The position numbers and the translations under genes are program-made. Under the pieces are notes generated by a model. It made no database searches. It was not told the DNA's origin and saw nothing but the letters and a program-made list of their open reading frames with translations. From Symbiotaphrina buchneri (lineage: Eukaryota > Ascomycota > Symbiotaphrinales > Symbiotaphrinaceae): a stretch of 64,000 nucleotides of DNA. This document shows, one piece after another, positions 1-64,000 of this stretch (the stretch's first letter is position 1; every line of letters starts with the position of its first letter). Location of the stretch: assembly GCA_001599915.1 (NCBI GenBank), contig BCIG01000001.1, forward strand, positions 1,240,001-1,304,000. Reading direction: 5' to 3'.

Positions 1-554
1 CTTTTGTGCTTCCTCCTGTGGGGGTTTCCGAAGTTTGTTTCTGCAGCTGCAGTCGTAGTATGCGCCGAGCCCTCAGTCAAGGCGGAGCCACTGACGTCGG
101 CCCTCAAGTCACCCTCAATTTCCGCAACGTCTCCGACAGTTGCTTCATCTGCACCGCTGTGTCTTGATTTTCTCTTCTTGTCTTTCTTCTTCTTTGTACG
201 GTCCTCCTTATCAGCCCTCTCCGGACCGTTGTGTATCTCCTCGCCATTGTTCTGGGTCTCGGCACTTGACGTGTGTACAGAAACGTCCTTTTTTGACTTT
301 CGGGGCTGGCTGCCTGTGGAAGTTGCAGTTTGCGTTGCCTCAGGTGAGCCAGACCTCGCCTCGGAGCCGTTCGCCTCCCTGTTATGCCTTTTCTTGGGCT
401 TCTTAGGCGGGGTGTCGTCCTGAGGAAGAGCATCGTGAGGTGGCACTCGCTTCCGCTTTTTATCCAATGCTTGGGATGCCTGATTAATTTCTGTCTTGGT
501 AGTTGGAGGAAGTTTACTCGGAGGGATGTAACGAGCGTATAAAGGAGTCGCCAT
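1..554 (-). CDS. N-terminal part of a probable Dbp6-like DEAD-box RNA helicase (runs off the window)
   Basis: Reading leftward from the ATG at 554-552 the frame is open to the window edge (184 codons). The protein begins MATPLYARYIPPSKLPP and continues as a lysine-, glutamate- and serine-rich disordered tail with basic nuclear-localisation-like clusters (KKRKR, KKPKKRH, KKKDKKRKSR). No helicase motif is reached before the edge. The YARYIPP start followed by a charged tail recalls fungal Dbp6, a nucleolar ATP-dependent helicase of 60S ribosome assembly, but that rests on memory of the family and the diagnostic core lies outside. It is divergent from GPI3, with 366 bp between the two starts. 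A different nucleolar protein with a basic tail is the main alternative. Confidence 0.5.
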   Translation of the reverse strand, partial: MATPLYARYIPPSKLPPTTKTEINQASQALDKKRKRVPPHDALPQDDTPPKKPKKRHNREANGSEARSGSPEATQTATSTGSQPRKSKKDVSVHTSSAETQNNGEEIHNGPERADKEDRTKKKKDKKRKSRHSGADEATVGDVAEIEGDLRADVSGSALTEGSAHTTTAAAETNFGNPHRRKHK

Positions 555-920
555 TTGAGCCGGCCATGGGATCCGGTTACTCGGGCCCGGTGTTGGTATG
601 GCGACAGAATAAGGGAATAAAAATAACGGATGACGGAGGGGTGTTTTCTCCAAACAAAACGGCCCTTGACCGCCTCCGGCTCCACAGCCTCGGCAGAATC
701 GCCGGAGCCGATTGGTTCTAGAACTTCGTACCACATCTCGACCCTGCCTCGTTACAGCTTTCGCCATCAAGCTCAGCGACCAATGCGACATCTGCAAGGG
801 CCAATGATGGGCGATTTGCTCTCATGAATGACACGCGGACGCTTATAATACGAAGATGAGATATCAGTCAGAGTCGAATAGGCGGCATCGAGCGCAATCT
901 TCCTTCTATCACCCTTCAAG
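555..920. other. Shared promoter between the helicase-like gene and GPI3
   Basis: This 366 bp stretch lies between two divergent starts and must hold both promoters. I see no RNA gene and no convincing ORF; short frames here are shadows. Confidence 0.6.
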
Positions 921-2588
921 ATGCCGTACAACATTGCGTATGAGCTCCTAGGATGGTACCTATTAAGGATATCGTACTGACCGAGCGCAGAATGATTAGT
1001 GACTTCTTCTTCCCGCAGCCAGGTATGGGGATTGATTCCAGAGATCAGCACGTGGGTGTTAATCGGTAATTAGGGGGAGTTGAAAGTCACATATACCAGC
1101 TATCTACCGTAAGCTTGATAAAACACCATTACATGTATTTGACTGACCGTTTGATTTAAAGAAGCTCATAGACCGTGGTCATAAAGTAATAATAATTACA
1201 CACGCTTATGAAGGCCGGACCGGAGTACGATACTTGACCAATGGGCTCAAAGTCTATCATGTTCCATTCTTCGTCATATATCGGGAGTCTACGATGCCGA
1301 CAGTATTTTCTTTCTTTCCAATATTCCGGAACATAGTCATAAGAGAGAGGATAGAGATTGTGCATGGGCATCAGAGCCTCAGCAGTCTGTGTCACGAAGC
1401 TATATTACATGCTCGTACGATGGGCCTGCGGACCGTCTTTACTGACCATTCTTTATTCGGATTTGCAGATGCAGCGAGTATTCTTACCAATAAGCTTCTC
1501 AAATTTACACTGAGCGATGTGGATCATGTGATATGCGTGAGCCATACATGGTAGGATATCTTGCCTCTGCAAGGAAACCTAGTACTGATGTTTGCTATAG
1601 CAAAGAGAATACCGTTCTGAGAGCCTCTCTTGACCCGTTGATGGTGTCAGTGATACCAAATGCTGTGGTTGCTGAGAACTTTCGGCCTTTGAACCATCCC
1701 GCCAGCTCCTCAAAGACTTCAGGTCCAGTCGCTCATGCACAACCGCACCAGATTGGACCCCATGATACGATCACTATCGTGGTGATATCACGGTTATTCT
1801 ACAACAAGGGGACCGACCTACTCATTGCTGTTATACCACGGATCCTGGCTACACATCAGAATGTTCGATTTATTATCGCGGGTTCTGGACCGAAAGCAAT
1901 TGATCTGGAGCAGATGGTTGAAAGGAGAGTTCTGCAGGACAAAGTGGAACTTCTGGGCCCAGTCAGGCACGAAGAAGTTCGCGATGTGATGGTTCGCGGG
2001 CAGATCTATCTGCACCCGTCATTAACGGAGGCATTTGGTACTGTGCTCGTCGAGGCAGCATCATGCGGATTATACGTCGTCTCAACACGAGTAGGCGGCA
2101 TCCCTGAGGTGCTACCGGCACATATGACCACATTCGCCAAACCCGAAGAAGATGACTTGGTGCAGGCGACTGGAAAGGCTATTGCAGCCTTGCGGGCCAA
2201 CAAGATCCGAACGGAACGATTTCACGACCAGGTCCGGACCATGTACAGTTGGACGGATGTAGCGCAGCGAACTGAGCGTGTGTACGATGGGATTTCAGGC
2301 GTCCTTTCTGAAGAAGAGTTCTACGGGTACCAATACGTTGGACGGAGCGACGTGCGGGGTAGGGCTGGAGTACAAAGCTTTGCCCTAATCGATCGCCTGA
2401 AACGGTACTACGGATGCGGTATTTGGGCTGGCAAATTGTTCTGCTTATGTGTTGTGGTGGACTACCTGCTCTTCGTGTTTCTGGAGCTTTGGGCGCCTCG
2501 AGCAGGTATCGATATTGCCAGAGACTGGCCAAAGAAAGAGAGAATTGAGGAGGTGGATGCGGCAGCCTCTAAGAAAAGGAGGAGATGA
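921..2588 (+). CDS. gpi3: GPI3/PIG-A, catalytic subunit of GPI-GlcNAc transferase
   Basis: The enzyme transfers GlcNAc from UDP-GlcNAc to phosphatidylinositol on the ER surface, the first step of GPI-anchor synthesis. Exons: 921-937, 991-1022, 1074-1108, 1162-1550 and 1601-2588, giving 486 aa, close to human PIG-A. The first three exons (17, 32 and 35 nt) join to [18 protein letters not shown] and the HIYQLST segment, the conserved N-terminus. The family's glycosyltransferase signature follows: [21 protein letters not shown], and an E-x7-E in EAFGTVLVE within the donor-binding half. Near the end a hydrophobic segment (about residues 430-455) fits the family's single membrane anchor, followed by a basic KKRRR tail. 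All splice phases agree and every intron is GT..AG. Identification is very secure; the start at 921 is favoured because it gives the usual short N-terminus. Confidence 0.95.
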
Positions 2589-3491
2589 TGATGATGTGAA
2601 GGAAATGCTTCTTTTCTGTATCCGGAACGCTTTGCATGATACCATGGCTCGGGATCGCATTTGCGGAGGCGTTGGGCAAGCAGCATGAATTCTTGAAGGT
2701 GCTGCCGATTTACTGCGATATTAAAAAATAATATCATGCGCACCAACGTTGCTTGAGTACCTTGTGGAAACCAAAGTGTACTGCCACTAACTCACATTCG
2801 AAACTCCGTATTTCTTTGCCGATGCTCCGAGCTCGTGTTTGCTTACCCAGTAAAGCTATTCGTGCCGTGATGGATACGAAGTGCGTTTCATAGTTGCGTG
2901 ATGCAGGCAGAACCGAAGAAGGGATTGATTGGCGACATGGGCCATGCGGCCATGCGAGTGACGTACCTTAGCGGGTAATTTCCTCCGTCTTGGCAAAGAT
3001 TGCAGCGTCGCAGCCCATGCGGCGTCTTCTAGGAGTCTTGTTGGTGTGATCGGATGGACCGGTCGCTCCAGCCGGTCTCTACCCGCTTCTGGCATTCTCC
3101 ACATCGAACTTAACTTTTAGTCTGGCAATTTCACGGAAGGTGTCGATCTTTACCTGCTGCATCAATCTCCATCCCTCACTGCCATCCTCCATCATCCTCC
3201 ACCGCCACCCCGGACCACCGCCCAATGTCGATATCACCTGTCACTTCGGACGCGTGCGCATTCACTCACCATCCGCCTGTACCATTCACATGACCCAACT
3301 GCTAGCGAATTCTGCGCAATTCCACATGCCTTTCGCTCCTTCAGAGTCATCGCTGCGTTCCTTCCACGACTGACTCAACCAACCTTAAGCGAATTCCGAT
3401 ATTATACTCTTCATCAACCACCACAGTTGCAGTCCACCTTCGGAAGCACTTGAAGTCAAGAGTTCGCTGCGCGAGTGCCATCCTCGCGACA
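2589..3491. other. Intergenic region, promoter of the GNAT gene
   Basis: No gene or RNA recognised. From about 3165 to 3235 the plus strand is rich in C and T, as is common in fungal core promoters just upstream of a start. Confidence 0.5.
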
Positions 3492-4385
3492 ATGTCGACA
3501 GAATTTATTTCGTTCCAGCCCCCTCCGGGCAACCTCATTGCGAAGTACGACCGCTCCAAGCCGTCAGACCAACAGGACACAGAGATTCCTGCGACATTCA
3601 AGGAAGCCATGGCCATCCGTGAAGCGGTCTTCGTCCACGAGCAAGGTGTTCCCCTCGAGAACGAGCTAGATGCCGATGACCCACGCTCCTTCCACTGGGT
3701 TGTCTATGCCTCGGTGTCCGCGAGCTCGCCGACTGAGAATGGGCACACAGCTCAGTGGGATTCGTACTCGTTCAACAACAACAACAACGGTGCCTCAACA
3801 GATGTGCACCCGACCAAACCACCGAAGACGAATCGCATTCCCGTGGGCACAATCCGCCTCGTACCACCCCCACACCCACCTCATCCGGCTCCGCACTCAG
3901 AGCACAAAATCGACAATGCGGAAGCCTCTCCTTCCTCGCCTACATCTCTATCTTCGGGCCGTTCATCCCCGCCGAATCATGCACATGCTGGTGGCCCGCA
4001 CGAGCCATACGTCAAGCTAGGTCGTTTGGCTGTACTGTCCGAATACAGAGGCTTAGGTCTTGCACGTCTACTGGTGAAGAGCGCTCTTCAGTGGGCATCG
4101 GAACATGCAGATGACATTACGCCTCCGGCAGACCCGGCAAGGATGGAACGAGTGAAGGCCGGCGTTGATGCTGCAATTGCCGATGGCGAAGAATTGGGCA
4201 AGTGGAAGGGCGCAGTCCTGATCCATGCACAGAGTGCAGTACAAGGCTGGTGGGCAAAATTTGGCTTCGTCAAGGATGACGGGATGGGCACTTGGGATGA
4301 GGAAGGCATCGAGCATGTGGGCATGTGGAAGAGAGTCGAGATCCAGGACAAGGGAATGAACAGCAGGAAGAGCAGCGTCGCTTGA
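3492..4385 (+). CDS. GNAT-family N-acetyltransferase
   Basis: Intronless, 297 aa from the ATG at 3492, which has a good start context (GCGACAATG). The N-terminal third carries AIREAVFVHEQGVP, typical of GNAT proteins of the ElaA/Gna1-like type. A low-complexity insert follows, with a run of asparagines and a Pro/His/Ser-rich stretch (about residues 95-165). The acetyl-CoA-binding core is LGRLAVLSEYRGLGLARLL (about residues 176-195), holding the R-G-x-G-x-A loop, and a late WWAKFGFVKDDG matches the usual C-terminal strand. The substrate cannot be told from sequence. A longer frame with a non-ATG start upstream is not needed. The family is clear, the function open. Confidence 0.85.
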   Translation: MSTEFISFQPPPGNLIAKYDRSKPSDQQDTEIPATFKEAMAIREAVFVHEQGVPLENELDADDPRSFHWVVYASVSASSPTENGHTAQWDSYSFNNNNNGASTDVHPTKPPKTNRIPVGTIRLVPPPHPPHPAPHSEHKIDNAEASPSSPTSLSSGRSSPPNHAHAGGPHEPYVKLGRLAVLSEYRGLGLARLLVKSALQWASEHADDITPPADPARMERVKAGVDAAIADGEELGKWKGAVLIHAQSAVQGWWAKFGFVKDDGMGTWDEEGIEHVGMWKRVEIQDKGMNSRKSSVA

Positions 4386-5367
4386 GCACATACGGCAACA
4401 CGGAGGAATTTGCATGCATTATGATTCATGGTTATAGATGGTTGGCGTTGGGTTCTAAATGGGCATCGGACATCAGATACCCAAGGTTATCTTTCAGACT
4501 GTTGTTAGAACCTTAGCTGGCGGATGCCGCAACTTCTATCACTGAGGCTTTCATGCCCATTTCAACGCTTCGTTTCATCACGTAGAAGATCCCGACCACT
4601 TGTGTTAGCCGTGACTTTCTGATATCGCCGGAAGTTTGGTGAACCTCCTACGAAGGAGTGTGATCTCGCAAAATGATTCCGAGGATCAACTGCAGATCCC
4701 ATCGTCGATCGGCAGTGCCAGTGTTTCAACCCCGCAACACACAGCCCCCAGCCGAGGGTTCGTTCGTAATCCGTACAACGCACGCTCCAGTTGGGCCCCA
4801 AGCGAGCGGGCCCTGTTTTTGTGATACGGAGCCGGGCTTTCCCCCTTGTACGAGTATAGAATTACTTTGTACACAGACCCCAGATGGACGGAAGATGATA
4901 TTTTATTGAGAATATCATAGCTGTTCCATGCATCTAAGTTGAACTGCATCAGAGGCGAGGCCGTCTTCCGTCTAAGAGCAGGGTAGCAGCGTCCTCGGAC
5001 CCGTTTCGAGCGGAAAGAGGGCCGGATCTTCCTGCCATGATGGCTCTAGCGTTAACTCCGTGTCCCTGCATGCCGTCAAGGGCAATGGTACCCCGCCATC
5101 CCACATAACAGTCCCGTCTTGTTCGCTCAAAAGCAATCACAAACGCTGATCGCAATAGTGACTATCGTCACATTTTCCTGACCCTGAATGTGAATGTACC
5201 CGCCAGTGACTGGGAAATATTCATCCACAGAGCTGTGAGCAATAGGAGCTCAGTCCAATGAACGAGGGAATCCCTGACAGCCTGCCGTCGATTCATCACT
5301 GAGGCTGGTTTTGGTTGCGTCCGAAGACCCTGTGCAAGGGTATCATAATAATCACCAGTGACATAAT
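4386..5367. other. Intergenic, no gene seen
   Basis: 982 bp between two same-strand genes. Only short frames with no recognisable protein; no tRNA-like or repeated structure noticed. Confidence 0.5.
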
Positions 5368-6566
5368 ATGAAAATCGAACAGGTCAGTCTGGTACTCGAG
5401 GATCTACTCATCACAACAGCTAAATTGCCATGTCCCCTGCAGCTCTGGGTCTACCCAATCAAGTCCCTGCGGGGCACCTCTCTCACATCCGCCCAGCTCA
5501 ATCGTGATGGTTTCCGATACGACCGGACCTTCATGCTACTCAAGGTTCACGATGGCGACCTCACTTCCCCAGCGCCCTCACAGCGGCGCCTCGAAAATAT
5601 GCACATCTCGACCTTTTCGTCCATGGCGCTGTTCACTGCGGCGCTACAAGCCGATCAAGGCAAAGTTCGTGTGGAATACCGCGCTCCTCCTGGAGAGAAG
5701 GTGACGGATACGCTCGACGTGGACCTAGAGCCGGATACGGATGGTCTGGAAAAGATTGAGGTGGTGATGCACCACAGTCCAACGGAAGCGTACGACATGG
5801 GCGAGACTTTCAACGCTTGGTTCTCAAAGCACTTTGGGTTCAAGGTCATTTTCGCATACCTAGGTTCTAATCGGCGTCCAATTCTCGGTAACGTCCCGCC
5901 GAATGCGATCCATAAAACGAAAGAAAGTGAGAAAGCAGCCGAGTCTGCAAGGAACGGCTGGCTGTCGACCCTGACTGCGCCATTGTCCTATCTCACTGGC
6001 TCTAATACAGAGAAGGAGGAGATCACCTTTGCCGACGTCGCGCCATATCTGGTCTGCTCTCTTACGTCCCTGGCCGATGTGTCCAGCCGCCTTCCGGAAG
6101 GTGAGGAGATGGACATCACCAAATTCCGGCCCAACATCATCCTGTCAGGAGCACCGGAGGCTTACGAAGAGGACTATTGGGCTGGCCTGGCCGTGAAGAA
6201 GAACGCGGGAGGGGAATCAGAGAATGCCAGCAAGGACACGAGCATCATTCTCACGCAGAACTGCGGGAGGTGCACCAGCATCAACGTCAATTACGGCACC
6301 GGAAAAGCTGGCGAAGGCGAGGCTGGCAAGGTGCTGAAGAAGCTCATGAAAGATCGTCGCGTGGACAAGGGGACCAAGTATAGCCCTGTCTTCGGCCGGT
6401 ATGGGTTCGTGAGCCCGGAGAGTGCGGGCAATGTGGTCACCGTTGGAGATGAGGTTGAGGTGACGAAGAGGAATAGTGAGAGGAGTGCTTTTTGTGAGTT
6501 GTCTGAGATATATTTTGCGATGGATACGAACTGACAAAAGTGGCAGACTGGCCTGGCCTCACTTGA
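5368..6566 (+). CDS. MOSC-domain protein (mARC-like molybdenum-cofactor enzyme)
   Basis: Three exons, 5368-5382, 5443-6493 and 6547-6566, encode 361 aa. The first intron (60 nt, GTCAGT..CTGCAG) is in frame and open, but removing it restores MKIEQLWVYPIKSLRG, the standard start of MOSC N-terminal barrel proteins. The last intron (53 nt, GTGAGT..GGCAG, with AACTGAC branch site) gives the family-like ending FYWPGLT instead of a divergent tail. The MOSC core has ILTQNCGRCTSINVNYGTG with cysteines near residues 279 and 282, matching the metal-ligand cysteine region of mARC proteins, and a C-terminal GRYGF segment. Such proteins bind the molybdenum cofactor and reduce N-hydroxylated compounds; the specific substrate is unknown here. 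Left unspliced the frame would predict 388 aa with two wrong segments. Confidence 0.87.
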
Positions 6567-7073
6567 GCTTGAATCCGTTCCGTACCAACGCCGGTGAAAT
6601 CCGGTGAGACCTGGCTAATGGCGCAGGAATAGCGTGCACTGATAGATACCCTTCTGCCGATTATATATATTTCCTCTCGATTTCAACCTGTATGTTTCTG
6701 GGAGTCTTGGTGTTCCGCACAGCTCTAAGAGACGGGCAGAAGTGGAGTTTTATGATGTTGTGGCAGCAAACATAGAACAGTGTCCACCCTCTTCAGGGGC
6801 AATTGTCTTTCGGAGGTCCTAGTGACCAATGAGGAAATATAATTCTATAACTATTACTTCCATATAACCATCTCCCTTCCGAGGATGCTGCACCCGGCCC
6901 TCCACCCCCGCTCGTGCACAACGCCCCTCTAGCGATACCCAACCCACCCCACCCTTATCGGCCCCTTATCTACCTTACCGCTGCCCATCAAACGGAACAT
7001 CCCGCCCCCGAATTTTCCTAGTTTTCTTTCATTGATATATTGTAATTAGGGCAAAACCGTCAACCTTTGCGCC
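6567..7073. other. Intergenic upstream of tRNA-Arg
   Basis: No gene seen. A C-rich tract at about 6885-7010 on the plus strand precedes the tRNA. Confidence 0.5.
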
Positions 7074-7207
7074 GGCCTCGTGGCCTAATGGTAAGGCGTC
7101 AGATTTCGGTGTCACGTGACAGTCACCTGATCTTCACTGGGTGCTTAAACGCCTGGATCCACTTTGCTGTTCTCTGAAGATTGAGGGTTCGAGCCCCTTC
7201 GAGGTCG
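7074..7207 (+). tRNA. tRNA-Arg (anticodon TCG) with a 62-nt intron
   Basis: The acceptor stem GGCCTCG (7074-7080) pairs with CGAGGTC (7200-7206), with one G-T pair and discriminator G at 7207. The D arm is GCCT..AGGC, the anticodon stem TCAGA (7099-7103) pairs with TCTGA (7173-7177), and the T arm has loop TTCGAGC (7188-7194). The anticodon TCG is at 7106-7108. The intron (7110-7171) follows position 37, the only place nuclear tRNA introns are found, and begins with a 12-bp perfect palindrome at 7110-7121. Six T residues follow the gene. It reads CGA codons. The intron is long for a nuclear tRNA. Confidence 0.9.
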
Positions 7208-7213
7208 TTTTTT
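7208..7213 (+). terminator. RNA polymerase III T-run terminator
   Basis: Six T residues start one base after the tRNA discriminator, the normal Pol III stop signal. Confidence 0.85.
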
Positions 7214-7835
7214 GCCCCTTGTCTATAAGAGGTTCTGTAATTTTTTGTTCTGGGAGAGGGGAGCTGGGACCCATTTTTTTCCTTTTTGTTTTTGGAATCG
7301 GGGATGGTTTGCTGTCGTTTATTTTCGTATACTGTTGTTTCATTTTCAACGTGGTAAACTGTTGTGAGGGCACGAAGAGGGGTGATGCCATCAGAAAGGC
7401 GCGGGACGGCCGGGCCTCGGGCCCGATGGCCAATCTACGCTGGAAGGGGCAGCTCGACTCTGATAGCGATTCGAGACATGCGACTGATAAACCGCCGATT
7501 CCTGGAAATGGAGGATTGGTAATATGATTTGCTTTTTGGATGCTGCACCTTTCTTTCTGTTTATGAATATCAATACGAGAACTATTTGAGATCGACTTGT
7601 TAGTGACCTGAACCAATTGGGATCTTTCCTTGGGGATTAAGAAAGTCAAGGAGGATATACCGGGTCGTCATTCATTGTTGATACCCAGATCCCGATAACC
7701 TGAGATTCTATTTGTAGTTCATTCACAATCTGTTTTGCTTAAAGTTTTTCAAAATAGATTCGAACTCGTGTTTTCAAGTTGAATTTTGATCAACTGTTTT
7801 ATTATCTCTCCTGCAAATATCTCTCGATTTTCACC
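7214..7835. other. Intergenic, promoter and leader of the aminotransferase
   Basis: No gene recognised. A minus-strand frame at about 7134-7649 overlaps the tRNA and has no protein-like features. Confidence 0.5.
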
Positions 7836-9657
7836 ATGCCTCCATCAGCCGTCGAGACATCCACCGAGCCCCTGATCACGGCCAAGCAAAAACTCTCCAA
7901 TGCACTGCATCGCAATACGCGTGCCGCACCGCTGGAAGCCGTAAGTGCTTCAGGCCACTACATCAGCCTGGCCAACGGGCAGAACATCTTCGATGCCACC
8001 GGCGGACCGGCGGTAAGCTGTATCGGGCACGGCAACGCGCGGGTCCAGAAAGCCGTCATGGAGCAGATGAGCAAGATCTCCTACACGCACTCGGTCTACT
8101 TCACCAGTAGCGCGTTCGAAGGGCTCTCAAAGCACCTGATCGACTCGACGGGCGGGGAGATGTCCAAGGCGTTCATCGTCTGCTCAGGTACTCCCCCAAC
8201 CCCTGCTCCCTACCTCTGAAGCGCACGCAACCTCAGTTGCTGACTCCCCGGTAACAGGCTCGGAAGCAATGGAGGCGGCGATGAAGCTCGCCCGGCAGTA
8301 CTTCATGGAACTGTCCCCTCCGCAACCCAAACGCTTCAAGTTCATTGCCCGCGAGGAATCGTTCCACGGCTCGACGCTCGGCGCGCTGTCCATTGGTGGG
8401 CACCGCGCCCGCCGAGCCTTGTTCGAGCCCATGCTCCTGACCAACATCGGGCGTGTCTCGGCGTGCAATGCGTACCGCGGCATGGGCGGCCTCTCGGAAG
8501 AGGAGTATGTCGCTAAGCTGGCGAAGGAGCTGGACGAGGAGTTCCAGCGCCTAGGCCCGGACACGGTCTGTGCCTTTGTGGCGGAACCGGTCGTTGGTGC
8601 GGTATGTCTTCTGATTCGCACCGTTTGGATTCGGACACCGTCAAGCTGATATGTTTCGGCGATAGGCTCTTGGCTGCGTCCCCGCGGTGCCGGGGTATTT
8701 CAAGGCCATGAAGGCCGTCTGTGAGAAATACGGCGCGCTGCTGATCATGGACGAGGGTATTTACCCTTCCAGATCTCCTCTGAACCACTTTTTGAACCGT
8801 TTCTGACATCTGGCAGTTATGTGCGGCATGGGCCGTTCCGGCACGCTCCACGCGTGGCAGCAAGAAGGCGTAGCCCCCGACCTGCAAACGATCGGCAAGG
8901 GCCTCGGCGGCGGGTACGCTGCCATCGCGGGGCTGCTGATCAACCAGCGCGTCGTCGACGCCTTGGACAAAGGCACTGGGTACGTATTTGCACCTGGCCT
9001 TCCCCTGTTCCGCCCCCTCCTTTCATAGCCCGGTCAGTTGACGAGCAGCGTGCCCCAGAGCGTTCATGCACGGACATACGTATCAGGGACATACCGTCGC
9101 CTGCGCCTCGTCCCTCGAGGTCCAGCGCATCATTGCCGAGCAGGGCCTTGTTGAGAACTGCGCCGCCATGGGCAAGTACATGGCGCAGCTGCTGCATGCA
9201 AGCCTAGACAGCCACCCGCACGTCGGCGATATCAGAGGCAAGGGTCTCTTTTGGGGCGTAAGTTTCTGCTCTCATCCCCTCTGAGCCGTCCTCTTTCTAT
9301 CTTCCTTTCCCCCTAGAAACGTCAATCCCACCGCAGACCACCATCAATCTCTATCCCCCCGCTCCTCTTCGTGCCACTAACTTCCCTGCGCAGATCGAGT
9401 TCGTCCAGGACAAAGCCACCAAAGAGCCGTTCCCGCGCTCGGCGGGCATCGCCGACGCCATCTCGAGCAAGGGCTTCGAGCCGGGCTACGACATAGAGGT
9501 TTACCCGGGCACGGGCTCGGTGGATGGCGTGCTGGGCGACCATGTCATCCTCTCGCCGGCGTATAATATCACCAGGACAGAGGTTGAGCATGTGGTGGAT
9601 ACGGTGGCGCGGATTGTGCAGGATGTGTTTAAGGAGGGGAAGGGTGCTGTTGCGTGA
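7836..9657 (+). CDS. Class-III PLP-dependent aminotransferase
   Basis: Six exons, 7836-8187, 8258-8601, 8666-8756, 8817-8979, 9059-9257 and 9394-9657, join in consistent phase to 470 aa, the usual length for the class. The fold-type-I landmarks are present: GGPAVSCIGHGN early, GSEAMEAAMKLAR for phosphate binding (reached only after the first splice), SFHGSTLGALS, the cofactor aspartate in LIMDEVMCGMGRSG, and the PLP lysine near residue 290 in TIGKGLGGGY. HTYQGH follows, matching the conserved H-T-F/Y-x-G-H block. The family includes omega-amino acid:pyruvate, ornithine and diaminopelargonate aminotransferases; sequence alone does not decide between them. No targeting peptide is obvious, so a cytosolic enzyme is likely. 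Confidence 0.92.
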
Positions 9658-11706
9658 GTGAGGAGGCGAGGATGCGCTGTGGAGTTGAGAGGGGAAGGGG
9701 GATGGGGGTTGGGAGGTTGTTGATGCATTATCCTTCAATACTCTGGTCTGGCTTGGAGGCTGGGCTGCATATATATTGAATCAAGAGCGTTGGCTCTAGA
9801 TGGATGAACTTGGCTAGATATATAACATGCATGTTTCGCATATAACTTTCCATTTTGCTCAACTGCGACGTTTAAACAACCAGACGATCCAAGCCAAGGC
9901 GCCTCTGGTCCGCTCCTCCAGCTGGAGTTTCTACCTTGCATGGGGAAGCTGAATGAGAACGGCCCGCGTGACGGATGGGACCATAAGAAGTCGCGGGGAA
10001 TTTGAGCATGTTGAATGGCTGTTGCGCGCCCGATTGGTGGCACGCCGAGGCGGCTCACGGAGGTCGTCGTCTTGTACGACGTAGCTTGTGGGCTCCAGTT
10101 GGCGGGATTGACGGCCGCTGGCTACCGCATCTGGAGGCTCCGTCACCGACCGAACTCCTCCGTGTTCCTGCCGTTGATGGATGCTGACGAGTTTGGCAGT
10201 TTTCTTGTCCAGGTTGTTTTGGAGCGCCATGACCGAAGGCGTGGGTGACACAGACACCACCTCGTCATCTGCCTCAGTTGTTGCAGGAGGAACGTGTGTG
10301 GGCGACTGTTCGTACAGGATCGCCGCGTAGGTTCTGGTAGGAACTGGCGTGATGGTGTGCCTCATACTTGTTGAATTTGACTGTGCCGGCAGGCATCGGA
10401 TGCAGGATCGTGGCGGAGACGCCGTGGAAATTGTCGAACTGCATGAAGGGGACAAGATCCTCCCCACGGTACTGACTCGAGATGGCCAAGCCCGGAAGTG
10501 GAAGAGGAACGGCATCAGCGCCAGTTGGCGGTCTTGAGGTCCATGAAGTTGCAGGTACACTGGATCGGGTGCATCCTGCCTTCGCCGTTGCCCTCGTCTC
10601 ATATGGTCTCGAGCCACCGTGCGTTGCAATGAAAGTGATCAGGTATATATATGTATATAAATGTGTGTAAAGGAAACAAAGCTCCGTCATGGTGTAGTTG
10701 ACGACCGCATATATGGAGATATATATTGGCAAAAATATAAAGAAAACGATCGCACCGCTGAAGAGATGGAGAAAAAGAGAGGAGAAAGATCTGGGCCCAA
10801 GCCAAGGGCCCGGTCTTTATACACCATTAGTGCAAAGCACCGCATGCCAAGGTCACTGTAATTTCGATACGCAACAGTCTGCATAATGTCGCGGGCTGAT
10901 CAAAAGAGAAACTGACGGGTAGCAAACCGCAGAGGCTGAATAGAGGGTCTCTGCAATTGGCCCGTCGGGAGGGCGCCCTAGCTCGGTGATACAGAGCTGT
11001 GATATGTCAGGAGGAGGCTGGGATCTATGTCAGTATTGCAAACAACGGGAAAGAGCTTGGACGGGTCCAATCGCCATGGGTGAGTCTGAGCTGTGTTTGC
11101 TTCCTTTTCCGGCCAGGTGGCGGGCGAAATAGTCGGGAAGCTGCTGGTTGTGCCGTGCGCAGTGGCTGTCAGGACAGCTAGGGATGGTACTTTCCCCCGC
11201 GGGTTTACATGAGTGGAATAATCGTACTGTTGATTCGCTGAACGACAAGGGAGCAATGAAGGCTTCGTTTGCAGTGTCTGATCCACGGTACCTTGCATAG
11301 CGAACGATCACTCAGCGGCCCAATACTTGGACAGAATTGCCGACCTCTGGCAACGCATGGAGCGTGGAGCCATGGAGCATCCAATGAGTGTTGCTGTGAG
11401 AGTTGGTGTTCCTAATAATTCCCAGTTATCATTTGTTGTTGAGCCCCGAGCGACACCGGCGCGAGTCTCAGATGCGGCCGGGTTCAACAGCACGAGCTAG
11501 AATTGTGATACCCCAGCTGAGCATCGATTATTTTGGTTCAGCCTGTCGCTCCTGAATCTGTGGCACTGCGTACTGCGAGTCAAGATTGTCATTGTCGTGT
11601 CTGAGGTATTTTGTACAGAGCATGCAAAGGTGTAACCCAAACAAAATCATCACTCCCATTCACCGCATCTTAACCCCACGCCTCACGCCAATGTTCTCTC
11701 ACGGCT
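9658..11706. other. Two-kilobase gap with one doubtful minus-strand reading frame
   Basis: The only long frame is on the minus strand, about 9931-10602 from its first ATG. It is rich in Arg, Thr and Ser and resembles no family. A second minus frame (10274-10732) overlaps it and contains more protein-like stretches (VPFMQFDNFHGVSATILHP). Together these could be a decayed or multi-exon gene, but I cannot join them with confidence. An AT-rich TATATATATG-like run lies at 10640-10665. Nothing else is seen. Confidence 0.3.
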
Positions 11707-12653
11707 TTACAGAATCGACTTGAACGTCCCCTCCACCTCGACGATTTTCTTCACCGACTTCTGGTATGACTCGCTCTCATACAACTTCTTGATATAGGCG
11801 TTCAGCCTCGGGTACCTGTCCGGCGATGCCCCGCCGCGCCCGGTGGCCGCCTCCAACGGAAAACTCAACAGGATATCCGCGCCCGTAAGTTTGTCGCCGC
11901 AGAGATACGGGCCGCCGCTGGGCGCAGTGGAGAGCTGTTGTTCCAGGAACTGAAAGTGCGTGTGCAGGTTGGGGTCCACAAAGTCGGACTCGAGGCCCGA
12001 GGCGACGCGGTTGGTGATGGGCTTGATGAAGAAAGGCACAGGTGCTTTGCGGATATCTGTGTGCCAGGTTAGCGACGAAGTCGATCATACTGTGCAAGAA
12101 CATCTTGACACGGCACTGCAGCCCGCCAAGGCAGGGAACGGATGCCACATACTGCCAGTAACCAGCTTCAGCACGAGAAACGGCATCAGACTGCCCTCTG
12201 CATACTGCAGGTAATACCGATAGCGCCTCCACTCCTCCGTCTCGCCGCCGATCAGCCCCTCCTTTCCCTCCTTCCACCGCGTCGGCACCAGGTGCCTGCC
12301 ATAGAACTCGCACAACGTCTCCACGATCACGCCGCTTTCTGCAAGCACGATACGCTCGCCGTCTTCAGGCTCGATGCTGATCACGGGTGACTTGCCCAGC
12401 GGGTGCACCTCCTTGAGCTCGGGCGGCGCGAGCATGTCGGAGCCGCGTTTGAAGGTTTTGAGTTCGTACGGCAGAGAGAGCTCCTCAAGCAGCCATAGGA
12501 TGCGCTGCGCGCGGGATTGTTCGAGCCTGAGAGAAGAGGATTAGAGTAGAATTGTGAGGCGGGCAATGGACGGGACGCGCACCAGTATAACGTTATCTTG
12601 GCTTTCCTATTCCCAACTTCTTTCTGGGCAAAGATATCCGTGGAAGACGCCAT
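11707..12653 (-). CDS. Glutathione S-transferase
   Basis: Three exons read leftward, 12653-12583, 12526-12153 and 12056-11707, give 264 aa. The N-terminal thioredoxin-like domain has KITLYWLEQSRAQRILWLLEEL, formed across the first splice, with the Ser/Gln-rich glutathione site after the first strand and the LGKSPVI segment carrying the cis-proline, then VLAESGVIVETLCE. The C-terminal helical domain has GPYLCGDKLTGADILLSFPLE, with the aspartate N-cap box typical of GSTs. The phases agree (2, then 1). It conjugates glutathione to electrophiles or acts as a related thiol transferase, probably in the cytosol. The closest fungal group is the Gtt1-like type; that is inference from overall pattern. 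Confidence 0.93.
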
Positions 12654-13107
12654 CTCGACTGTCTCTTGAATTGTAATCGAACGCGACCCTTCTCTTTGCA
12701 AATCAAATGTCAATTGACGAGAAATCGGACTCCGCCTCCGCCCGAATTTCCAATATATATCCAATGGATCACAGGGCCGAGGTCCAGCTCGCCCCAACCC
12801 TTCCTCAGCTCCCCTAGCGCTGTCGTACGGTCCCGCGAACGTCACCAGGCCCTTCCTGTCATCCCGCAGGGCGGCCGGCACAATTATTCCCCCGGCTTCC
12901 CGTTCCCTAGCGGCGATCACCTGGAGCCGATCCACCCAATCATCGCCTCTTCCGCAAAACCAGCAATTCGAGCTTACTCAGTCCTTACCTCATCCGCCCG
13001 ACAAGTCACGTGCCATAGACACCTCCGGGCACAACCTCACTCCATCATCAAGCCCGCAGGTCGAGAGCATCCCGCGATCAAAGCAGACCACCAGCACGGC
13101 TGCAATC
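12654..13107. other. Divergent promoter region (GST and complex I subunit)
   Basis: The GST gene leaves to the left and the complex I subunit to the right. A short plus-strand frame across it is not protein-like. No RNA gene seen. Confidence 0.55.
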
Positions 13108-13859
13108 ATGCGGCCCACACTTGCCCGAATGGCGGGCCACGCCAACAGTACGTGCTCATGCATGAGCTGAGATATCTGAAATTGGAGCATTGGTTAACTC
13201 GCACGATGAATAGCATTATCGATGGATCCGGCCATCATCAAATACGGACGTACGTCTCTGTCCACACCCTTGTTGCATCAACACCAGCGCTGTCCTTCCC
13301 ATGACCACTCAATCTGACTCCCTTGTTATCGTTCCTCAACGAACGATGATTCGTGACTACAAGATCCCCCCCGCTGACAACATCTCAGAAATCAACGTCA
13401 ATCGCCACAAGTACTTCCGCTGGACGCCCAAAACCGCGTGGGTCACCTTCATCTACGTCGTGGCCGTCCCGGCTGTGTTTGGTTATATCGGTTATACCAC
13501 TGATGTAAGCACCCTCTTCTCTTTCGGTCTCGAAGCTTGGGAAGTACTTTGGGTGGGATTTGGGCTCGGTTTGGGATTTGTGCGGCGATGGAGGGGGTTG
13601 GGATGATGGACGGGCTTGTCGCGGCGGCGATGTATTGCTCGCTCGGCAGGATATTGTGCGGAGGCATATGGCTTACGAGAATGGGGTGGGATGATGATCT
13701 GTCATTGCGAGCTCCCGCTCCTTTGTCGATCTTCGGCTGGATGTAGCCTCGTTTCGTTCTTTGGAGCTGCTGGTATAAGCTATGCTAACGTCTTCTGCCT
13801 CATAGGGCAAATACGACCTACGGGGAAAGCAGAGAGGCGATACGATCGTCGAGTTTTGA
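13108..13859 (+). CDS. Complex I accessory subunit, B15/NDUFB4-type (small fungal form)
   Basis: Four exons, 13108-13147, 13214-13249, 13389-13504 and 13806-13859, encode only 81 aa (74 aa if the second ATG at 13129 is used). The joined protein has MAGHAN, then MDPAIIKYGQ, NRHKYFRWTPKTAWVTF, one membrane span (VTFIYVVAVPAVFGYIGY), and a charged tail GKYDLRGKQRGDTIVEF. This order matches the small fungal subunit annotated as the NADH:ubiquinone oxidoreductase B15/6.6 kDa type of the inner mitochondrial membrane. The introns are 66, 139 and 301 nt, so two thirds of the gene is intron. Phases agree at all joins. The identification is from remembered family pattern. Confidence 0.82.
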
Positions 13860-14208
13860 AGACGTGTTTGCCGTCAGGGTAGAGAGATTCGTGGGAAAGA
13901 TGCAGGATTGAAATTCAGTGAATCGGCTGTACATAGCGAATGGAACATATGGTTCAGAATTGAATGTGGATTGAAAGCTCTGCTACGAACTAGTCATGCA
14001 TTGGAATATGGTATGCAAATGCCAGTGACTTTGATATTGTGATTATCTTCAAATAGCTAGCTAGCTGCAACTGCTGTGGGAGCGGATGGCTCCATTGAGC
14101 CAGCCACTCTACCTTCATATGCAGGCATGTCTGACCCGCATGAGGATCAAACCCTCATAAAACCGTCCAGCTCGATCACTGCCTTCTCCCCAAAGCCGAT
14201 CTCGACAT
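13860..14208. other. Intergenic between convergent genes
   Basis: 349 bp holding the two 3' ends. Nothing further seen. Confidence 0.6.
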
Positions 14209-14825
14209 TTACCTAATCTGCTCAGGCATCTTATCCTCAGCCGCAACAGCACCCTTATCACCACCCCTCTGATCCTGGGGCACATCCCTCTCCAGGCCTC
14301 TCTGGTCATCAATGACACTCGTATCGACCATCTTGCTATTCGCATCCGCGCCGCTCGCTCCACGGCCGACGATGCCCGCGCCCTCATTCTTGCGCCCGTG
14401 CTGCCCGTCGTGCCGCACCTCGACGCTGCTCTGGCCCTGGCCCGGGTGCCCGAGCCCCTTGTGCACGTCTGCGCTGGTGGCGCCGGGGAAGTCGAGCGGG
14501 TCTGATGATGTGCCCGGCTCAGGGTTCTCTTGCGCCAGAGGGTTGTCGGCTTGCCCGGGCACTTCGCTCGTGCTGTTGGGTTGGAACGTGCGTGAGGATG
14601 GAGCTGTGCCTGCGGGCAAGGGCTGTGCGGAGAATTCGCCCGCTTGGTCGGCGGGGCTGGCTTTGACGCCGGGTTTGTGCTGATGGACGGTGTTAGTGGT
14701 GTGGAATATGGATTGGTAGAGAGGGAGGGACTTACGCCGCCGGTCTCCATGGGTTTGCTGGGAGGGATGCGAGAACTGAACTCGCCTTGGTTTGCCACGG
14801 CGTCAGGGTTGGTTGAGGCAGACAT
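14209..14825 (-). CDS. Hydrophilic, disordered conserved-type hypothetical protein
   Basis: Two exons, 14825-14736 and 14679-14209, give 186 aa. The intron has a strong GTAAGT donor and CATCAG acceptor in phase 0. The protein has no membrane span and no cysteine. It is rich in Gly, Ser, Pro, Asp and Gln, with a repeated charged style (GHPGQGQSSVEVRHDGQHG) and a closing GGDKGAVAAEDKMPEQIR. This composition resembles small stress-induced hydrophilic proteins of fungi. I recognise no domain. Its neighbour on the same strand is a Con-6 gene, and a full CRE palindrome lies about 230 bp upstream, both in keeping with, but not proving, stress or conidial expression. Confidence 0.75.
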
Positions 14826-15749
14826 TGTGGTTTGAGAGTCTGATGTTATGTGGTTTGTTGTAGGTTATGAAGAGATGTAGACTGTAGAAGGTAGTTTCGA
14901 GTAGGGAAGCTTTCGTTTTTGACGAAAGAGAGGTGAGATGAATTGGATTGTGAATGAAGATTGAGAAAGGAGAAGAATCTTTCACAGGGAAGTGGACTTG
15001 AGTTCATTTTGTAGCTACGTAGCTACTGCCCTGGCCCTTGGTGGAGTAGGGTGACGTCAAAAGCTGTACCATCAGCATCATCGCCCAGCTACAGCGCCCC
15101 AGCTAGCACCCGACGGGAAGGCAGTCACGGGTTTTTGGAGAGATGGTACCTGAATCAAGGGGCATTTTCCAGAATGGAAGCATGATCTGAAATTTGCAGC
15201 AAACTAGAAGCAGATTTATGCTTGGAGGTCTGCTGTCCTTCGTTTTAATAGGAGTTTGACAGTTTCGATGACACCTTTTTTTCCTTGGGGGACAGCAATT
15301 TTGCTCCGCCTTTTCTAGGGAGTGCGGGGCTGTCTTGTGTAAAAAGACGTTGTGCAACAGCAACGCAACATCTTTAAACCAGATGAAACAATGTCTCAAG
15401 ATGTCTACGCAACATGTGTTGGCACGGTTCTGGCAGGAGAAATTGCTCCATCTGTGCTGTTGATATTTAGCAGTGACGGCTCTGAAGCTCACGAATGGCA
15501 ACCGTCTCGGTTTCTCAAGAGTCAGGAGCCCAATGGTATCATTTGAAACAAGAGCTTTTCCACTTCGCGGCTAGGAACGAAGAACAATTGAAAGAATTTC
15601 TTTCAATTCATGTCTGTCATGTCATAGCTATGGTCATCGAGCCAGTGAGCTTGTCATATCCCAGCGCCTGTCACTAAGCCCCAAAGCACTGTCTCATCCC
15701 TCTCCAGCCACACCTGTCCTCGTTAACAGGAGCTCACTCCCCCGATCAC
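14826..15749. other. Intergenic region upstream of the hydrophilic protein gene
   Basis: 924 bp. It holds the CRE at 15052-15059. A 132-residue minus frame at 15103-15501 starts with a non-ATG codon and resembles nothing, so I do not call it. Confidence 0.5.
15052..15059. promoter_or_regulatory. Full CRE palindrome TGACGTCA
   Basis: A perfect 8-bp ATF/CREB site, 227 bp upstream of the start of the hydrophilic protein gene at 14825. In filamentous fungi AtfA-type bZIP proteins bind such sites in stress and spore genes. Binding here is inference. Confidence 0.45.
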
Positions 15750-16302
15750 TCAAAGGTTATCCAGCTTCTCCTGCGCCGACTTATGCGTCTCCTCGGAGAA
15801 ATTCGGATTCTTCGTCGCCCTGCACGCAAAGCCCATTAGCACCAGGGTCCCGTGACGAGGAGTCCCCCTGACATCAGCTCAAGCTCGACGGCTGACCGAG
15901 ACAGAGGTTAGGGTCGAAAAGAGAGAGGAAGGACTCACGCCTTCAAGCCAGACAACACGCGGCTCTGGTCCTTGGTCGTGTTGGGGTCCTCGCCAGACTT
16001 GCCGTAGAAGACGCTCTCGCCGCCGAGGGATTCGAGCGCGGCTTTGCTGTTCTCCTTCGACTCTTCGGAGGTGTCTAGGAGGGTTTTGCGTTAGCTGTGT
16101 AAGTCAAGTGACGACAGAGAGGCATGGTAGGGTGGAATGGGAGTGAGAGTCTCCGGCTGGATGGAATAGTGGTTCCTAGTCCGTAAGGTGGGCAAGAGGA
16201 TGGAACGATATCACAAGTCGGAGACGAGTACTCACTTGGATTGGAGAGGTTGGCCTTGTGACCCTGAGCCTGGTGGACCTTATCCTCAACGCTGTCGTTC
16301 AT
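15750..16302 (-). CDS. con-6: Con-6 family conidiation protein
   Basis: Three exons, 16302-16236, 16074-15939 and 15819-15750, give 90 aa, the size of Neurospora Con-6. The joined protein has two copies of the family repeat. The first, GHKANLSNPNTSEESKENSK, appears only after the first splice. The second, GLKAATKNPNFSEETHKSAQ, spans the second splice and is followed by EKLDNL at the C-terminus. The second copy has one extra alanine against the usual GLKATxxNPN, which may mean that the acceptor at 15820 is off by one codon. Con-6 proteins are small and hydrophilic, accumulate in conidia and are degraded at germination; their molecular role is not settled. Confidence 0.92.
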
Positions 16303-17544
16303 GGTTGCTTTTCTGAGCTTTCCTTCTTGAAATGATACTGGAGATATCTCAGTCGGACTGAGTAAGAAAGAAAGCTATTGCTTGTGATCTGACCTTAACC
16401 AGGGAGTAGACTTCTGAAGGAAAGAGGAATGGAAAGCAGATAGATACAAAGAAAAGATGGAAAAGGAAAGGTAGGTAGGTATATGTAGCTACGCCATCAT
16501 ATACGATAAATCACCACCGGCTGCCCCTGCACGTGGGTGAGCACATAGTGATGCAAGACTTGCAGCATTTCATTCACCCCGCATATCTGACCTCATGGTG
16601 AATGCATATATCCGTCCTCACCGTATTTTCTCCATCTTGCATGACTCAGTTGGATTTCAGTCAGGGATATCCCCGGATTATCCGGCGCCTTACGAAGTAA
16701 AGCGACATATGACGCCGGTTTGACCTCAACCTCAATACACGACCCCTGGATCCGTCCGGAAGGGAACCCGAAAGTAAACGCCCGGAGCTGCGGGGCTGTA
16801 CGTAGGGTCTCAATTTTCTTTCCAAGTGAAGTCTACGGAGACCAAACGGCTGAAACCTCAGCTACCTACTTCGTACTATGTTTCTTTGATGCTGCAAGGG
16901 GAGTGGCGGTACAAATATCAATTTTGATTTCAACTTAAGGTGTTGCAGGGCGTCGGTAGTCTCTCCTATTGGCTGCTCTGGTGTACCACCTTTGTGATGC
17001 TCTAAATTTCGAGGAAAACGGGAGAGTGAGACTTATAAAGGCTTGGTCTTAGAGATTCAAACTTCTCTTCGATATTTGAGTTGCAATTGAGCTGCGCTGC
17101 TGTTATATCAAATGCGGAGTGAGACTTGGTGGTGGTGCTGGTTGCAGCAACTTCAGTTCAAAGTCAGCCCCCTGAATATTTGAAATACCTTATCTGAAGT
17201 ATTATTTCGTACCGTTCAACAGCACCACCACAATTGACGATATTGATTTTATACTTGAGGCTGTCCAATGGGGAAGCTGCATGCTTATCATCATATCAAG
17301 CCAGCCATCATTATTATTCTACTTTTTAGAAAGGTATTGAGTGGTGTATAACAAAGGCTCTTCTCATTCCAATGCTCGCTCGTTCCTTCGTGGAGAATAC
17401 ATAATGTTTTACAAACCACCCAATGCTCGACCAATGCTTCACGCACACCGTTACTCTCATGCCATGTCATGCCTTAAAACACTCCGCATAATAACCACCA
17501 AACACTCCACCATCAACACCACACACCACCTCACACCTCAGACC
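16303..17544. other. Intergenic, promoter side of con-6
   Basis: 1.24 kb with no recognisable gene or RNA. It ends at the 3' end of the hydrolase gene, where the plus strand is CCT- and CAC-rich. Confidence 0.5.
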
Positions 17545-20215
17545 TCATCCCTCCCTCCCCTCTCCCTCTCCCAGCCCAACACCCCTCTCCCTCCCCCTCC
17601 TCACAGCCGCCAAAGTCCGACCCACAGCCTCCAAATCACCCAGCAACGTAACATGGCCTCTCTCACTACTCACCCTCCCACCCCTTATACACTCATACCC
17701 TTTCGGCAACATACTCTCCCTCGCCAGCGCAACTCCATCACCACTCGCAAACACCAGATCATCATACGCGTCTGCGCGGCGGATCCCATCCCGCCCGCGC
17801 ACCCGCGCCCCGCTGACGGTCGGGATCGACTTGCCGTAGATGACTGCCAGCGGAGGATATAAGTTGGCGGCGCTGTGCGAGGGGACGTGGTGCAGTGCGC
17901 GCTTGAAGGCGAGGGTGCGCGAGAGCGTGCGTGCGAGGTAGGCGCGTGCGGCGCCGGGGGGTAAAGCGCAGGTGGTTGAGGAGGTGCTGGTGTTGGGGTG
18001 GTCGCTGGAGCGCATGGAGGGCGCGAGGGTTTTGTCTTTGTGCGTTTCAGCGAGCTCTTTTTTGGCATCACTAGGCGACGCGGGGCGGGCGTGCAGGGAG
18101 TTGCGTTTTCCCGGGAGGGGGAGGACGGAGAGGGAGCCGGAGAGGGGCTCGAAGATGGAGGGGAGGTTTGAGGAGGGGTTGAGTGGTGGTAATGCCGGAG
18201 CGATGCACGGTGAGAAGGCGTAGTCTTCCCAGGCTTGCGGGTTGAAGAAGTCGACGGGGTATTCTTCTTTGGTGAACTTGTCGACGAAGCACCGCCCATC
18301 TTCGGGGAGGAAGACGAAGCTCGTCCGGAAGGTGAAGTTTACTTGTGCGGTTAAGACGCGCGAACTGAGCAGGACTTGGTCGCCGTTTCGGATCGGCCCG
18401 AGGATGTTGACGCAGGTCTGGGGAACGCCCGCGTAGATGACCCCGGAGAACAGTGAGGGGTTCTGATTTACTGCGTGGCGGGTGATAAGTCCGCCGCAGG
18501 AGTGAGCGATGACGATCGCGCCCCGTTCTTGAGGTGGAGTATCAGGGGCGTTACAGGGCAGCCCTTCAAGGAACTCGGTCAACTTCCGGCTGAGGAGCCA
18601 TGGGCTCAACCGCCAGTCGTAACCATAATTCCAGATCCGGAGCTTCCCGGTTTGTGCATTTGGAGAATGCCGTAGCCGTTTGAATAACCGTCTTGATATA
18701 TCGACCGGGCCGATATGAGTCAGCATCCCATCAGGGATGATCCTCTCCTCCATCGTGTCCTCGTCTTCATCCTCTAAACCCACTTCTAGATCAACCTTTC
18801 GCAAGTTCAGACCGACCTTGACGGGAATCCAAAGTTGCCGGTGAGGAGGCTTCGCCGAACGAAGAATCGACCCTCTGTATCCTCCCATGATGACGATGTC
18901 ACCCGTCAAATGCGGAAGGATCGCATCGAAACTAGGATGTGGAGAGTCATTCTTTTTCGAAGTACCCGCTGTACCCGGTTCCCCCATCATCTTAGCCGCA
19001 GCTGCTCCAACAGGGTCTTGAGCAACGTCTTCAGCTCCCTCTTTTGCAGCTCCTAGCTTGTTGGCCTTGGTATCACCGGATGAAAGTAAGCTTGAAAAGG
19101 TTGGAAGTTCGGCATGGAAGGCATTCAGATGAAAGCTTGTCCTTGTCGGCAATCTAAAGCTTGAATCCTTGAGACTGTCTTTGATCGCTTTGACCCGACT
19201 ATTTACTTGCTCGTGGACACTCTCAAATCTTGTATCATCTCCTAGAGATGACGCCCGTGATAGTGTGCTGCGCAGGAACAGGGAGCCGTCGGACGTAGAC
19301 CGATGCAGAGATCTTGCTCTAGATAGTGATTGCCTTTCCGCCTCATGTTCTGCGTGTGCATCCATAGTCGTGGCACTTCTTGTCTGTGTCCTCCGCGGCT
19401 GCCCGGCTTCGGGGGTGTCCGAGCGGCTTGATTCGTAGAGCCCGCGGTTCTTTGGCTCTCCCGAAGGTGAAGCAAGCCTCCCGCTGCCGGTGCTAATCGA
19501 AGCATGAGCGGTACTCGGCCGAGGTGACGACGGCACACTGTTCAAATGTATTCCAGCGCTCCAAAGGATCTTGGAAAAACGAAAGTGTCCTTTCCATTCG
19601 CGGCTTCGGGGGCCCATTATCACTCCCTCTGCGGCTTCCCAAGAAAGACAACCGTGACGGCAAGCTCGGAACCGGGAGACTGGGTAGATCGGGCGTCTTC
19701 GGCAGCGAGGGCAAACTGAACGATGAAAAGTATTTTCTGAAGCCAGAATCCGGGATCAGGGTCGCCCTGCGCCTTAGCTTCTTTGTTGGCTTCACGCCCG
19801 GCTTCCACGGGGAAGGCGGTCGAAGCTTGACCTGTGTAGATTCCTGCTCTTCCTCCTTGTGTATATTCAGTGGTTGCACTCCAGATGGTGCATCCCTTGG
19901 TACATGCTTTTGTGTCTGCTCCTCCTCCTCAGCATCCTCGACAAGAGTACCATCCTCATCCTCGAACCGCTCGAGAACAGCCTGTCTCACCGCGACGGGC
20001 GTCTGCGGCGAAGCCAGGCGCGTCTGCGTGCGACTGATACTGACACCCAGGACCGACTGCGCATCTTCGCCCGACAGCCTTATTTCCGGATGATCTTCGT
20101 AGCCCGTCTCCGAGCCCGAGGTCGAGTCGTCGACGATGGAAGCATACTGCGTCCGAGGCGCTTCCTCGATACCCGCTGCCGGAGCAGCAGGACGCGATGC
20201 AGCAGGCGTGGTCAT
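17545..20215 (-). CDS. Large LCAT-like alpha/beta hydrolase; frame change near 19.5 kb unresolved
   Basis: Two long minus-strand frames overlap. The upstream one starts with the ATG at 20215 and is open to 19493; the downstream one is open to the stop at 17545. The first part is a disordered Ser/Pro/Glu-rich region ending with MERTLSFFQDPLERWNTFEQ. The second resumes as PSSPRPSTAHAS and holds the catalytic domain: GDIVIMGGYRGSIL, IWNYGYDWRLSP, the nucleophile elbow IAHSCGGLITRHAV, and a late DGVALARESMLP. This order fits lecithin:cholesterol-acyltransferase-type hydrolases. Joining the frames needs an intron of length 1 mod 3 or an indel between about 19600 and 19440; several weak sites exist and none stands out. 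Total length is about 850-900 aa. Substrate unknown, lipid ester likely. Confidence 0.78.
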
Positions 20216-21714
20216 TGCTGCATTTGAAGAGATTGAAGTTCTTCAGGGGCAGCGCGAGCTGGTTTTCACAGTCCGCCGGCCATGTGAAAGTGGGTCGTGA
20301 GCCCTGGCGGTAGGCTCGGATGTTGCGAGGATGCTTTCCGGGTCCAGCCAGGCCCAGTATTGGTCTATCTGCGGTCCGCCCGCAACAATCACGGAATCGC
20401 CTCAAATGCAAAGAATTGGATCTTGAGAATATCCAGAGAAGTGATTATTAAAAGTGAGAAAAGTCATAACCGTCATTGTACGGGGTAGCTAGCTGGCGGC
20501 CCCCCGCATCTTGCCAGACATCCATCCTCGACAGGAACAAGGCTCGCCTGTTTCTGCAGCGTTCCGTCAGACAGTTGTGCCTGTTACGCAAACTTCGAAT
20601 TTCTGGAGCAAAAGATGCGCGCCGATGCCTGATCGGGACTGGCGTCGGCTGCCGGCGGATGTCATCTACCGTAGGAACGGGGCTTGGCAAGACCACAGCC
20701 GCGCCCCGCCGAACTTCCCGCAAAGCATGTGAAGTAGGAGCGAGCGGAGCACGGCAGGAAGTCCAACCGGTGCAGGCCAGACTTTGGGATACCACCGCAG
20801 TGTACCTACATTATCAGCTTTAAATGGAGAAATGGCAAACTGTACTTCGTAGAACACCAAAAGCTGGCTGACAATATGGTGAGCATGACAAGGCACGAAA
20901 GACAGAATTTAGAGCACTTACCTTAGGTAAGGTACCGTTCGTCGAACAGGTCCGAGTAAGCTGACGTGGTTGGCCATGACCCGAAATCTCGTCAAGCCCC
21001 GGAAAATCGGCGTCAGATCCGATGGAGCTAAGCCATTCCAGCTAAAACGTAAACAAGCTTTCTCTGCCCAGCGGGATCTACCTTACCTCGGCTCCCCCAT
21101 TGGGCAGTTACCTCCTTCTTGCTTCGGGGTCATTATTGTTGCAGACAGATGGGACCCGGAACGAGCACACTTCTATTTCATCCACAGCATGAATACCCTG
21201 GCTATCCACGTCTGTTCAGGATGATCAGAAAAATTCTTCAATTCGCGATGCTAGCTCCTGGTGGGACCATCTCCGCTTCTCAGCAGCCGAAATGCCCCAC
21301 CATATCACTACTGGTACATAACGAAACGCATGCGGTGCGAGCCGGAGAGCAGATACGTCGCTGTAGACAAAAACAAAACACAGAAAGCCGCCCAGGTGCG
21401 TCGATGCAATATTCACAAAGGCGAAAAAGGGGAAGAATGATATGCCTCAGGCGGGCATCGTATGCTAAACGACCTCAATGGATGGAGGGGGACATGCAGG
21501 ATGCGACAGGAGACCAGCCCGCGCCGCGCTGTGCAGACAAGCAAAACGCATGCAATGCAGTAGGCAATTTATCCAACCTCCGAACATTGACATGGGTTAG
21601 GGCCGCTTCGGAAGCGACCAAGATAGGGTCGAGGACGGGAGCAGGCTAGTATATTGGGCATTGAATTCACACTGGGCTCTGGTTATGTGAGAGACACCCG
21701 GCGGTTGAGGCGTC
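20216..21714. other. Intergenic upstream of the hydrolase gene
   Basis: 1.5 kb between the hydrolase start and the PHD gene stop. A plus-strand frame at 21119-21649 lacks protein-like composition. Nothing else noticed. Confidence 0.5.
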
Positions 21715-24315
21715 TTAGCGGAATCGACCCGACTTATGAGCCAGTGGTGACGATGGCATAATTGCTCCACCACGCATAGGATCCCGGACCCTGCCACCGC
21801 GTGTGACAGGAGTCTGTCCAGTGCAGAAGATGCAGACATAGACAGCGGGCAGACTGTTGCGATTCAATCCCACGCACTTGACATGAAGCCAATTGGTGCA
21901 AGATTCGCTGGATAATGTTAACACTGCCTCAAGCGATTGAGAGTAGCAGCAACCCACCATTGAATCATCAGGCCTGAAGAGTTATAGTTGTCCCCACAAA
22001 CACACCGAGTATCTCCCGACATCTGGCTAAACCTGTCTGTGCTCGGTGTAACGCTGTCCGGGTCGGTGATCGTAGTAGGGGATATGTTGTTGAAGGATGA
22101 CATTTGGTGGTTATATGTCGGAGTCGAGGCAGGGGGCATGCGGGAGACAGGAACACGGCGGATGCTAGGACTGTAGAACTGGTTGTTGCTGTAGGATTGA
22201 CTCATCGCAGGCCCTGTTAATGCTCTGTTAGATAGGTTGGAAGCCAAATGGACAGCGGTCCTTACTACTCTGCCTTGCCCTAGCCTCAACAATCTTTCGC
22301 AAAGCATGTTGGGCATCGCCGTCAGTATCTGCATCCACCACTGTCTCTGCTTCGCTGGCGGGATCATCAAGAGCATCGCCGAATGGACCCATGGCGTTCA
22401 TTCGACCGGTATTGTTTTGTGATCGCACAGGCTGTTCTGCCAAGCTCGATAGAGACTGCATAGAGCTGTGGCGGGACATACCGAATGTTGGAATGGCTGA
22501 AATCTGGTTTCCTTTGGTCGACGATCTGGAAGCGGAAGCACTCAAAGGAGCGGTTTGGGGAAGTTGTTGCGGAAAAGTGAAGGATGAATTCCGGCTGAGA
22601 GTATAATTGAAGTCCTCGTCCGCTGAGGAATCGCTCTCACCAAGCTTCCAGCTTCCTTCAAGTCCCTTCCTGATATCGGTATCGGTACTGGATTCAGACT
22701 CATCCAGGATCACTTCGGTTTCAGTTTTAGCCCTCCCATTAGCGTCAATGGTGAACTTGACTTTGGTGCGCGTTCGCGGGCTGGGAGTGCCTGAGCAGGA
22801 ATCAACGGTAGCTACAGACTTGACCGGGGAGGGCCGCTGCTGAGGAGCCATATTCTCATGGTTCTGGTTTCTCTGAGGGATCCCCAGTGGCAAATGCACG
22901 CCTCTTCGGGGGTTGTATCGGTTTCCTCCAAGGGCGCTGTCAGTAGCGCTCCTTGTGAGACCAGGGCGAGCTGATTTCTTAGGCATCAATTTATTTTGAG
23001 GTCGTGGTTGTGCACCCCGCTGTTGCTGTACTCGTTGTGCCCTCTCCATTTCCTCAATTCTTGACTGCTCTTTCTGGTGCTGATATGGTTGCCTGTTATC
23101 CTGTGACATGTTGCCGGGGAGCGTCGCTGAGTTCTGCATATGTGATGGTGGAGGAGAGCTGGAAGTGACCAGCAAGTTAGGATTGACAGATGCTTCCGAT
23201 GTTGTGCGAGAAAGTTGTGGCTTTCTCTGAACAGATGCCGTGACAGGGAAAGGATGAAATGATTCGGAGGTCGAGTGAGACATATCGTTGAAGCTTGTCT
23301 GCTGAGCTCTCGACGTATCTGGTAGCCCACCCCCGAAAGGTGTACTCGGATCATTCACCGTGTTCTGCATAGGAGTGACTTGTTTGTTCATGTCCCCCCA
23401 TGAGAAGAAGTTATCATCACTGACTAGACCTTCTTCGAAAAAGCTATTACCACCGAAATCCATGCCCATGCCGCTCATGTTGTAATTGGGATCCCAAAAC
23501 AAATCGGCCTGTGGGAGGATAGGGGCAGTCGCAGGCCCGGACATGCCATAGCTGAACAAATCGGGCGAGAATTGATAGGACGTGAAGTTCTGAGGAGACT
23601 CGCCCAGCATGTCCAATGACATACCATTCGGCTTTGCCCTATTGCTGCCGGGCGTTGTCAATTTCTTGGGTCCAGCACTAAACGACCTTGCTGTTTCCTG
23701 TACGTCTGAATGCTTCGCTTTCCTTTTCGAGCCAGAAGCTCTAGTAGGAGGCGGCGTCTGCATTGACCGAGCAGATTGGGAACGTTGGAGGTTCTGGAAT
23801 GAGGACTCGGGTTTTGGAGGGGTAAAGGGATTGATAGAACCTTCGGCAAGACCTGCCCTTGTCGGCGATGGCATTGGGGATGAAGAAAGCCGCCGGCTAG
23901 GTTCTACCGGCGGAAGAGAGAGATTTGGATTGGGTGAGAGATGGTGGACATGTGCCGCAAGCTCTGCATTGAGTATATCCTGCTCAGAGAAAGAGCCCTG
24001 TTGACTTGTAGCAGTCAGCGGTCGTTGCCCGGAGGTACGCCGCGAGACTCGCTGGGGAGTCTTGAAGGAGGCAGTGTCGACTACATCCCCGGTGGACCAA
24101 TTCCCGCGGTGATCGAATGTTGCGGTGTGGTATTGTTTGGGGGTTCGAAATATAGCACCGAAGTCGGGGGCGGTTGCTGAAGTGGGAGTTGCTGAGGGTG
24201 TAGGAGGTTCTCCAAGGTAGGCAAAGCTGTTGAGACTGGTCAGCTTGAAAGAACTTTTATGCTCCGTCGTATGGTTTACTGACCCTGACATCTGACTATC
24301 CCAGCTCATAGTCAT
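21715..24315 (-). CDS. PHD-finger nuclear protein, 813 aa
   Basis: Four exons, 24315-24284, 24226-22266, 22213-21958 and 21907-21715. The first intron (57 nt) is in frame and open; I remove it because of its GTCAGT donor, CTGACC branch site and CAACAG acceptor, which turn the start into MTMSWDSQMSGFAYLGEPP. The protein is long, disordered and rich in Ser, Pro, Gln and Asn. A PHD finger is built only after the last splice: CVCG, then MIQCESC, WLHVKC and VCIFC, giving a C4HC3 zinc pattern near residues 725-775. A short Arg/Gly tail follows. PHD fingers read histone tails, so a chromatin or transcription role is likely. I cannot name an orthologue. Confidence 0.87.
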
Positions 24316-27063
24316 TGATCCCCAGAGACGACCACACCTTGCGCCCTTGAGTCAAGGCCAATTGCAAATCGCCGTTATGAGGGACAGACGAGCACTGTCA
24401 ATGAGGGCGAAGGAGGGATTTCTCGAGTTCGTTGTCGAGACATGCAATTTTCTGCCCGACAAGGGTTCGAATGATATCAGACGACCAGAGGCAAGGAAGC
24501 TGAGGTGAGGAGTGGTGTAGCCAGGGAGGGTCGTCTAGTTTGTAGCAAGGGCGGGAAAGAGCTAACGGCAATGAGTGGCTGTAGAGCACCCTTTGGAGTC
24601 AGTGACAGGCAGAGATCAGCCAGATTGAGTCTGGCCTGGAGAGGGCAAATACCAGAATGAGCTCGTCCCGGCAGACAGAAGGATATTTTTCCCAGGTGAA
24701 AGAGGCAGGCGGGCAGTGGGTCAACGGATTTTGTGTAAAAGGCCCATTCCTCGCTCGGCCAGGCGAAGCTTGCAGTAGCTAGAACATTACGGGCCCCGTT
24801 ACTGCATCTAAGCTATGGCCATGGTTTTAGACGACTGGAATTTTGCAAAAATGATGATTAGACAGATTTACAGATGCCGGTTGCCATGGCCAGCCTTTTT
24901 CTTACACAGGGGACAAGAATAAAGGATACGAAGGAGGGAGTAGGAGTGGGAGGAGGAGAGATGACAATTCAGGCCGGGATCACGTTGTTGGAGTCTATCT
25001 CTCTCTCTGCTCTCCCACGCGGGTCGGCGTTAAAGCCTAACACTACACCCTGGTCCCATGTTCCCGTAAGCCTATCCAAGGCCTTTTTCTTGCTCATAGT
25101 AGGAAATTCTGACCCGAACCAAGGCATGGAAATACGGCACATGCGAGATATAGGAGATGACTCCCGAGAGATCAGTGGCTGCCTACGGTAATTTTCTTGT
25201 TGGTTTTTTTCTTTCAATGCAGGAACCTGTCATGCAACCCAATATCGTACTGCTTTCTGCACGGCCTCGACAATAAACTGTCCAGCCAGCCAATGATTGC
25301 AAAACGCAAGCGATACAACGTGCGGAAGCGGTGAACAGACTCAAGTCTACCAACGGCTCTCAATCAGTACTGTGCTCCAGAAGACACAAGATCAAACGTC
25401 TTTCTGTGTCGCTCAGTCGGTTGCTTTGCATGCTGGATTGTTTCTCATCGCTCAGGCCATGACCAAACCACTGGCTCAACTGGAACTTCCCCCGAGTCGT
25501 CCCCCTTCGGTAGTCTGTCCCACATGCATCCAAGTGGGCATTTAACCGAATCCTTCTTGCTTGTCACTTACTGTACGCAGTTAGTCGTGGCCCCCCCAGC
25601 CCAATAACTCTAAACGAGTCATTATTAGCTCCTGACGAGCTGGACGGGGTCGCAAGCCAGCGGCGGACCGTGGCAGCTGTACACTGTCATTGGTGAGCTC
25701 GCCCACAGAGGGCTGGGATTCCTCGACCTGGTGGGAAGCCGCTAATCTGCACAAAGCGGAGCTATATCAACCCACTCATGCAGAAAAGGAGATCGGGTGG
25801 AGCTTTTCTTGGTAACAAATGACGGAATCCGACGATCCAGATCCAATTGTGGCCGAGGATGACTTCTTTGCGCTACCAAAACACTGTAATGCAGGTTGAT
25901 GCTTCAAGGACCGAGTCAGAAAGCTCCTTTATGGAGCTTTGAATCTTGGAGCATCAATTGAATTCAGGGGTTCAAGCTGTGCGAAAGGGGTAGGGGACCC
26001 AGCGGACTCAGGGCACGCATTCTCAGCGGGAAACCTAAAAGTCCCCAGAGTCGACGGACGATTTGAGTTCAGATCATCGATCCGACTTGTCCTAGCCTCA
26101 CCACTCAGACCACCAATCGATTTTGGGCGGCCCATCCAGGGATACGAAGTCGGAGCTGTATCGGTCCTACTGGATCCTGCAAGGTACCGGCACCGTAACC
26201 GCTGTGAGGAATGAAAGCCCACCACTTCCGGCGACCTGGGCATACTTCTGCAGGCCAGCCTGCACTGCCCGGGGTGGTGGACAGACCTAAAGCTAACTCA
26301 TCACATGCAACTACGAGATAGATCCTTCGATAAGGCCCCTCGTACGAGACCAATCTCCTCAATTGGGTCGATGTCCATGCCAGTTGTTGACATCCTTCCT
26401 GAAAAGTGCTAACGCCGACTGCCCATCACTTACGATTCTTGGCCGACTCATGCAAGTCAATGCAGCGCTGGTGCGATGTTCCCGCACTTCTCGGTTGATC
26501 AACTGGAGTTCCCCGGTTTTCTTTTACGGCAATAATGAAAGTAGGCTCCAGAGTGTTTGCAGCTTGCGTAACTCCAATTGACACAGACCGCGGATCTTCC
26601 TACTCCGTAAGCTTGTTTCCATTTGGACCAGGCGGCGCCACTGGTGAGAAGAAGCTCGCCAAAAGCAACACTTCGCCGGAAGACGGAAGACGGAAGACGT
26701 TATTACGGCACAAATTTACCCCTTGATATGCCGAGGTGGTGGAAGCCACCCAGCTGAAGTTGTCCGAGCATCATCTCCTTTTCCAGTGTAGGACTTCGGG
26801 TTAATTGCATGCATAAAAGGCCACGGATGCCCAGCCGGCTTCAAGAATGTTAGTCCGAATCCCCGGTTCAAGTAAGTTTCGCACCTTTCGATGCATACGA
26901 GATAAGCACACGCAGTTCGGCACATAACTGGTAAGAGCAAGCGGAGAGAGGTGCTAGGCCTTTGAAGAGCAATTTGCTAGGAATGGCGAGGCTTTAAAAG
27001 ACCTGTGCGGTATGGTATGTACGTCAAAGTCTACAACCAATGAAGGCTCTCCGCCAAACACTT
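24316..27063. other. Largest unexplained gap on the left half (2.7 kb)
   Basis: It lies between the PHD gene start and the stop of the nuclease gene. Frames of up to 105 residues occur on both strands (for example 24874-25191 plus and 25929-26243 minus) but none has a domain, signal peptide or splice partner. No tRNA, snRNA or repeat recognised. A long promoter or untranslated leader of the PHD gene, or an unannotated noncoding RNA, would fit. Confidence 0.4.
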
Positions 27064-28155
27064 TTACTTCGTAATATTTGCTTCTTGCTTCCTTTCCCGC
27101 TGGACAATCTTCTCTGTATCGAGAGTGACGAAGAGAGGAACATGGTCGCTTGGCCCGCGGTCCTGTGGGTTATCCAACATGTCCGCTTCTTTGAGTGGCC
27201 GGCCTGCTCCGACCATGGATTTTGAGATGAGAATCAGATCGACCCTGTCGCAACCGGAGCCCCATGGTTTATTCCGAGGATAGTAGGTATATTTCTTGCG
27301 GTTCCCATGGAGATATCTGAAGGTATCCACGAGTTCTAGGCCCCCGTCTTTGTCCAACAGCTTGCTCTTGAAATCTGCCCGATTCTTAACGTGCTGTTCC
27401 CCCGTACGAAGGTATGGATGACTGTCTAGAACGGTCTGCGAAATATTCATGTCTCCTGCAAGGACCAGCGAGAATCCCTGTGCTTCGAGCTTGAGACATT
27501 CTTGTCGCAGCAGACTGTGGAACTCCCGTTTCCTATCATGCCTTGTGCCTACCACGTGTCCAGAAATTGGGTCTTTGTACGGACTATCTGTTCCATTGAC
27601 AGCGTAGATGTTGAAAATGGCAAGCTTTGACTTTGTTTCAGTCACAAGGACGCGGCCTTCAATATCCCAATCCACTTCTCGAGTCCGGTCGACATCCGAC
27701 AAGAAGTCATCTCTTATGATTGTCGCGACTCCATACATCCTTCCTCCAAAGCTGCGCACATTGATCTTGTCGCGCGGGAGGCAGAAGGTCACACTATAAC
27801 CTGGCCCGCCATCTTCTTCCCTGCTGCTATTGACCGCCTTCTCAACGGCTCTTATGATGCTGGTATCGTCCTGCCTGAGTTTCACCTCTTGTAGGCACAG
27901 GACCTGAGGCCAATTATGACGCTCCAGGAAAGCTCGAAGCCTGGTCGGCGGCGTTGTCTTGCCAGATTTCGGTTGAAAGAAGGAGCTGATCAACTGAGCT
28001 ATGAGCGGCTGGATTCCATTGACATTCCACGATATGATCCTTAAGACTTTGCCATCGAGCTTTGTGAGTTTCGCTGCGCGGCCTTCCTCCGCCAATTCGT
28101 CGCTAAGGTGCCTCTTCCTCAACGGTGGAGGGCTTATTGTGCGAGCGTTGGCCAT
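27064..28155 (-). CDS. ExoIII/APE1-type AP endonuclease family protein
   Basis: Intronless, 363 aa from the ATG at 28155, which has a good context (ATCATGG). An in-frame ATG at 28248 would add 31 residues but sits just after an overlapping out-of-frame ATG. All catalytic blocks of the EEP fold are present: IISWNVNG (Asn44, Asn46), CLQEVKL (Glu90), GGRMYGVA, IFNIYAVNG, LAGDMNIS (Asp235, Asn237), CDRVDLIL (Asp306) and PSDHVPL (Asp337-His338). These fit metal-dependent cleavage at abasic sites in base-excision repair. It lacks the C-terminal zinc finger of Apn2. The N-terminal extension is basic, and with the longer start could be a mitochondrial signal. Family certain, exact role inferred. Confidence 0.9.
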   Translation of the reverse strand: MANARTISPPPLRKRHLSDELAEEGRAAKLTKLDGKVLRIISWNVNGIQPLIAQLISSFFQPKSGKTTPPTRLRAFLERHNWPQVLCLQEVKLRQDDTSIIRAVEKAVNSSREEDGGPGYSVTFCLPRDKINVRSFGGRMYGVATIIRDDFLSDVDRTREVDWDIEGRVLVTETKSKLAIFNIYAVNGTDSPYKDPISGHVVGTRHDRKREFHSLLRQECLKLEAQGFSLVLAGDMNISQTVLDSHPYLRTGEQHVKNRADFKSKLLDKDGGLELVDTFRYLHGNRKKYTYYPRNKPWGSGCDRVDLILISKSMVGAGRPLKEADMLDNPQDRGPSDHVPLFVTLDTEKIVQRERKQEANITK

Positions 28156-28567
28156 GATGCGGGGGATGTAGCGGGCCGACCATGGCGCATGACAGCCTGG
28201 AAGTCTACCTGAGGGGTTTATCTCAACTAGCTGCTTTGCCAGTAACATGCATGGTGAAGACGACGGAGGTGAATATTAAAATAGTGATGGTAGAATTGAA
28301 TGTGAAGAGTACCATTTTAGGTCCGGGGTAAGGACCCCTCTAGATGCTGCCGACGTCATCCAGTGGACTGAGCAGCTGTTCGTCGCAGCATGTGGGTCGT
28401 CTTGGCAAACCTCTTCTGCAAAACCAATGCCTGCGCAGAGCTTGACTGGCCATCAACTTTCTGTCCCATCAAACCAAAGTTTGCTCGATCAGGCGATTTC
28501 AAACAGATGCAGGGAGACAGCTCTGGAATGATGTGTTCTATCTTCTGTACTGCTCCGTGACCGTTTC
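28156..28567. other. Divergent promoter (nuclease and Zn2Cys6 genes)
   Basis: 412 bp between two divergent starts. No RNA gene or ORF of note. Confidence 0.6.
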
Positions 28568-31500
28568 ATGGATCCACCAAATCTGCCAGGACGAGGACCC
28601 CCAGGAAGCCAGCGGCATGGCTCGTCTACCGGAGGTTCCTCCTACGATAGCGGATCTCAACCAAGAGCGGAGCAATCTGCGTCTGAGCACCATACCAGAC
28701 AAGAACATGGGGCGCACTCGCATCGAGCAAGTGCTGCCCGGCAGATAACTCGGACAAGGACAAGCTACAGTTGTCAGGCCTGTAGGCGGCGCAAGGTCAA
28801 ATGCGACAAGGTCAGTGGCTGAGCTCGGTCCGAGGTGAAGATGTGGTTGACAAGATCAAGGCTCACCCTATTTGTGGAGAATGCTCAAAGAATGGCGAGC
28901 AATGCGTATATGGTAGCGGGGCTTCAGGCTCAGCACCTACAGCGGCCCCCCTACAGTCGCAAGCTACCAGCTCCACATCAGAAAGCGGCGGAAGCACCCC
29001 TGCCGGTCCTTACCAATCAAGGGTCATGAGTGCTGAAGAAGCGCAACGGAATATCAAGCGACAACGAACATACTCGGGCAGCTTGACGTCTGGAGGAGAC
29101 TTCACGGTGAATACATCCCTGGCTACCACACCCGTGACCGGCACCGAGGCGAAGGATATTGAGAGCCGCTTGGATCGTCTTACAGCCATGGTCGAGCAGC
29201 TAGTTCGAGCTCAGCCAACGCCTCCCGCAAACGTCGAATCTATGCCTCAGCAAGCACCATACTCCCGTGGTCGGTTACCAAGCCCACAGGAACAGCGCAA
29301 ACGTGGCACAGAAGGTCTCGCGCACCCTGACCCTAAGCAGATTGGGAGTCTACGAGGGTTCCCCATTGAGCGGACCTTTTCTGCACCGCCACGTATGGAA
29401 GAGGAAGAAGATAGCGGTTCGGAGGATACTACCGCGAGACGTGCTTCCTCTGGGAGTGACATGAACATAGGCCACCTGGCCCTCGAAGGAAGTGGCCGAA
29501 GCAGCTACATAGGCAATACATATTGGGCGTCAATCTATGACGAGGTAGGGCTGAGAAAGAGAGAAAGAAGAGGATAGAGCCGAATTGCTGATTTGCAAAA
29601 TATACAGGTCGCTGAGTTGAACCAACTATTACGTGATCAGAGCCGGTATCATAATCCTTCTGATCCCCGCCGACCCACCGTCCAAACTAGACCACAGGAA
29701 CCAGGCACAGCGGCAGCAAGAGGTACATCTGCGTCGTCGTTACGATTTCAAGGCGAGGATATCCGGTCGTCTGGGAACCCGCTCGAAGCTGATACCAAGA
29801 AAGTCAACCTTTTGCAGCCGCAGGACCAGTCGACTACGTCCCGGTTTTATAGGATTCTTCCGGAGGTGCTGGCGAACCTGCCATCCAAACGCCAATGTGA
29901 CGTTCTCTACCGCGCATATATGCAAGGTGTCCACCCAATCATGCCAATGGTTCACCCGCCGGACTGCCTGGAAGACTATAATGACTTTTGGAATTGGTTC
30001 GATAAGCATGATCATGGTTCAGTAGCATATGCGAAGCCTAGCTTCATCCCTCTTCTTTATGCCATTTTGTACGGTGGATCAGTCAGCTGTCCGGTGAAAA
30101 TCCTGGAGGCCGAATTTCGTGAATCGAGGTCACGCCTGTCACATCGGCTCCATGATGAAGTTACCAGATCACTGGCAATGGTTTCTTTCCCTCGAACGCC
30201 ATCAATATACTCACTCTGTGCATTCTTGATCGTCCAAAGTATACTGATGAGGGAAGAAGAGCCTATGGTTTGCTCGACATTTGTCACGCTCGCTTTGAGG
30301 GTGGCTCAGTCGATGGGCCTACATCGTGACGGTGCCAGATTCGGCCTTAGCTCCTTTCAAACCGAGGTGAGACGGAGGGTGTGGTGGCATATTGTCTTTC
30401 TCGATACTATGATCGCAACGACTCTAGGTCTTCCGCCGTTAGTCAACCTGGATTACGCCGACTGTGCCGATATCAGTGAGTTGAAAGACAAGTGGGTTGG
30501 CACGGACATTGGTAAAGCATATGAAAGAGAAATCGCACTGGGCCAGAGAGAGCCCCCTGTGGCTGATGATGTGTTGGCCGGAGAACACGATTCCATGGTA
30601 TGTCCGAGTGGCTTGTATACACAGGCCAAGGTCTATAACACGAGTAAGTGCTTCCTTGACCAAGTCTCCGCTGTTACCTCCGAGTATTTCCCCCAAATTG
30701 GAGCGCTGGTCCCATGCTTTGATGCAAATGTTACACGTGTACTAACGTCTGCGTAGCTGTACTCAAGAGGATCGATCGCACACTACTTGGAGTTCGGCCT
30801 ATACTGGTCAAAGATGTGCAGAAAATCCAGGAAATATACAATAACTGCAGAGACCACATGTTGGCTATTGTGGAGAGAGTCCCCTGGGAAGGGAAACCGG
30901 AGACGGATTTGTCATTGGACATCGACGCCCGTGTGCAAAGCTTCCTGGAGACGCACCCCTTATCAATTTCAGGGCCTGTAGATGGGACGGAATGGGATAA
31001 ATTGACCGAGGCACAGCCTTTGGACAATATCACTGAACAAGAAATCCTGTATCAGCGCGAAAGTTATCTGGCGTTCCCTGCGTGGGTCAGAATAGTAACA
31101 TCGTTGCTTATTGATAAGGTAAGCTTTTATTGCCCTCAAGAGCAAGCCACATCGGCTCACGGGGACAGACCTTCTGTGTGTCTTATCAACCATTCTTGAA
31201 AACAAGCAAGAGTCAGATGTGGAAGGTGTACCGAGAACGGTAAATTGGATTCCCGAAGGAATGACAATGAGGAACTGGAAGCTGACAATTCGCAGCGCCA
31301 TCAAACATTGCCATGCATATATGGATAAGTTCATCCTTCTGACGACAGTCAAATGCTTCCAGCCATTTCAATGGAGCTGGCCAGGGTTGGTGTCTTCCCT
31401 CCTCGGTCCTTTATTGAGTTCAAGAGCTGATGGCTGATGGTCTTCTCAGGAATCATCAGCCTATGCACGCGGCCATGATTCTGCTAGTCGATCTATACAA

Positions 31501-32203
31501 GGAACCCATGAGCGCCGAAGCGGTAAAGTCACGATCGTATATCGACAAATTATTTGCCTTGTCTGGTCCCGATGGCGGAGTTGTAAGGAGTGAAGATGGC
31601 GTGCTCTCCCAACGTCCCCTACGAGAAGGAGGAAAGGAAGCTTGGGACATGCTCCGCCGATTGCGACAGAAAGCATGGGAGAAGGCTGGACTAGATCCTG
31701 ATGTTTTATGGACGGATCTCGATGAAAACAGGATCGGTTTTGCACATCCGCTCACGTCCGGTGAAAGAATGATGAAAGACTTACGGCAGTCACAACTTCC
31801 TATGCATCCGCCAGCAGAGCAAGGCGCCCATCATTATGAGTCAGAGTATCCTCCCTCAGGCGACCCAGGGAGACAAGCTCCAGGCGGCCAGACAGCGGGT
31901 GCATCTACCGCCTCACAGTCTGCCGGTCAAGGACCAACCTTGATGCCGCAGGTATCTGTACCTTTGCGAACAGCTTCTGCGGTAGCCCCTTCCGATGTCG
32001 AGACCCCGTACCCCTCCGCCTCTTCGGCTCAAGGAAGCGCTGCTCCATGGGCAACGGCGACGACGGCCAGTGGAGAACCGGGCGAGTTTAACTGGGATGA
32101 GTGGGATAACGTTTTTGGCGATTATCTCAGGGTGGGCGATCTGATGGATGTGGACCAGCAGGATCCATGGCCGTTCAAGGATGATAATGATACGGATACT
32201 TGA
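28568..32203 (+). CDS. Zn2Cys6 fungal-specific transcription factor, 1079 aa
   Basis: Seven exons: 28568-28810, 28861-29544, 29608-30643, 30757-31118, 31169-31239, 31296-31385 and 31450-32203. The binuclear cluster C-x2-C-x6-C-x6-C-x2-C-x6-C covers residues 69-96 (CQACRRRKVKCDK, then AHPICGECSKNGEQC) and is interrupted by the first intron. A short heptad-like region (ESRLDRLTAMVEQLVRA) follows as a possible dimer helix. The middle-homology region begins at YRAYMQGVHPIMPMVHP and includes the RRRVWWHIVFLDT block of the fungal_trans domain. The small exons 5 and 6 restore DKTFCVSYQPFL and AIKHCHAYMDKF. The C-terminal part is disordered and acidic, ending in aspartates, as in activation domains. 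Target genes unknown. Confidence 0.93.
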
Positions 32204-33714
32204 AGGTCAACGACGACCACTCCAGCTTTAGAGCGTGAGTGGGATCGGGATTTCGGTATGCATCGTCAGCCCCTATGTCGCCCCCTACAGAGGGTCAATA
32301 CAGCGACCGGTCTCGTCGAAGGAGCCTCACATGTGCTCCTTAGATCTATATTGGCTCGACATCGCAGCCGAATTTTAAAGCTTCGCCGACTACTTGAACG
32401 CTTCACCGCGTCAAGTCAATCTGCTGCAGCTTTGGTCTGTCTGAGAACCTGAAGAGCAGGATGGGGCCTTCGGGAAGATGGTACAGCTACGGCACATAGA
32501 CCGGAAAGTCGATATGGCCAGATGAAAGGCGGCAATGGCTGATGCAACCACCGAACAAACATTCTGGGGTCCTATCTGTCCGCTCCGGATGCAGCCTTTG
32601 ACGACTGGCTGTCATATCTGGAGGACTATGTGCAGTATTGCAAGCTACCATGCAGGCAGGACCCATTGAGCCGTCTCCGGTGCCAGGAGCTGAAAATCCA
32701 CCCCGGTTAGGACATCATTAATTCCCCAAAAGAGCTGTGCAGGGCAGTTTTGATGAGGCAGGACCAACGGCCGGCATCGCCCATCTCCAATCATGTTCAT
32801 ACACTGGTAAGGCCATTGCACTGGCTGAAGCACATTTGCTGTGCCGTATGCAGTTCCCGCCGGGGATGAGATTCTGAGGATTTACTGTCAGCACTAAAAC
32901 GGGAGGCCGAGAGAGGCCAGGGGGCAAGTCGGGCAACTATCTGCCCGGACGAGGTCAATGGACTGGCTCATGTTGGAAATCAGTCGTGCTGCGCCGCGCA
33001 ATCACGGCCGCAAATTTACCTTATTAGAGAAGAGCATCGTCCATAGATGAGCTGAATATTAATTGCCGTTGTGGGATCTCACCAGAAAGATCCTTCAGCT
33101 GCATCATGTTTTAACATGGGTATTGGAACCTTATCAGTAGTAAAACTCGTATATATTAATGTTCCACGCCTGATGCTGTCTTTTGAAGCTTTGTATTCCT
33201 GACGATACTGTCTCTTCCAATTGTCTCTGCCAGTATGCACAGAACATAAGGTAGTCAGCATTTGCAGGCCACTGAGAGTGGCAGTTGCCGTGCGCTGTTG
33301 ACCCCTCATTGGAAGGGAGCTACCAATCTCCAAGCGAAGCTCTCGAGCTCTCGAGCTCTCCAAGCTGGAGCTCAAATACGTCTTCCAGCTCGAAACCGGA
33401 GACTCTCTCTACGAGCTCTTAACTACAATTAACTCGAACCTGGAAAGCCCCCAGTCTACGACCTTTTCGACTGTGGTGGCTTGAAACCAAATAAACCATT
33501 GGTAAGCCTTAGCAAAGACCAGGCGCATCGCTAAGAGCTTGCTGACCAAGGGGATCTCTCCCTCTCAGTTCCTGGACCGGATCTAAGAGATTACCTGCTA
33601 CAACCCTTGATCAGGGCGCTTGACACGGGCTTTGTGTCAATCGCATTTCGCGCGGACAATTATTGATAGTAGGCAGCCTCGTCGGCGACCCGGAGCTCGG
33701 GAGGGTCCTCGCAA
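32204..33714. other. Intergenic, promoter of the BTB gene
   Basis: 1.5 kb without a recognisable gene. A microrepeat of CTCTCGAG units lies at about 33345-33362. Nothing else noticed. Confidence 0.5.
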
Positions 33715-36360
33715 ATGTCCGGCGCACCCCATACCCAACCCGGACGCCCACCTGCCCAATCCCGTGGATCAAGATCTGGAATTAATCGCGGTCACCAGAA
33801 TAGCCAAGGAGGAGTTCACAATGGCGGTGTGGGGCCAGGCGCTGGCCCTGGAGTACCGCCAATAAGGGTGTCTACCAAGCAATCTCAGAATGCGTTGTAC
33901 GATCAGTTGCCAACTGGGGCTACCCACCACCAACAGCACCCACAGAGCCAGTATATACAGAATGCAAGCTTGGGAAACGAGGCATTGGAGGACTACAACT
34001 TCACTGCGACACAGGGGCTACATGGAGATGGCGCGAATAATCCATACGATGCGAATCTGGGGTTATTGAACTGGGATTGGGGCGATGTCAATTTCGATCC
34101 GAACACCGCATTCGGTGACTCCTACGAACCTCAAGGGGAGCTTCTACAGCTGTTCGAGGACCAGCAGCAGTTTCGCCAACCTATAAAACAGCAACCTGCG
34201 AAGCAGGAGTTCAATCTTCCTAATCAAGATACCGTTGTTCAAACAACTCCCCAGCCAGCACCTCAATCAAATGTCTTGCCAAATACTATGAGTGGTCTGC
34301 CTACGGTTGTACCACGGGCTCAACCAGCACCAGCCCAATCTTCGGTCAGGGCAGGCATGAAGAGGAAATCGCAATCAGAGCCATCGTCTGCTGTTGAAGG
34401 ACAACAGGTGTCTTCTGCTGGCCCTACAGATAAAGACGATTCGCCTCCTTCCAAAAAGTTTGCCAAACCTAGTCCTGCTTCTACGACAGATAGTAGTGTG
34501 AAAGACGGACAGAGTGGAGAGACTAGTGGTAAAGAAGAGAGCGCGTCAACCGCTCGACTGGTGAGCCGTGGGAATGATACACCCAGCTCGACAAGACAAC
34601 CGGAGAACCAGAGTACTGCACCAAGGCCGAAGCCTACTATCTCTCAAACTAGAGAGGATAGACAAAGCAGGAATGCTATTCCTGGAGTGATGCGAGCAGC
34701 TGTTGGTGACCCAAGGAGATCTTCTGGCAAGTCGAGCTTGCCGCAGGAGAAAGTGTTCCCCATCCAGATCGGGTCCGAACTGTTCAGGTTGTCCGGAGCA
34801 TCAATAGCATCTGATGGTAATGGTGCCTTCCCATATATCCTATTCGACCAAAGCTAAAAGGCCTAGAGCACCCTCATACTTCTCTCAGTGTTTTGAGGAA
34901 CAGCTTCGGAATCATGAAGACGATGCTGGCGGTGTGAGAACATTGTATATTGATCGGGACCCGGTCACATTTCGAGATATACTGCTCCATTTACAAGGTA
35001 CGATCCGCTCCGGGTTCCGACCTCGACCTATATTGACCGTCCTAGGGTATTACGTATATCCAAAAGATGGGCTGCATTTTGTGAGGCTCTTTGCAGATGC
35101 TCAGTTCTATAGTTGTGGGTTTAGCTTGGTCTCGTATCTCCGTAGTCTTGTTGACTCTTGATAGTACCACGCCTGATATCTCAACTTTTCGAATCAGAGA
35201 TTTATATGCATATTGGCGAACAACCATTCCGAATATCGCGAGATATATTCTCTTCTCCTGGCGACTCCCCGAACTTTTTTACTCTGGGCTTCCATATATT
35301 CTTCACAACGCCGAAGGAGGTGTTTCCCGGTCTGGACGGTAGAGGTCTACTTCGGCCGCCAGCTATTATGCCACCAAGCGTTCCTCATAGATCCGCGGAT
35401 GTGTTCCGAGATCTACTCCATGTATTGCGTGGATATCCCATACACATCAAGAACGAAGAACATCGAGCAGAACTTCTCCGGGACTGCCGTTATTACCACC
35501 TTCGTGGTCTCGAACAAAAGCTCATCAGTCATCACATCAGCTATAATCTGCGCCGGCAACGATCCGAGATCGTCATCCGGCTCGAAGACATTCGGCAATC
35601 CGGCATCACATTTGTCCCCGACTCTCACAGTGTATCCGCCCAAACTCCTGATACTCCTTCACGGCCAGTTCCACCTTGCCCGTCTGGTTGGGTACAATAC
35701 GCCCGCCCGTTCGTTGACGACGGACCACATGACCTCATCCTCGAATTAAGCGCCGCCGAATGTCACACGCTTGATCTTACAGACCACCGAGCCTCGTTCC
35801 ACGGCGATGCCAAGAAGCGCATCACCGCGCTGTTCCAAGTCGTCGCGAACAAGATGAACCTCCCGACCACGCAGCCACTGGGCCTAATGCTTCTCTCAAC
35901 CGGAGGCGGCGTCGCCGCACAGCCTGCCTCGCCTGGTAATACGCCTCTGAGCGAGGAGCGAGTCCGAATCCGCATCGACCCTGACGCGGACGTCATCGTT
36001 GACGGGGTCCCATATCATGGCTTCTCGAACACCCGTGAGCCTGAAGCGTCCGGGTCTAGTGACCCAGATGCTGAGCAGCAGCCGCCGGGCCCTTCGCGTA
36101 AGTCGAGCGAGGCCGGCCTGTCGCAGCACTCTGATGGCCCTTCTCCCGGTGCGAGGACGACTAGGTCTCGATGGCCCGGTAAGAGGGCGATCGCCGGGGC
36201 GGAGGATGGAGGCGAGTCGGTGGTGCAGAGGGGACAGTGGAGGCTGAGGGTGCAGAGTACACCTGACGGCAAAGGCGCGAAGGTGGTCCTCGTTGCGGTC
36301 AAGTTGGAGGTGGTCACGAATGAGAAGGCGAGGAATAAGGGGAGGGGCTTTTTGGGTTAG
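33715..36360 (+). CDS. BTB/POZ-type protein with long disordered N-terminus
   Basis: Four exons, 33715-34816, 34869-34997, 35046-35111 and 35165-36360, give 830 aa. The first half (about 365 residues) is disordered and Gln/Pro/Ser-rich. The BTB-like fold begins at FPIQIGSELFRLSGASIASD and continues after the first splice with APSYFSQCFEEQ, TLYIDRDPVTFRDILLHLQG, then YYVYPKDGLHFVRLFADAQFY. A second related module follows (IYMHIGEQPFRISRDIF, PNFFTLGFHIFF). The choice of acceptor at 34868 rather than a nearer AG rests on joining D to APSYFS. The third join gives FYIPRL and uses a weak GTTGTG donor, so it is the least sure. Fungal proteins of this type are probably potassium-channel-tetramerisation-like adaptors; the partner is unknown. 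Confidence 0.85.
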
Positions 36361-36859
36361 ATGGGCAAGGCAATGAGTAGCGCAGGGGCGTTTCTGGTGT
36401 CCTTGGGGTTGTGGGGATTGGAGGTTATGTAAGGCGTTGTGGATACCCAAGTATTATAGGGCGTTTGCTGGGGAGCAATGTAGGATTACGGAATACGGAA
36501 GGCGGAAAACATTAGAGCCAAAGGTTTGCAATATCTTTCTTCATCTAAGCTTGCTTTCAACAGCACTCAGTAGTGTATCCATCCTGTGATGAATGCTGGT
36601 AGGTACTCATTCTATGTAGCTGAAGAGAACAAAGCCGCCACGAAAAGCGGGCGTCAGGTAAGAGAGCGCCTCCCCAGTTCCCCAGCCAAACGCCATGTGC
36701 ATGCAGTAAGATGATCGAATAATAGCGATGAAGATTCTGCGCGGACCGCCGGCGCAAATAGCATGCCATATGGACTGTCCACGTCCTTCGTCTTGTTCTC
36801 TTGCTCCTCAAAGGTCTTGGTCGTCGCCGTCCAGAGACTGGCAAACGTCCGTTGCAATC
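36361..36859. other. Intergenic between convergent genes
   Basis: 499 bp shared by two 3' ends. No gene seen. Confidence 0.6.
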
Positions 36860-38644
36860 TCAGTCTTTGCCCAGCCGCCCCAGTGCGGCAACGAGCGCCT
36901 TCCTCTCCTTCCCATCTGCCTCCAGGACCGCGACGAGGTCCCTCAACTGGATCCCAGTGCCCTTGCCCTGATCTTCTCGAAACTCGCCCATTCTCCGGCC
37001 CACAGATACCGCCGTCGACGACCCCCCACCCGTACCGGTCCCGCTTGCCGCACCGCCCACGTTGGTCTGCAGGCGCCCGGCTCCAAAGCCTCCTCCTCCA
37101 CCACCAGATCCTCCTGTCATCCACGATGGCTTCTTCCTGCCGCCCAACATCAGCGCCGCCGTGCGATTCGCCGATGTGTGCGCGACTGCTTCGTCCTGTC
37201 TTGCAGAGGCCATTTTGGCCGCTTCTTTCTTGGTTAACTTTTTGGGCTCGACCACGTCTGGTGCGCGATCGCCAAGCAGGCCTGGTGTACCCGGCGTGCC
37301 CGGAGTCCCCGGGGCGGAATCGAGGGGAGGGTCTTTACGCTTCTGGCGCCGGGCGAGCCGAGCTTCCTCCAACTTGCGCGTGGTGTCCTGGAGGTCCCGA
37401 AATGATTTGGCCATTGTGTTCGGGAAAGAAAGGGTCGGGGTGGGCTTTGTAGGGGTAGTGGCAGGCGTTGGAAGGCGATTCGCGGAGGAGAAGGAGCCTG
37501 CAAGACGTAAGCCATGTGACAGTGGTGAAGAACTGGGTGAGAACGCACGCTTGAGCGGGTTAGGGAGAGGACTGGAGGTGGTTTCAGTACTGGCAGACTT
37601 CAATGGGGCGACACCGTCGGTATTGCCATTGGCAGGAACGGCGAGATCCGTCCATTCTGGGGGCACGACGCCGTGCGATCCCATCCGTCGACCCTTAGCC
37701 AGTCCTGCTGCATCTTCGACCATGCCTCGTACGCGTTCCTGGGTTGCGAGCGATAGAAGTGCCAGGATATCAGCCAAAGGAGCATTATCGCTGACCATCG
37801 CTCCCGTTCTGACTGTAGTAATAGTCGTCCCATCGGGATTGATAGCGTGCATAATCTCCGGTTTCTTCTCCGGCGTCTCTGGAACCTTCTCCCAAACTCC
37901 TTCCAAAGGCATCCGCATATTGTTCTCGTAAACCCTACGCCCAATGCGGTACCTGACAACATTACCCAAGAGGAATGGATTAAACATATGTTGTGACCTG
38001 GACTCCGCTATCCGCCGTTTAGCTTTCTTCCACTCCTCATTTGCAATTTCTTCCGGGGTTTGTCGAGGGACTGCGGGCTGATGTAGTGGTCCGAGCTGTT
38101 GTGGGGTAGACCACTGAGAATATCCTTGTGGAAATCTTGGATCTGGTCCAGTGGAACCAGTAGAACCGAATGAGGACGTAAGGTTGGAGTTGAAGGAAGT
38201 GGCATCTTGATTGGCGCCGCGGTAAGACTGTATCAGGAACTCTTCTTCATCCTTGAGATCGATACCAGAAGAAGCCAGCACATCCGCTAGCTGAGTAGTG
38301 TCTGTAGCCCTCTCAGCGGGCCGAGAAGGCGGTCCCATTGTCCCAGCAGGAGGTGGAGACATCCCTGACGCTCCATCCACTTGTGCACCCATCTGCCCAC
38401 CCATTTGCCCAGCTAGCGGCCCTCCAAATTGACCCCCAGACTGCCCACCAACCTGACCACCCATTGTAGGAAGCTGCATATTCGAGATGCCGGGAGATCC
38501 ATATGGTGACTCTGGCTTCGGTGAAAGCCGAGGCCGTTTGGTAGGCGGAAAGTATGACCCAGAAGGTGAGAGTGCGCTATTAGGCCCAGGAGACGGAGTA
38601 TTCTGAGCGGGCGAGAATGCGCTTGGCGGAAGATGTTGCGCCAT
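36860..38644 (-). CDS. taf4: TFIID subunit TAF4
   Basis: Intronless, 594 aa. The N-terminal 120 residues are low-complexity, with repeated Gly-Gly-Gln units (about residues 62-90). The TAF4 conserved domain starts near residue 110 with TQLADVLASSGIDLKDEEEFL, runs through a basic EEWKKAKRRIAESRSQHMFNPF stretch, NVVRYRIGRRVYEN, and ADILALLSLATQERVRGMVEDA, the histone-fold helices that pair with TAF12. The C-terminal part has EPKKLTKKEAAKMASARQDE and a final RDLVAVLEADGKERKALVAAL helix, both typical of TAF4. It acts in the nucleus in TFIID-driven transcription initiation. A TPGTPGTPG repeat and a polyglycine run lie between. It is divergent from YSH1. Confidence 0.92.
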   Translation of the reverse strand: MAQHLPPSAFSPAQNTPSPGPNSALSPSGSYFPPTKRPRLSPKPESPYGSPGISNMQLPTMGGQVGGQSGGQFGGPLAGQMGGQMGAQVDGASGMSPPPAGTMGPPSRPAERATDTTQLADVLASSGIDLKDEEEFLIQSYRGANQDATSFNSNLTSSFGSTGSTGPDPRFPQGYSQWSTPQQLGPLHQPAVPRQTPEEIANEEWKKAKRRIAESRSQHMFNPFLLGNVVRYRIGRRVYENNMRMPLEGVWEKVPETPEKKPEIMHAINPDGTTITTVRTGAMVSDNAPLADILALLSLATQERVRGMVEDAAGLAKGRRMGSHGVVPPEWTDLAVPANGNTDGVAPLKSASTETTSSPLPNPLKRAFSPSSSPLSHGLRLAGSFSSANRLPTPATTPTKPTPTLSFPNTMAKSFRDLQDTTRKLEEARLARRQKRKDPPLDSAPGTPGTPGTPGLLGDRAPDVVEPKKLTKKEAAKMASARQDEAVAHTSANRTAALMLGGRKKPSWMTGGSGGGGGGFGAGRLQTNVGGAASGTGTGGGSSTAVSVGRRMGEFREDQGKGTGIQLRDLVAVLEADGKERKALVAALGRLGKD

Positions 38645-39254
38645 GATGGTTGATGAGCGCGGTGCTGGGAGGGTGAGGAGAGCGAGCTAATAACCTCGGA
38701 GAATGAGCTCTGCGGGCCCAGGCAGAGATGCGCCGCGGGCGACGACGAAGCGTCACCGGCGGACGGAGGTTATTCTGCAATCAGTAGAAGAGCCGCATGG
38801 GATGAAATAGTGTGCTCGAGCCTGGTGAACTATCGGGACGTATCTGGATCGTTGTGGAAGAGAAGAAGCTGGTTAGGTGTCGTGGTTGTGAGGAGCAAGG
38901 AGATCTCGAAGTCGCAGATGAGTTGCACAGCGGAGGAACAAGCAGCACGTGACCTTGCTTTAGTCCAAGTCCCGCGCAGAATCGAAGTGACTCTCACACC
39001 GCGACGTTCACTTACTGACTCGACAACATTCATCTCTCGGATCTTTCTTGTATCAGGAGCCCAATCCAATGGCCGAGCGATATTACATTTAGGCTTTCTT
39101 CTGAAAAGACCAACTGCACCTTTATTGATGACGCGGTGACCAACGTCGGTCCTGCTGCTGCTCGGCCGCTGCTACTGCTATCCCACTAGCTACTCATTCC
39201 ACCAGTGCTTCACCTGTCTAGCTACAGGGAAGCGCCTTTTGGCCTTACGCGGGG
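38645..39254. other. Divergent promoter of TAF4 and YSH1
   Basis: 610 bp between two divergent housekeeping genes of mRNA production. A 109-residue plus frame here is not protein-like. Confidence 0.6.
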
Positions 39255-42200
39255 ATGGCGGCCAAAAGAAAGGCGGCTGCGTTGTCGCCTGTCGACGAGG
39301 AGCCTGTAGATCCTGCCGATGAGCTCATGTTCTACTGCCTGGGGGGTGGGAATGAGGTCGGGCGTTCATGTCACATCCTTCAGTACAAGGGCAAAACCGT
39401 CATGGTAAGATCCATGCCCATGCTGTATTGGATGCACCAGCTAACCATCTGTAGCTTGATGCTGGAATGCATCCCGCATATGACGGCCTTGCTGCGCTCC
39501 CTTTCTACGATGAGTTCGATCTCAGCACAGTCGATGTACTCTTGATCAGCCAGTAAGCAGACGAATTCCCTTCGGTCCTTTCAAGTCATATTTCTATTCT
39601 GTCATGTGGTGGATGGCACAAAAGCGTACTTGCTAGACTCTGGCATAGTCCTGCATTGCTGCGCTTCGTACACCTTTCCTTGATGTCTCTATCATCTCTT
39701 ATAGGCATTAGAGAGCCTGGGGCTCGAGTGGAGGAGTCAGTGGCATTCTCAGTCGAGACGCCGCTGTACGTGAGAAACAATACAAGACGCGATGTATCCC
39801 CTCTGAAAGCCGCCCCTCTAGCTGTGTTGCCAAACGTCCATCCACGTGTCTCATGCAGCCCACGACTCAGCCTTGTACATAGCCTCACGCCAAATGTTGG
39901 CTACCCTGCAGTTGGGCCTATTGCTGACCTCATATCAGTTTCCATCTAGATCATGCAGCATCGCTTCCCTACGTGCTGTCCAAGACGACTTTCAAAGGTC
40001 GCGTCTTCATGACACATCCTACCAAAGCCATCTACAAATGGCTTATCCAGGACAGTGTCCGAGTTGGGTGTGTACCTGCACAATGCCATAGTTACTGCGA
40101 CTGATCATGTTTGCAGCAACACTTCGTCATCCTCCGACCAACAAACTCAGCTATACACCGAAGCGGACCACCTTTCAACGTTTTCAAAGATTGAAGCCAT
40201 AGATTACCACACTACTCACACCATCTCATCAATTCGCATCACTCCTTATCCTGCGGGGCATGTTCTAGGTGCCGCCATGTTTCTGATAGAGATCGGCGGC
40301 CTCAAAATGTTGTTTACTGGCGATTATTCTCGAGAAGATGATCGTCATCTTATACCTGCGGAAGTCCCTAAGAACGTCAAAATCGATGTGCTCATAACGG
40401 AGAGCACGTATGGCATTGCATCTCACATTCCCCGACTTGAGCGAGAAGCAGCCTTGATGAAATCCATTACAGGCATTCTAAATCGAGGTGGTAGGGTGTT
40501 GATGCCCGTCTTTGCTCTGGGACGGGCTCAAGAACTACTGCTAATTCTGGATGAATACTGGGGAAAGCATCAAGAGCTTCAAAAAACCCCAATATACTAT
40601 GCTTCAAGTCTTGCGCGGAAATGCATGGTAGTGTATCAGACTTATGTGAGCGCTATGAACGACAACATCAAAAGGTTGTTCCGGGAACGTATGGCTGAGG
40701 CGGAGAATTCTGGAGACGTCGGCAAAGGAGGTCCATGGGACTTCCGTTTTATTCGAAGCTTGAGAAATCTGGACCGCTTTGACGATGTTGGTGGCTGTGT
40801 CATGCTTGCTTCTCCCGGTATGATGCAGAGTGGCGTTTCTAGGGAATTGCTAGAACGATGGGCCCCAGATCCCCGGAATGGCGTCATCATCACTGGTTAT
40901 TCGGTTGAGGGGACAATGGCAAAACAGATTATGAACGAGCCGGAATCCATACCGGCAGTCATGACCAGCAGGGGCGGAGGAGCTGGGGGTAGAAGAGCGC
41001 CTGGTGCGGCGGAAGGTGACAAGGTCATGATACCCCGGCGATGCAGTGTGCAAGAGCTTTCATTCGCTGCCCACGTTGATGGAGTAGAGAATCAGGAGTT
41101 CATCGAGGAAATTGCATCTCCGGTCGTTGTAAGTCTTCAACAGTCGTATCGCGTTGGATGATGCTAACTATTGAAGATCCTGGTTCACGGGGAAAGGCAC
41201 AATATGCTCCGCCTGAAGTCTAAGCTCCTCTCCTTGAACGCCAACAAGGCTCACAAGACGAAGGTCTACAGCCCTGCTAACTGCGAGGAACTGCGGATTC
41301 CCTTCAAGGCAGATAAGCTCGCCAAGGTCGTTGGCAAGCTTGCTCAATTCCCTCCCCCAACTGAACCTGATCCAAACCTTGAGCATGCTCAGCTCATTAC
41401 CGGTGTGCTCGTTCAAAATGACTTCAAGCTTTCCCTCATGGCTCCTGAAGATCTGCGTGAGTATGCGGGTCTGACCACTACTACCATAACCTGCAAACAG
41501 CGTCTCACTCTGAGCGCTGCTGGAATTGACCTCATCCGCTGGGCGCTTGAGGGTACATTCGGCGGTATCGAGGAGCTTGCGCCGAAGAAGTCTGAACACA
41601 CCAACGGGACGGCCACCAATGGCAGCACAACACCTGTGAAGAAAGAGGAAGAGGAAGACGCTGATGAAGAAATTTCTCGCTCTGATGATGAACACATTAC
41701 GACGTTCCTCATCATGGGCTGCATCCTTTTGCGTTACCGCAACTCCGGGGAAGTACTTCTTGAGTGGGAAGGGAACATGCTCAACGACGGGATTGCTGAC
41801 GCTGTCCTGGCGGTGCTCTTCTCAGTAGAGTCATCTCCTGCAGCTGTCAAGCGTTCGGCACATACCCACAAACATGACGGTCATCAGCATGACCGCATCC
41901 TAGATAAAGAAGGCAACCCAAAACGGAATCCACACGCCTACTTGACGCCGGAGGATCGCCTTTCGCGACTCTGTATGTTCCTGGAAGCGCAATTTGGTTC
42001 CGAGAACGTGTCTCCGATCCATCGTCCGCGTCTGCAGAGCCAAGAGGCTGAAACGTCAGCGGAGGAGGAGCTATCACCCGACGAGAAGGCAGAACTCAAT
42101 CGCCTGCATGCACTAGGCATTCCTGTTCCTGGGATCGAGATCAAGGTCGATAAACACACGGCGAAGGTGTGGTTGGAGGACTTGAGTGTGGAGTGTGACT

Positions 42201-42283
42201 GGGGTGTCATGAAGGACAGAGTGACCAAGGTTGTTGAAAGGGCAGTAGGAGTTGTGGCTCCTTTGTGGCAGGGCAGGAGATGA
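39255..42283 (+). CDS. ysh1: YSH1/CPSF73, mRNA 3'-end-processing endonuclease
   Basis: Five exons, 39255-39404, 39455-39552, 39939-40067, 40117-41128 and 41177-42283, encode 831 aa. It is the zinc-dependent nuclease of the cleavage and polyadenylation factor. Metallo-beta-lactamase motifs: [20 protein letters not shown]; the zinc-binding H-F-H-L-D-H at residues 83-88, split by the second intron inside the first histidine codon; then [14 protein letters not shown] and [14 protein letters not shown]. The beta-CASP part has [39 protein letters not shown] and the late HVDG. The C-terminal CPSF73/100 domain follows, with an acidic insert. The second intron is 386 nt against 48-50 nt for the others. 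All phases agree. Confidence 0.95.
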
Positions 42284-42648
42284 AAACTTACTACGGCGTT
42301 GTATGGCTGGATCTCAGCGGAAAGGCATCCAATGGGTTGATCTTATGGTCTACTTCCCTTGGCTACAGGAATTGGGAGAGATAGCATTTGTGGGCTCGGT
42401 ATCTGCGACTGGCGACGGACGTCATAAAAGCAAGGTGGATCTTGCACCTTCAATTGCGAAAAGGAACTCTCATAGCTCAATGTAGCTCGATTTGAAGACT
42501 TTTGCCTTATGTAGTACATGTAAACATGCTCCTCGTGATCTGAGGTATCCGTGAAGACAATCCAGAGAACCATCATCCAGACTTGCTGTAACGCCGGAAG
42601 TATGCAGGATGCAGGCCGCAACTTCCTTTTCACTGTCCATAAGCCACC
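42284..42648. other. Intergenic between convergent YSH1 and SAP18
   Basis: 365 bp of shared 3' ends. Nothing further seen. Confidence 0.6.
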
Positions 42649-43519
42649 TTACCACCTCCTACCGCGCCCTCGATCGAAATACCTCCCTCTTCCACCGCCA
42701 CCAACAGGCTCAGGCACCCTCTCTCCTCTTCTCCACTCGCCTTCGGGCATTCTAACGCCCGCATCTCCAACTCCGCCTCCCCTGCCTCTAACCTGGAACC
42801 CGGAACCATTTTGTTGCAGAGCACCCCTCAACCCAGCAGCGAAACCTCGTCCAGCGCCTGCTGCTATACCACCTCGCCCTCCACGTATGCCTGTATCCAC
42901 CCCAAATCCCCCGGCAAGCAATGGCGGCGCAATCGAGCCATCTGGGAAAGGTGGAAGGATAGCCACGGCTATGTAGTCGCCGACGACGAAGCGGGAATCT
43001 TGCAGCGTTTTGGTCGCATCATCAACCTCCGCCTCTGCGCCATCCTCCGCCTTATCTGCTGCGCCATTGATACGCTCCTTCTGCTCCTCCTTGTCAGGGC
43101 GCACAATACAGCTCCCCAGATCTTTACTTAGGTATCTGCCGGGCGCGCCAGGCCGGGCAGCCGCGTCCCGTGTGTCGGGGTACAGCAGGCGGTAGGATAA
43201 CCGTGTGCCGATTATGGGCGACGGGAGGATGTTCGGGTGAGAAGAGAGAAGGTGCGAGGTCAGCTCGTGGGAGAGCTCGCGGAGGGTGCAGGATGGCCAA
43301 GTGTGTAGCGATATGTGAGCGGGCAGGGAGGGAGCGCTAGGGGAGAACTCGTCGAGTCTGAGGAAAGTCTAGTCAGTACTTTTTTGGCCGGATCTCTGGA
43401 AGGCGCACGAACCGTGGGAAGGAGTTTTGTCGGTAGAAGACCTTGATGTGAAAGGGAACGGTTGTTTCGCGGTCAATGGGTTTGGGCGGTTCGCTCGGCG
43501 GCGGTGGTGCAAGCGCCAT
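42649..43519 (-). CDS. sap18: SAP18 homologue with Gly/Arg-rich tail
   Basis: Two exons, 43519-43413 and 43357-42649, give 271 aa. The SAP18 core covers about residues 14-180: PIDRETTVPFHIKVFYRQNSF, LDEFS formed across the splice, LPAHISLHTWPSCTLRELSHEL, FVVGDYIAVAILPP near the end. These match the ubiquitin-like fold of human SAP18, a partner of Sin3-HDAC and of the splicing-linked ASAP/PSAP complex. The core holds inserts not found in the human protein, including an acidic DKAEDGAEAEVDDA run. The last 90 residues are rich in Gly and Arg with RGG and RGRG repeats ending RGRGRRW, which suggests RNA binding. It shares a 316-bp promoter with PRP18. Confidence 0.9.
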
Positions 43520-43835
43520 AGCTGGGCCTGGTGAAGTAGAGGAGCTGGAGGAGCTGAAGACTTGTTTTATCTATTCACCGTTCGAGGTGTAGCATAGTGA
43601 CGAATTGTGGCTTCTCGAGCGGAGGTTTGCGGTGGATTGATGTAGCTGTTGAGCTACAAAAGCCGAGGTAGGTAGCGCGGGACGTTGAAGATCGTCAAGT
43701 CGCTCCCATCCAAACTTCTCAAACCTCATCACTTTTAGTTCCTTACACTTCCGTCCACGACAACAACGAGGACCACAACGCACCCTGAATCGCTGTCACT
43801 GAGGGTCAGAGCTCAACTCTGACATCTAATCCAGC
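43520..43835. other. Divergent promoter of SAP18 and PRP18
   Basis: 316 bp between two divergent genes, both linked to splicing by family knowledge. No ORF or RNA seen. Confidence 0.6.
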
Positions 43836-44924
43836 ATGGATTTCGCGTCTCTGATGTCCGCGCAAATCTCCCAAGCAAAATCCACGTCTCCCCCACCCAC
43901 ATCATCCAACTCCTCCAAATACATCAAACGCGGCGAAGCTGAAGCCGCCCGTGAAGCCGCCTACCGGGCCGAGCAAGCAGCCGCTGCCGCGGCGCGAGAG
44001 GAACGATTAGCAAAGAAGCGCAAAGCGGAGGAAGAAGAGGCTGAAAAGAAACGCGAACGAGAGGAGAAGCGACGGAAGTTGGCTGAAGAGTCTCGGCGAA
44101 AGAGAGAAGAGGAAGAAGCGAAGGCGGAGCGCGCAAGGCGGAAAAGGCTTGGGTTGCCTGAGCTGCCAGAGAGGAAGGAGAAGGAGGAGACGCCATTGGC
44201 GGAAGGAGAGGTGGATATTGAGGATGGTGAATTAGTGGAGCTCTTGAGACGTATGGGCGAGCCGGCAAGGTTGTTCGGAGAGTCTCATAGAGGACGATTG
44301 AGAAGATACAGGAAGTTAGAGGAGAGGGCGAAGACGCCGCAACCCAAAGCAGGCAATGGGCCGATCCCGACCGTCCTGGAGCCGGTGGAGCAAAAGGATA
44401 TGAAGGTTCCGCCGAAACCGCCTACGGACCCAGAAGCAAGGAAGTTCTTGTTCCGTCAACTGGCTTCGTACTTCAACATGGTGCTACGGGAATGGCAGAT
44501 TGCGCTTGCACAGCGCTCCGATGAAGTGAAACAGTCTTTCTCCGGAAAGGCAGCTACCAATGCATTGACATCGACACTTGAGCATCTACGGCCTCTCTTC
44601 GTCAAATTCGAACGCGGTGAGCTAGAGAAAGGGGTGTTGGATCCTATTGTGGAGATTGTATGTGCCGCACAGGAAAGAAGATATGTGGACGCCAATGACG
44701 GATACCTACGTCTCAGCATTGGGAAGGCGGCATGGCCCATCGGTGTTACTATGGTTGGTATTCACGAGCGAAGCGCACGGGAGAAGTTGCATGAGAGCGA
44801 CAAGAACCAAGCACACATCATGTCTGATGAAGTCACTCGGAAATTTTTGCAAGGGATCAAACGTTGCTTAAGCTTTGCACAGACTAGATGGCCGCCGGAG
44901 GACCAAGCACAGCTAATGGGCTGA
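43836..44924 (+). CDS. prp18: Pre-mRNA splicing factor Prp18
   Basis: Intronless, 362 aa. The first 110 residues are Ala/Glu/Lys/Arg-rich and probably a long charged helix. A splicing-factor motif follows (about residues 132-160, LVELLRRMGEPARLFGESHRGRLRRYRKLE), shared by Prp18 and Prp4. The Prp18 domain fills the C-terminal third: RQLASYFNMVLREWQ, LRPLFVKFERGELEKGVLDPIVEIV, RRYVDANDGYLRLSIGKAAWPIGVTMVGIHERSAREK. The family acts with Slu7 in the second catalytic step of splicing in the nucleus. The protein length and motif order are normal. The 3' end is 285 bp from the end of the first secreted-protein gene, which is convergent. Confidence 0.95.
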   Translation: MDFASLMSAQISQAKSTSPPPTSSNSSKYIKRGEAEAAREAAYRAEQAAAAAAREERLAKKRKAEEEEAEKKREREEKRRKLAEESRRKREEEEAKAERARRKRLGLPELPERKEKEETPLAEGEVDIEDGELVELLRRMGEPARLFGESHRGRLRRYRKLEERAKTPQPKAGNGPIPTVLEPVEQKDMKVPPKPPTDPEARKFLFRQLASYFNMVLREWQIALAQRSDEVKQSFSGKAATNALTSTLEHLRPLFVKFERGELEKGVLDPIVEIVCAAQERRYVDANDGYLRLSIGKAAWPIGVTMVGIHERSAREKLHESDKNQAHIMSDEVTRKFLQGIKRCLSFAQTRWPPEDQAQLMG

Positions 44925-45199
44925 TTCCTGGTAGTTTGGGAAGAGCAATGATCTGGAACAACGTGCCTGCGGAGGGATGCGTCCCTAGAATGAAGACATC
45001 TTGCATGATAACTCCTGTTCCATATTCGACTAAATCTGTGTTCTCAATTGCCTCCAGTCTTCTGACGGTCTCCGGTACCTCCTGCTCTTCGCATAAAATT
45101 GCAAGTCTGGCAGCATATCTTGGCTCTGCTCCGGTGAAAGTCCTCACGACTGCAAAGAAGATTCCGATGAGCTTTCTGCAAAGACACAAGTTCAATACA

Positions 45200-45209
45200 G
45201 TCGACTTAC
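45200..45209 (-). other. Splice-donor-like GTAAGT touching the stop codon of paralogue A
   Basis: GTAAGT begins at 45209 on the minus strand, right after the stop. Two CAG acceptors with pyrimidine-rich lead-ins occur 34 and 60 nt further on. A 3'-UTR intron would be the relic of the B and C intron position. Confidence 0.35.
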
Positions 45210-45488
45210 CTATATGCAGACTACTCTGTATGGGTCCTCCCGATATTCGCATCCGGTTGTGCAATTTGATGGTTCTCTCCACAGTGTCTCCGGCTGGCAC
45301 CTGTACGGCTGATCGTTGAGAATGCAATACCGTGGGTCTTTTTCGGAGCAGAAGCCAACGGGTGCGCCCCCCATGGCCAGGGGTCCGTCTGGTTGTATGG
45401 GCTTCTTATGGTGTGGAAGGGAGAGGGCGGGCTGTGACATCAACAGAATGAGGAACCCGAGGATCAGCTGCACTCCTGAGAGACCCAT
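45210..45488 (-). CDS. Small secreted six-cysteine protein, paralogue A
   Basis: 92 aa from the ATG at 45488. A hydrophobic signal peptide (MGLSGVQLILGFLILLMSQPALS) precedes a Pro/His/Lys-rich spacer and a mature part with exactly six cysteines spaced C-x7-C-x8-C-x11-C-x3-C-x10-C. The last cysteine is followed by one residue and the stop. The stop codon TAG is directly followed by a strong GTAAGT splice donor, at nearly the place where paralogues B and C have their last intron. An asparagine glycosylation site (NCT) lies between cysteines 4 and 5. It is the first of three same-strand genes sharing the pattern. I know no named family for it; effector, antimicrobial or signalling roles are all possible. 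Confidence 0.8.
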   Translation of the reverse strand: MGLSGVQLILGFLILLMSQPALSLPHHKKPIQPDGPLAMGGAPVGFCSEKDPRYCILNDQPYRCQPETLWREPSNCTTGCEYREDPYRVVCI

Positions 45489-45833
45489 CGCAGCTGGTTT
45501 AGAATCCTCTCGACGGTGATTTGTTGCACCTGTGGAAATGTGCGGAGATACTTCTGAGGCGGAAAACTCTACATGGAGGCTTGGTGGTAGTCTATATAGG
45601 GTGGGTTGACACCTTGATGGAGAGGGCAATACATTTCCAACCGTTACAACATTGCTCGTGGTATCGTACATCTGCAACGCATCCCGACACTGACAAAAGT
45701 CCCATCCGATTTATACATCAAAATGGCGAAAAAGGTGATGCGCATTGAGCTCGTCGCCTTCCGCCATCCCCATCGCATCGTAGAGGGCAAAATCCCCAAC
45801 ACCCGTCAACCACAACCACCCTAGCCATCAAAA
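45489..45833. other. Spacer between paralogues A and B, promoter of A
   Basis: 345 bp with a TATA-like element (next entry) about 105 bp upstream of the A start. No further gene. Confidence 0.5.
45592..45598 (-). promoter_or_regulatory. TATA-like element of paralogue A
   Basis: TATATAG on the coding strand, 104-110 bp upstream of the ATG. B has ATATATTAA and C a GTATAC at about 100-110 bp upstream of their starts. Confidence 0.4.
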
Positions 45834-46203
45834 TCACTCCTAAAAATCCAAATCAGCTTTCATCCCACAAAAACATCATCCACAAGAAACCTACACAATG
45901 CACAAACGTCTTGTACTGCTCCCTAGCATCCGCACTGAACTGCATGGTGACCAGGCCGCAGTTGGTGATACACTCCCCGATCAGCGATGTGCCGGACTTC
46001 TGGCAGTACGCTATTGTGTTAGTGATGTTGCAGTACTGCGGGTGGTCCTCGACGCAGGTGCCGTTCCCGATCAGCCGCAGCTGCGGCTCCAGCGTGTGCG
46101 GGTCGTGTGGTTGCGGTAGTGCCGTTGGTGCGTGGTGTTTCTTTGGGGCGGGGAGCGCGAGGGACAGGAGTGGGAGGAGGGGGAGGATGATGAGGGAGCG
46201 CAT
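45834..46203 (-). CDS. Small secreted six-cysteine protein, paralogue B
   Basis: Exons 46203-45895 and 45839-45834 give 104 aa. The signal peptide is MRSLIILPLLPLLSLALPAP-like. The mature part has six cysteines spaced C-x7-C-x8-C-x10-C-x3-C-x20-C, the third block of which carries two N-glycosylation sites (NGT, NIT). The 55-nt intron (GTAGGT donor, CTGAT branch, TTTTTAG acceptor) follows directly after the codon of cysteine 6; splicing yields HCE and stop. Without splicing, 14 extra residues rich in Trp, Phe and Met would follow, unlike A and C. It lies between A and C on the same strand, each with its own promoter. Function unknown. Confidence 0.78.
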
Positions 46204-46633
46204 TTTTGAGGGTTTTGGTTTTGCCTTTTTGTTCGGGATGCGCGAGATAAAAGGATTTGTTTGTTTGAAGAGAAAGGAAGAAAGTTTTGAGGAGGGATTA
46301 ATATATCGTTGTTGTTGGATTTCCGTTATAGGTATCACCAAGGTGTTGGAGATGCTACACCAAATTGGGACACTTGACGCAGCAACCTAAAACTTTTGCA
46401 GGAGAGGTAGAGAACCGCCATCCAATCCGAAGTATAACATAAGCCAGCTTTTTTGATTCCGTCCGTCGTGAAACCCTTCTGCGGAGAGTATAGGTAGTGA
46501 TACTCATGCCACTATCTCATAACCCCCAACGGCCCCTATCCGCCTCGCAATCGCAGCTGGCTCCTAATACAACTCCCATCTGTTCAAGATCCCGTCCCTC
46601 ACAATGCGAGCTTCATAACCGGTGATCCTCCCA
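46204..46633. other. Spacer between paralogues B and C, promoter of B
   Basis: 430 bp holding the B promoter blocks described separately and the 3' end of C. No other gene. Confidence 0.5.
46334..46361 (-). promoter_or_regulatory. Promoter blocks of paralogue B shared with C
   Basis: On the coding strand GGTGTAGC is followed, 12 nt later, by ACCTTGGTGAT; the latter ends 131 bp upstream of the B start. The same two blocks in the same order precede C. They are probably binding sites or remains of duplication. Confidence 0.45.
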
Positions 46634-46958
46634 CTAATACTGCAACTCAATCAGCCCCCTGTAGACGTTCATAGAAACCGTCCCAAACACTTACACAGTT
46701 GACATACAAATGGCGTTGCGAGAAAAGACGGAACTTGCTGGTGCACCCGTCCACGCAGGGCGCCATGTTGGTGCAGTCGTGCATGCGGCCGCGGATCTTG
46801 CACTGGCCCTTGTGCGCGGGCTCGCAGGTGCCTTCCCCTTTGTATTCCGGTGGTGGTGTGTGGTCCCAGGGCGCGGGCACGGGGTACGGGTGCCCGAGGA
46901 TGGGGATGCCCAGGAAGAAAAGTAGGGGCAGCAGGAGCAGGATGCGTAGGGGTTTCAT
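46634..46958 (-). CDS. Small secreted six-cysteine protein, paralogue C
   Basis: Exons 46958-46695 and 46639-46634 give 89 aa. The start at 46958 has a fine context (AAAATGA) and opens a signal peptide, MKPLRILLLLPLLFFLGIPILG. A Pro-rich spacer leads to six cysteines spaced C-x7-C-x8-C-x5-C-x3-C-x15-C. A 55-nt intron (GTAAGT donor, CTGAT branch, TTGCAG acceptor) follows directly after the cysteine-6 codon, so the protein ends NCY. Read through, it would gain 15 unrelated residues. Intron length, phase and place are the same as in B. The loop between cysteines 3 and 4 is the shortest of the three. Function unknown. Confidence 0.8.
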
Positions 46959-47656
46959 TTTGATGATTGTTTCGCAAGAGATGGGGTGGGTTGGTTTGTG
47001 AAAGAGAGATGGACTTGTTGAGATGTAAGATAGGGGAGGAGGGCGGAAGAAATACTGATGGCTGTATACTCCGGAGCATACAGATGTAAAATCACCAAGG
47101 TACCTGACAGGCGCGCTACACCGGATTCGTAGAAAAACGCTCCGGAGGAACTGATGGCAGAAAGAGGAGTAAAAGGAAAAACACCACGGAAAATAGCAAG
47201 AAATATCCTTCATGGTATTTTCGTGGGTTGGGCTACCGCTTGGGATGCTTGTGTTGGAAGCGCTCTTCAAGCAGGCAATGAAAGCAATGCAGACATGGGA
47301 AAGAGATGTATGGAGAACCGAACTTTCAAAAAGGGAATAAGGCATTGAAAAATAGAACAGAGGTCAGAGCACAGGGTTGAAATCTCGAATATATTCAATC
47401 CTGGTCTCCTTTCCGTCTTGTTTTTTTGTTGTCTAAATAGGAATAGGTCGAGGTGATGGTGGATTGCAATAAGAGACGGGTTGGTGTAGTCCTCGAGGAA
47501 CCAATCGGAGCCCGCAGATACAGTCTAAGGTCGGCAAGATCGGCAGCAAAACCTCCGACCTCCGTCTCAAAATGTTTCTCCAGATTTCACGATCAACTTT
47601 CAAGACGTCTGCATCTCCTCGCCGCACCGCGGCCAGCCATCGCGGCGCTCGGCGTC
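46959..47656. other. Divergent promoter of paralogue C and the RNA methyltransferase
   Basis: 698 bp. It contains the C promoter blocks. An in-frame upstream extension of the methyltransferase from 47456 is open but lacks family similarity. Confidence 0.5.
47091..47122 (-). promoter_or_regulatory. Promoter blocks of paralogue C shared with B
   Basis: On the coding strand GGTGTAGC is followed, 13 nt later, by ACCTTGGTGAT, ending 133 bp upstream of the C start, almost exactly as in B (131 bp). The spacer between the blocks differs in sequence. Confidence 0.45.
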
Positions 47657-49452
47657 ATGTCCCTCTACTACGACGCTGCGCGCTTTCTGGAGAACGCGCC
47701 TAACCATGGCGGCTCCCTCAAATCGCGCGTCTACGGCGCGAAGGATCTTAAATCCAAGCCGGCGCATGTGTATGCGCTCATAGCGGAGACCGTTAAGTGG
47801 AGCCCCGTGCTGAGGGAGGTTATTGAGAAGGCGGACTTTTTGGCTAGTGAAAGAAAGGTGTGTGTCTCCTGTGCTGGGTGTGTTTCTTTTCTTTTGCTTC
47901 GCGCCGGCTTGAGGCTTGAAGTGCAGGACCAGAACCTTGTTAAGGTGCAGGGGCTGATGTCACGGGCGAACCACAGCTTACACCCGTCCTGTCTCTCCTG
48001 CTGGTGCATGACCTGCTGCTGGCAAAGAGTGGCGTTGCAGCGGCAGTGGCGCACCCATTGAAGGTCGCGATCACACGGCACAAGGCCCGTCTACAGGCGG
48101 AGTTCACCAAGGCCCGAATACGGCGGGGGTTCAGCTCCGTCGAAGAACTCAAGGCTAGTGTCAAAGCGAGCGGACGCGGGTTAGGCGGATCAGAAGCGCA
48201 GGCAGGACAACATCCGCGATGGGTTCGTGTCAACGCAATTCGTACGAGCTTGGAGGAGCAATTGCCTGCCACGTTCGCGGGGTACAAGCGGGCGGAGACA
48301 TTGCGGGAGGTCATGGAGGCTGCTGTGACCGAGAAGATCTTGCACGTGGATGGAAACATACCGAGTCTCCTCGCTTTGCCGCCGGGAACGGACCTTACGG
48401 GCACGACTACATATACAAGGGGAGAGATCATTCTTCAGGACAAGGCGTCGTGTTTCCCAGCACACCTGCTCGACCCTGCGGCGCTTTCAGGGGATGTCAT
48501 CGATGCTTGCGCAGCTCCAGGGAACAAGACCACACATCTAGCGGCGTTCGTCAGCTCAGAAGTTGCGACGGCAGCGGAGGGCCGAACTATATACGCTTGT
48601 GAGCGGGATAAAATACGCTCGGAAACCCTGGCCAAAATGGTCGAGTGGGCAGGCGCGGGCGAGCTCGTCCAGGTTAACAAGAACCAGGACTTCCTCCGCA
48701 TCAGTCCAGAGGACAGGATTTACGCCAACGTAGGCGCCATTCTGCTCGATCCTTCATGCTCCGGCAGCGGCATCGTCGGCCGAGACGATGCGCTTCCTCA
48801 GCTCGAGCTCCCGAGCCGTAAACGAGCATCTGATCATGGCACACCCAGCGCGAAAAGCAAGAAACGGAAACGAGGATCCGATAAGCCAGACACGGCTTCT
48901 AAACCTGCAGACCCAGAAGCAGAAGAATCAGCAGCTCCACCGGAAGACGAAGACGCGGATAAGTTGAATCAGCGCCTAGCATCCCTCTCCGCGTTCCAAC
49001 TGAAACTCCTTCTGCACGCCTTCCGCTTCCCCGCTGCGAGAAGGGTGGTGTATAGCACGTGCTCTGTACACGCGGAGGAGAACGAGATGGTCGTCTTCAA
49101 GGCGCTGAAGTCGAGTATAGCAAAAGAGAGGGGATGGCGGATCTTGAAGAGGGAAGAGCAGGTTGATGGCTTGAGACGCTGGCCTCATCGCGGTGTTGAG
49201 GTCGATGCGGAAGGTCTTGATACGTCCGTGCACAAACCAGATGTGGTGGAGGCGTGTATACGCTGTAATAAAGGAGGGGATGGAGAGGGGACTATGGGGT
49301 TCTTTGTCGCGGGATTTGTAAGAGATGGGGAGGTCCAGGATGCGAGGGCACCAGTAGATGGGAATGGCGGATTGAACGGCCATCATGGGAGGGAGATACC
49401 CCACGGTGCGGATGAGGATGAAGAGGAATGGAACGGCTTCGACGATGATTGA
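47657..49452 (+). CDS. rcm1: NSUN5/Rcm1-type rRNA cytosine-5 methyltransferase
   Basis: Exons 47657-47857 and 47977-49452 encode 558 aa. The start MSLYYDAARFLENA matches the family N-terminus. The intron (119 nt) is in phase 0 and joins ASERK to LTPVLSLLLVHDLLLA. The Rossmann-fold motifs are VIDACAAPGNKTTHLAA for S-adenosylmethionine (about residue 241), ILLDPSCSGSGIV (about 325), with the assisting cysteine, and VVYSTCSVHAEENE (about 425), with the nucleophile cysteine. Between the last two sits a long Lys/Glu-rich insert with KKRKR, a likely nucleolar signal. Yeast Rcm1 methylates a single cytosine in 25S rRNA. The acidic C-terminal tail (EEEWNGFDDD) is common in fungi. Confidence 0.92.
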
Positions 49453-50826
49453 GCTTGGTCCGGGAGTGAACTCAACGCTGACAGAGCCGAGAGGTATATG
49501 AGAATTCTGGAGTCGGCGCCTGGCTGCAAAGTGCCGCTGCGACGAGCTGCTGCTCACTTCATAGCATGCCGAAAAGCAAGCAGAGCAGCCAAGCACCAGC
49601 TAAACGGATGGCTGATTGGCATTATATATACCAGTCCCGGCCTTGCAGGAATGTGCTTGGGGGTTTCACAAATCGCGGGCTGTGCCTATCCTGCCCGGTG
49701 AACGTGATGAGATGACAGAGCAGGCAAAGTGCGAGATGTCTGTTGAAGAAGATGGTGAGGACTGCTACGGGTGTATGTTAGGTAGCATTGTAGGACACGA
49801 CGAGTTCCGAGAAAAGTAACGAATCAAGGAGATTGTGGCCCGTCCCACCCTCTCATGTCTTCGAATAAGGCTCGACCGATAACCTTGTGCTGTTCACTTG
49901 AGAGCAATGGTGGTTTTATGGAGGAGCGCGGGGCTGGGAAGATCGGTTGATGCGGATTGGCTCCTTGACCGATACCGCCGTCAGTTAGCCCCTGAACCCC
50001 TGCCAAGACTGGGTCAACTCCACTCATTAACCTCATGCAACGTCAACCTAGAAGACGGACATGACTTTGCACCAAGTACTCTATATCATAGCATCTATTA
50101 GCCAGCACTATCTCACCCTATCTCCCAAAAGCGGTTCCCTCCTACTCAAGCGGCTAGCCCCTTGAAGATATTCACTTACAGGAAAAGGTCATCTCTCTCC
50201 GCTCTCCCATCTCACGCAGCCCCAACCGGATCAATTTCTTCACTTATATATCTAAAAAAGTGCCATCACACTCGAGCACAAGGGGTTGTTGGTGTAGCGG
50301 TTAGCCCGCGGCACCACGTCAAACCGCTCTCTTAAATGGGCAATGTCTCCGCTCTAAGGAGGCTTCGAGCCGTAACTGCGACTGGATCCTCTGGCAAACT
50401 GCAAAACCCACAGGGGTTTTCGTAGGGCTCTGGAACTACTGAAAAGTGGTTCTGGGGCCTGAGATTTTTTGTTTTTTTTTCCTTTTTGCTTTTTGCTTTT
50501 GTTGCCTTGGAGGCAGGGAGGTGGTCTGCAGCGGGAGGGTATTGAATGTGATGTTGGCGTTGAGTAACTTGAGCAGAATATTACCAGAGACCTGCTACGA
50601 ACGAATACCTGACCTTACGACAAGAGCAGGTCTTGAGCCAAAACCGAGAGGATTCCCATAGAGACGCATATGCAGTAGGAGGATGTTTCCGAGATCATGC
50701 ACATGAGCAATTTGCTACTTCAGAAGATAGCCAGGCAGCACTGACCGACCACAAGTGAGAATTCCCGCAGTCCACTCACTACCATGGATGCATCAATCGA
50801 TCCCCAATCCCTCCAGATCTGCTCAA
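49453..50826. other. Gap with a tRNA-like A box
   Basis: 1.37 kb. At about 50282-50310 the plus strand reads like the first 28 nt of a tRNA (A-box-like TGGTGTAGCGG), and a TTCGAGCC occurs at about 50364, but acceptor and T stems do not pair. It may be a degraded tRNA copy. A T-rich run follows at 50464-50490. Confidence 0.35.
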
Positions 50827-51782
50827 CTAAACCTCCTCGCCCGCAACCCTCCTCACAACCTCGGCCACGAAATCGGGCATACTCAGCATCGGCGAATGTC
50901 CCGCCTTGCACGACACCCTCGTGAACACGACCTTCCCACCACCATTAGGATCCGCACTCGCCTCAGCAGCATCGACCATGCGCCGCTGCAGCGCCAGCGG
51001 CATAGCCTGGTCTTGCTCGCAGAAGAGAAATGTCGCGGGGACGTGTCTCCAGGCCGCGTACGTCATGGGCGATGTGATCGTGAGAGCGCATTGTGGTTTT
51101 AGCTGCGCCGTCCAGTGGGCGGCTTCGGAAGCCGTGAGGTCGTTGTACAGTGCGGTGCTGTCGGTGACGTAGGTTTGGCCGCGCTGTTGAGGTGAAGATG
51201 GGTTGTTAGATGGACTTTGAATGGGGAAGTGAGGCACAGGTGGGGAGGAAGTGAGGGAGAGGGGGGAAGGGATAGTGGACGGAAAGCATGCCAACATACC
51301 TCAACCTCAATCCAATCCGCGACCTCGCCATTCGCCGACGCCAGACTCTCGCCCTCGCGCACCACAAACGCCGCGATATACAACAATCCCACCACGCCGC
51401 CCTTCAGCCCCTTCTTCTCGCGGTCCGCTTTAGCCAGACCCTGCACGCTGCGCGTGCCCGGCAGCCCGCCGTAGCTGTGCATGATGAGCACCACGTCCTT
51501 GCCATCTTCGACGAGCTTGGTGATCGTGCCTTGGATGAATACCGCGTCGCTCTCGACGGTGCAACTGGTGGAGGTGCCGCCCACGGAGGGCAGGTGTAGG
51601 GCGAGGACGGGGTAGTTGTGTGCCTTGAGGAGGTTGATGATGGGGTTGAAGTAGGCGGGTGTGTGGAAGGCGCCGGGGATGAAGATCAGAGTGGGTTTGA
51701 CGGTGTTGGCTGAGGGGGGTGTCGGCGGCGTTGTAGAGATTGTGGGTAGTTGCGAGGGAGGAGGCGGTGTTGAGCTTTCCAT
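50827..51782 (-). CDS. Alpha/beta hydrolase (AB_hydrolase_6 type)
   Basis: Exons 51782-51300 and 51183-50827 give 279 aa. The oxyanion region is TLIFIPGAFHTPAYF, the nucleophile elbow LIMHSYGG (Ser103), the acid ATFLFCEQDQAMP and the histidine SCKAGHSPMLS, so the Ser-Asp-His triad looks complete. The first 25 residues are Pro/Ser/Thr-rich and disordered. The intron is in phase 0 with donor GTATGT and acceptor CAACAG. The family resembles plant methylesterase and hydroxynitrile-lyase-like hydrolases and includes many fungal enzymes of unknown substrate. No signal peptide is seen, so it is probably intracellular. Confidence 0.9.
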
Positions 51783-53104
51783 GGTGGAGAGAGGGTGAAG
51801 TGAGAGTGTGGGTGTGGTGATGATGGGAAGAAGATGATGCTGGAGAAGAAACTGCGGGAAAGAGAGATATATGTATGTTTGTGCTGACAGGTGTGAATCT
51901 CAGGCATGTAAATCACTGTCACGAAGCAAACAATCTAGATTCACTTCTTGCCTCCTATGAATCATCTTCGGCCTTCATACCATCAAACAACCAATTATGA
52001 GGAAGCATCGTGACATGCAGTGCTCGCGCTGCGTACATGGCTGACATATTTCTGCCTCTACCTTGGAATGACCAGTCCCCGGGAGTATAGAAGTTCTGGA
52101 ATGGTAAAATGGCAGCCGCAAACAGAGTGAAAGATACCGGAATCTCAGAAACTGCTTAATAGGATCTTTGACAAGTGCAGGAGAACAGGAGAACATGACA
52201 AGGCATGTCTTTGTACGCATTCACCTAATGCTCACCACGCTTCAAGATCAGAGAAGAAAGTGGATGTATTGCACAAACATAAATCGACATTCTGACCATA
52301 GGAGCAACAACAACAATAGGTCTCGAAGCAATCCACATCATGAAAAGCTCACTGAACATGATACTCCACCTGTGCGGCAACACATGCAGAGGATGACTCT
52401 GCTTCTTCCTCCTCTCTTTCATCCTGTTCGTCTTGTGAAGGGAAGGACTTGTGACCTTCAGACCCCAGGCTTATAGTGCAATAATATTGCGGCAGATTCT
52501 GTGTTCCGTTGTCCCGACACTTCTAGCTCTTTACCACTCCGCAGCAATATGCCTTCTCAGCCCTCCACACCATATGATGTGCCCTCCTTGACGTCCAGCT
52601 TTGCACAGACCAACGCCCGTGAGCCTGCATCTTTCTTTCCTCATCCACGGCATCGTCATCATCATCAATGGTTGGAATTGTGGCGGTTGGGTCTTGTAAG
52701 AAGACAGCCGCAGCTTCTTGCACACGCTCATTGACGTGCGGTTGCGGTGACAAAGGACGGAGGGCGGCCGAGGCGGCCGCCTTGCGTTGTGACTGCTTGT
52801 CGTTGATTGACCGCTGACCCCTGACGTTGTATCCCCATGGCTCGCTAATCCTTCCAATACAGATGGAGCTTTTAAAAAGTTGACACTGTGTGCAAATGGG
52901 CAACATGGACGAAGATGATCTTCTGTACTAAGAAGTTAAATAGCGATGATATTGCTGCGTACATTGGTTTATATATCAGAAATAAGAGTAACCTGCTTCT
53001 TCAGGGAAACCGCCGCAAAACAACTCCTTTGCTCCCGCAAACGCCCTTCATTAGTGTTCACCACATTACTCCATAACATCGCCTAGAATTGGACCCCCAA
53101 TCTA
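51783..53104. other. Intergenic upstream of the hydrolase
   Basis: 1.3 kb. Two overlapping minus frames (52523-52906 and 52531-52857) include a short aspartate run from a CAT repeat and have no recognisable domain. I do not call either. Confidence 0.45.
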
Positions 53105-54154
53105 CTAAGCCCGCTTCCCCTTCTCCTCAATCTCCAACAACTGCCTCCCCAAATCCGCAAACGTGTCCTCCTTCGCCGTAAACCTCACCCCCAGCACTTC
53201 CCTTGCCGGCGTCGAATCCGCCAGATACTGGTCCTCCGGCAGCGTCTTTGCGCCCTTCTCACCCTTCGGCGCCCTGTCCGCCGCACCCGGGACCCTCTCG
53301 CACAAAATATCCGCAATCTCCTGACTACTAACAGGCCCCGGCGTGATTAAAAAGCGCCTATTCCCCGCCTCCGGCGTCATCAACGCAGCGACATGCGCGC
53401 GGGCCAGGTCTCGGACGTCGACGTACAGCGGCAGGCCGTCGGGCGGCATGGGCGAAGCGGGCGTCGTGTCCTTGAAGAAGAGGCTGTAGATGCGCAGGTT
53501 GGACTCGTTGAGCTGCGCGGGCGAGGCGATGCTGTGCCGTAGCGGGCCGTAGACCATTGGCGGGTTCAGCGTGACGAGGTCGAAGCTGGGATGGGAGCTT
53601 GAGAGGAAGTCCCATGCGGCCTGCTCGGCGAACTTCTTGCTCGTGCAGTATGCGAAGCGCAGGTCGGTGGTGGTTACGGCTTCGTCCCACGTTGCGAGGT
53701 TCCAGTCGCGGTCGGTATATACGCGGCCGTAGAAGTCGTTGCGCCCGTAGGACTGCACGGCGGCGAAGCTGCTGGTGATAACGACCCGCTTGACCGTGGG
53801 CGCGAGCTTCTGGATGGACTTGAGCACCTCCGTCGTGCCCCTGGTTGATGGCAGGAGGAAGTCCTCGCCTTTGCTGGCCGCGCTGTAGCGGTACGGCGAA
53901 GCCGTGTGCACGACCGCGTCAAACGGCGGTGTGGACTTGAGGGCTTCGTCGAAAGCTCCCGGCGCGGTGATGTCGGGGACAATGGCGAAGTCCAGCTGAG
54001 ATGGAGAGGCGGGGTGGTCGGCCCGGACGGCGTCGACCTTGCTTTGTGAGCGCAGAACGCTGCGGATGGAGATGCCGGCGGTTAGGAGCTGGTGTAGGAT
54101 GTGTGAGCCGATGAAGCCGTTGGCCCCGGTCAAGAGGACTCTTGTTGGTGCCAT
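53105..54154 (-). CDS. NAD(P)-dependent extended SDR reductase (GRE2/dihydroflavonol-reductase-like)
   Basis: Intronless, 349 aa. The cofactor loop is VLLTGANGFIGSHI (residues 6-19), followed by a basic residue pattern (RSVLRSQSK) that favours NADPH. DAVVHTASPY and VVITSSFAAV are typical of the extended short-chain dehydrogenases. The catalytic Tyr and Lys are in FAYCTSKKFAEQAAW. LNPPMVYGP and the C-terminal ILCERVP region bind substrate. Yeast Gre2 reduces methylglyoxal and ketones; plant relatives reduce dihydroflavonols and cinnamoyl-CoA. The substrate cannot be told here. The gene stands alone beside a 3 kb gene desert. Confidence 0.9.
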   Translation of the reverse strand: MAPTRVLLTGANGFIGSHILHQLLTAGISIRSVLRSQSKVDAVRADHPASPSQLDFAIVPDITAPGAFDEALKSTPPFDAVVHTASPYRYSAASKGEDFLLPSTRGTTEVLKSIQKLAPTVKRVVITSSFAAVQSYGRNDFYGRVYTDRDWNLATWDEAVTTTDLRFAYCTSKKFAEQAAWDFLSSSHPSFDLVTLNPPMVYGPLRHSIASPAQLNESNLRIYSLFFKDTTPASPMPPDGLPLYVDVRDLARAHVAALMTPEAGNRRFLITPGPVSSQEIADILCERVPGAADRAPKGEKGAKTLPEDQYLADSTPAREVLGVRFTAKEDTFADLGRQLLEIEEKGKRA

Positions 54155-55009
54155 TGCGTTGATGTGAGATTGGATGAGGTAGAACGGTTGCGGGGTAGAG
54201 ACCCACAGTGATTGCGCTGCTGACGTTGATGGTGAATGGTGAAGCCCAGTTGCCTGTGCTGATGCCTGCAGTGGACTCTCTCCATCTTGGGGATGGTCAA
54301 CAGGTTATATATCCGTTGCGACATCCTTGCTTCACGGGATTTAGCAACGGCGTTTGTCGTCCTGCGGAGTTTGTATCTCGAGCTCGGTGTTAACGAAGGG
54401 TTTGCGATTGATTATTGATCCATCCTGTCATCATGCACGATTCCGCTCTAGCGGGAGCGATTCCGCGAAGTGGCTGGTCCCTGGCAGCCAATGGCAGCGT
54501 GCTGACACGGTTTACAAACCAGGATGGGCTGATATCCAAAGCCACAGTCGTCGATTTAGGCGTGCAGCATTATCCGTTTCTAGTCATCCGTCTGTCCCGC
54601 AAGCCCTCTGCTTTATGTTTGTCTAACAACGAGGTCCTTGAGGCTTCAAAGTGGACCGTGGATAACATGAATGGAAGGTGCAATTGGGCCCTGAGATGCT
54701 TGTTTCAAGTAGCTAGCTAAGTGCTGGATGCTTTTTTCTTGCCGGAGTTATCGTCAGGTCTCTGCAGCTTCTGGAAGATGTTTGAACAGCTCATGATCCC
54801 GTGAGGGTTGGGAAGGGAAGTTTCACTTGCTGTGAACTTGTTTGAAGTCGGGCCGCGGGCTTGATAACCGCTGTACTGTTAACTGAGGCTTCTTGGAGAG
54901 CTCGAGGCACCAAAAAATCGCAAACCCGAATCCTAAATTCAAAAACAAAAATGTTCAGACCCACCCAGGAAAATACCCAGATGATTCTATGAAAATCCTT
55001 AGATTTTTC

Positions 55010-55050
55010 CTCGAATCAAACTCTCGCCCCTAAGGGTCGATTGCTCTACA
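55010..55050 (-). other. tRNA-Lys-like relic
   Basis: The minus strand reads GTAGAGCAATCGACCCTTAG followed by a B-box-like GTTTGATTC. This resembles the middle of tRNA-Lys(CTT), with about a dozen bases missing from the anticodon stem and variable region. No intact acceptor stem is found, so it is not a working gene. Confidence 0.3.
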
Positions 55051-55557
55051 TGTGACTTGGAAATTATTTACACTTCTAAGAGGAGATATTCCTCTACAGT
55101 TACACTTCACCATCTGCCCCATGCCCTGTTGTTGAGAAAAGAGGCTTATTGTAATATATGTACGTTACTGAGCACCTGTGGCTTATGGGAGTGCATATCA
55201 ACATAGAGCATATTTTCTTATATAGGCAAAGCCCCCAGGATTGAGGGGCTTCAGCGCACATGGACACGCATGTACGAACTGAATCAAGGGGAAGGGGACA
55301 GGGAAATGCAGGTCAATACTATCAGGGCTTTATAGTAGCTCGTACGCAACCTTATCCTTAACTTGCGGGTCGATATGATCTGCAGAGTTCCGCTGGACTG
55401 TGATTCAAGCATCTTAGTCTGCCTGGCGCAGGTTAGGCTTTTCCCTGGATGCCGTGGCTTTCCTTGTGGCAGTAAATCCTACTACGGCTGCAGTCGTCAG
55501 TGCAGAGGTCTCCTCTAGCAGCATGGGAGGATGTTGTCAGACAGGTGAAGGTGCGGT

Positions 55558-56040
55558 CCACTATCCTGCGAGGCTATCTTGTGAGGTCAAGCTTGCATAT
55601 GAGAGAGATCCCTGTTCCACATCACAGTAGCGATAAACTGCAGTAGGTCTGTTCGCTGCATTCACCGTCCTTGATGAACCTTACATACGATACCATGTTT
55701 ATCAAATATGCATTGTAACAATGAGGGTTGGGGAAGTATCACTACTACTTTGCAACGTAAGGCAGATAACATTCTATGTTACAGTAAGTTGAAATTGCGT
55801 TACATTTCTTCAAGGCATAGTCACCTTACCTGAAACTGTCAATGTTGTGTATTACCGCTACTATACAACGTGGGAGAAGTCTTATTCCGCATTGTAGTAA
55901 GCTGAGAGCCCTAATTTGATTCATACTACGACGTGTACTATAACATTGGACGTGACTAGTACCAACTGGTAGCAGTCATACCACTATTCCTGTGCAGTAT
56001 GAGAGGGAACCTATTCCACTCCATGTTACAGTAAGTTGAA
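55558..56040. repeat. Degenerate tandem repeat, about 115-180 bp apart
   Basis: A core of about 55-65 nt recurs: 55737-55792, 55851-55905 and 55977-56040, with a weaker copy beginning near 55558 and a partial one near 56081. Each core has a TA(T/C)CACTA-like start, a CAACGT-like block, an ATTC block and a closing TACAGTAAGTTGA or variant. Start-to-start distances are 114 and 126 nt for the clear copies. Confidence 0.5.
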
Positions 56041-57157
56041 AGTATAACCAACTCCTCCGACGGACCTCGATTTAGTCAGGTATTACAACGTCTGTAGAGT
56101 CCCATGGGATTTCTGGTTGTCTACTCTGGCAATACATGCACGCTGCCTGCTAGACTGTACTGGCTCCATATTGACAAAAACAGATTGACCGGTATCAATA
56201 CAAGGGCGCAACGTTGCAGCAATCACGACTAAACTCTAATCATTATCCAGGAACTATAGCATAAGCCTGTGAAGATAAGAGTCACCAACTCATAGGTACA
56301 ATACCACACAAGCACCCATACCAGCGGCAAGCTATCTGAGTACATGTGCTGGAGAAACGCGCTTTCCCCACAAAGATCTCACCATGGTCGTACGACAGAC
56401 GGTCCAGACGTTCTAGGCATATGTCATTCATTCCTGGAGTCTGTGCATAGATCTGTATGCTGCTCGGCGGCTCAACGAGTCGAGTCTGACGCAATAGTAA
56501 CGTTGCGGGGCGCGCTGGAGCTTTTTATCAGACTCGAAGCGGACTGGATGCCAGATGATTTCTCAAGTTTTGGTTCTTACGCCCGGCGAACGACCAAGAT
56601 ATACGCGTGTAGTAGGATTCGTTACGGTTCTGGCCCGGGATTGAAACAAATGCTTGGAGTTACCGAGATCGGTATTGTAGTAGGAGAGGCTGTATGGTGT
56701 ATGAAATGCGCCCCTGAGGAAGTGAGGAGAAACTGGGTCAGACTACGATGACCTCCTCGACGGACGGGGTTTACTTCCCATGGCACATAGGCAAAGGAGC
56801 AATGCCAATTCAGTGTGGCCTATTCTTGGGCTCTTAGATGCAGAGAACGAGTGATAAATGCCAAGTGAGAGTCGAGGATTCCTAGCCTAGCATATCTGCT
56901 CGGTACGGAAATAATCAAATCGACCAAGCTCCAAAGCGATGGACTACACCTGCGAGCTGTAACACTCCGGCTCCGGCGTCAATTCTCCCTCGAATATAGC
57001 CCCAAATTTGGAAGATCGAAAGCAAAGAGCATAAAAGAAGCGTGCGAGAGATTGGATCCTGACTCCTATATCAAAGCCTTGTCTATAGCTCCCAAAAACC
57101 GTGCCCACATATCGTCCTGAGAAGCCGGAGCCATGATAACTGTGATGATTACATTCC

Positions 57158-58877
57158 TTACGTCTTGGTGCTCTCCATCTCCTCCAGAATCTGGTACTTT
57201 GAGAACTGTCTCGCAGGGACCTCGCGGACGAACATGACATCGATCTCGTCGAACGTCCTGCCCTTGGTCTCCGGGAGACGGAAGTAGCACCAGACACAGC
57301 AGATGAGGGAGATGCCGCCGAAGATGAAGCCGGCCTTGCCGCGGATGTTGCCCGCGGTAGGGTTAAGGATATAGGGCATGACGATGGTGAAGACCAGGGC
57401 GGTGACGGACTGCATGGCCGTGGCGAAGGCGATGGTCCGCGAACGCAGCTTGGTCGACGAGACCTCGCCGATATAGATGTACATGACGGGCCCGATCGAG
57501 GCCTGCCACACGGCGGACCAGATCAGGATCAGCGAGGCCTGCGCCCAGCGGATGCTGCTGTTAGTGTCGTACGCGGGGGCGATGTCGAGGAATCCGATGA
57601 TCAGCAGCAGGACGGTGACGATGTACATGCCGGAGTTGTAGATGGTGCGGCGGCCGACCCAGGTGACCATGACGGCGCTGAGGCAGGTGAAGAAGAAGCC
57701 TATGGCGGTCGAGCCGAGCGACAGCTTGAAGGCCGATGAGCTGGGCAGGCCGGCCTGCTCGAAGAAGTACGTCGAGTAGTTCATGCACAGCGGGATCCCC
57801 GAGAAGATCTGGATCACGTACACCATCGTGCAGATCTCGGTGCGGCGGTTGTTGGAGCCGCGGAAAATATCCAGGTACGAGCTCGACCGCTCCATTTCCT
57901 GCTCGAGCGCGTCCGTCTCGCGGATGAAGGTTAGGCGTTGCTCGATGCACTCGTCCGACTCGTGCTTGGTGCTTAGCTTCTTCAGCGCGGCGCGCGCCTT
58001 GTCTAGCTTTCCGTGTCGCACCAGCCAGTATGGCGACTCCGGCGCGAACTTAATCAGGCATAGGACTAGGCATGGCCAGATCCACTGCACCGCGAAGGGG
58101 ATCTTGTAGGCGTACTTGTCCGTCCGGTTCGACATGGCGTCCATGACGCCGTTAGCGATAAACTGCCCAATCACGAAACCGAGGTTGTTGAGCACTTCCA
58201 GCATGCCTCTGAGCGAGTTGTGGGAAATCTCAGACGTGTAAGTAGGTGCCATCAACACGCAGCCTCCCCAGAGTACACCGGCAAGGACTTCTCCGGCACA
58301 CAGCGTAGACAGGTTGTTGGCGAAGAACTGCATAAACACCAAGGCGACACAACATGCGAGCGTGACGGCGTAGGTCCACTTGCGTCCAAACTTCTCCATT
58401 GGATAGGCAAAGGCGAGAATGGTGATCTGACCAATTGGAGTCCCCATTGACACGGCAGTTTGCCAGGCCTGAACAGATGGTCAGAGATTCAGAGTGCTCA
58501 TCAAGCAGGGCCGGGGACTGGCTATACTTACAGCTGATATGACATAAGTACCATCGTCTTGAAGGACTCCGAACTTCTTGTTGAAGGCGTCCAGACCGTA
58601 TCTTGGCAACAATTAGTAGCTGCGTCATAGAGAAGCGTAGGAAGGGGGAGATAACATACAGAGAACCGATGATCTGGGCATCGTAACCAGCCATGACAAG
58701 ACCTAGCACGAAGATGAGGGCCCAGAAGACTTCCTTGGGATACCTCCGGATGACTTCCAGGACCCCGATCTGCTTCTCCTGGTCACGCACATTGTTGACC
58801 TGAATGAACAGAGTCTCCACATTATTGTGCGGGATGCCCTCCTCCCCAGTCTTTGTATTGATATCCTTCTCAGCCAT
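57158..58877 (-). CDS. MFS sugar transporter, maltose-permease type
   Basis: Exons 58877-58660, 58601-58532 and 58468-57158 give 532 aa. Twelve membrane spans fit. Sugar-porter signatures: QIIGSLYGLDAFNKKFG formed by the first splice, GRKWTY after span 2, PESPYWLVRHGKLDKA before the long cytosolic loop, ALEQEM, QIFSGIPL, GRRTIYNSGMY, and PETKGRTFDEIDVMF at the end. The start at 58877 (MAEKDINTK) is chosen over a non-homologous upstream extension. The pattern fits alpha-glucoside/maltose proton symporters of the plasma membrane. The substrate is inferred from family only. It faces the LYC1-like gene with 960 bp between. Confidence 0.93.
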
Positions 58878-59837
58878 GTTTATTGCGAGTTTCGGATCAA
58901 GCAGCCGAAAACAACAAGGACAGGGATTGCTTGAGATCAGAAACCAAAAGAGGAGTTTCAGGATACTAATATATCCCACTGAGGCGGATGCCGATCAAAG
59001 CACGGTAAACCGCGCGGCAACTTGGACCACCACCGCCATGGCCCATGGATAATCGGGGTCCAGGAGTTACTAGCTTCATAGTGTCAGTTTAGCTTCAGAT
59101 AAGAGTTGTCAAATGGCTCTCAGACCGGTGCCGAGATAGCGGTCTCCACCACCATTGGCTGGATCGACTAGGTCCGTTGTTGTCCCCTTCGCCTCCCGGC
59201 GCTTACAACATTACATTTGGCTTCGGTCAGTGACAATATAAGCAAGGTGAACCACGTTACATGATATCTATCTTATCATAACCGCCCATATCGCATTGAA
59301 ATGCTGTATAACTCTCAAATGCCTGAGCGAGAACCAGCGGGGTTATTGTCGTCGCGGATTGCCGCACTGCAAGATACTCGGTGTTCTTTGCCGCCGTGCT
59401 GTATGAAGTATTGACTTTCACGTCGGCTCAACCGGCGGCAAAATGCTGTAACGTAACATGGTTGAGGACACCTCATAGAGCTCAATCTAAGGAGCAGTAG
59501 CTTTTCTGAAATTCCGGTATCGTATCCAAACGCTAATCTGGGCCAGAGCATTCTACCAGTCTATGAAACAATCCCCCAGCCTACGGTCCTCTCAACGCTC
59601 GCCACAATCCCCGGATTGCACTTTCTGTGGTCGCTCAAAGTTCGGATAAATTCTATTTTCCGTACTCTAGAGTCTCCAAAGCAATTTCATCTTCGCCAGT
59701 ACGGCGCCGTTATTATAGAATTATTTATTGGAGTATGACCTTCTATAGAATTTCTCTATCTTGCCAGATCTAAAGATTAAGCCCTGGTTCAATCGTACGG
59801 CGCACATTGTCAACTTTTATCCTCTCAGCTTTTTGTC
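58878..59837. other. Intergenic upstream of the transporter
   Basis: 960 bp without a recognisable gene; the last 150 bp before the acetyltransferase stop is AT-rich. Confidence 0.5.
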
Positions 59838-61064
59838 TCAACCAAAACACCAAAACCCATTGTTAATCCACTTGACTCCCTCCGAGATGCCATGCCTTCC
59901 CCAGTCCTTCATCATCGGCAAAAAGTCCTTATTGGAATTATCCAAGCGCCAATCCTTCAGCAGCGTGCTCACCACAAACTCATGCGTCTCTGCATCTTTC
60001 GTATGAATATCCTGCGTCGTAACCAGCAACTTAATCTCCGTAATAAAATCCAGGCTCAGCAGTCCATAATCCACCACATGAACATATCTTAAAAATTGGA
60101 CCAAGTACGCCAGATCCTGCGCCACCAGCCGCGTCTCGTCGTCGCTCGCAACGCTCAAGTCCGTGAACAGCTTCTGGATCAGGATCCCCGAGTAGTCGAT
60201 GGCGCCGCAGAAAATCGCGAACGTCTGCTTTCCCACCGCGGCGTGCGTCAGTTTCACGCCGATGTGCTTGTAGCTGCGCCCGTAGTGTGCGCTGACCACG
60301 GCGTCGCGCACGTAGAAGTTGTGGATCATCGGGTTGTGCAGGCTGGTGCTGCGCGCCAGCGGCGAGGCGTCGACGTTCACGTACGAGGCGTACGCCGGGT
60401 CGGAGAAGTAGCGGTTGATGTCGGACTGGTCGGAGTCGGTCTTTAATAATGTCACTTGCGTGTCGGCGTCGGGGTAGCTTGCGATGTCGCAAACGGGAGG
60501 GACGGATTTGTCCAACACGGGCTCTTCGTAGATCAACCAGTTCATCTCGCGCAGACTCCGGAATCCAAACTCGGCGTATAGCTCCGAGACGCCTGAGTAC
60601 AGCGTCCAGTAATAGCTGTACAAGTCCAGCCGTACATGCCTCGTAATATACGCGTCGGCATCTTCATTGTCAGAGCCCGGTGCTGCGAACCTGTGCCCGG
60701 GGATCTCGTATTTCTTGATCGTCTCGCCGATCATGTAGCGCACGAAGCCGCGCTTGCGATACGCAGGCGCGGTATGGACGTTTCCGATCAGCAGGTTGAA
60801 GTTGTTGAGGTTGCCCCGCTTGTACATGATGCGGAACGACGACACGATTGTCAACTGCGGCCGCGCCGGATCGACCACGTAGAATTGATGCCATGGCTCC
60901 TTGGACCTCCGGGCTACTCGCATCTCCGTCTCGACGAAGACTTCGAGTGGCAGCTTGCCTGCGAAGGGGTCGCCCGTCGTCGAGATGATGGTTCGTAATA
61001 CATCTTCTTTCGAGGCGAGATCTTCTGAATTGATCTGCTTGATGGGGTATTTTGTGTAGTCCAT
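59838..61064 (-). CDS. LYC1-like lysine N-acetyltransferase (GNAT)
   Basis: Intronless, 408 aa from the ATG at 61064; a 24-codon extension to 61136 would need a GTG start and is not used. The GNAT acetyl-CoA segment is NVHTAPAYRKRGFVRYMIGE (about residues 95-115). The C-terminal half has the extra domain shared with Yarrowia LYC1: VSELYAEFGFRSLREMNWLIYEEP, HNPMIHNFYVRDAVVSAHYG, and IDYSGILIQKLF. LYC1 acetylates free lysine in the first step of lysine degradation. The substrate is inferred from the family. It is divergent from an iron/2-oxoglutarate oxygenase gene. Confidence 0.85.
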   Translation of the reverse strand: MDYTKYPIKQINSEDLASKEDVLRTIISTTGDPFAGKLPLEVFVETEMRVARRSKEPWHQFYVVDPARPQLTIVSSFRIMYKRGNLNNFNLLIGNVHTAPAYRKRGFVRYMIGETIKKYEIPGHRFAAPGSDNEDADAYITRHVRLDLYSYYWTLYSGVSELYAEFGFRSLREMNWLIYEEPVLDKSVPPVCDIASYPDADTQVTLLKTDSDQSDINRYFSDPAYASYVNVDASPLARSTSLHNPMIHNFYVRDAVVSAHYGRSYKHIGVKLTHAAVGKQTFAIFCGAIDYSGILIQKLFTDLSVASDDETRLVAQDLAYLVQFLRYVHVVDYGLLSLDFITEIKLLVTTQDIHTKDAETHEFVVSTLLKDWRLDNSNKDFLPMMKDWGRHGISEGVKWINNGFWCFG

Positions 61065-61971
61065 CTTGACCTCAAAGGGTGCAGTGAACGAATGTTTGGT
61101 AGGCCTGCAGAGTGTTTCCGTGGCGCAAAGTTTCACGGCCGTTTGGAGGCGGGCGCATCCTACAGGCTTCCCGCGCCGAGGCCAACTGAGTGCCTGAGCC
61201 GCAGATGTTACCTGAACAATACGCCTACCGGCAACCCGGGTATTGGTATGCCTCGTACCGTTGTATCGGGCCTAGCAGTCGAGCTAGTAAGGATCATGTC
61301 ACGCCTCGCCGGCCCGCCGGTACTGCTTACAGGCGCGATAAGGGAAATCCCCCGCCGATACAACGTAGATCCCCCCCTGACTGATAACGGCGGTTAAGCA
61401 CCTTAACTGCAACGTTGTGGAGGTAAGTTGTTACGCCAGTCTGGAATGAGATAGCCTTCAGGAAGGACGATGAAGGCTTGAATAATTCCAACTCGTTCTG
61501 GCCGGCGCGAGCAGCTCGGGGCTTCGGGGGTGAGCCCCCGAGAGCGCCCGATAACATTCCCAGGGATGCGGATCGTTGCATGCGGCAGCGGAATTATTGC
61601 TGTAGGACGATTAAGTATCAGTATTATTGATCCTCTCGCACGTGTAAAGGATAGCCTATGTCACGTTACATATACGTGAGAGCACGCGTCAAAGAGCGGT
61701 CCATGTTATGCTCCAGTCTAAGTCGGGTTGGCCGCTCTGTTACCTGATTACCAGGTACTGTAATGCCTATCCCCGCACCAAACGAATTGGGCCGGGCTAG
61801 GGGATGCGACATCACGACTTTTACCATGTAACAATCATCTCGGTTCTAGTCCGACTAATAGCTATATTTTATTACCATTCATCCTCAAAGCATCGCGACC
61901 CCATATCTAGGCAACGAGTCTTTGATGTGGAGCGTATCTTTCCTCTAGCCATCTCGTAACCTACATCCAAA
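61065..61971. other. Divergent promoter of the acetyltransferase and oxygenase genes
   Basis: 907 bp. It holds a GC-rich perfect hairpin: TCGGGGG (61524-61530) and CCCCCGA (61535-61541) around a TGAG loop. No gene seen. Confidence 0.5.
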
Positions 61972-62853
61972 ATGACTGTCCTACCACACAAATACCACGA
62001 CGAGATCGAAGCCGACGGCTTCACCATCATCCGGCAGTTCCTCACACCCGAAGAGGTGACCGAATACCGACAAGCATCCGAAGCCGTGATCTCATACGCG
62101 CGCGCCGGCAACTGGAGCGCCGTGCGGACGCGGGGCAAGCAATTCCCGCCCTGGCCCGCGAACTACAGCCCGGACATCTGGGGCGTGAGCGGGCTGCTGA
62201 ACCCGGCGCTGGGCGAGCAGCTCTCAGCACCCTTCCACGACTTCTACGCACACGAGCGGCTGCTCATGGTCGTGTCGGATATCCTGCAGGTGCCCAAGGA
62301 TGAGCTGTCGATGGAGCTGCTGAATATGCTCATCAACCCGCTCACGGACTTTGATCTGGAGTGGCACCGCGATACGATCCCGCCTGAGGCGACGCCCGAT
62401 GAGGAGCGTGAGGAGCTCGCCAAGAATGAATATGCGGGCGCGCAGTTCAATTTGGCACTTACGGAGGATAGTTGTCTCATTGTGGTGCCCCGGTCGCATA
62501 AGCGCGTCAGAACAGAGCTGGAGCGCGAGAAGACGAGTTCTGGATCGCGAAGAGAGCACCTCGAGGGACAGATTACGGTCGAACTACACCCCGGTGATCT
62601 GGTTTTCTATAACAATAATATCCTCCACCGCGCGAGTTATTCTGCGAAGCAGCCGAGAGTCACCCTGCATGGCAGCTACGGGTCTGTTCATGAGGGGAAG
62701 ACGAGAGCAAAGGGCGTTCTGCAGCACGGCGTTGCGAGTTGGCTACCTGATTTACAGCCTAAGAACTCGAATCTGCTGCTGCTGAAGAGCAATCTCATGC
62801 GGCTGATCAAGGAGTTTGAAGGCGTTAATTTGGGCTATGCTCTCAAAGGGTGA
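61972..62853 (+). CDS. Phytanoyl-CoA dioxygenase (PhyH) family oxygenase
   Basis: Intronless, 293 aa. The Fe(II)/2-oxoglutarate site is complete: His132 and Asp134 in EWHRDTIP, His219 in ILHRASY, and the 2-oxoglutarate arginine Arg229 in PRVTLHG. The N-terminal DEIEADGFTIIRQFLTPEEV is the usual PhyH opening. Family members hydroxylate a wide range of small molecules, often in fungal secondary metabolism, so the substrate is open. It shares its promoter with the LYC1-like acetyltransferase, which suggests joint regulation but does not prove a common pathway. Confidence 0.9.
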   Translation: MTVLPHKYHDEIEADGFTIIRQFLTPEEVTEYRQASEAVISYARAGNWSAVRTRGKQFPPWPANYSPDIWGVSGLLNPALGEQLSAPFHDFYAHERLLMVVSDILQVPKDELSMELLNMLINPLTDFDLEWHRDTIPPEATPDEEREELAKNEYAGAQFNLALTEDSCLIVVPRSHKRVRTELEREKTSSGSRREHLEGQITVELHPGDLVFYNNNILHRASYSAKQPRVTLHGSYGSVHEGKTRAKGVLQHGVASWLPDLQPKNSNLLLLKSNLMRLIKEFEGVNLGYALKG

Positions 62854-63449
62854 TTTCGATACATACATATGCGCATCTGTGTAAATAATAATCTAAAAGT
62901 CTGACCCATCCATGACCAAAGCCGCGTTCTGGCTCCAATAAGTGCAGGAGCGATAAGAAGCACAACATGATTTGACATAGCCATAGTTCATAATTACAAC
63001 CGTCCCTCGAGTACAGAACAGAGCTGATTGCGATGCACTTTCCATGTACTGTAGTCTGCCATGACCGCAGAAGCAATGGCAACATCGATAAAGGTCCTTC
63101 CATAGCCGATGTGGTTTAGCCGGCGATGCGTAACAGCGGAAGCGGCGATGTAGCCCCGTGGCACCAAGCGTCCCAGGCACGCTTGCTCCAGCCGCCGTTA
63201 TCTCTCTCCAACTTGTCGGGAAACGCCACCGCATGACGGCCAGGAGATCTGGCGCCCCACTTTTTGGGCGCTCGCTGCAACGTGATATGCGGCCAATCCG
63301 ATCCCCAAAAAGACCGCTAGTACTGAGTTGTATGTATTTACCAGTGAAATGCAGCGATGTTACACGGTACGGCGTACGATTCTTGGGATGGAAGGAATTA
63401 AACCTCCACATTTGCTGCTATCAGCATCGTGTGTTTGCAGTGGTTCGCG
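62854..63449. other. Intergenic before the DUF3445 gene
   Basis: 596 bp with no recognisable feature. A plus frame at 63158-63634 is a shadow of the next gene. Confidence 0.5.
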
Positions 63450-64000
63450 ATGCTTGCTGTTCTGGTTCAGACGCTGGGTGCGGGACAGGTCGTGGCTCTG
63501 GCCTTGCTGGTTGGAGTTGTGGGATTGGTTCTTGGGCGGCGCTGGCGCTCGAGTGGAGGCGGAGATGTAAGTGTGCACTGTTCGATATGGGAATTGCTCG
63601 CGGATTGGGAGCGCAATTACACATGCCGAGTTAATCAAATGCTGACTTTTGGGACAGGGCAAGTCACGAAATGAAGGAAGGTCGAAGACCTCTATCGAGG
63701 ACCCTTTGCACTTGAATCCACTTATCAAACCTCTCACGAATTTCGACTGGGCCACAACGCCACCGATCAAGTACCGGCCTTTTCATCCAAGATACCATCT
63801 AACAATGGGTAAGTTCGACCTGCATACCCTCTTTCCTCGCCCATAACTGCGCCATCTTGCCGGTCCCAAGAACTAGACTCACCTTCCCTTTCAAAACGCT
63901 CAGCTGTGGAGAAATACGACATCTCCGAGCTCGTCGAGATCGACAACACCTATCTGGATCGAGTCCAACTCCGGAAACGATTAATCGCCGAACACCCTGA
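63450..64000 (+). CDS. 5' part of a DUF3445 gene (heme-dependent oxidative N-demethylase type), runs off the window
   Basis: Exons 63450-63566, 63658-63808 and 63904 to the edge. The protein starts with one membrane span (VVALALLVGVVGLVLG) and a basic stop-transfer segment, then NFDWATTPPIKYRPFHPRYHLTM, EKYDISELVEIDNTYLDRV and LRKRLIAEHP. This order matches the N-terminus of fungal DUF3445 proteins, related to the bacterial heme-dependent N-demethylase alpha subunit. The phases agree (0, then 1). Only about 120 residues are visible, so the heme domain cannot be judged. Confidence 0.8.

What the first reader, a model, noticed from the sequence alone, without database searches (positions are those of the whole stretch)
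45210..46958. Tandem cluster of three small secreted proteins with a common six-cysteine pattern
Three consecutive minus-strand genes encode 89-104 aa proteins, each with a signal peptide, a Pro/His/Lys-rich spacer and exactly six cysteines spaced C-x7-C-x8-C-x5-11-C-x3-C-x10-20-C. The first two gaps and the x3 gap are identical in all three; only the other loops vary and the rest of the sequence has little in common. The last cysteine is at the very C-terminus. I recall no named family with this spacing. Tandem, fast-changing secreted proteins of this kind are often effectors, antimicrobials or self/non-self factors.
Basis: partly seen in the sequence, partly recalled or inferred. Interest (0 to 1): 0.75.

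Follow-up and report, generated by a model that had tools for sequence, protein, structure and literature searches.

The report
Three related secreted fungal cysteine-rich proteins
A fungus carries three neighbouring, long-diverged copies of a gene for a small, apparently secreted, cysteine-rich protein that matched no catalogued family and may fold like the antifungal mini-proteins of moulds, so it looks like a real but small new family whose job still has to be tested.

The parts
46695..46958 (-). gene A, exon 1 (88 codons, ends with the sixth Cys codon)
   Evidence: own-genome matches: itself, gene B, and one place dropped as spurious
46640..46694 (-). gene A intron, 55 nt, phase 0, GTAAGT...GCTGATT...CAG
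   Evidence: inferred from splice signals; no transcripts
46634..46639 (-). gene A, exon 2: one codon (Tyr) plus stop
46893..46958 (-). gene A, likely signal peptide (end approximate)
   Evidence: hydropathy; end is inference
46800..46832 (-). gene A, gamma-core-like GXC-x7-C (GTC...C)
   Evidence: sequence against the motif given in PMC11423270 (passages)
45895..46203 (-). gene B, exon 1 (103 codons, ends with the sixth Cys codon)
   Evidence: matches A at E 0.024 in the own genome
45840..45894 (-). gene B intron, 55 nt, phase 0, GTAGGT...GCTGATT...TAG
   Evidence: inferred from splice signals; no transcripts
45834..45839 (-). gene B, exon 2: one codon (Glu) plus stop
46144..46203 (-). gene B, likely signal peptide (end approximate)
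   Evidence: hydropathy; end is inference
46030..46062 (-). gene B, gamma-core-like GXC-x7-C (GTC...C)
45210..45488 (-). gene C, single coding exon, 92 aa, ends C-I-stop
45150..45209 (-). intron-like stretch (60 nt, GTAAGT...TTTGCAG) that begins right after the stop codon of gene C; perhaps a 3' UTR intron
   Evidence: read by eye; post hoc, inference
45420..45488 (-). gene C, likely signal peptide (end approximate)
   Evidence: hydropathy; end is inference
45324..45356 (-). gene C, gamma-core-like GXC-x7-C (GFC...C)

Best explanation
Three tandem paralogues of a secreted mini-protein family that may be restricted to one lineage. Each is made as a precursor (signal peptide, Pro/His-rich spacer, cysteine domain of about 45-55 residues), secreted, and locked by three disulfides into a small all-beta domain that works like the mould antifungal proteins (AFP/PAF kind): a gamma-core hairpin at C1-C2 and a five-strand barrel. 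Outside the cell it probably acts on membranes or walls of competing microbes, each paralogue diverged towards another target or condition. Shown: the open frames, the spacing, A-B and B-C similarity. Inferred: splicing, secretion, disulfides. Weakly supported: the AFP-like fold. Guess: the antimicrobial role.
Confidence: 0.4

Rival explanations
1. Host-directed secreted effectors: disulfide-stable beta-barrel proteins released into the tissue of a host or partner to blunt its defence, as described for SIB1 of Colletotrichum orbiculare, a six-Cys five-strand protein. (Odds overlap with the fold question below.)
Confidence: 0.25
2. Endogenous role: cell-wall, development or self-recognition proteins acting on the producing fungus, as proposed for some AFPs (anafp, paf) besides inhibition of others.
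For: Argued for AnAFP (PMC5106034 abstract and passages) and PAF (PMC3103751, search listing only).
Against: Strong divergence between the three and no orthologue found argue against a conserved role, but near relatives are hardly sampled.
Confidence: 0.2
3. Six-Cys secreted proteins of a fold not yet known, for which AFPs are only the nearest small beta structures in the PDB. (A statement on fold; overlaps with the role rivals.)
For: Weak scores, profile comparison at noise, own Cys spacing.
Against: The eleven best VIA rows are of one kind, of the right size, with a gamma-core at the same place.
Confidence: 0.3
4. Kazal-type protease inhibitors (order of gaps resembles Kazal C-x7-C-x10-C-x2,3-C; pattern recalled, from no call).
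For: Coarse spacing only.
Against: No Pfam match of any kind at E up to 10; gap before C3 is 8 not 7; no Tyr between C3 and C4 in any of the three; no helix in the model of C.
Confidence: 0.03
5. Unrelated genes that share the spacing by convergence.
For: A-C loops are no more alike than shuffles (331 of 2000); C finds neither A nor B in the own genome.
Against: B links both; A and B share the terminal intron; all three are adjacent on one strand.
Confidence: 0.04

Closest known systems
AFP/PAF antifungal proteins of Eurotiales and other ascomycetes (Pfam PF11402)
   Same: Precursor with leader and spacer; six Cys in about 50 residues; gamma-core GXC-x3-9-C at C1-C2; five strands in the model of C; PAF ends with Cys plus one residue
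   Different: AFP spacing is C-x6-C-x11/12-C-x4..9-C-x6-C-x10..13-C (PMC6027536 passage) against x7, x8, 5-11, x3, 10-20 here; no Pfam or profile match; B and C not cationic; AFP class A and B genes have two introns (PMC6182064 passage), A and B here show one, at the very end
SIB1 effector of Colletotrichum orbiculare
   Different: Other Cys spacing; SIB1 has one parallel strand pair and neighbour disulfides (C3-C4 and C5-C6 by mass spectrometry, C1-C2 expected; PMC8633582 passages), not testable here
Small secreted cysteine-rich proteins of fungi in general (candidate effectors)
   Same: Size, leader, Cys content, tandem place, no known domain
   Different: A fixed spacing of its own; a terminal intron shared by A and B

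Membership tests
AFP/PAF antifungal proteins | Profile match to PF11402 Antifungal_prot | tested here: not met
   No Pfam match for the full proteins at E up to 1 or for the domains at E up to 10 (HMMER drops most matches above 0.1). PF11402 found nothing in the own genome, but rang in 0 of 14 control genomes too, so says nothing
AFP/PAF antifungal proteins | Cys spacing C-x6-C-x11/12-C-x4..9-C-x6-C-x10..13-C | tested here: not met
   Gaps 7, 8, 5/10/11, 3, 15/20/10 against the published pattern
AFP/PAF antifungal proteins | gamma-core GXC-x3-9-C at C1-C2 | tested here: met
   GTC-x7-C, GTC-x7-C, GFC-x7-C; definition. A short, unspecific motif
AFP/PAF antifungal proteins | Five-strand antiparallel barrel | tested here: inconclusive
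AFP/PAF antifungal proteins | Profile similarity beyond Cys | tested here: not met
   hhalign score reached by 87 of 200 decoys
AFP/PAF antifungal proteins | Net positive charge | tested here: not met
   Domain K+R minus D+E: A +3, B -3, C -2; PAF +4, NFAP +6, but PeAfpB 0 by the same count; so met by A only, and a soft criterion
AFP/PAF antifungal proteins | Disulfides C1-C4, C2-C5, C3-C6 | not testable with these tools
   No model coordinates or mass data at hand
AFP/PAF antifungal proteins | Growth inhibition of fungi | not testable with these tools
   Bench experiment
SIB1-like effectors | Cys spacing x5, x10, x4, x7, x12 | tested here: not met
   against Cys positions
SIB1-like effectors | Five-strand fold with one parallel pair | tested here: inconclusive
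Kazal-type inhibitors | Pfam match, x7 gap before C3, Tyr in the next loop (recalled pattern) | tested here: not met

The most novel reading that the evidence does not exclude
A new clade of AFP-like gamma-core mini-proteins, with its own cysteine frame and a terminal intron, kept as three strongly diverged tandem paralogues in a thinly sampled ascomycete lineage, two of them not cationic and so possibly turned from antifungal to another target.
Probability: 0.3. Interest if true: 0.55.

Novelty: new variant of a known kind. Interest (0 to 1): 0.38.

Why it matters
Secreted six-Cys beta-barrels are used by moulds against rivals and, in SIB1, against plants. A trio with that layout but another cysteine frame and, in two of three, no net positive charge would help show how one scaffold moves between those uses, and offers three mini-proteins for antifungal screens. 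If the fold lead fails, it remains one more orphan family of small secreted proteins, a common thing in fungi.

Tried and rejected
Family and sequence searches: Pfam, NCBIfam (a library for bacteria and archaea), PDB sequences singly and as a profile (only A had a row, photosystem II protein Z at E 0.89, through its leader), the protein database with the three-row alignment (275 word-sharing candidates, none at E up to 10) and with B alone (20 candidates, none). The protein database search needs shared 5-residue words, and Prp18 shows that the nearest sampled species are far away, so absence is weak evidence. PHROGs, PADLOC and Rfam were not searched.

Own genome: the third match of A (contig C13, E 0.024, one stop inside) was inspected and dropped: no such Cys frame, upstream of an unrelated longer ORF. 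Domain-only searches found only the queries themselves. Telomere position: the last 373 bases of the contig show no telomere repeat. A Prp18 tree puts the fungus beside Eurotiomycetes without real support (80/31; 48 of the 120 listed proteins, chosen by hand, plus the window).

Papers: the literal search for the first two gaps gave two papers, an eight-Cys hydrophobin-like protein and a ten-Cys spider family, neither the same. The effector-structure paper PMC9816061 has no mention of antifungal, KP6 or knottin in its main text.

Full report
What is there. Between a Prp18 splicing-factor gene (43836-44924, +; Pfam E 2.3e-54) and an NSUN5-type RNA methyltransferase gene (48313-49452, +) lie three small genes on the minus strand. 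A (46958-46634) gives 89 aa, B (46203-45834) 104 aa, C (45488-45210) 92 aa. Each has a hydrophobic leader, a spacer rich in Pro and His, and six cysteines with gaps 7, 8, 5/10/11, 3 and 15/20/10. The last Cys is followed by one residue in all three. The spacing occurs nowhere else in six frames of the window nor in 206,572 further bases of the same contig; a first-order Markov model gives 0.013 expected cores per 64 kb, the pattern having been fixed after seeing the three.

Gene structure. In A and B the codon of the last Cys is followed at once by a 55-nt stretch with donor, GCTGATT branch-like site and acceptor, then one codon and a stop. TGY + donor + branch site + acceptor + one codon + stop is found at 2 of 17,865 TGY sites in the 270,572 bases scanned, and these two are A and B; without the branch site there are 5 such sites. 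The pattern was drawn up from A and B, so the figure describes rarity and is no blind test. Gene C ends C-I-stop; an intron-like stretch of 60 nt starts right after its stop codon (read), 6 nt further on than in A and B, in the untranslated part. I take it as a hint only.

Paralogy. In the own genome (23.38 Mb, 82 contigs) A finds B at E 0.0046 and B finds A at 0.024; C finds only itself. These hits include the hydrophobic leader, and a place on contig C13 that I judge spurious also scored 0.024 with A, so the E-values alone do not prove kinship. With cysteines fixed and the loop residues (plus four before C1) shuffled, the observed score is reached in 1 of 2000 (A-B), 7 of 2000 (B-C) and 331 of 2000 (A-C) shuffles. 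B thus links the other two. Domain-only searches found no further copies; the search scores only candidates of a first look, so distant copies may be missed.

Relatives. None in Pfam, NCBIfam, PDB sequences or the protein database. The database does hold fungi: Prp18 found 2675 relatives at E up to 1e-10 among 7997 scored candidates, but the best are 70% identical (Candelina, Coniosporium), and a Prp18 tree places the fungus only loosely. So 'orphan' here may mean a lineage without near relatives in the database as much as fast evolution.

Tests of that lead. For: all three proteins carry GXC-x7-C at C1-C2, the dextromeric gamma-core of the AFP and PAF clades (PMC11423270, passages); the same review gives a prepro-sequence and 50-60 mature residues for AFPs; PAF too ends with Cys plus one residue; 9 of 9 Cys-anchored comparisons with PAF, PeAfpB and NFAP lie above the shuffle mean, reached by 23 to 777 of 2000 shuffles, two of them under 5% without correction. 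Against: profile comparison at noise (87 of 200 decoys as good), another Cys spacing than CX6CX(11-12)CX(4-9)CX6CX(10-13)C (PMC6027536, passage), B and C not cationic, no Pfam match (the genome search with PF11402 had no working control). Hence not a member of the AFP family on the tests made; 'works like one' stays open.

Mechanism. Shown: frames, spacing, kinship of A-B and B-C. Inferred from sequence: splicing, secretion and three disulfides. Weakly supported: an AFP-like barrel. The role is a choice between attack on other microbes (favoured by fold lead and gamma-core), host-directed effector (favoured by charge and by SIB1, whose paper reports suppression of chitin- and flg22-triggered responses, while its knockout was not needed for virulence; PMC8633582 abstract and passages) and a role in the own colony (as argued for AnAFP; PMC5106034 abstract and passages). 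I put the first slightly ahead.

Novelty. Of ten paper searches, only looked for the spacing itself, as literal strings of the first two gaps; 25 and 49 concerned the organism. No paper with this spacing turned up, in a library without most subscription journals. Small secreted Cys-rich orphans are common in fungi (general knowledge), so the find is a new variant of a known kind with moderate interest.

Noticed in passing
L007:96-241 (own genome contig C1, left end): Tandem array with a 41-bp unit, 3.6 copies, close to the start of the contig; it may be why the assembly ends there.
   Followed up: no
17548-19617 and 22231-24315, minus strand; 33715-34854, plus strand: Long open frames of 690, 695 and 380 aa without any Pfam match at E up to 0.001.
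   Followed up: no
45150-45209, minus strand: Intron-like stretch directly after the stop codon of gene C, at nearly the place where A and B have their introns.
   Followed up: partly
46203-45895 and 46958-46695: Third-position GC of 0.81-0.82 in A and B, well above C (0.63), Prp18 (0.58) and the NSUN5-type gene (0.59); might mean high expression.
   Followed up: no
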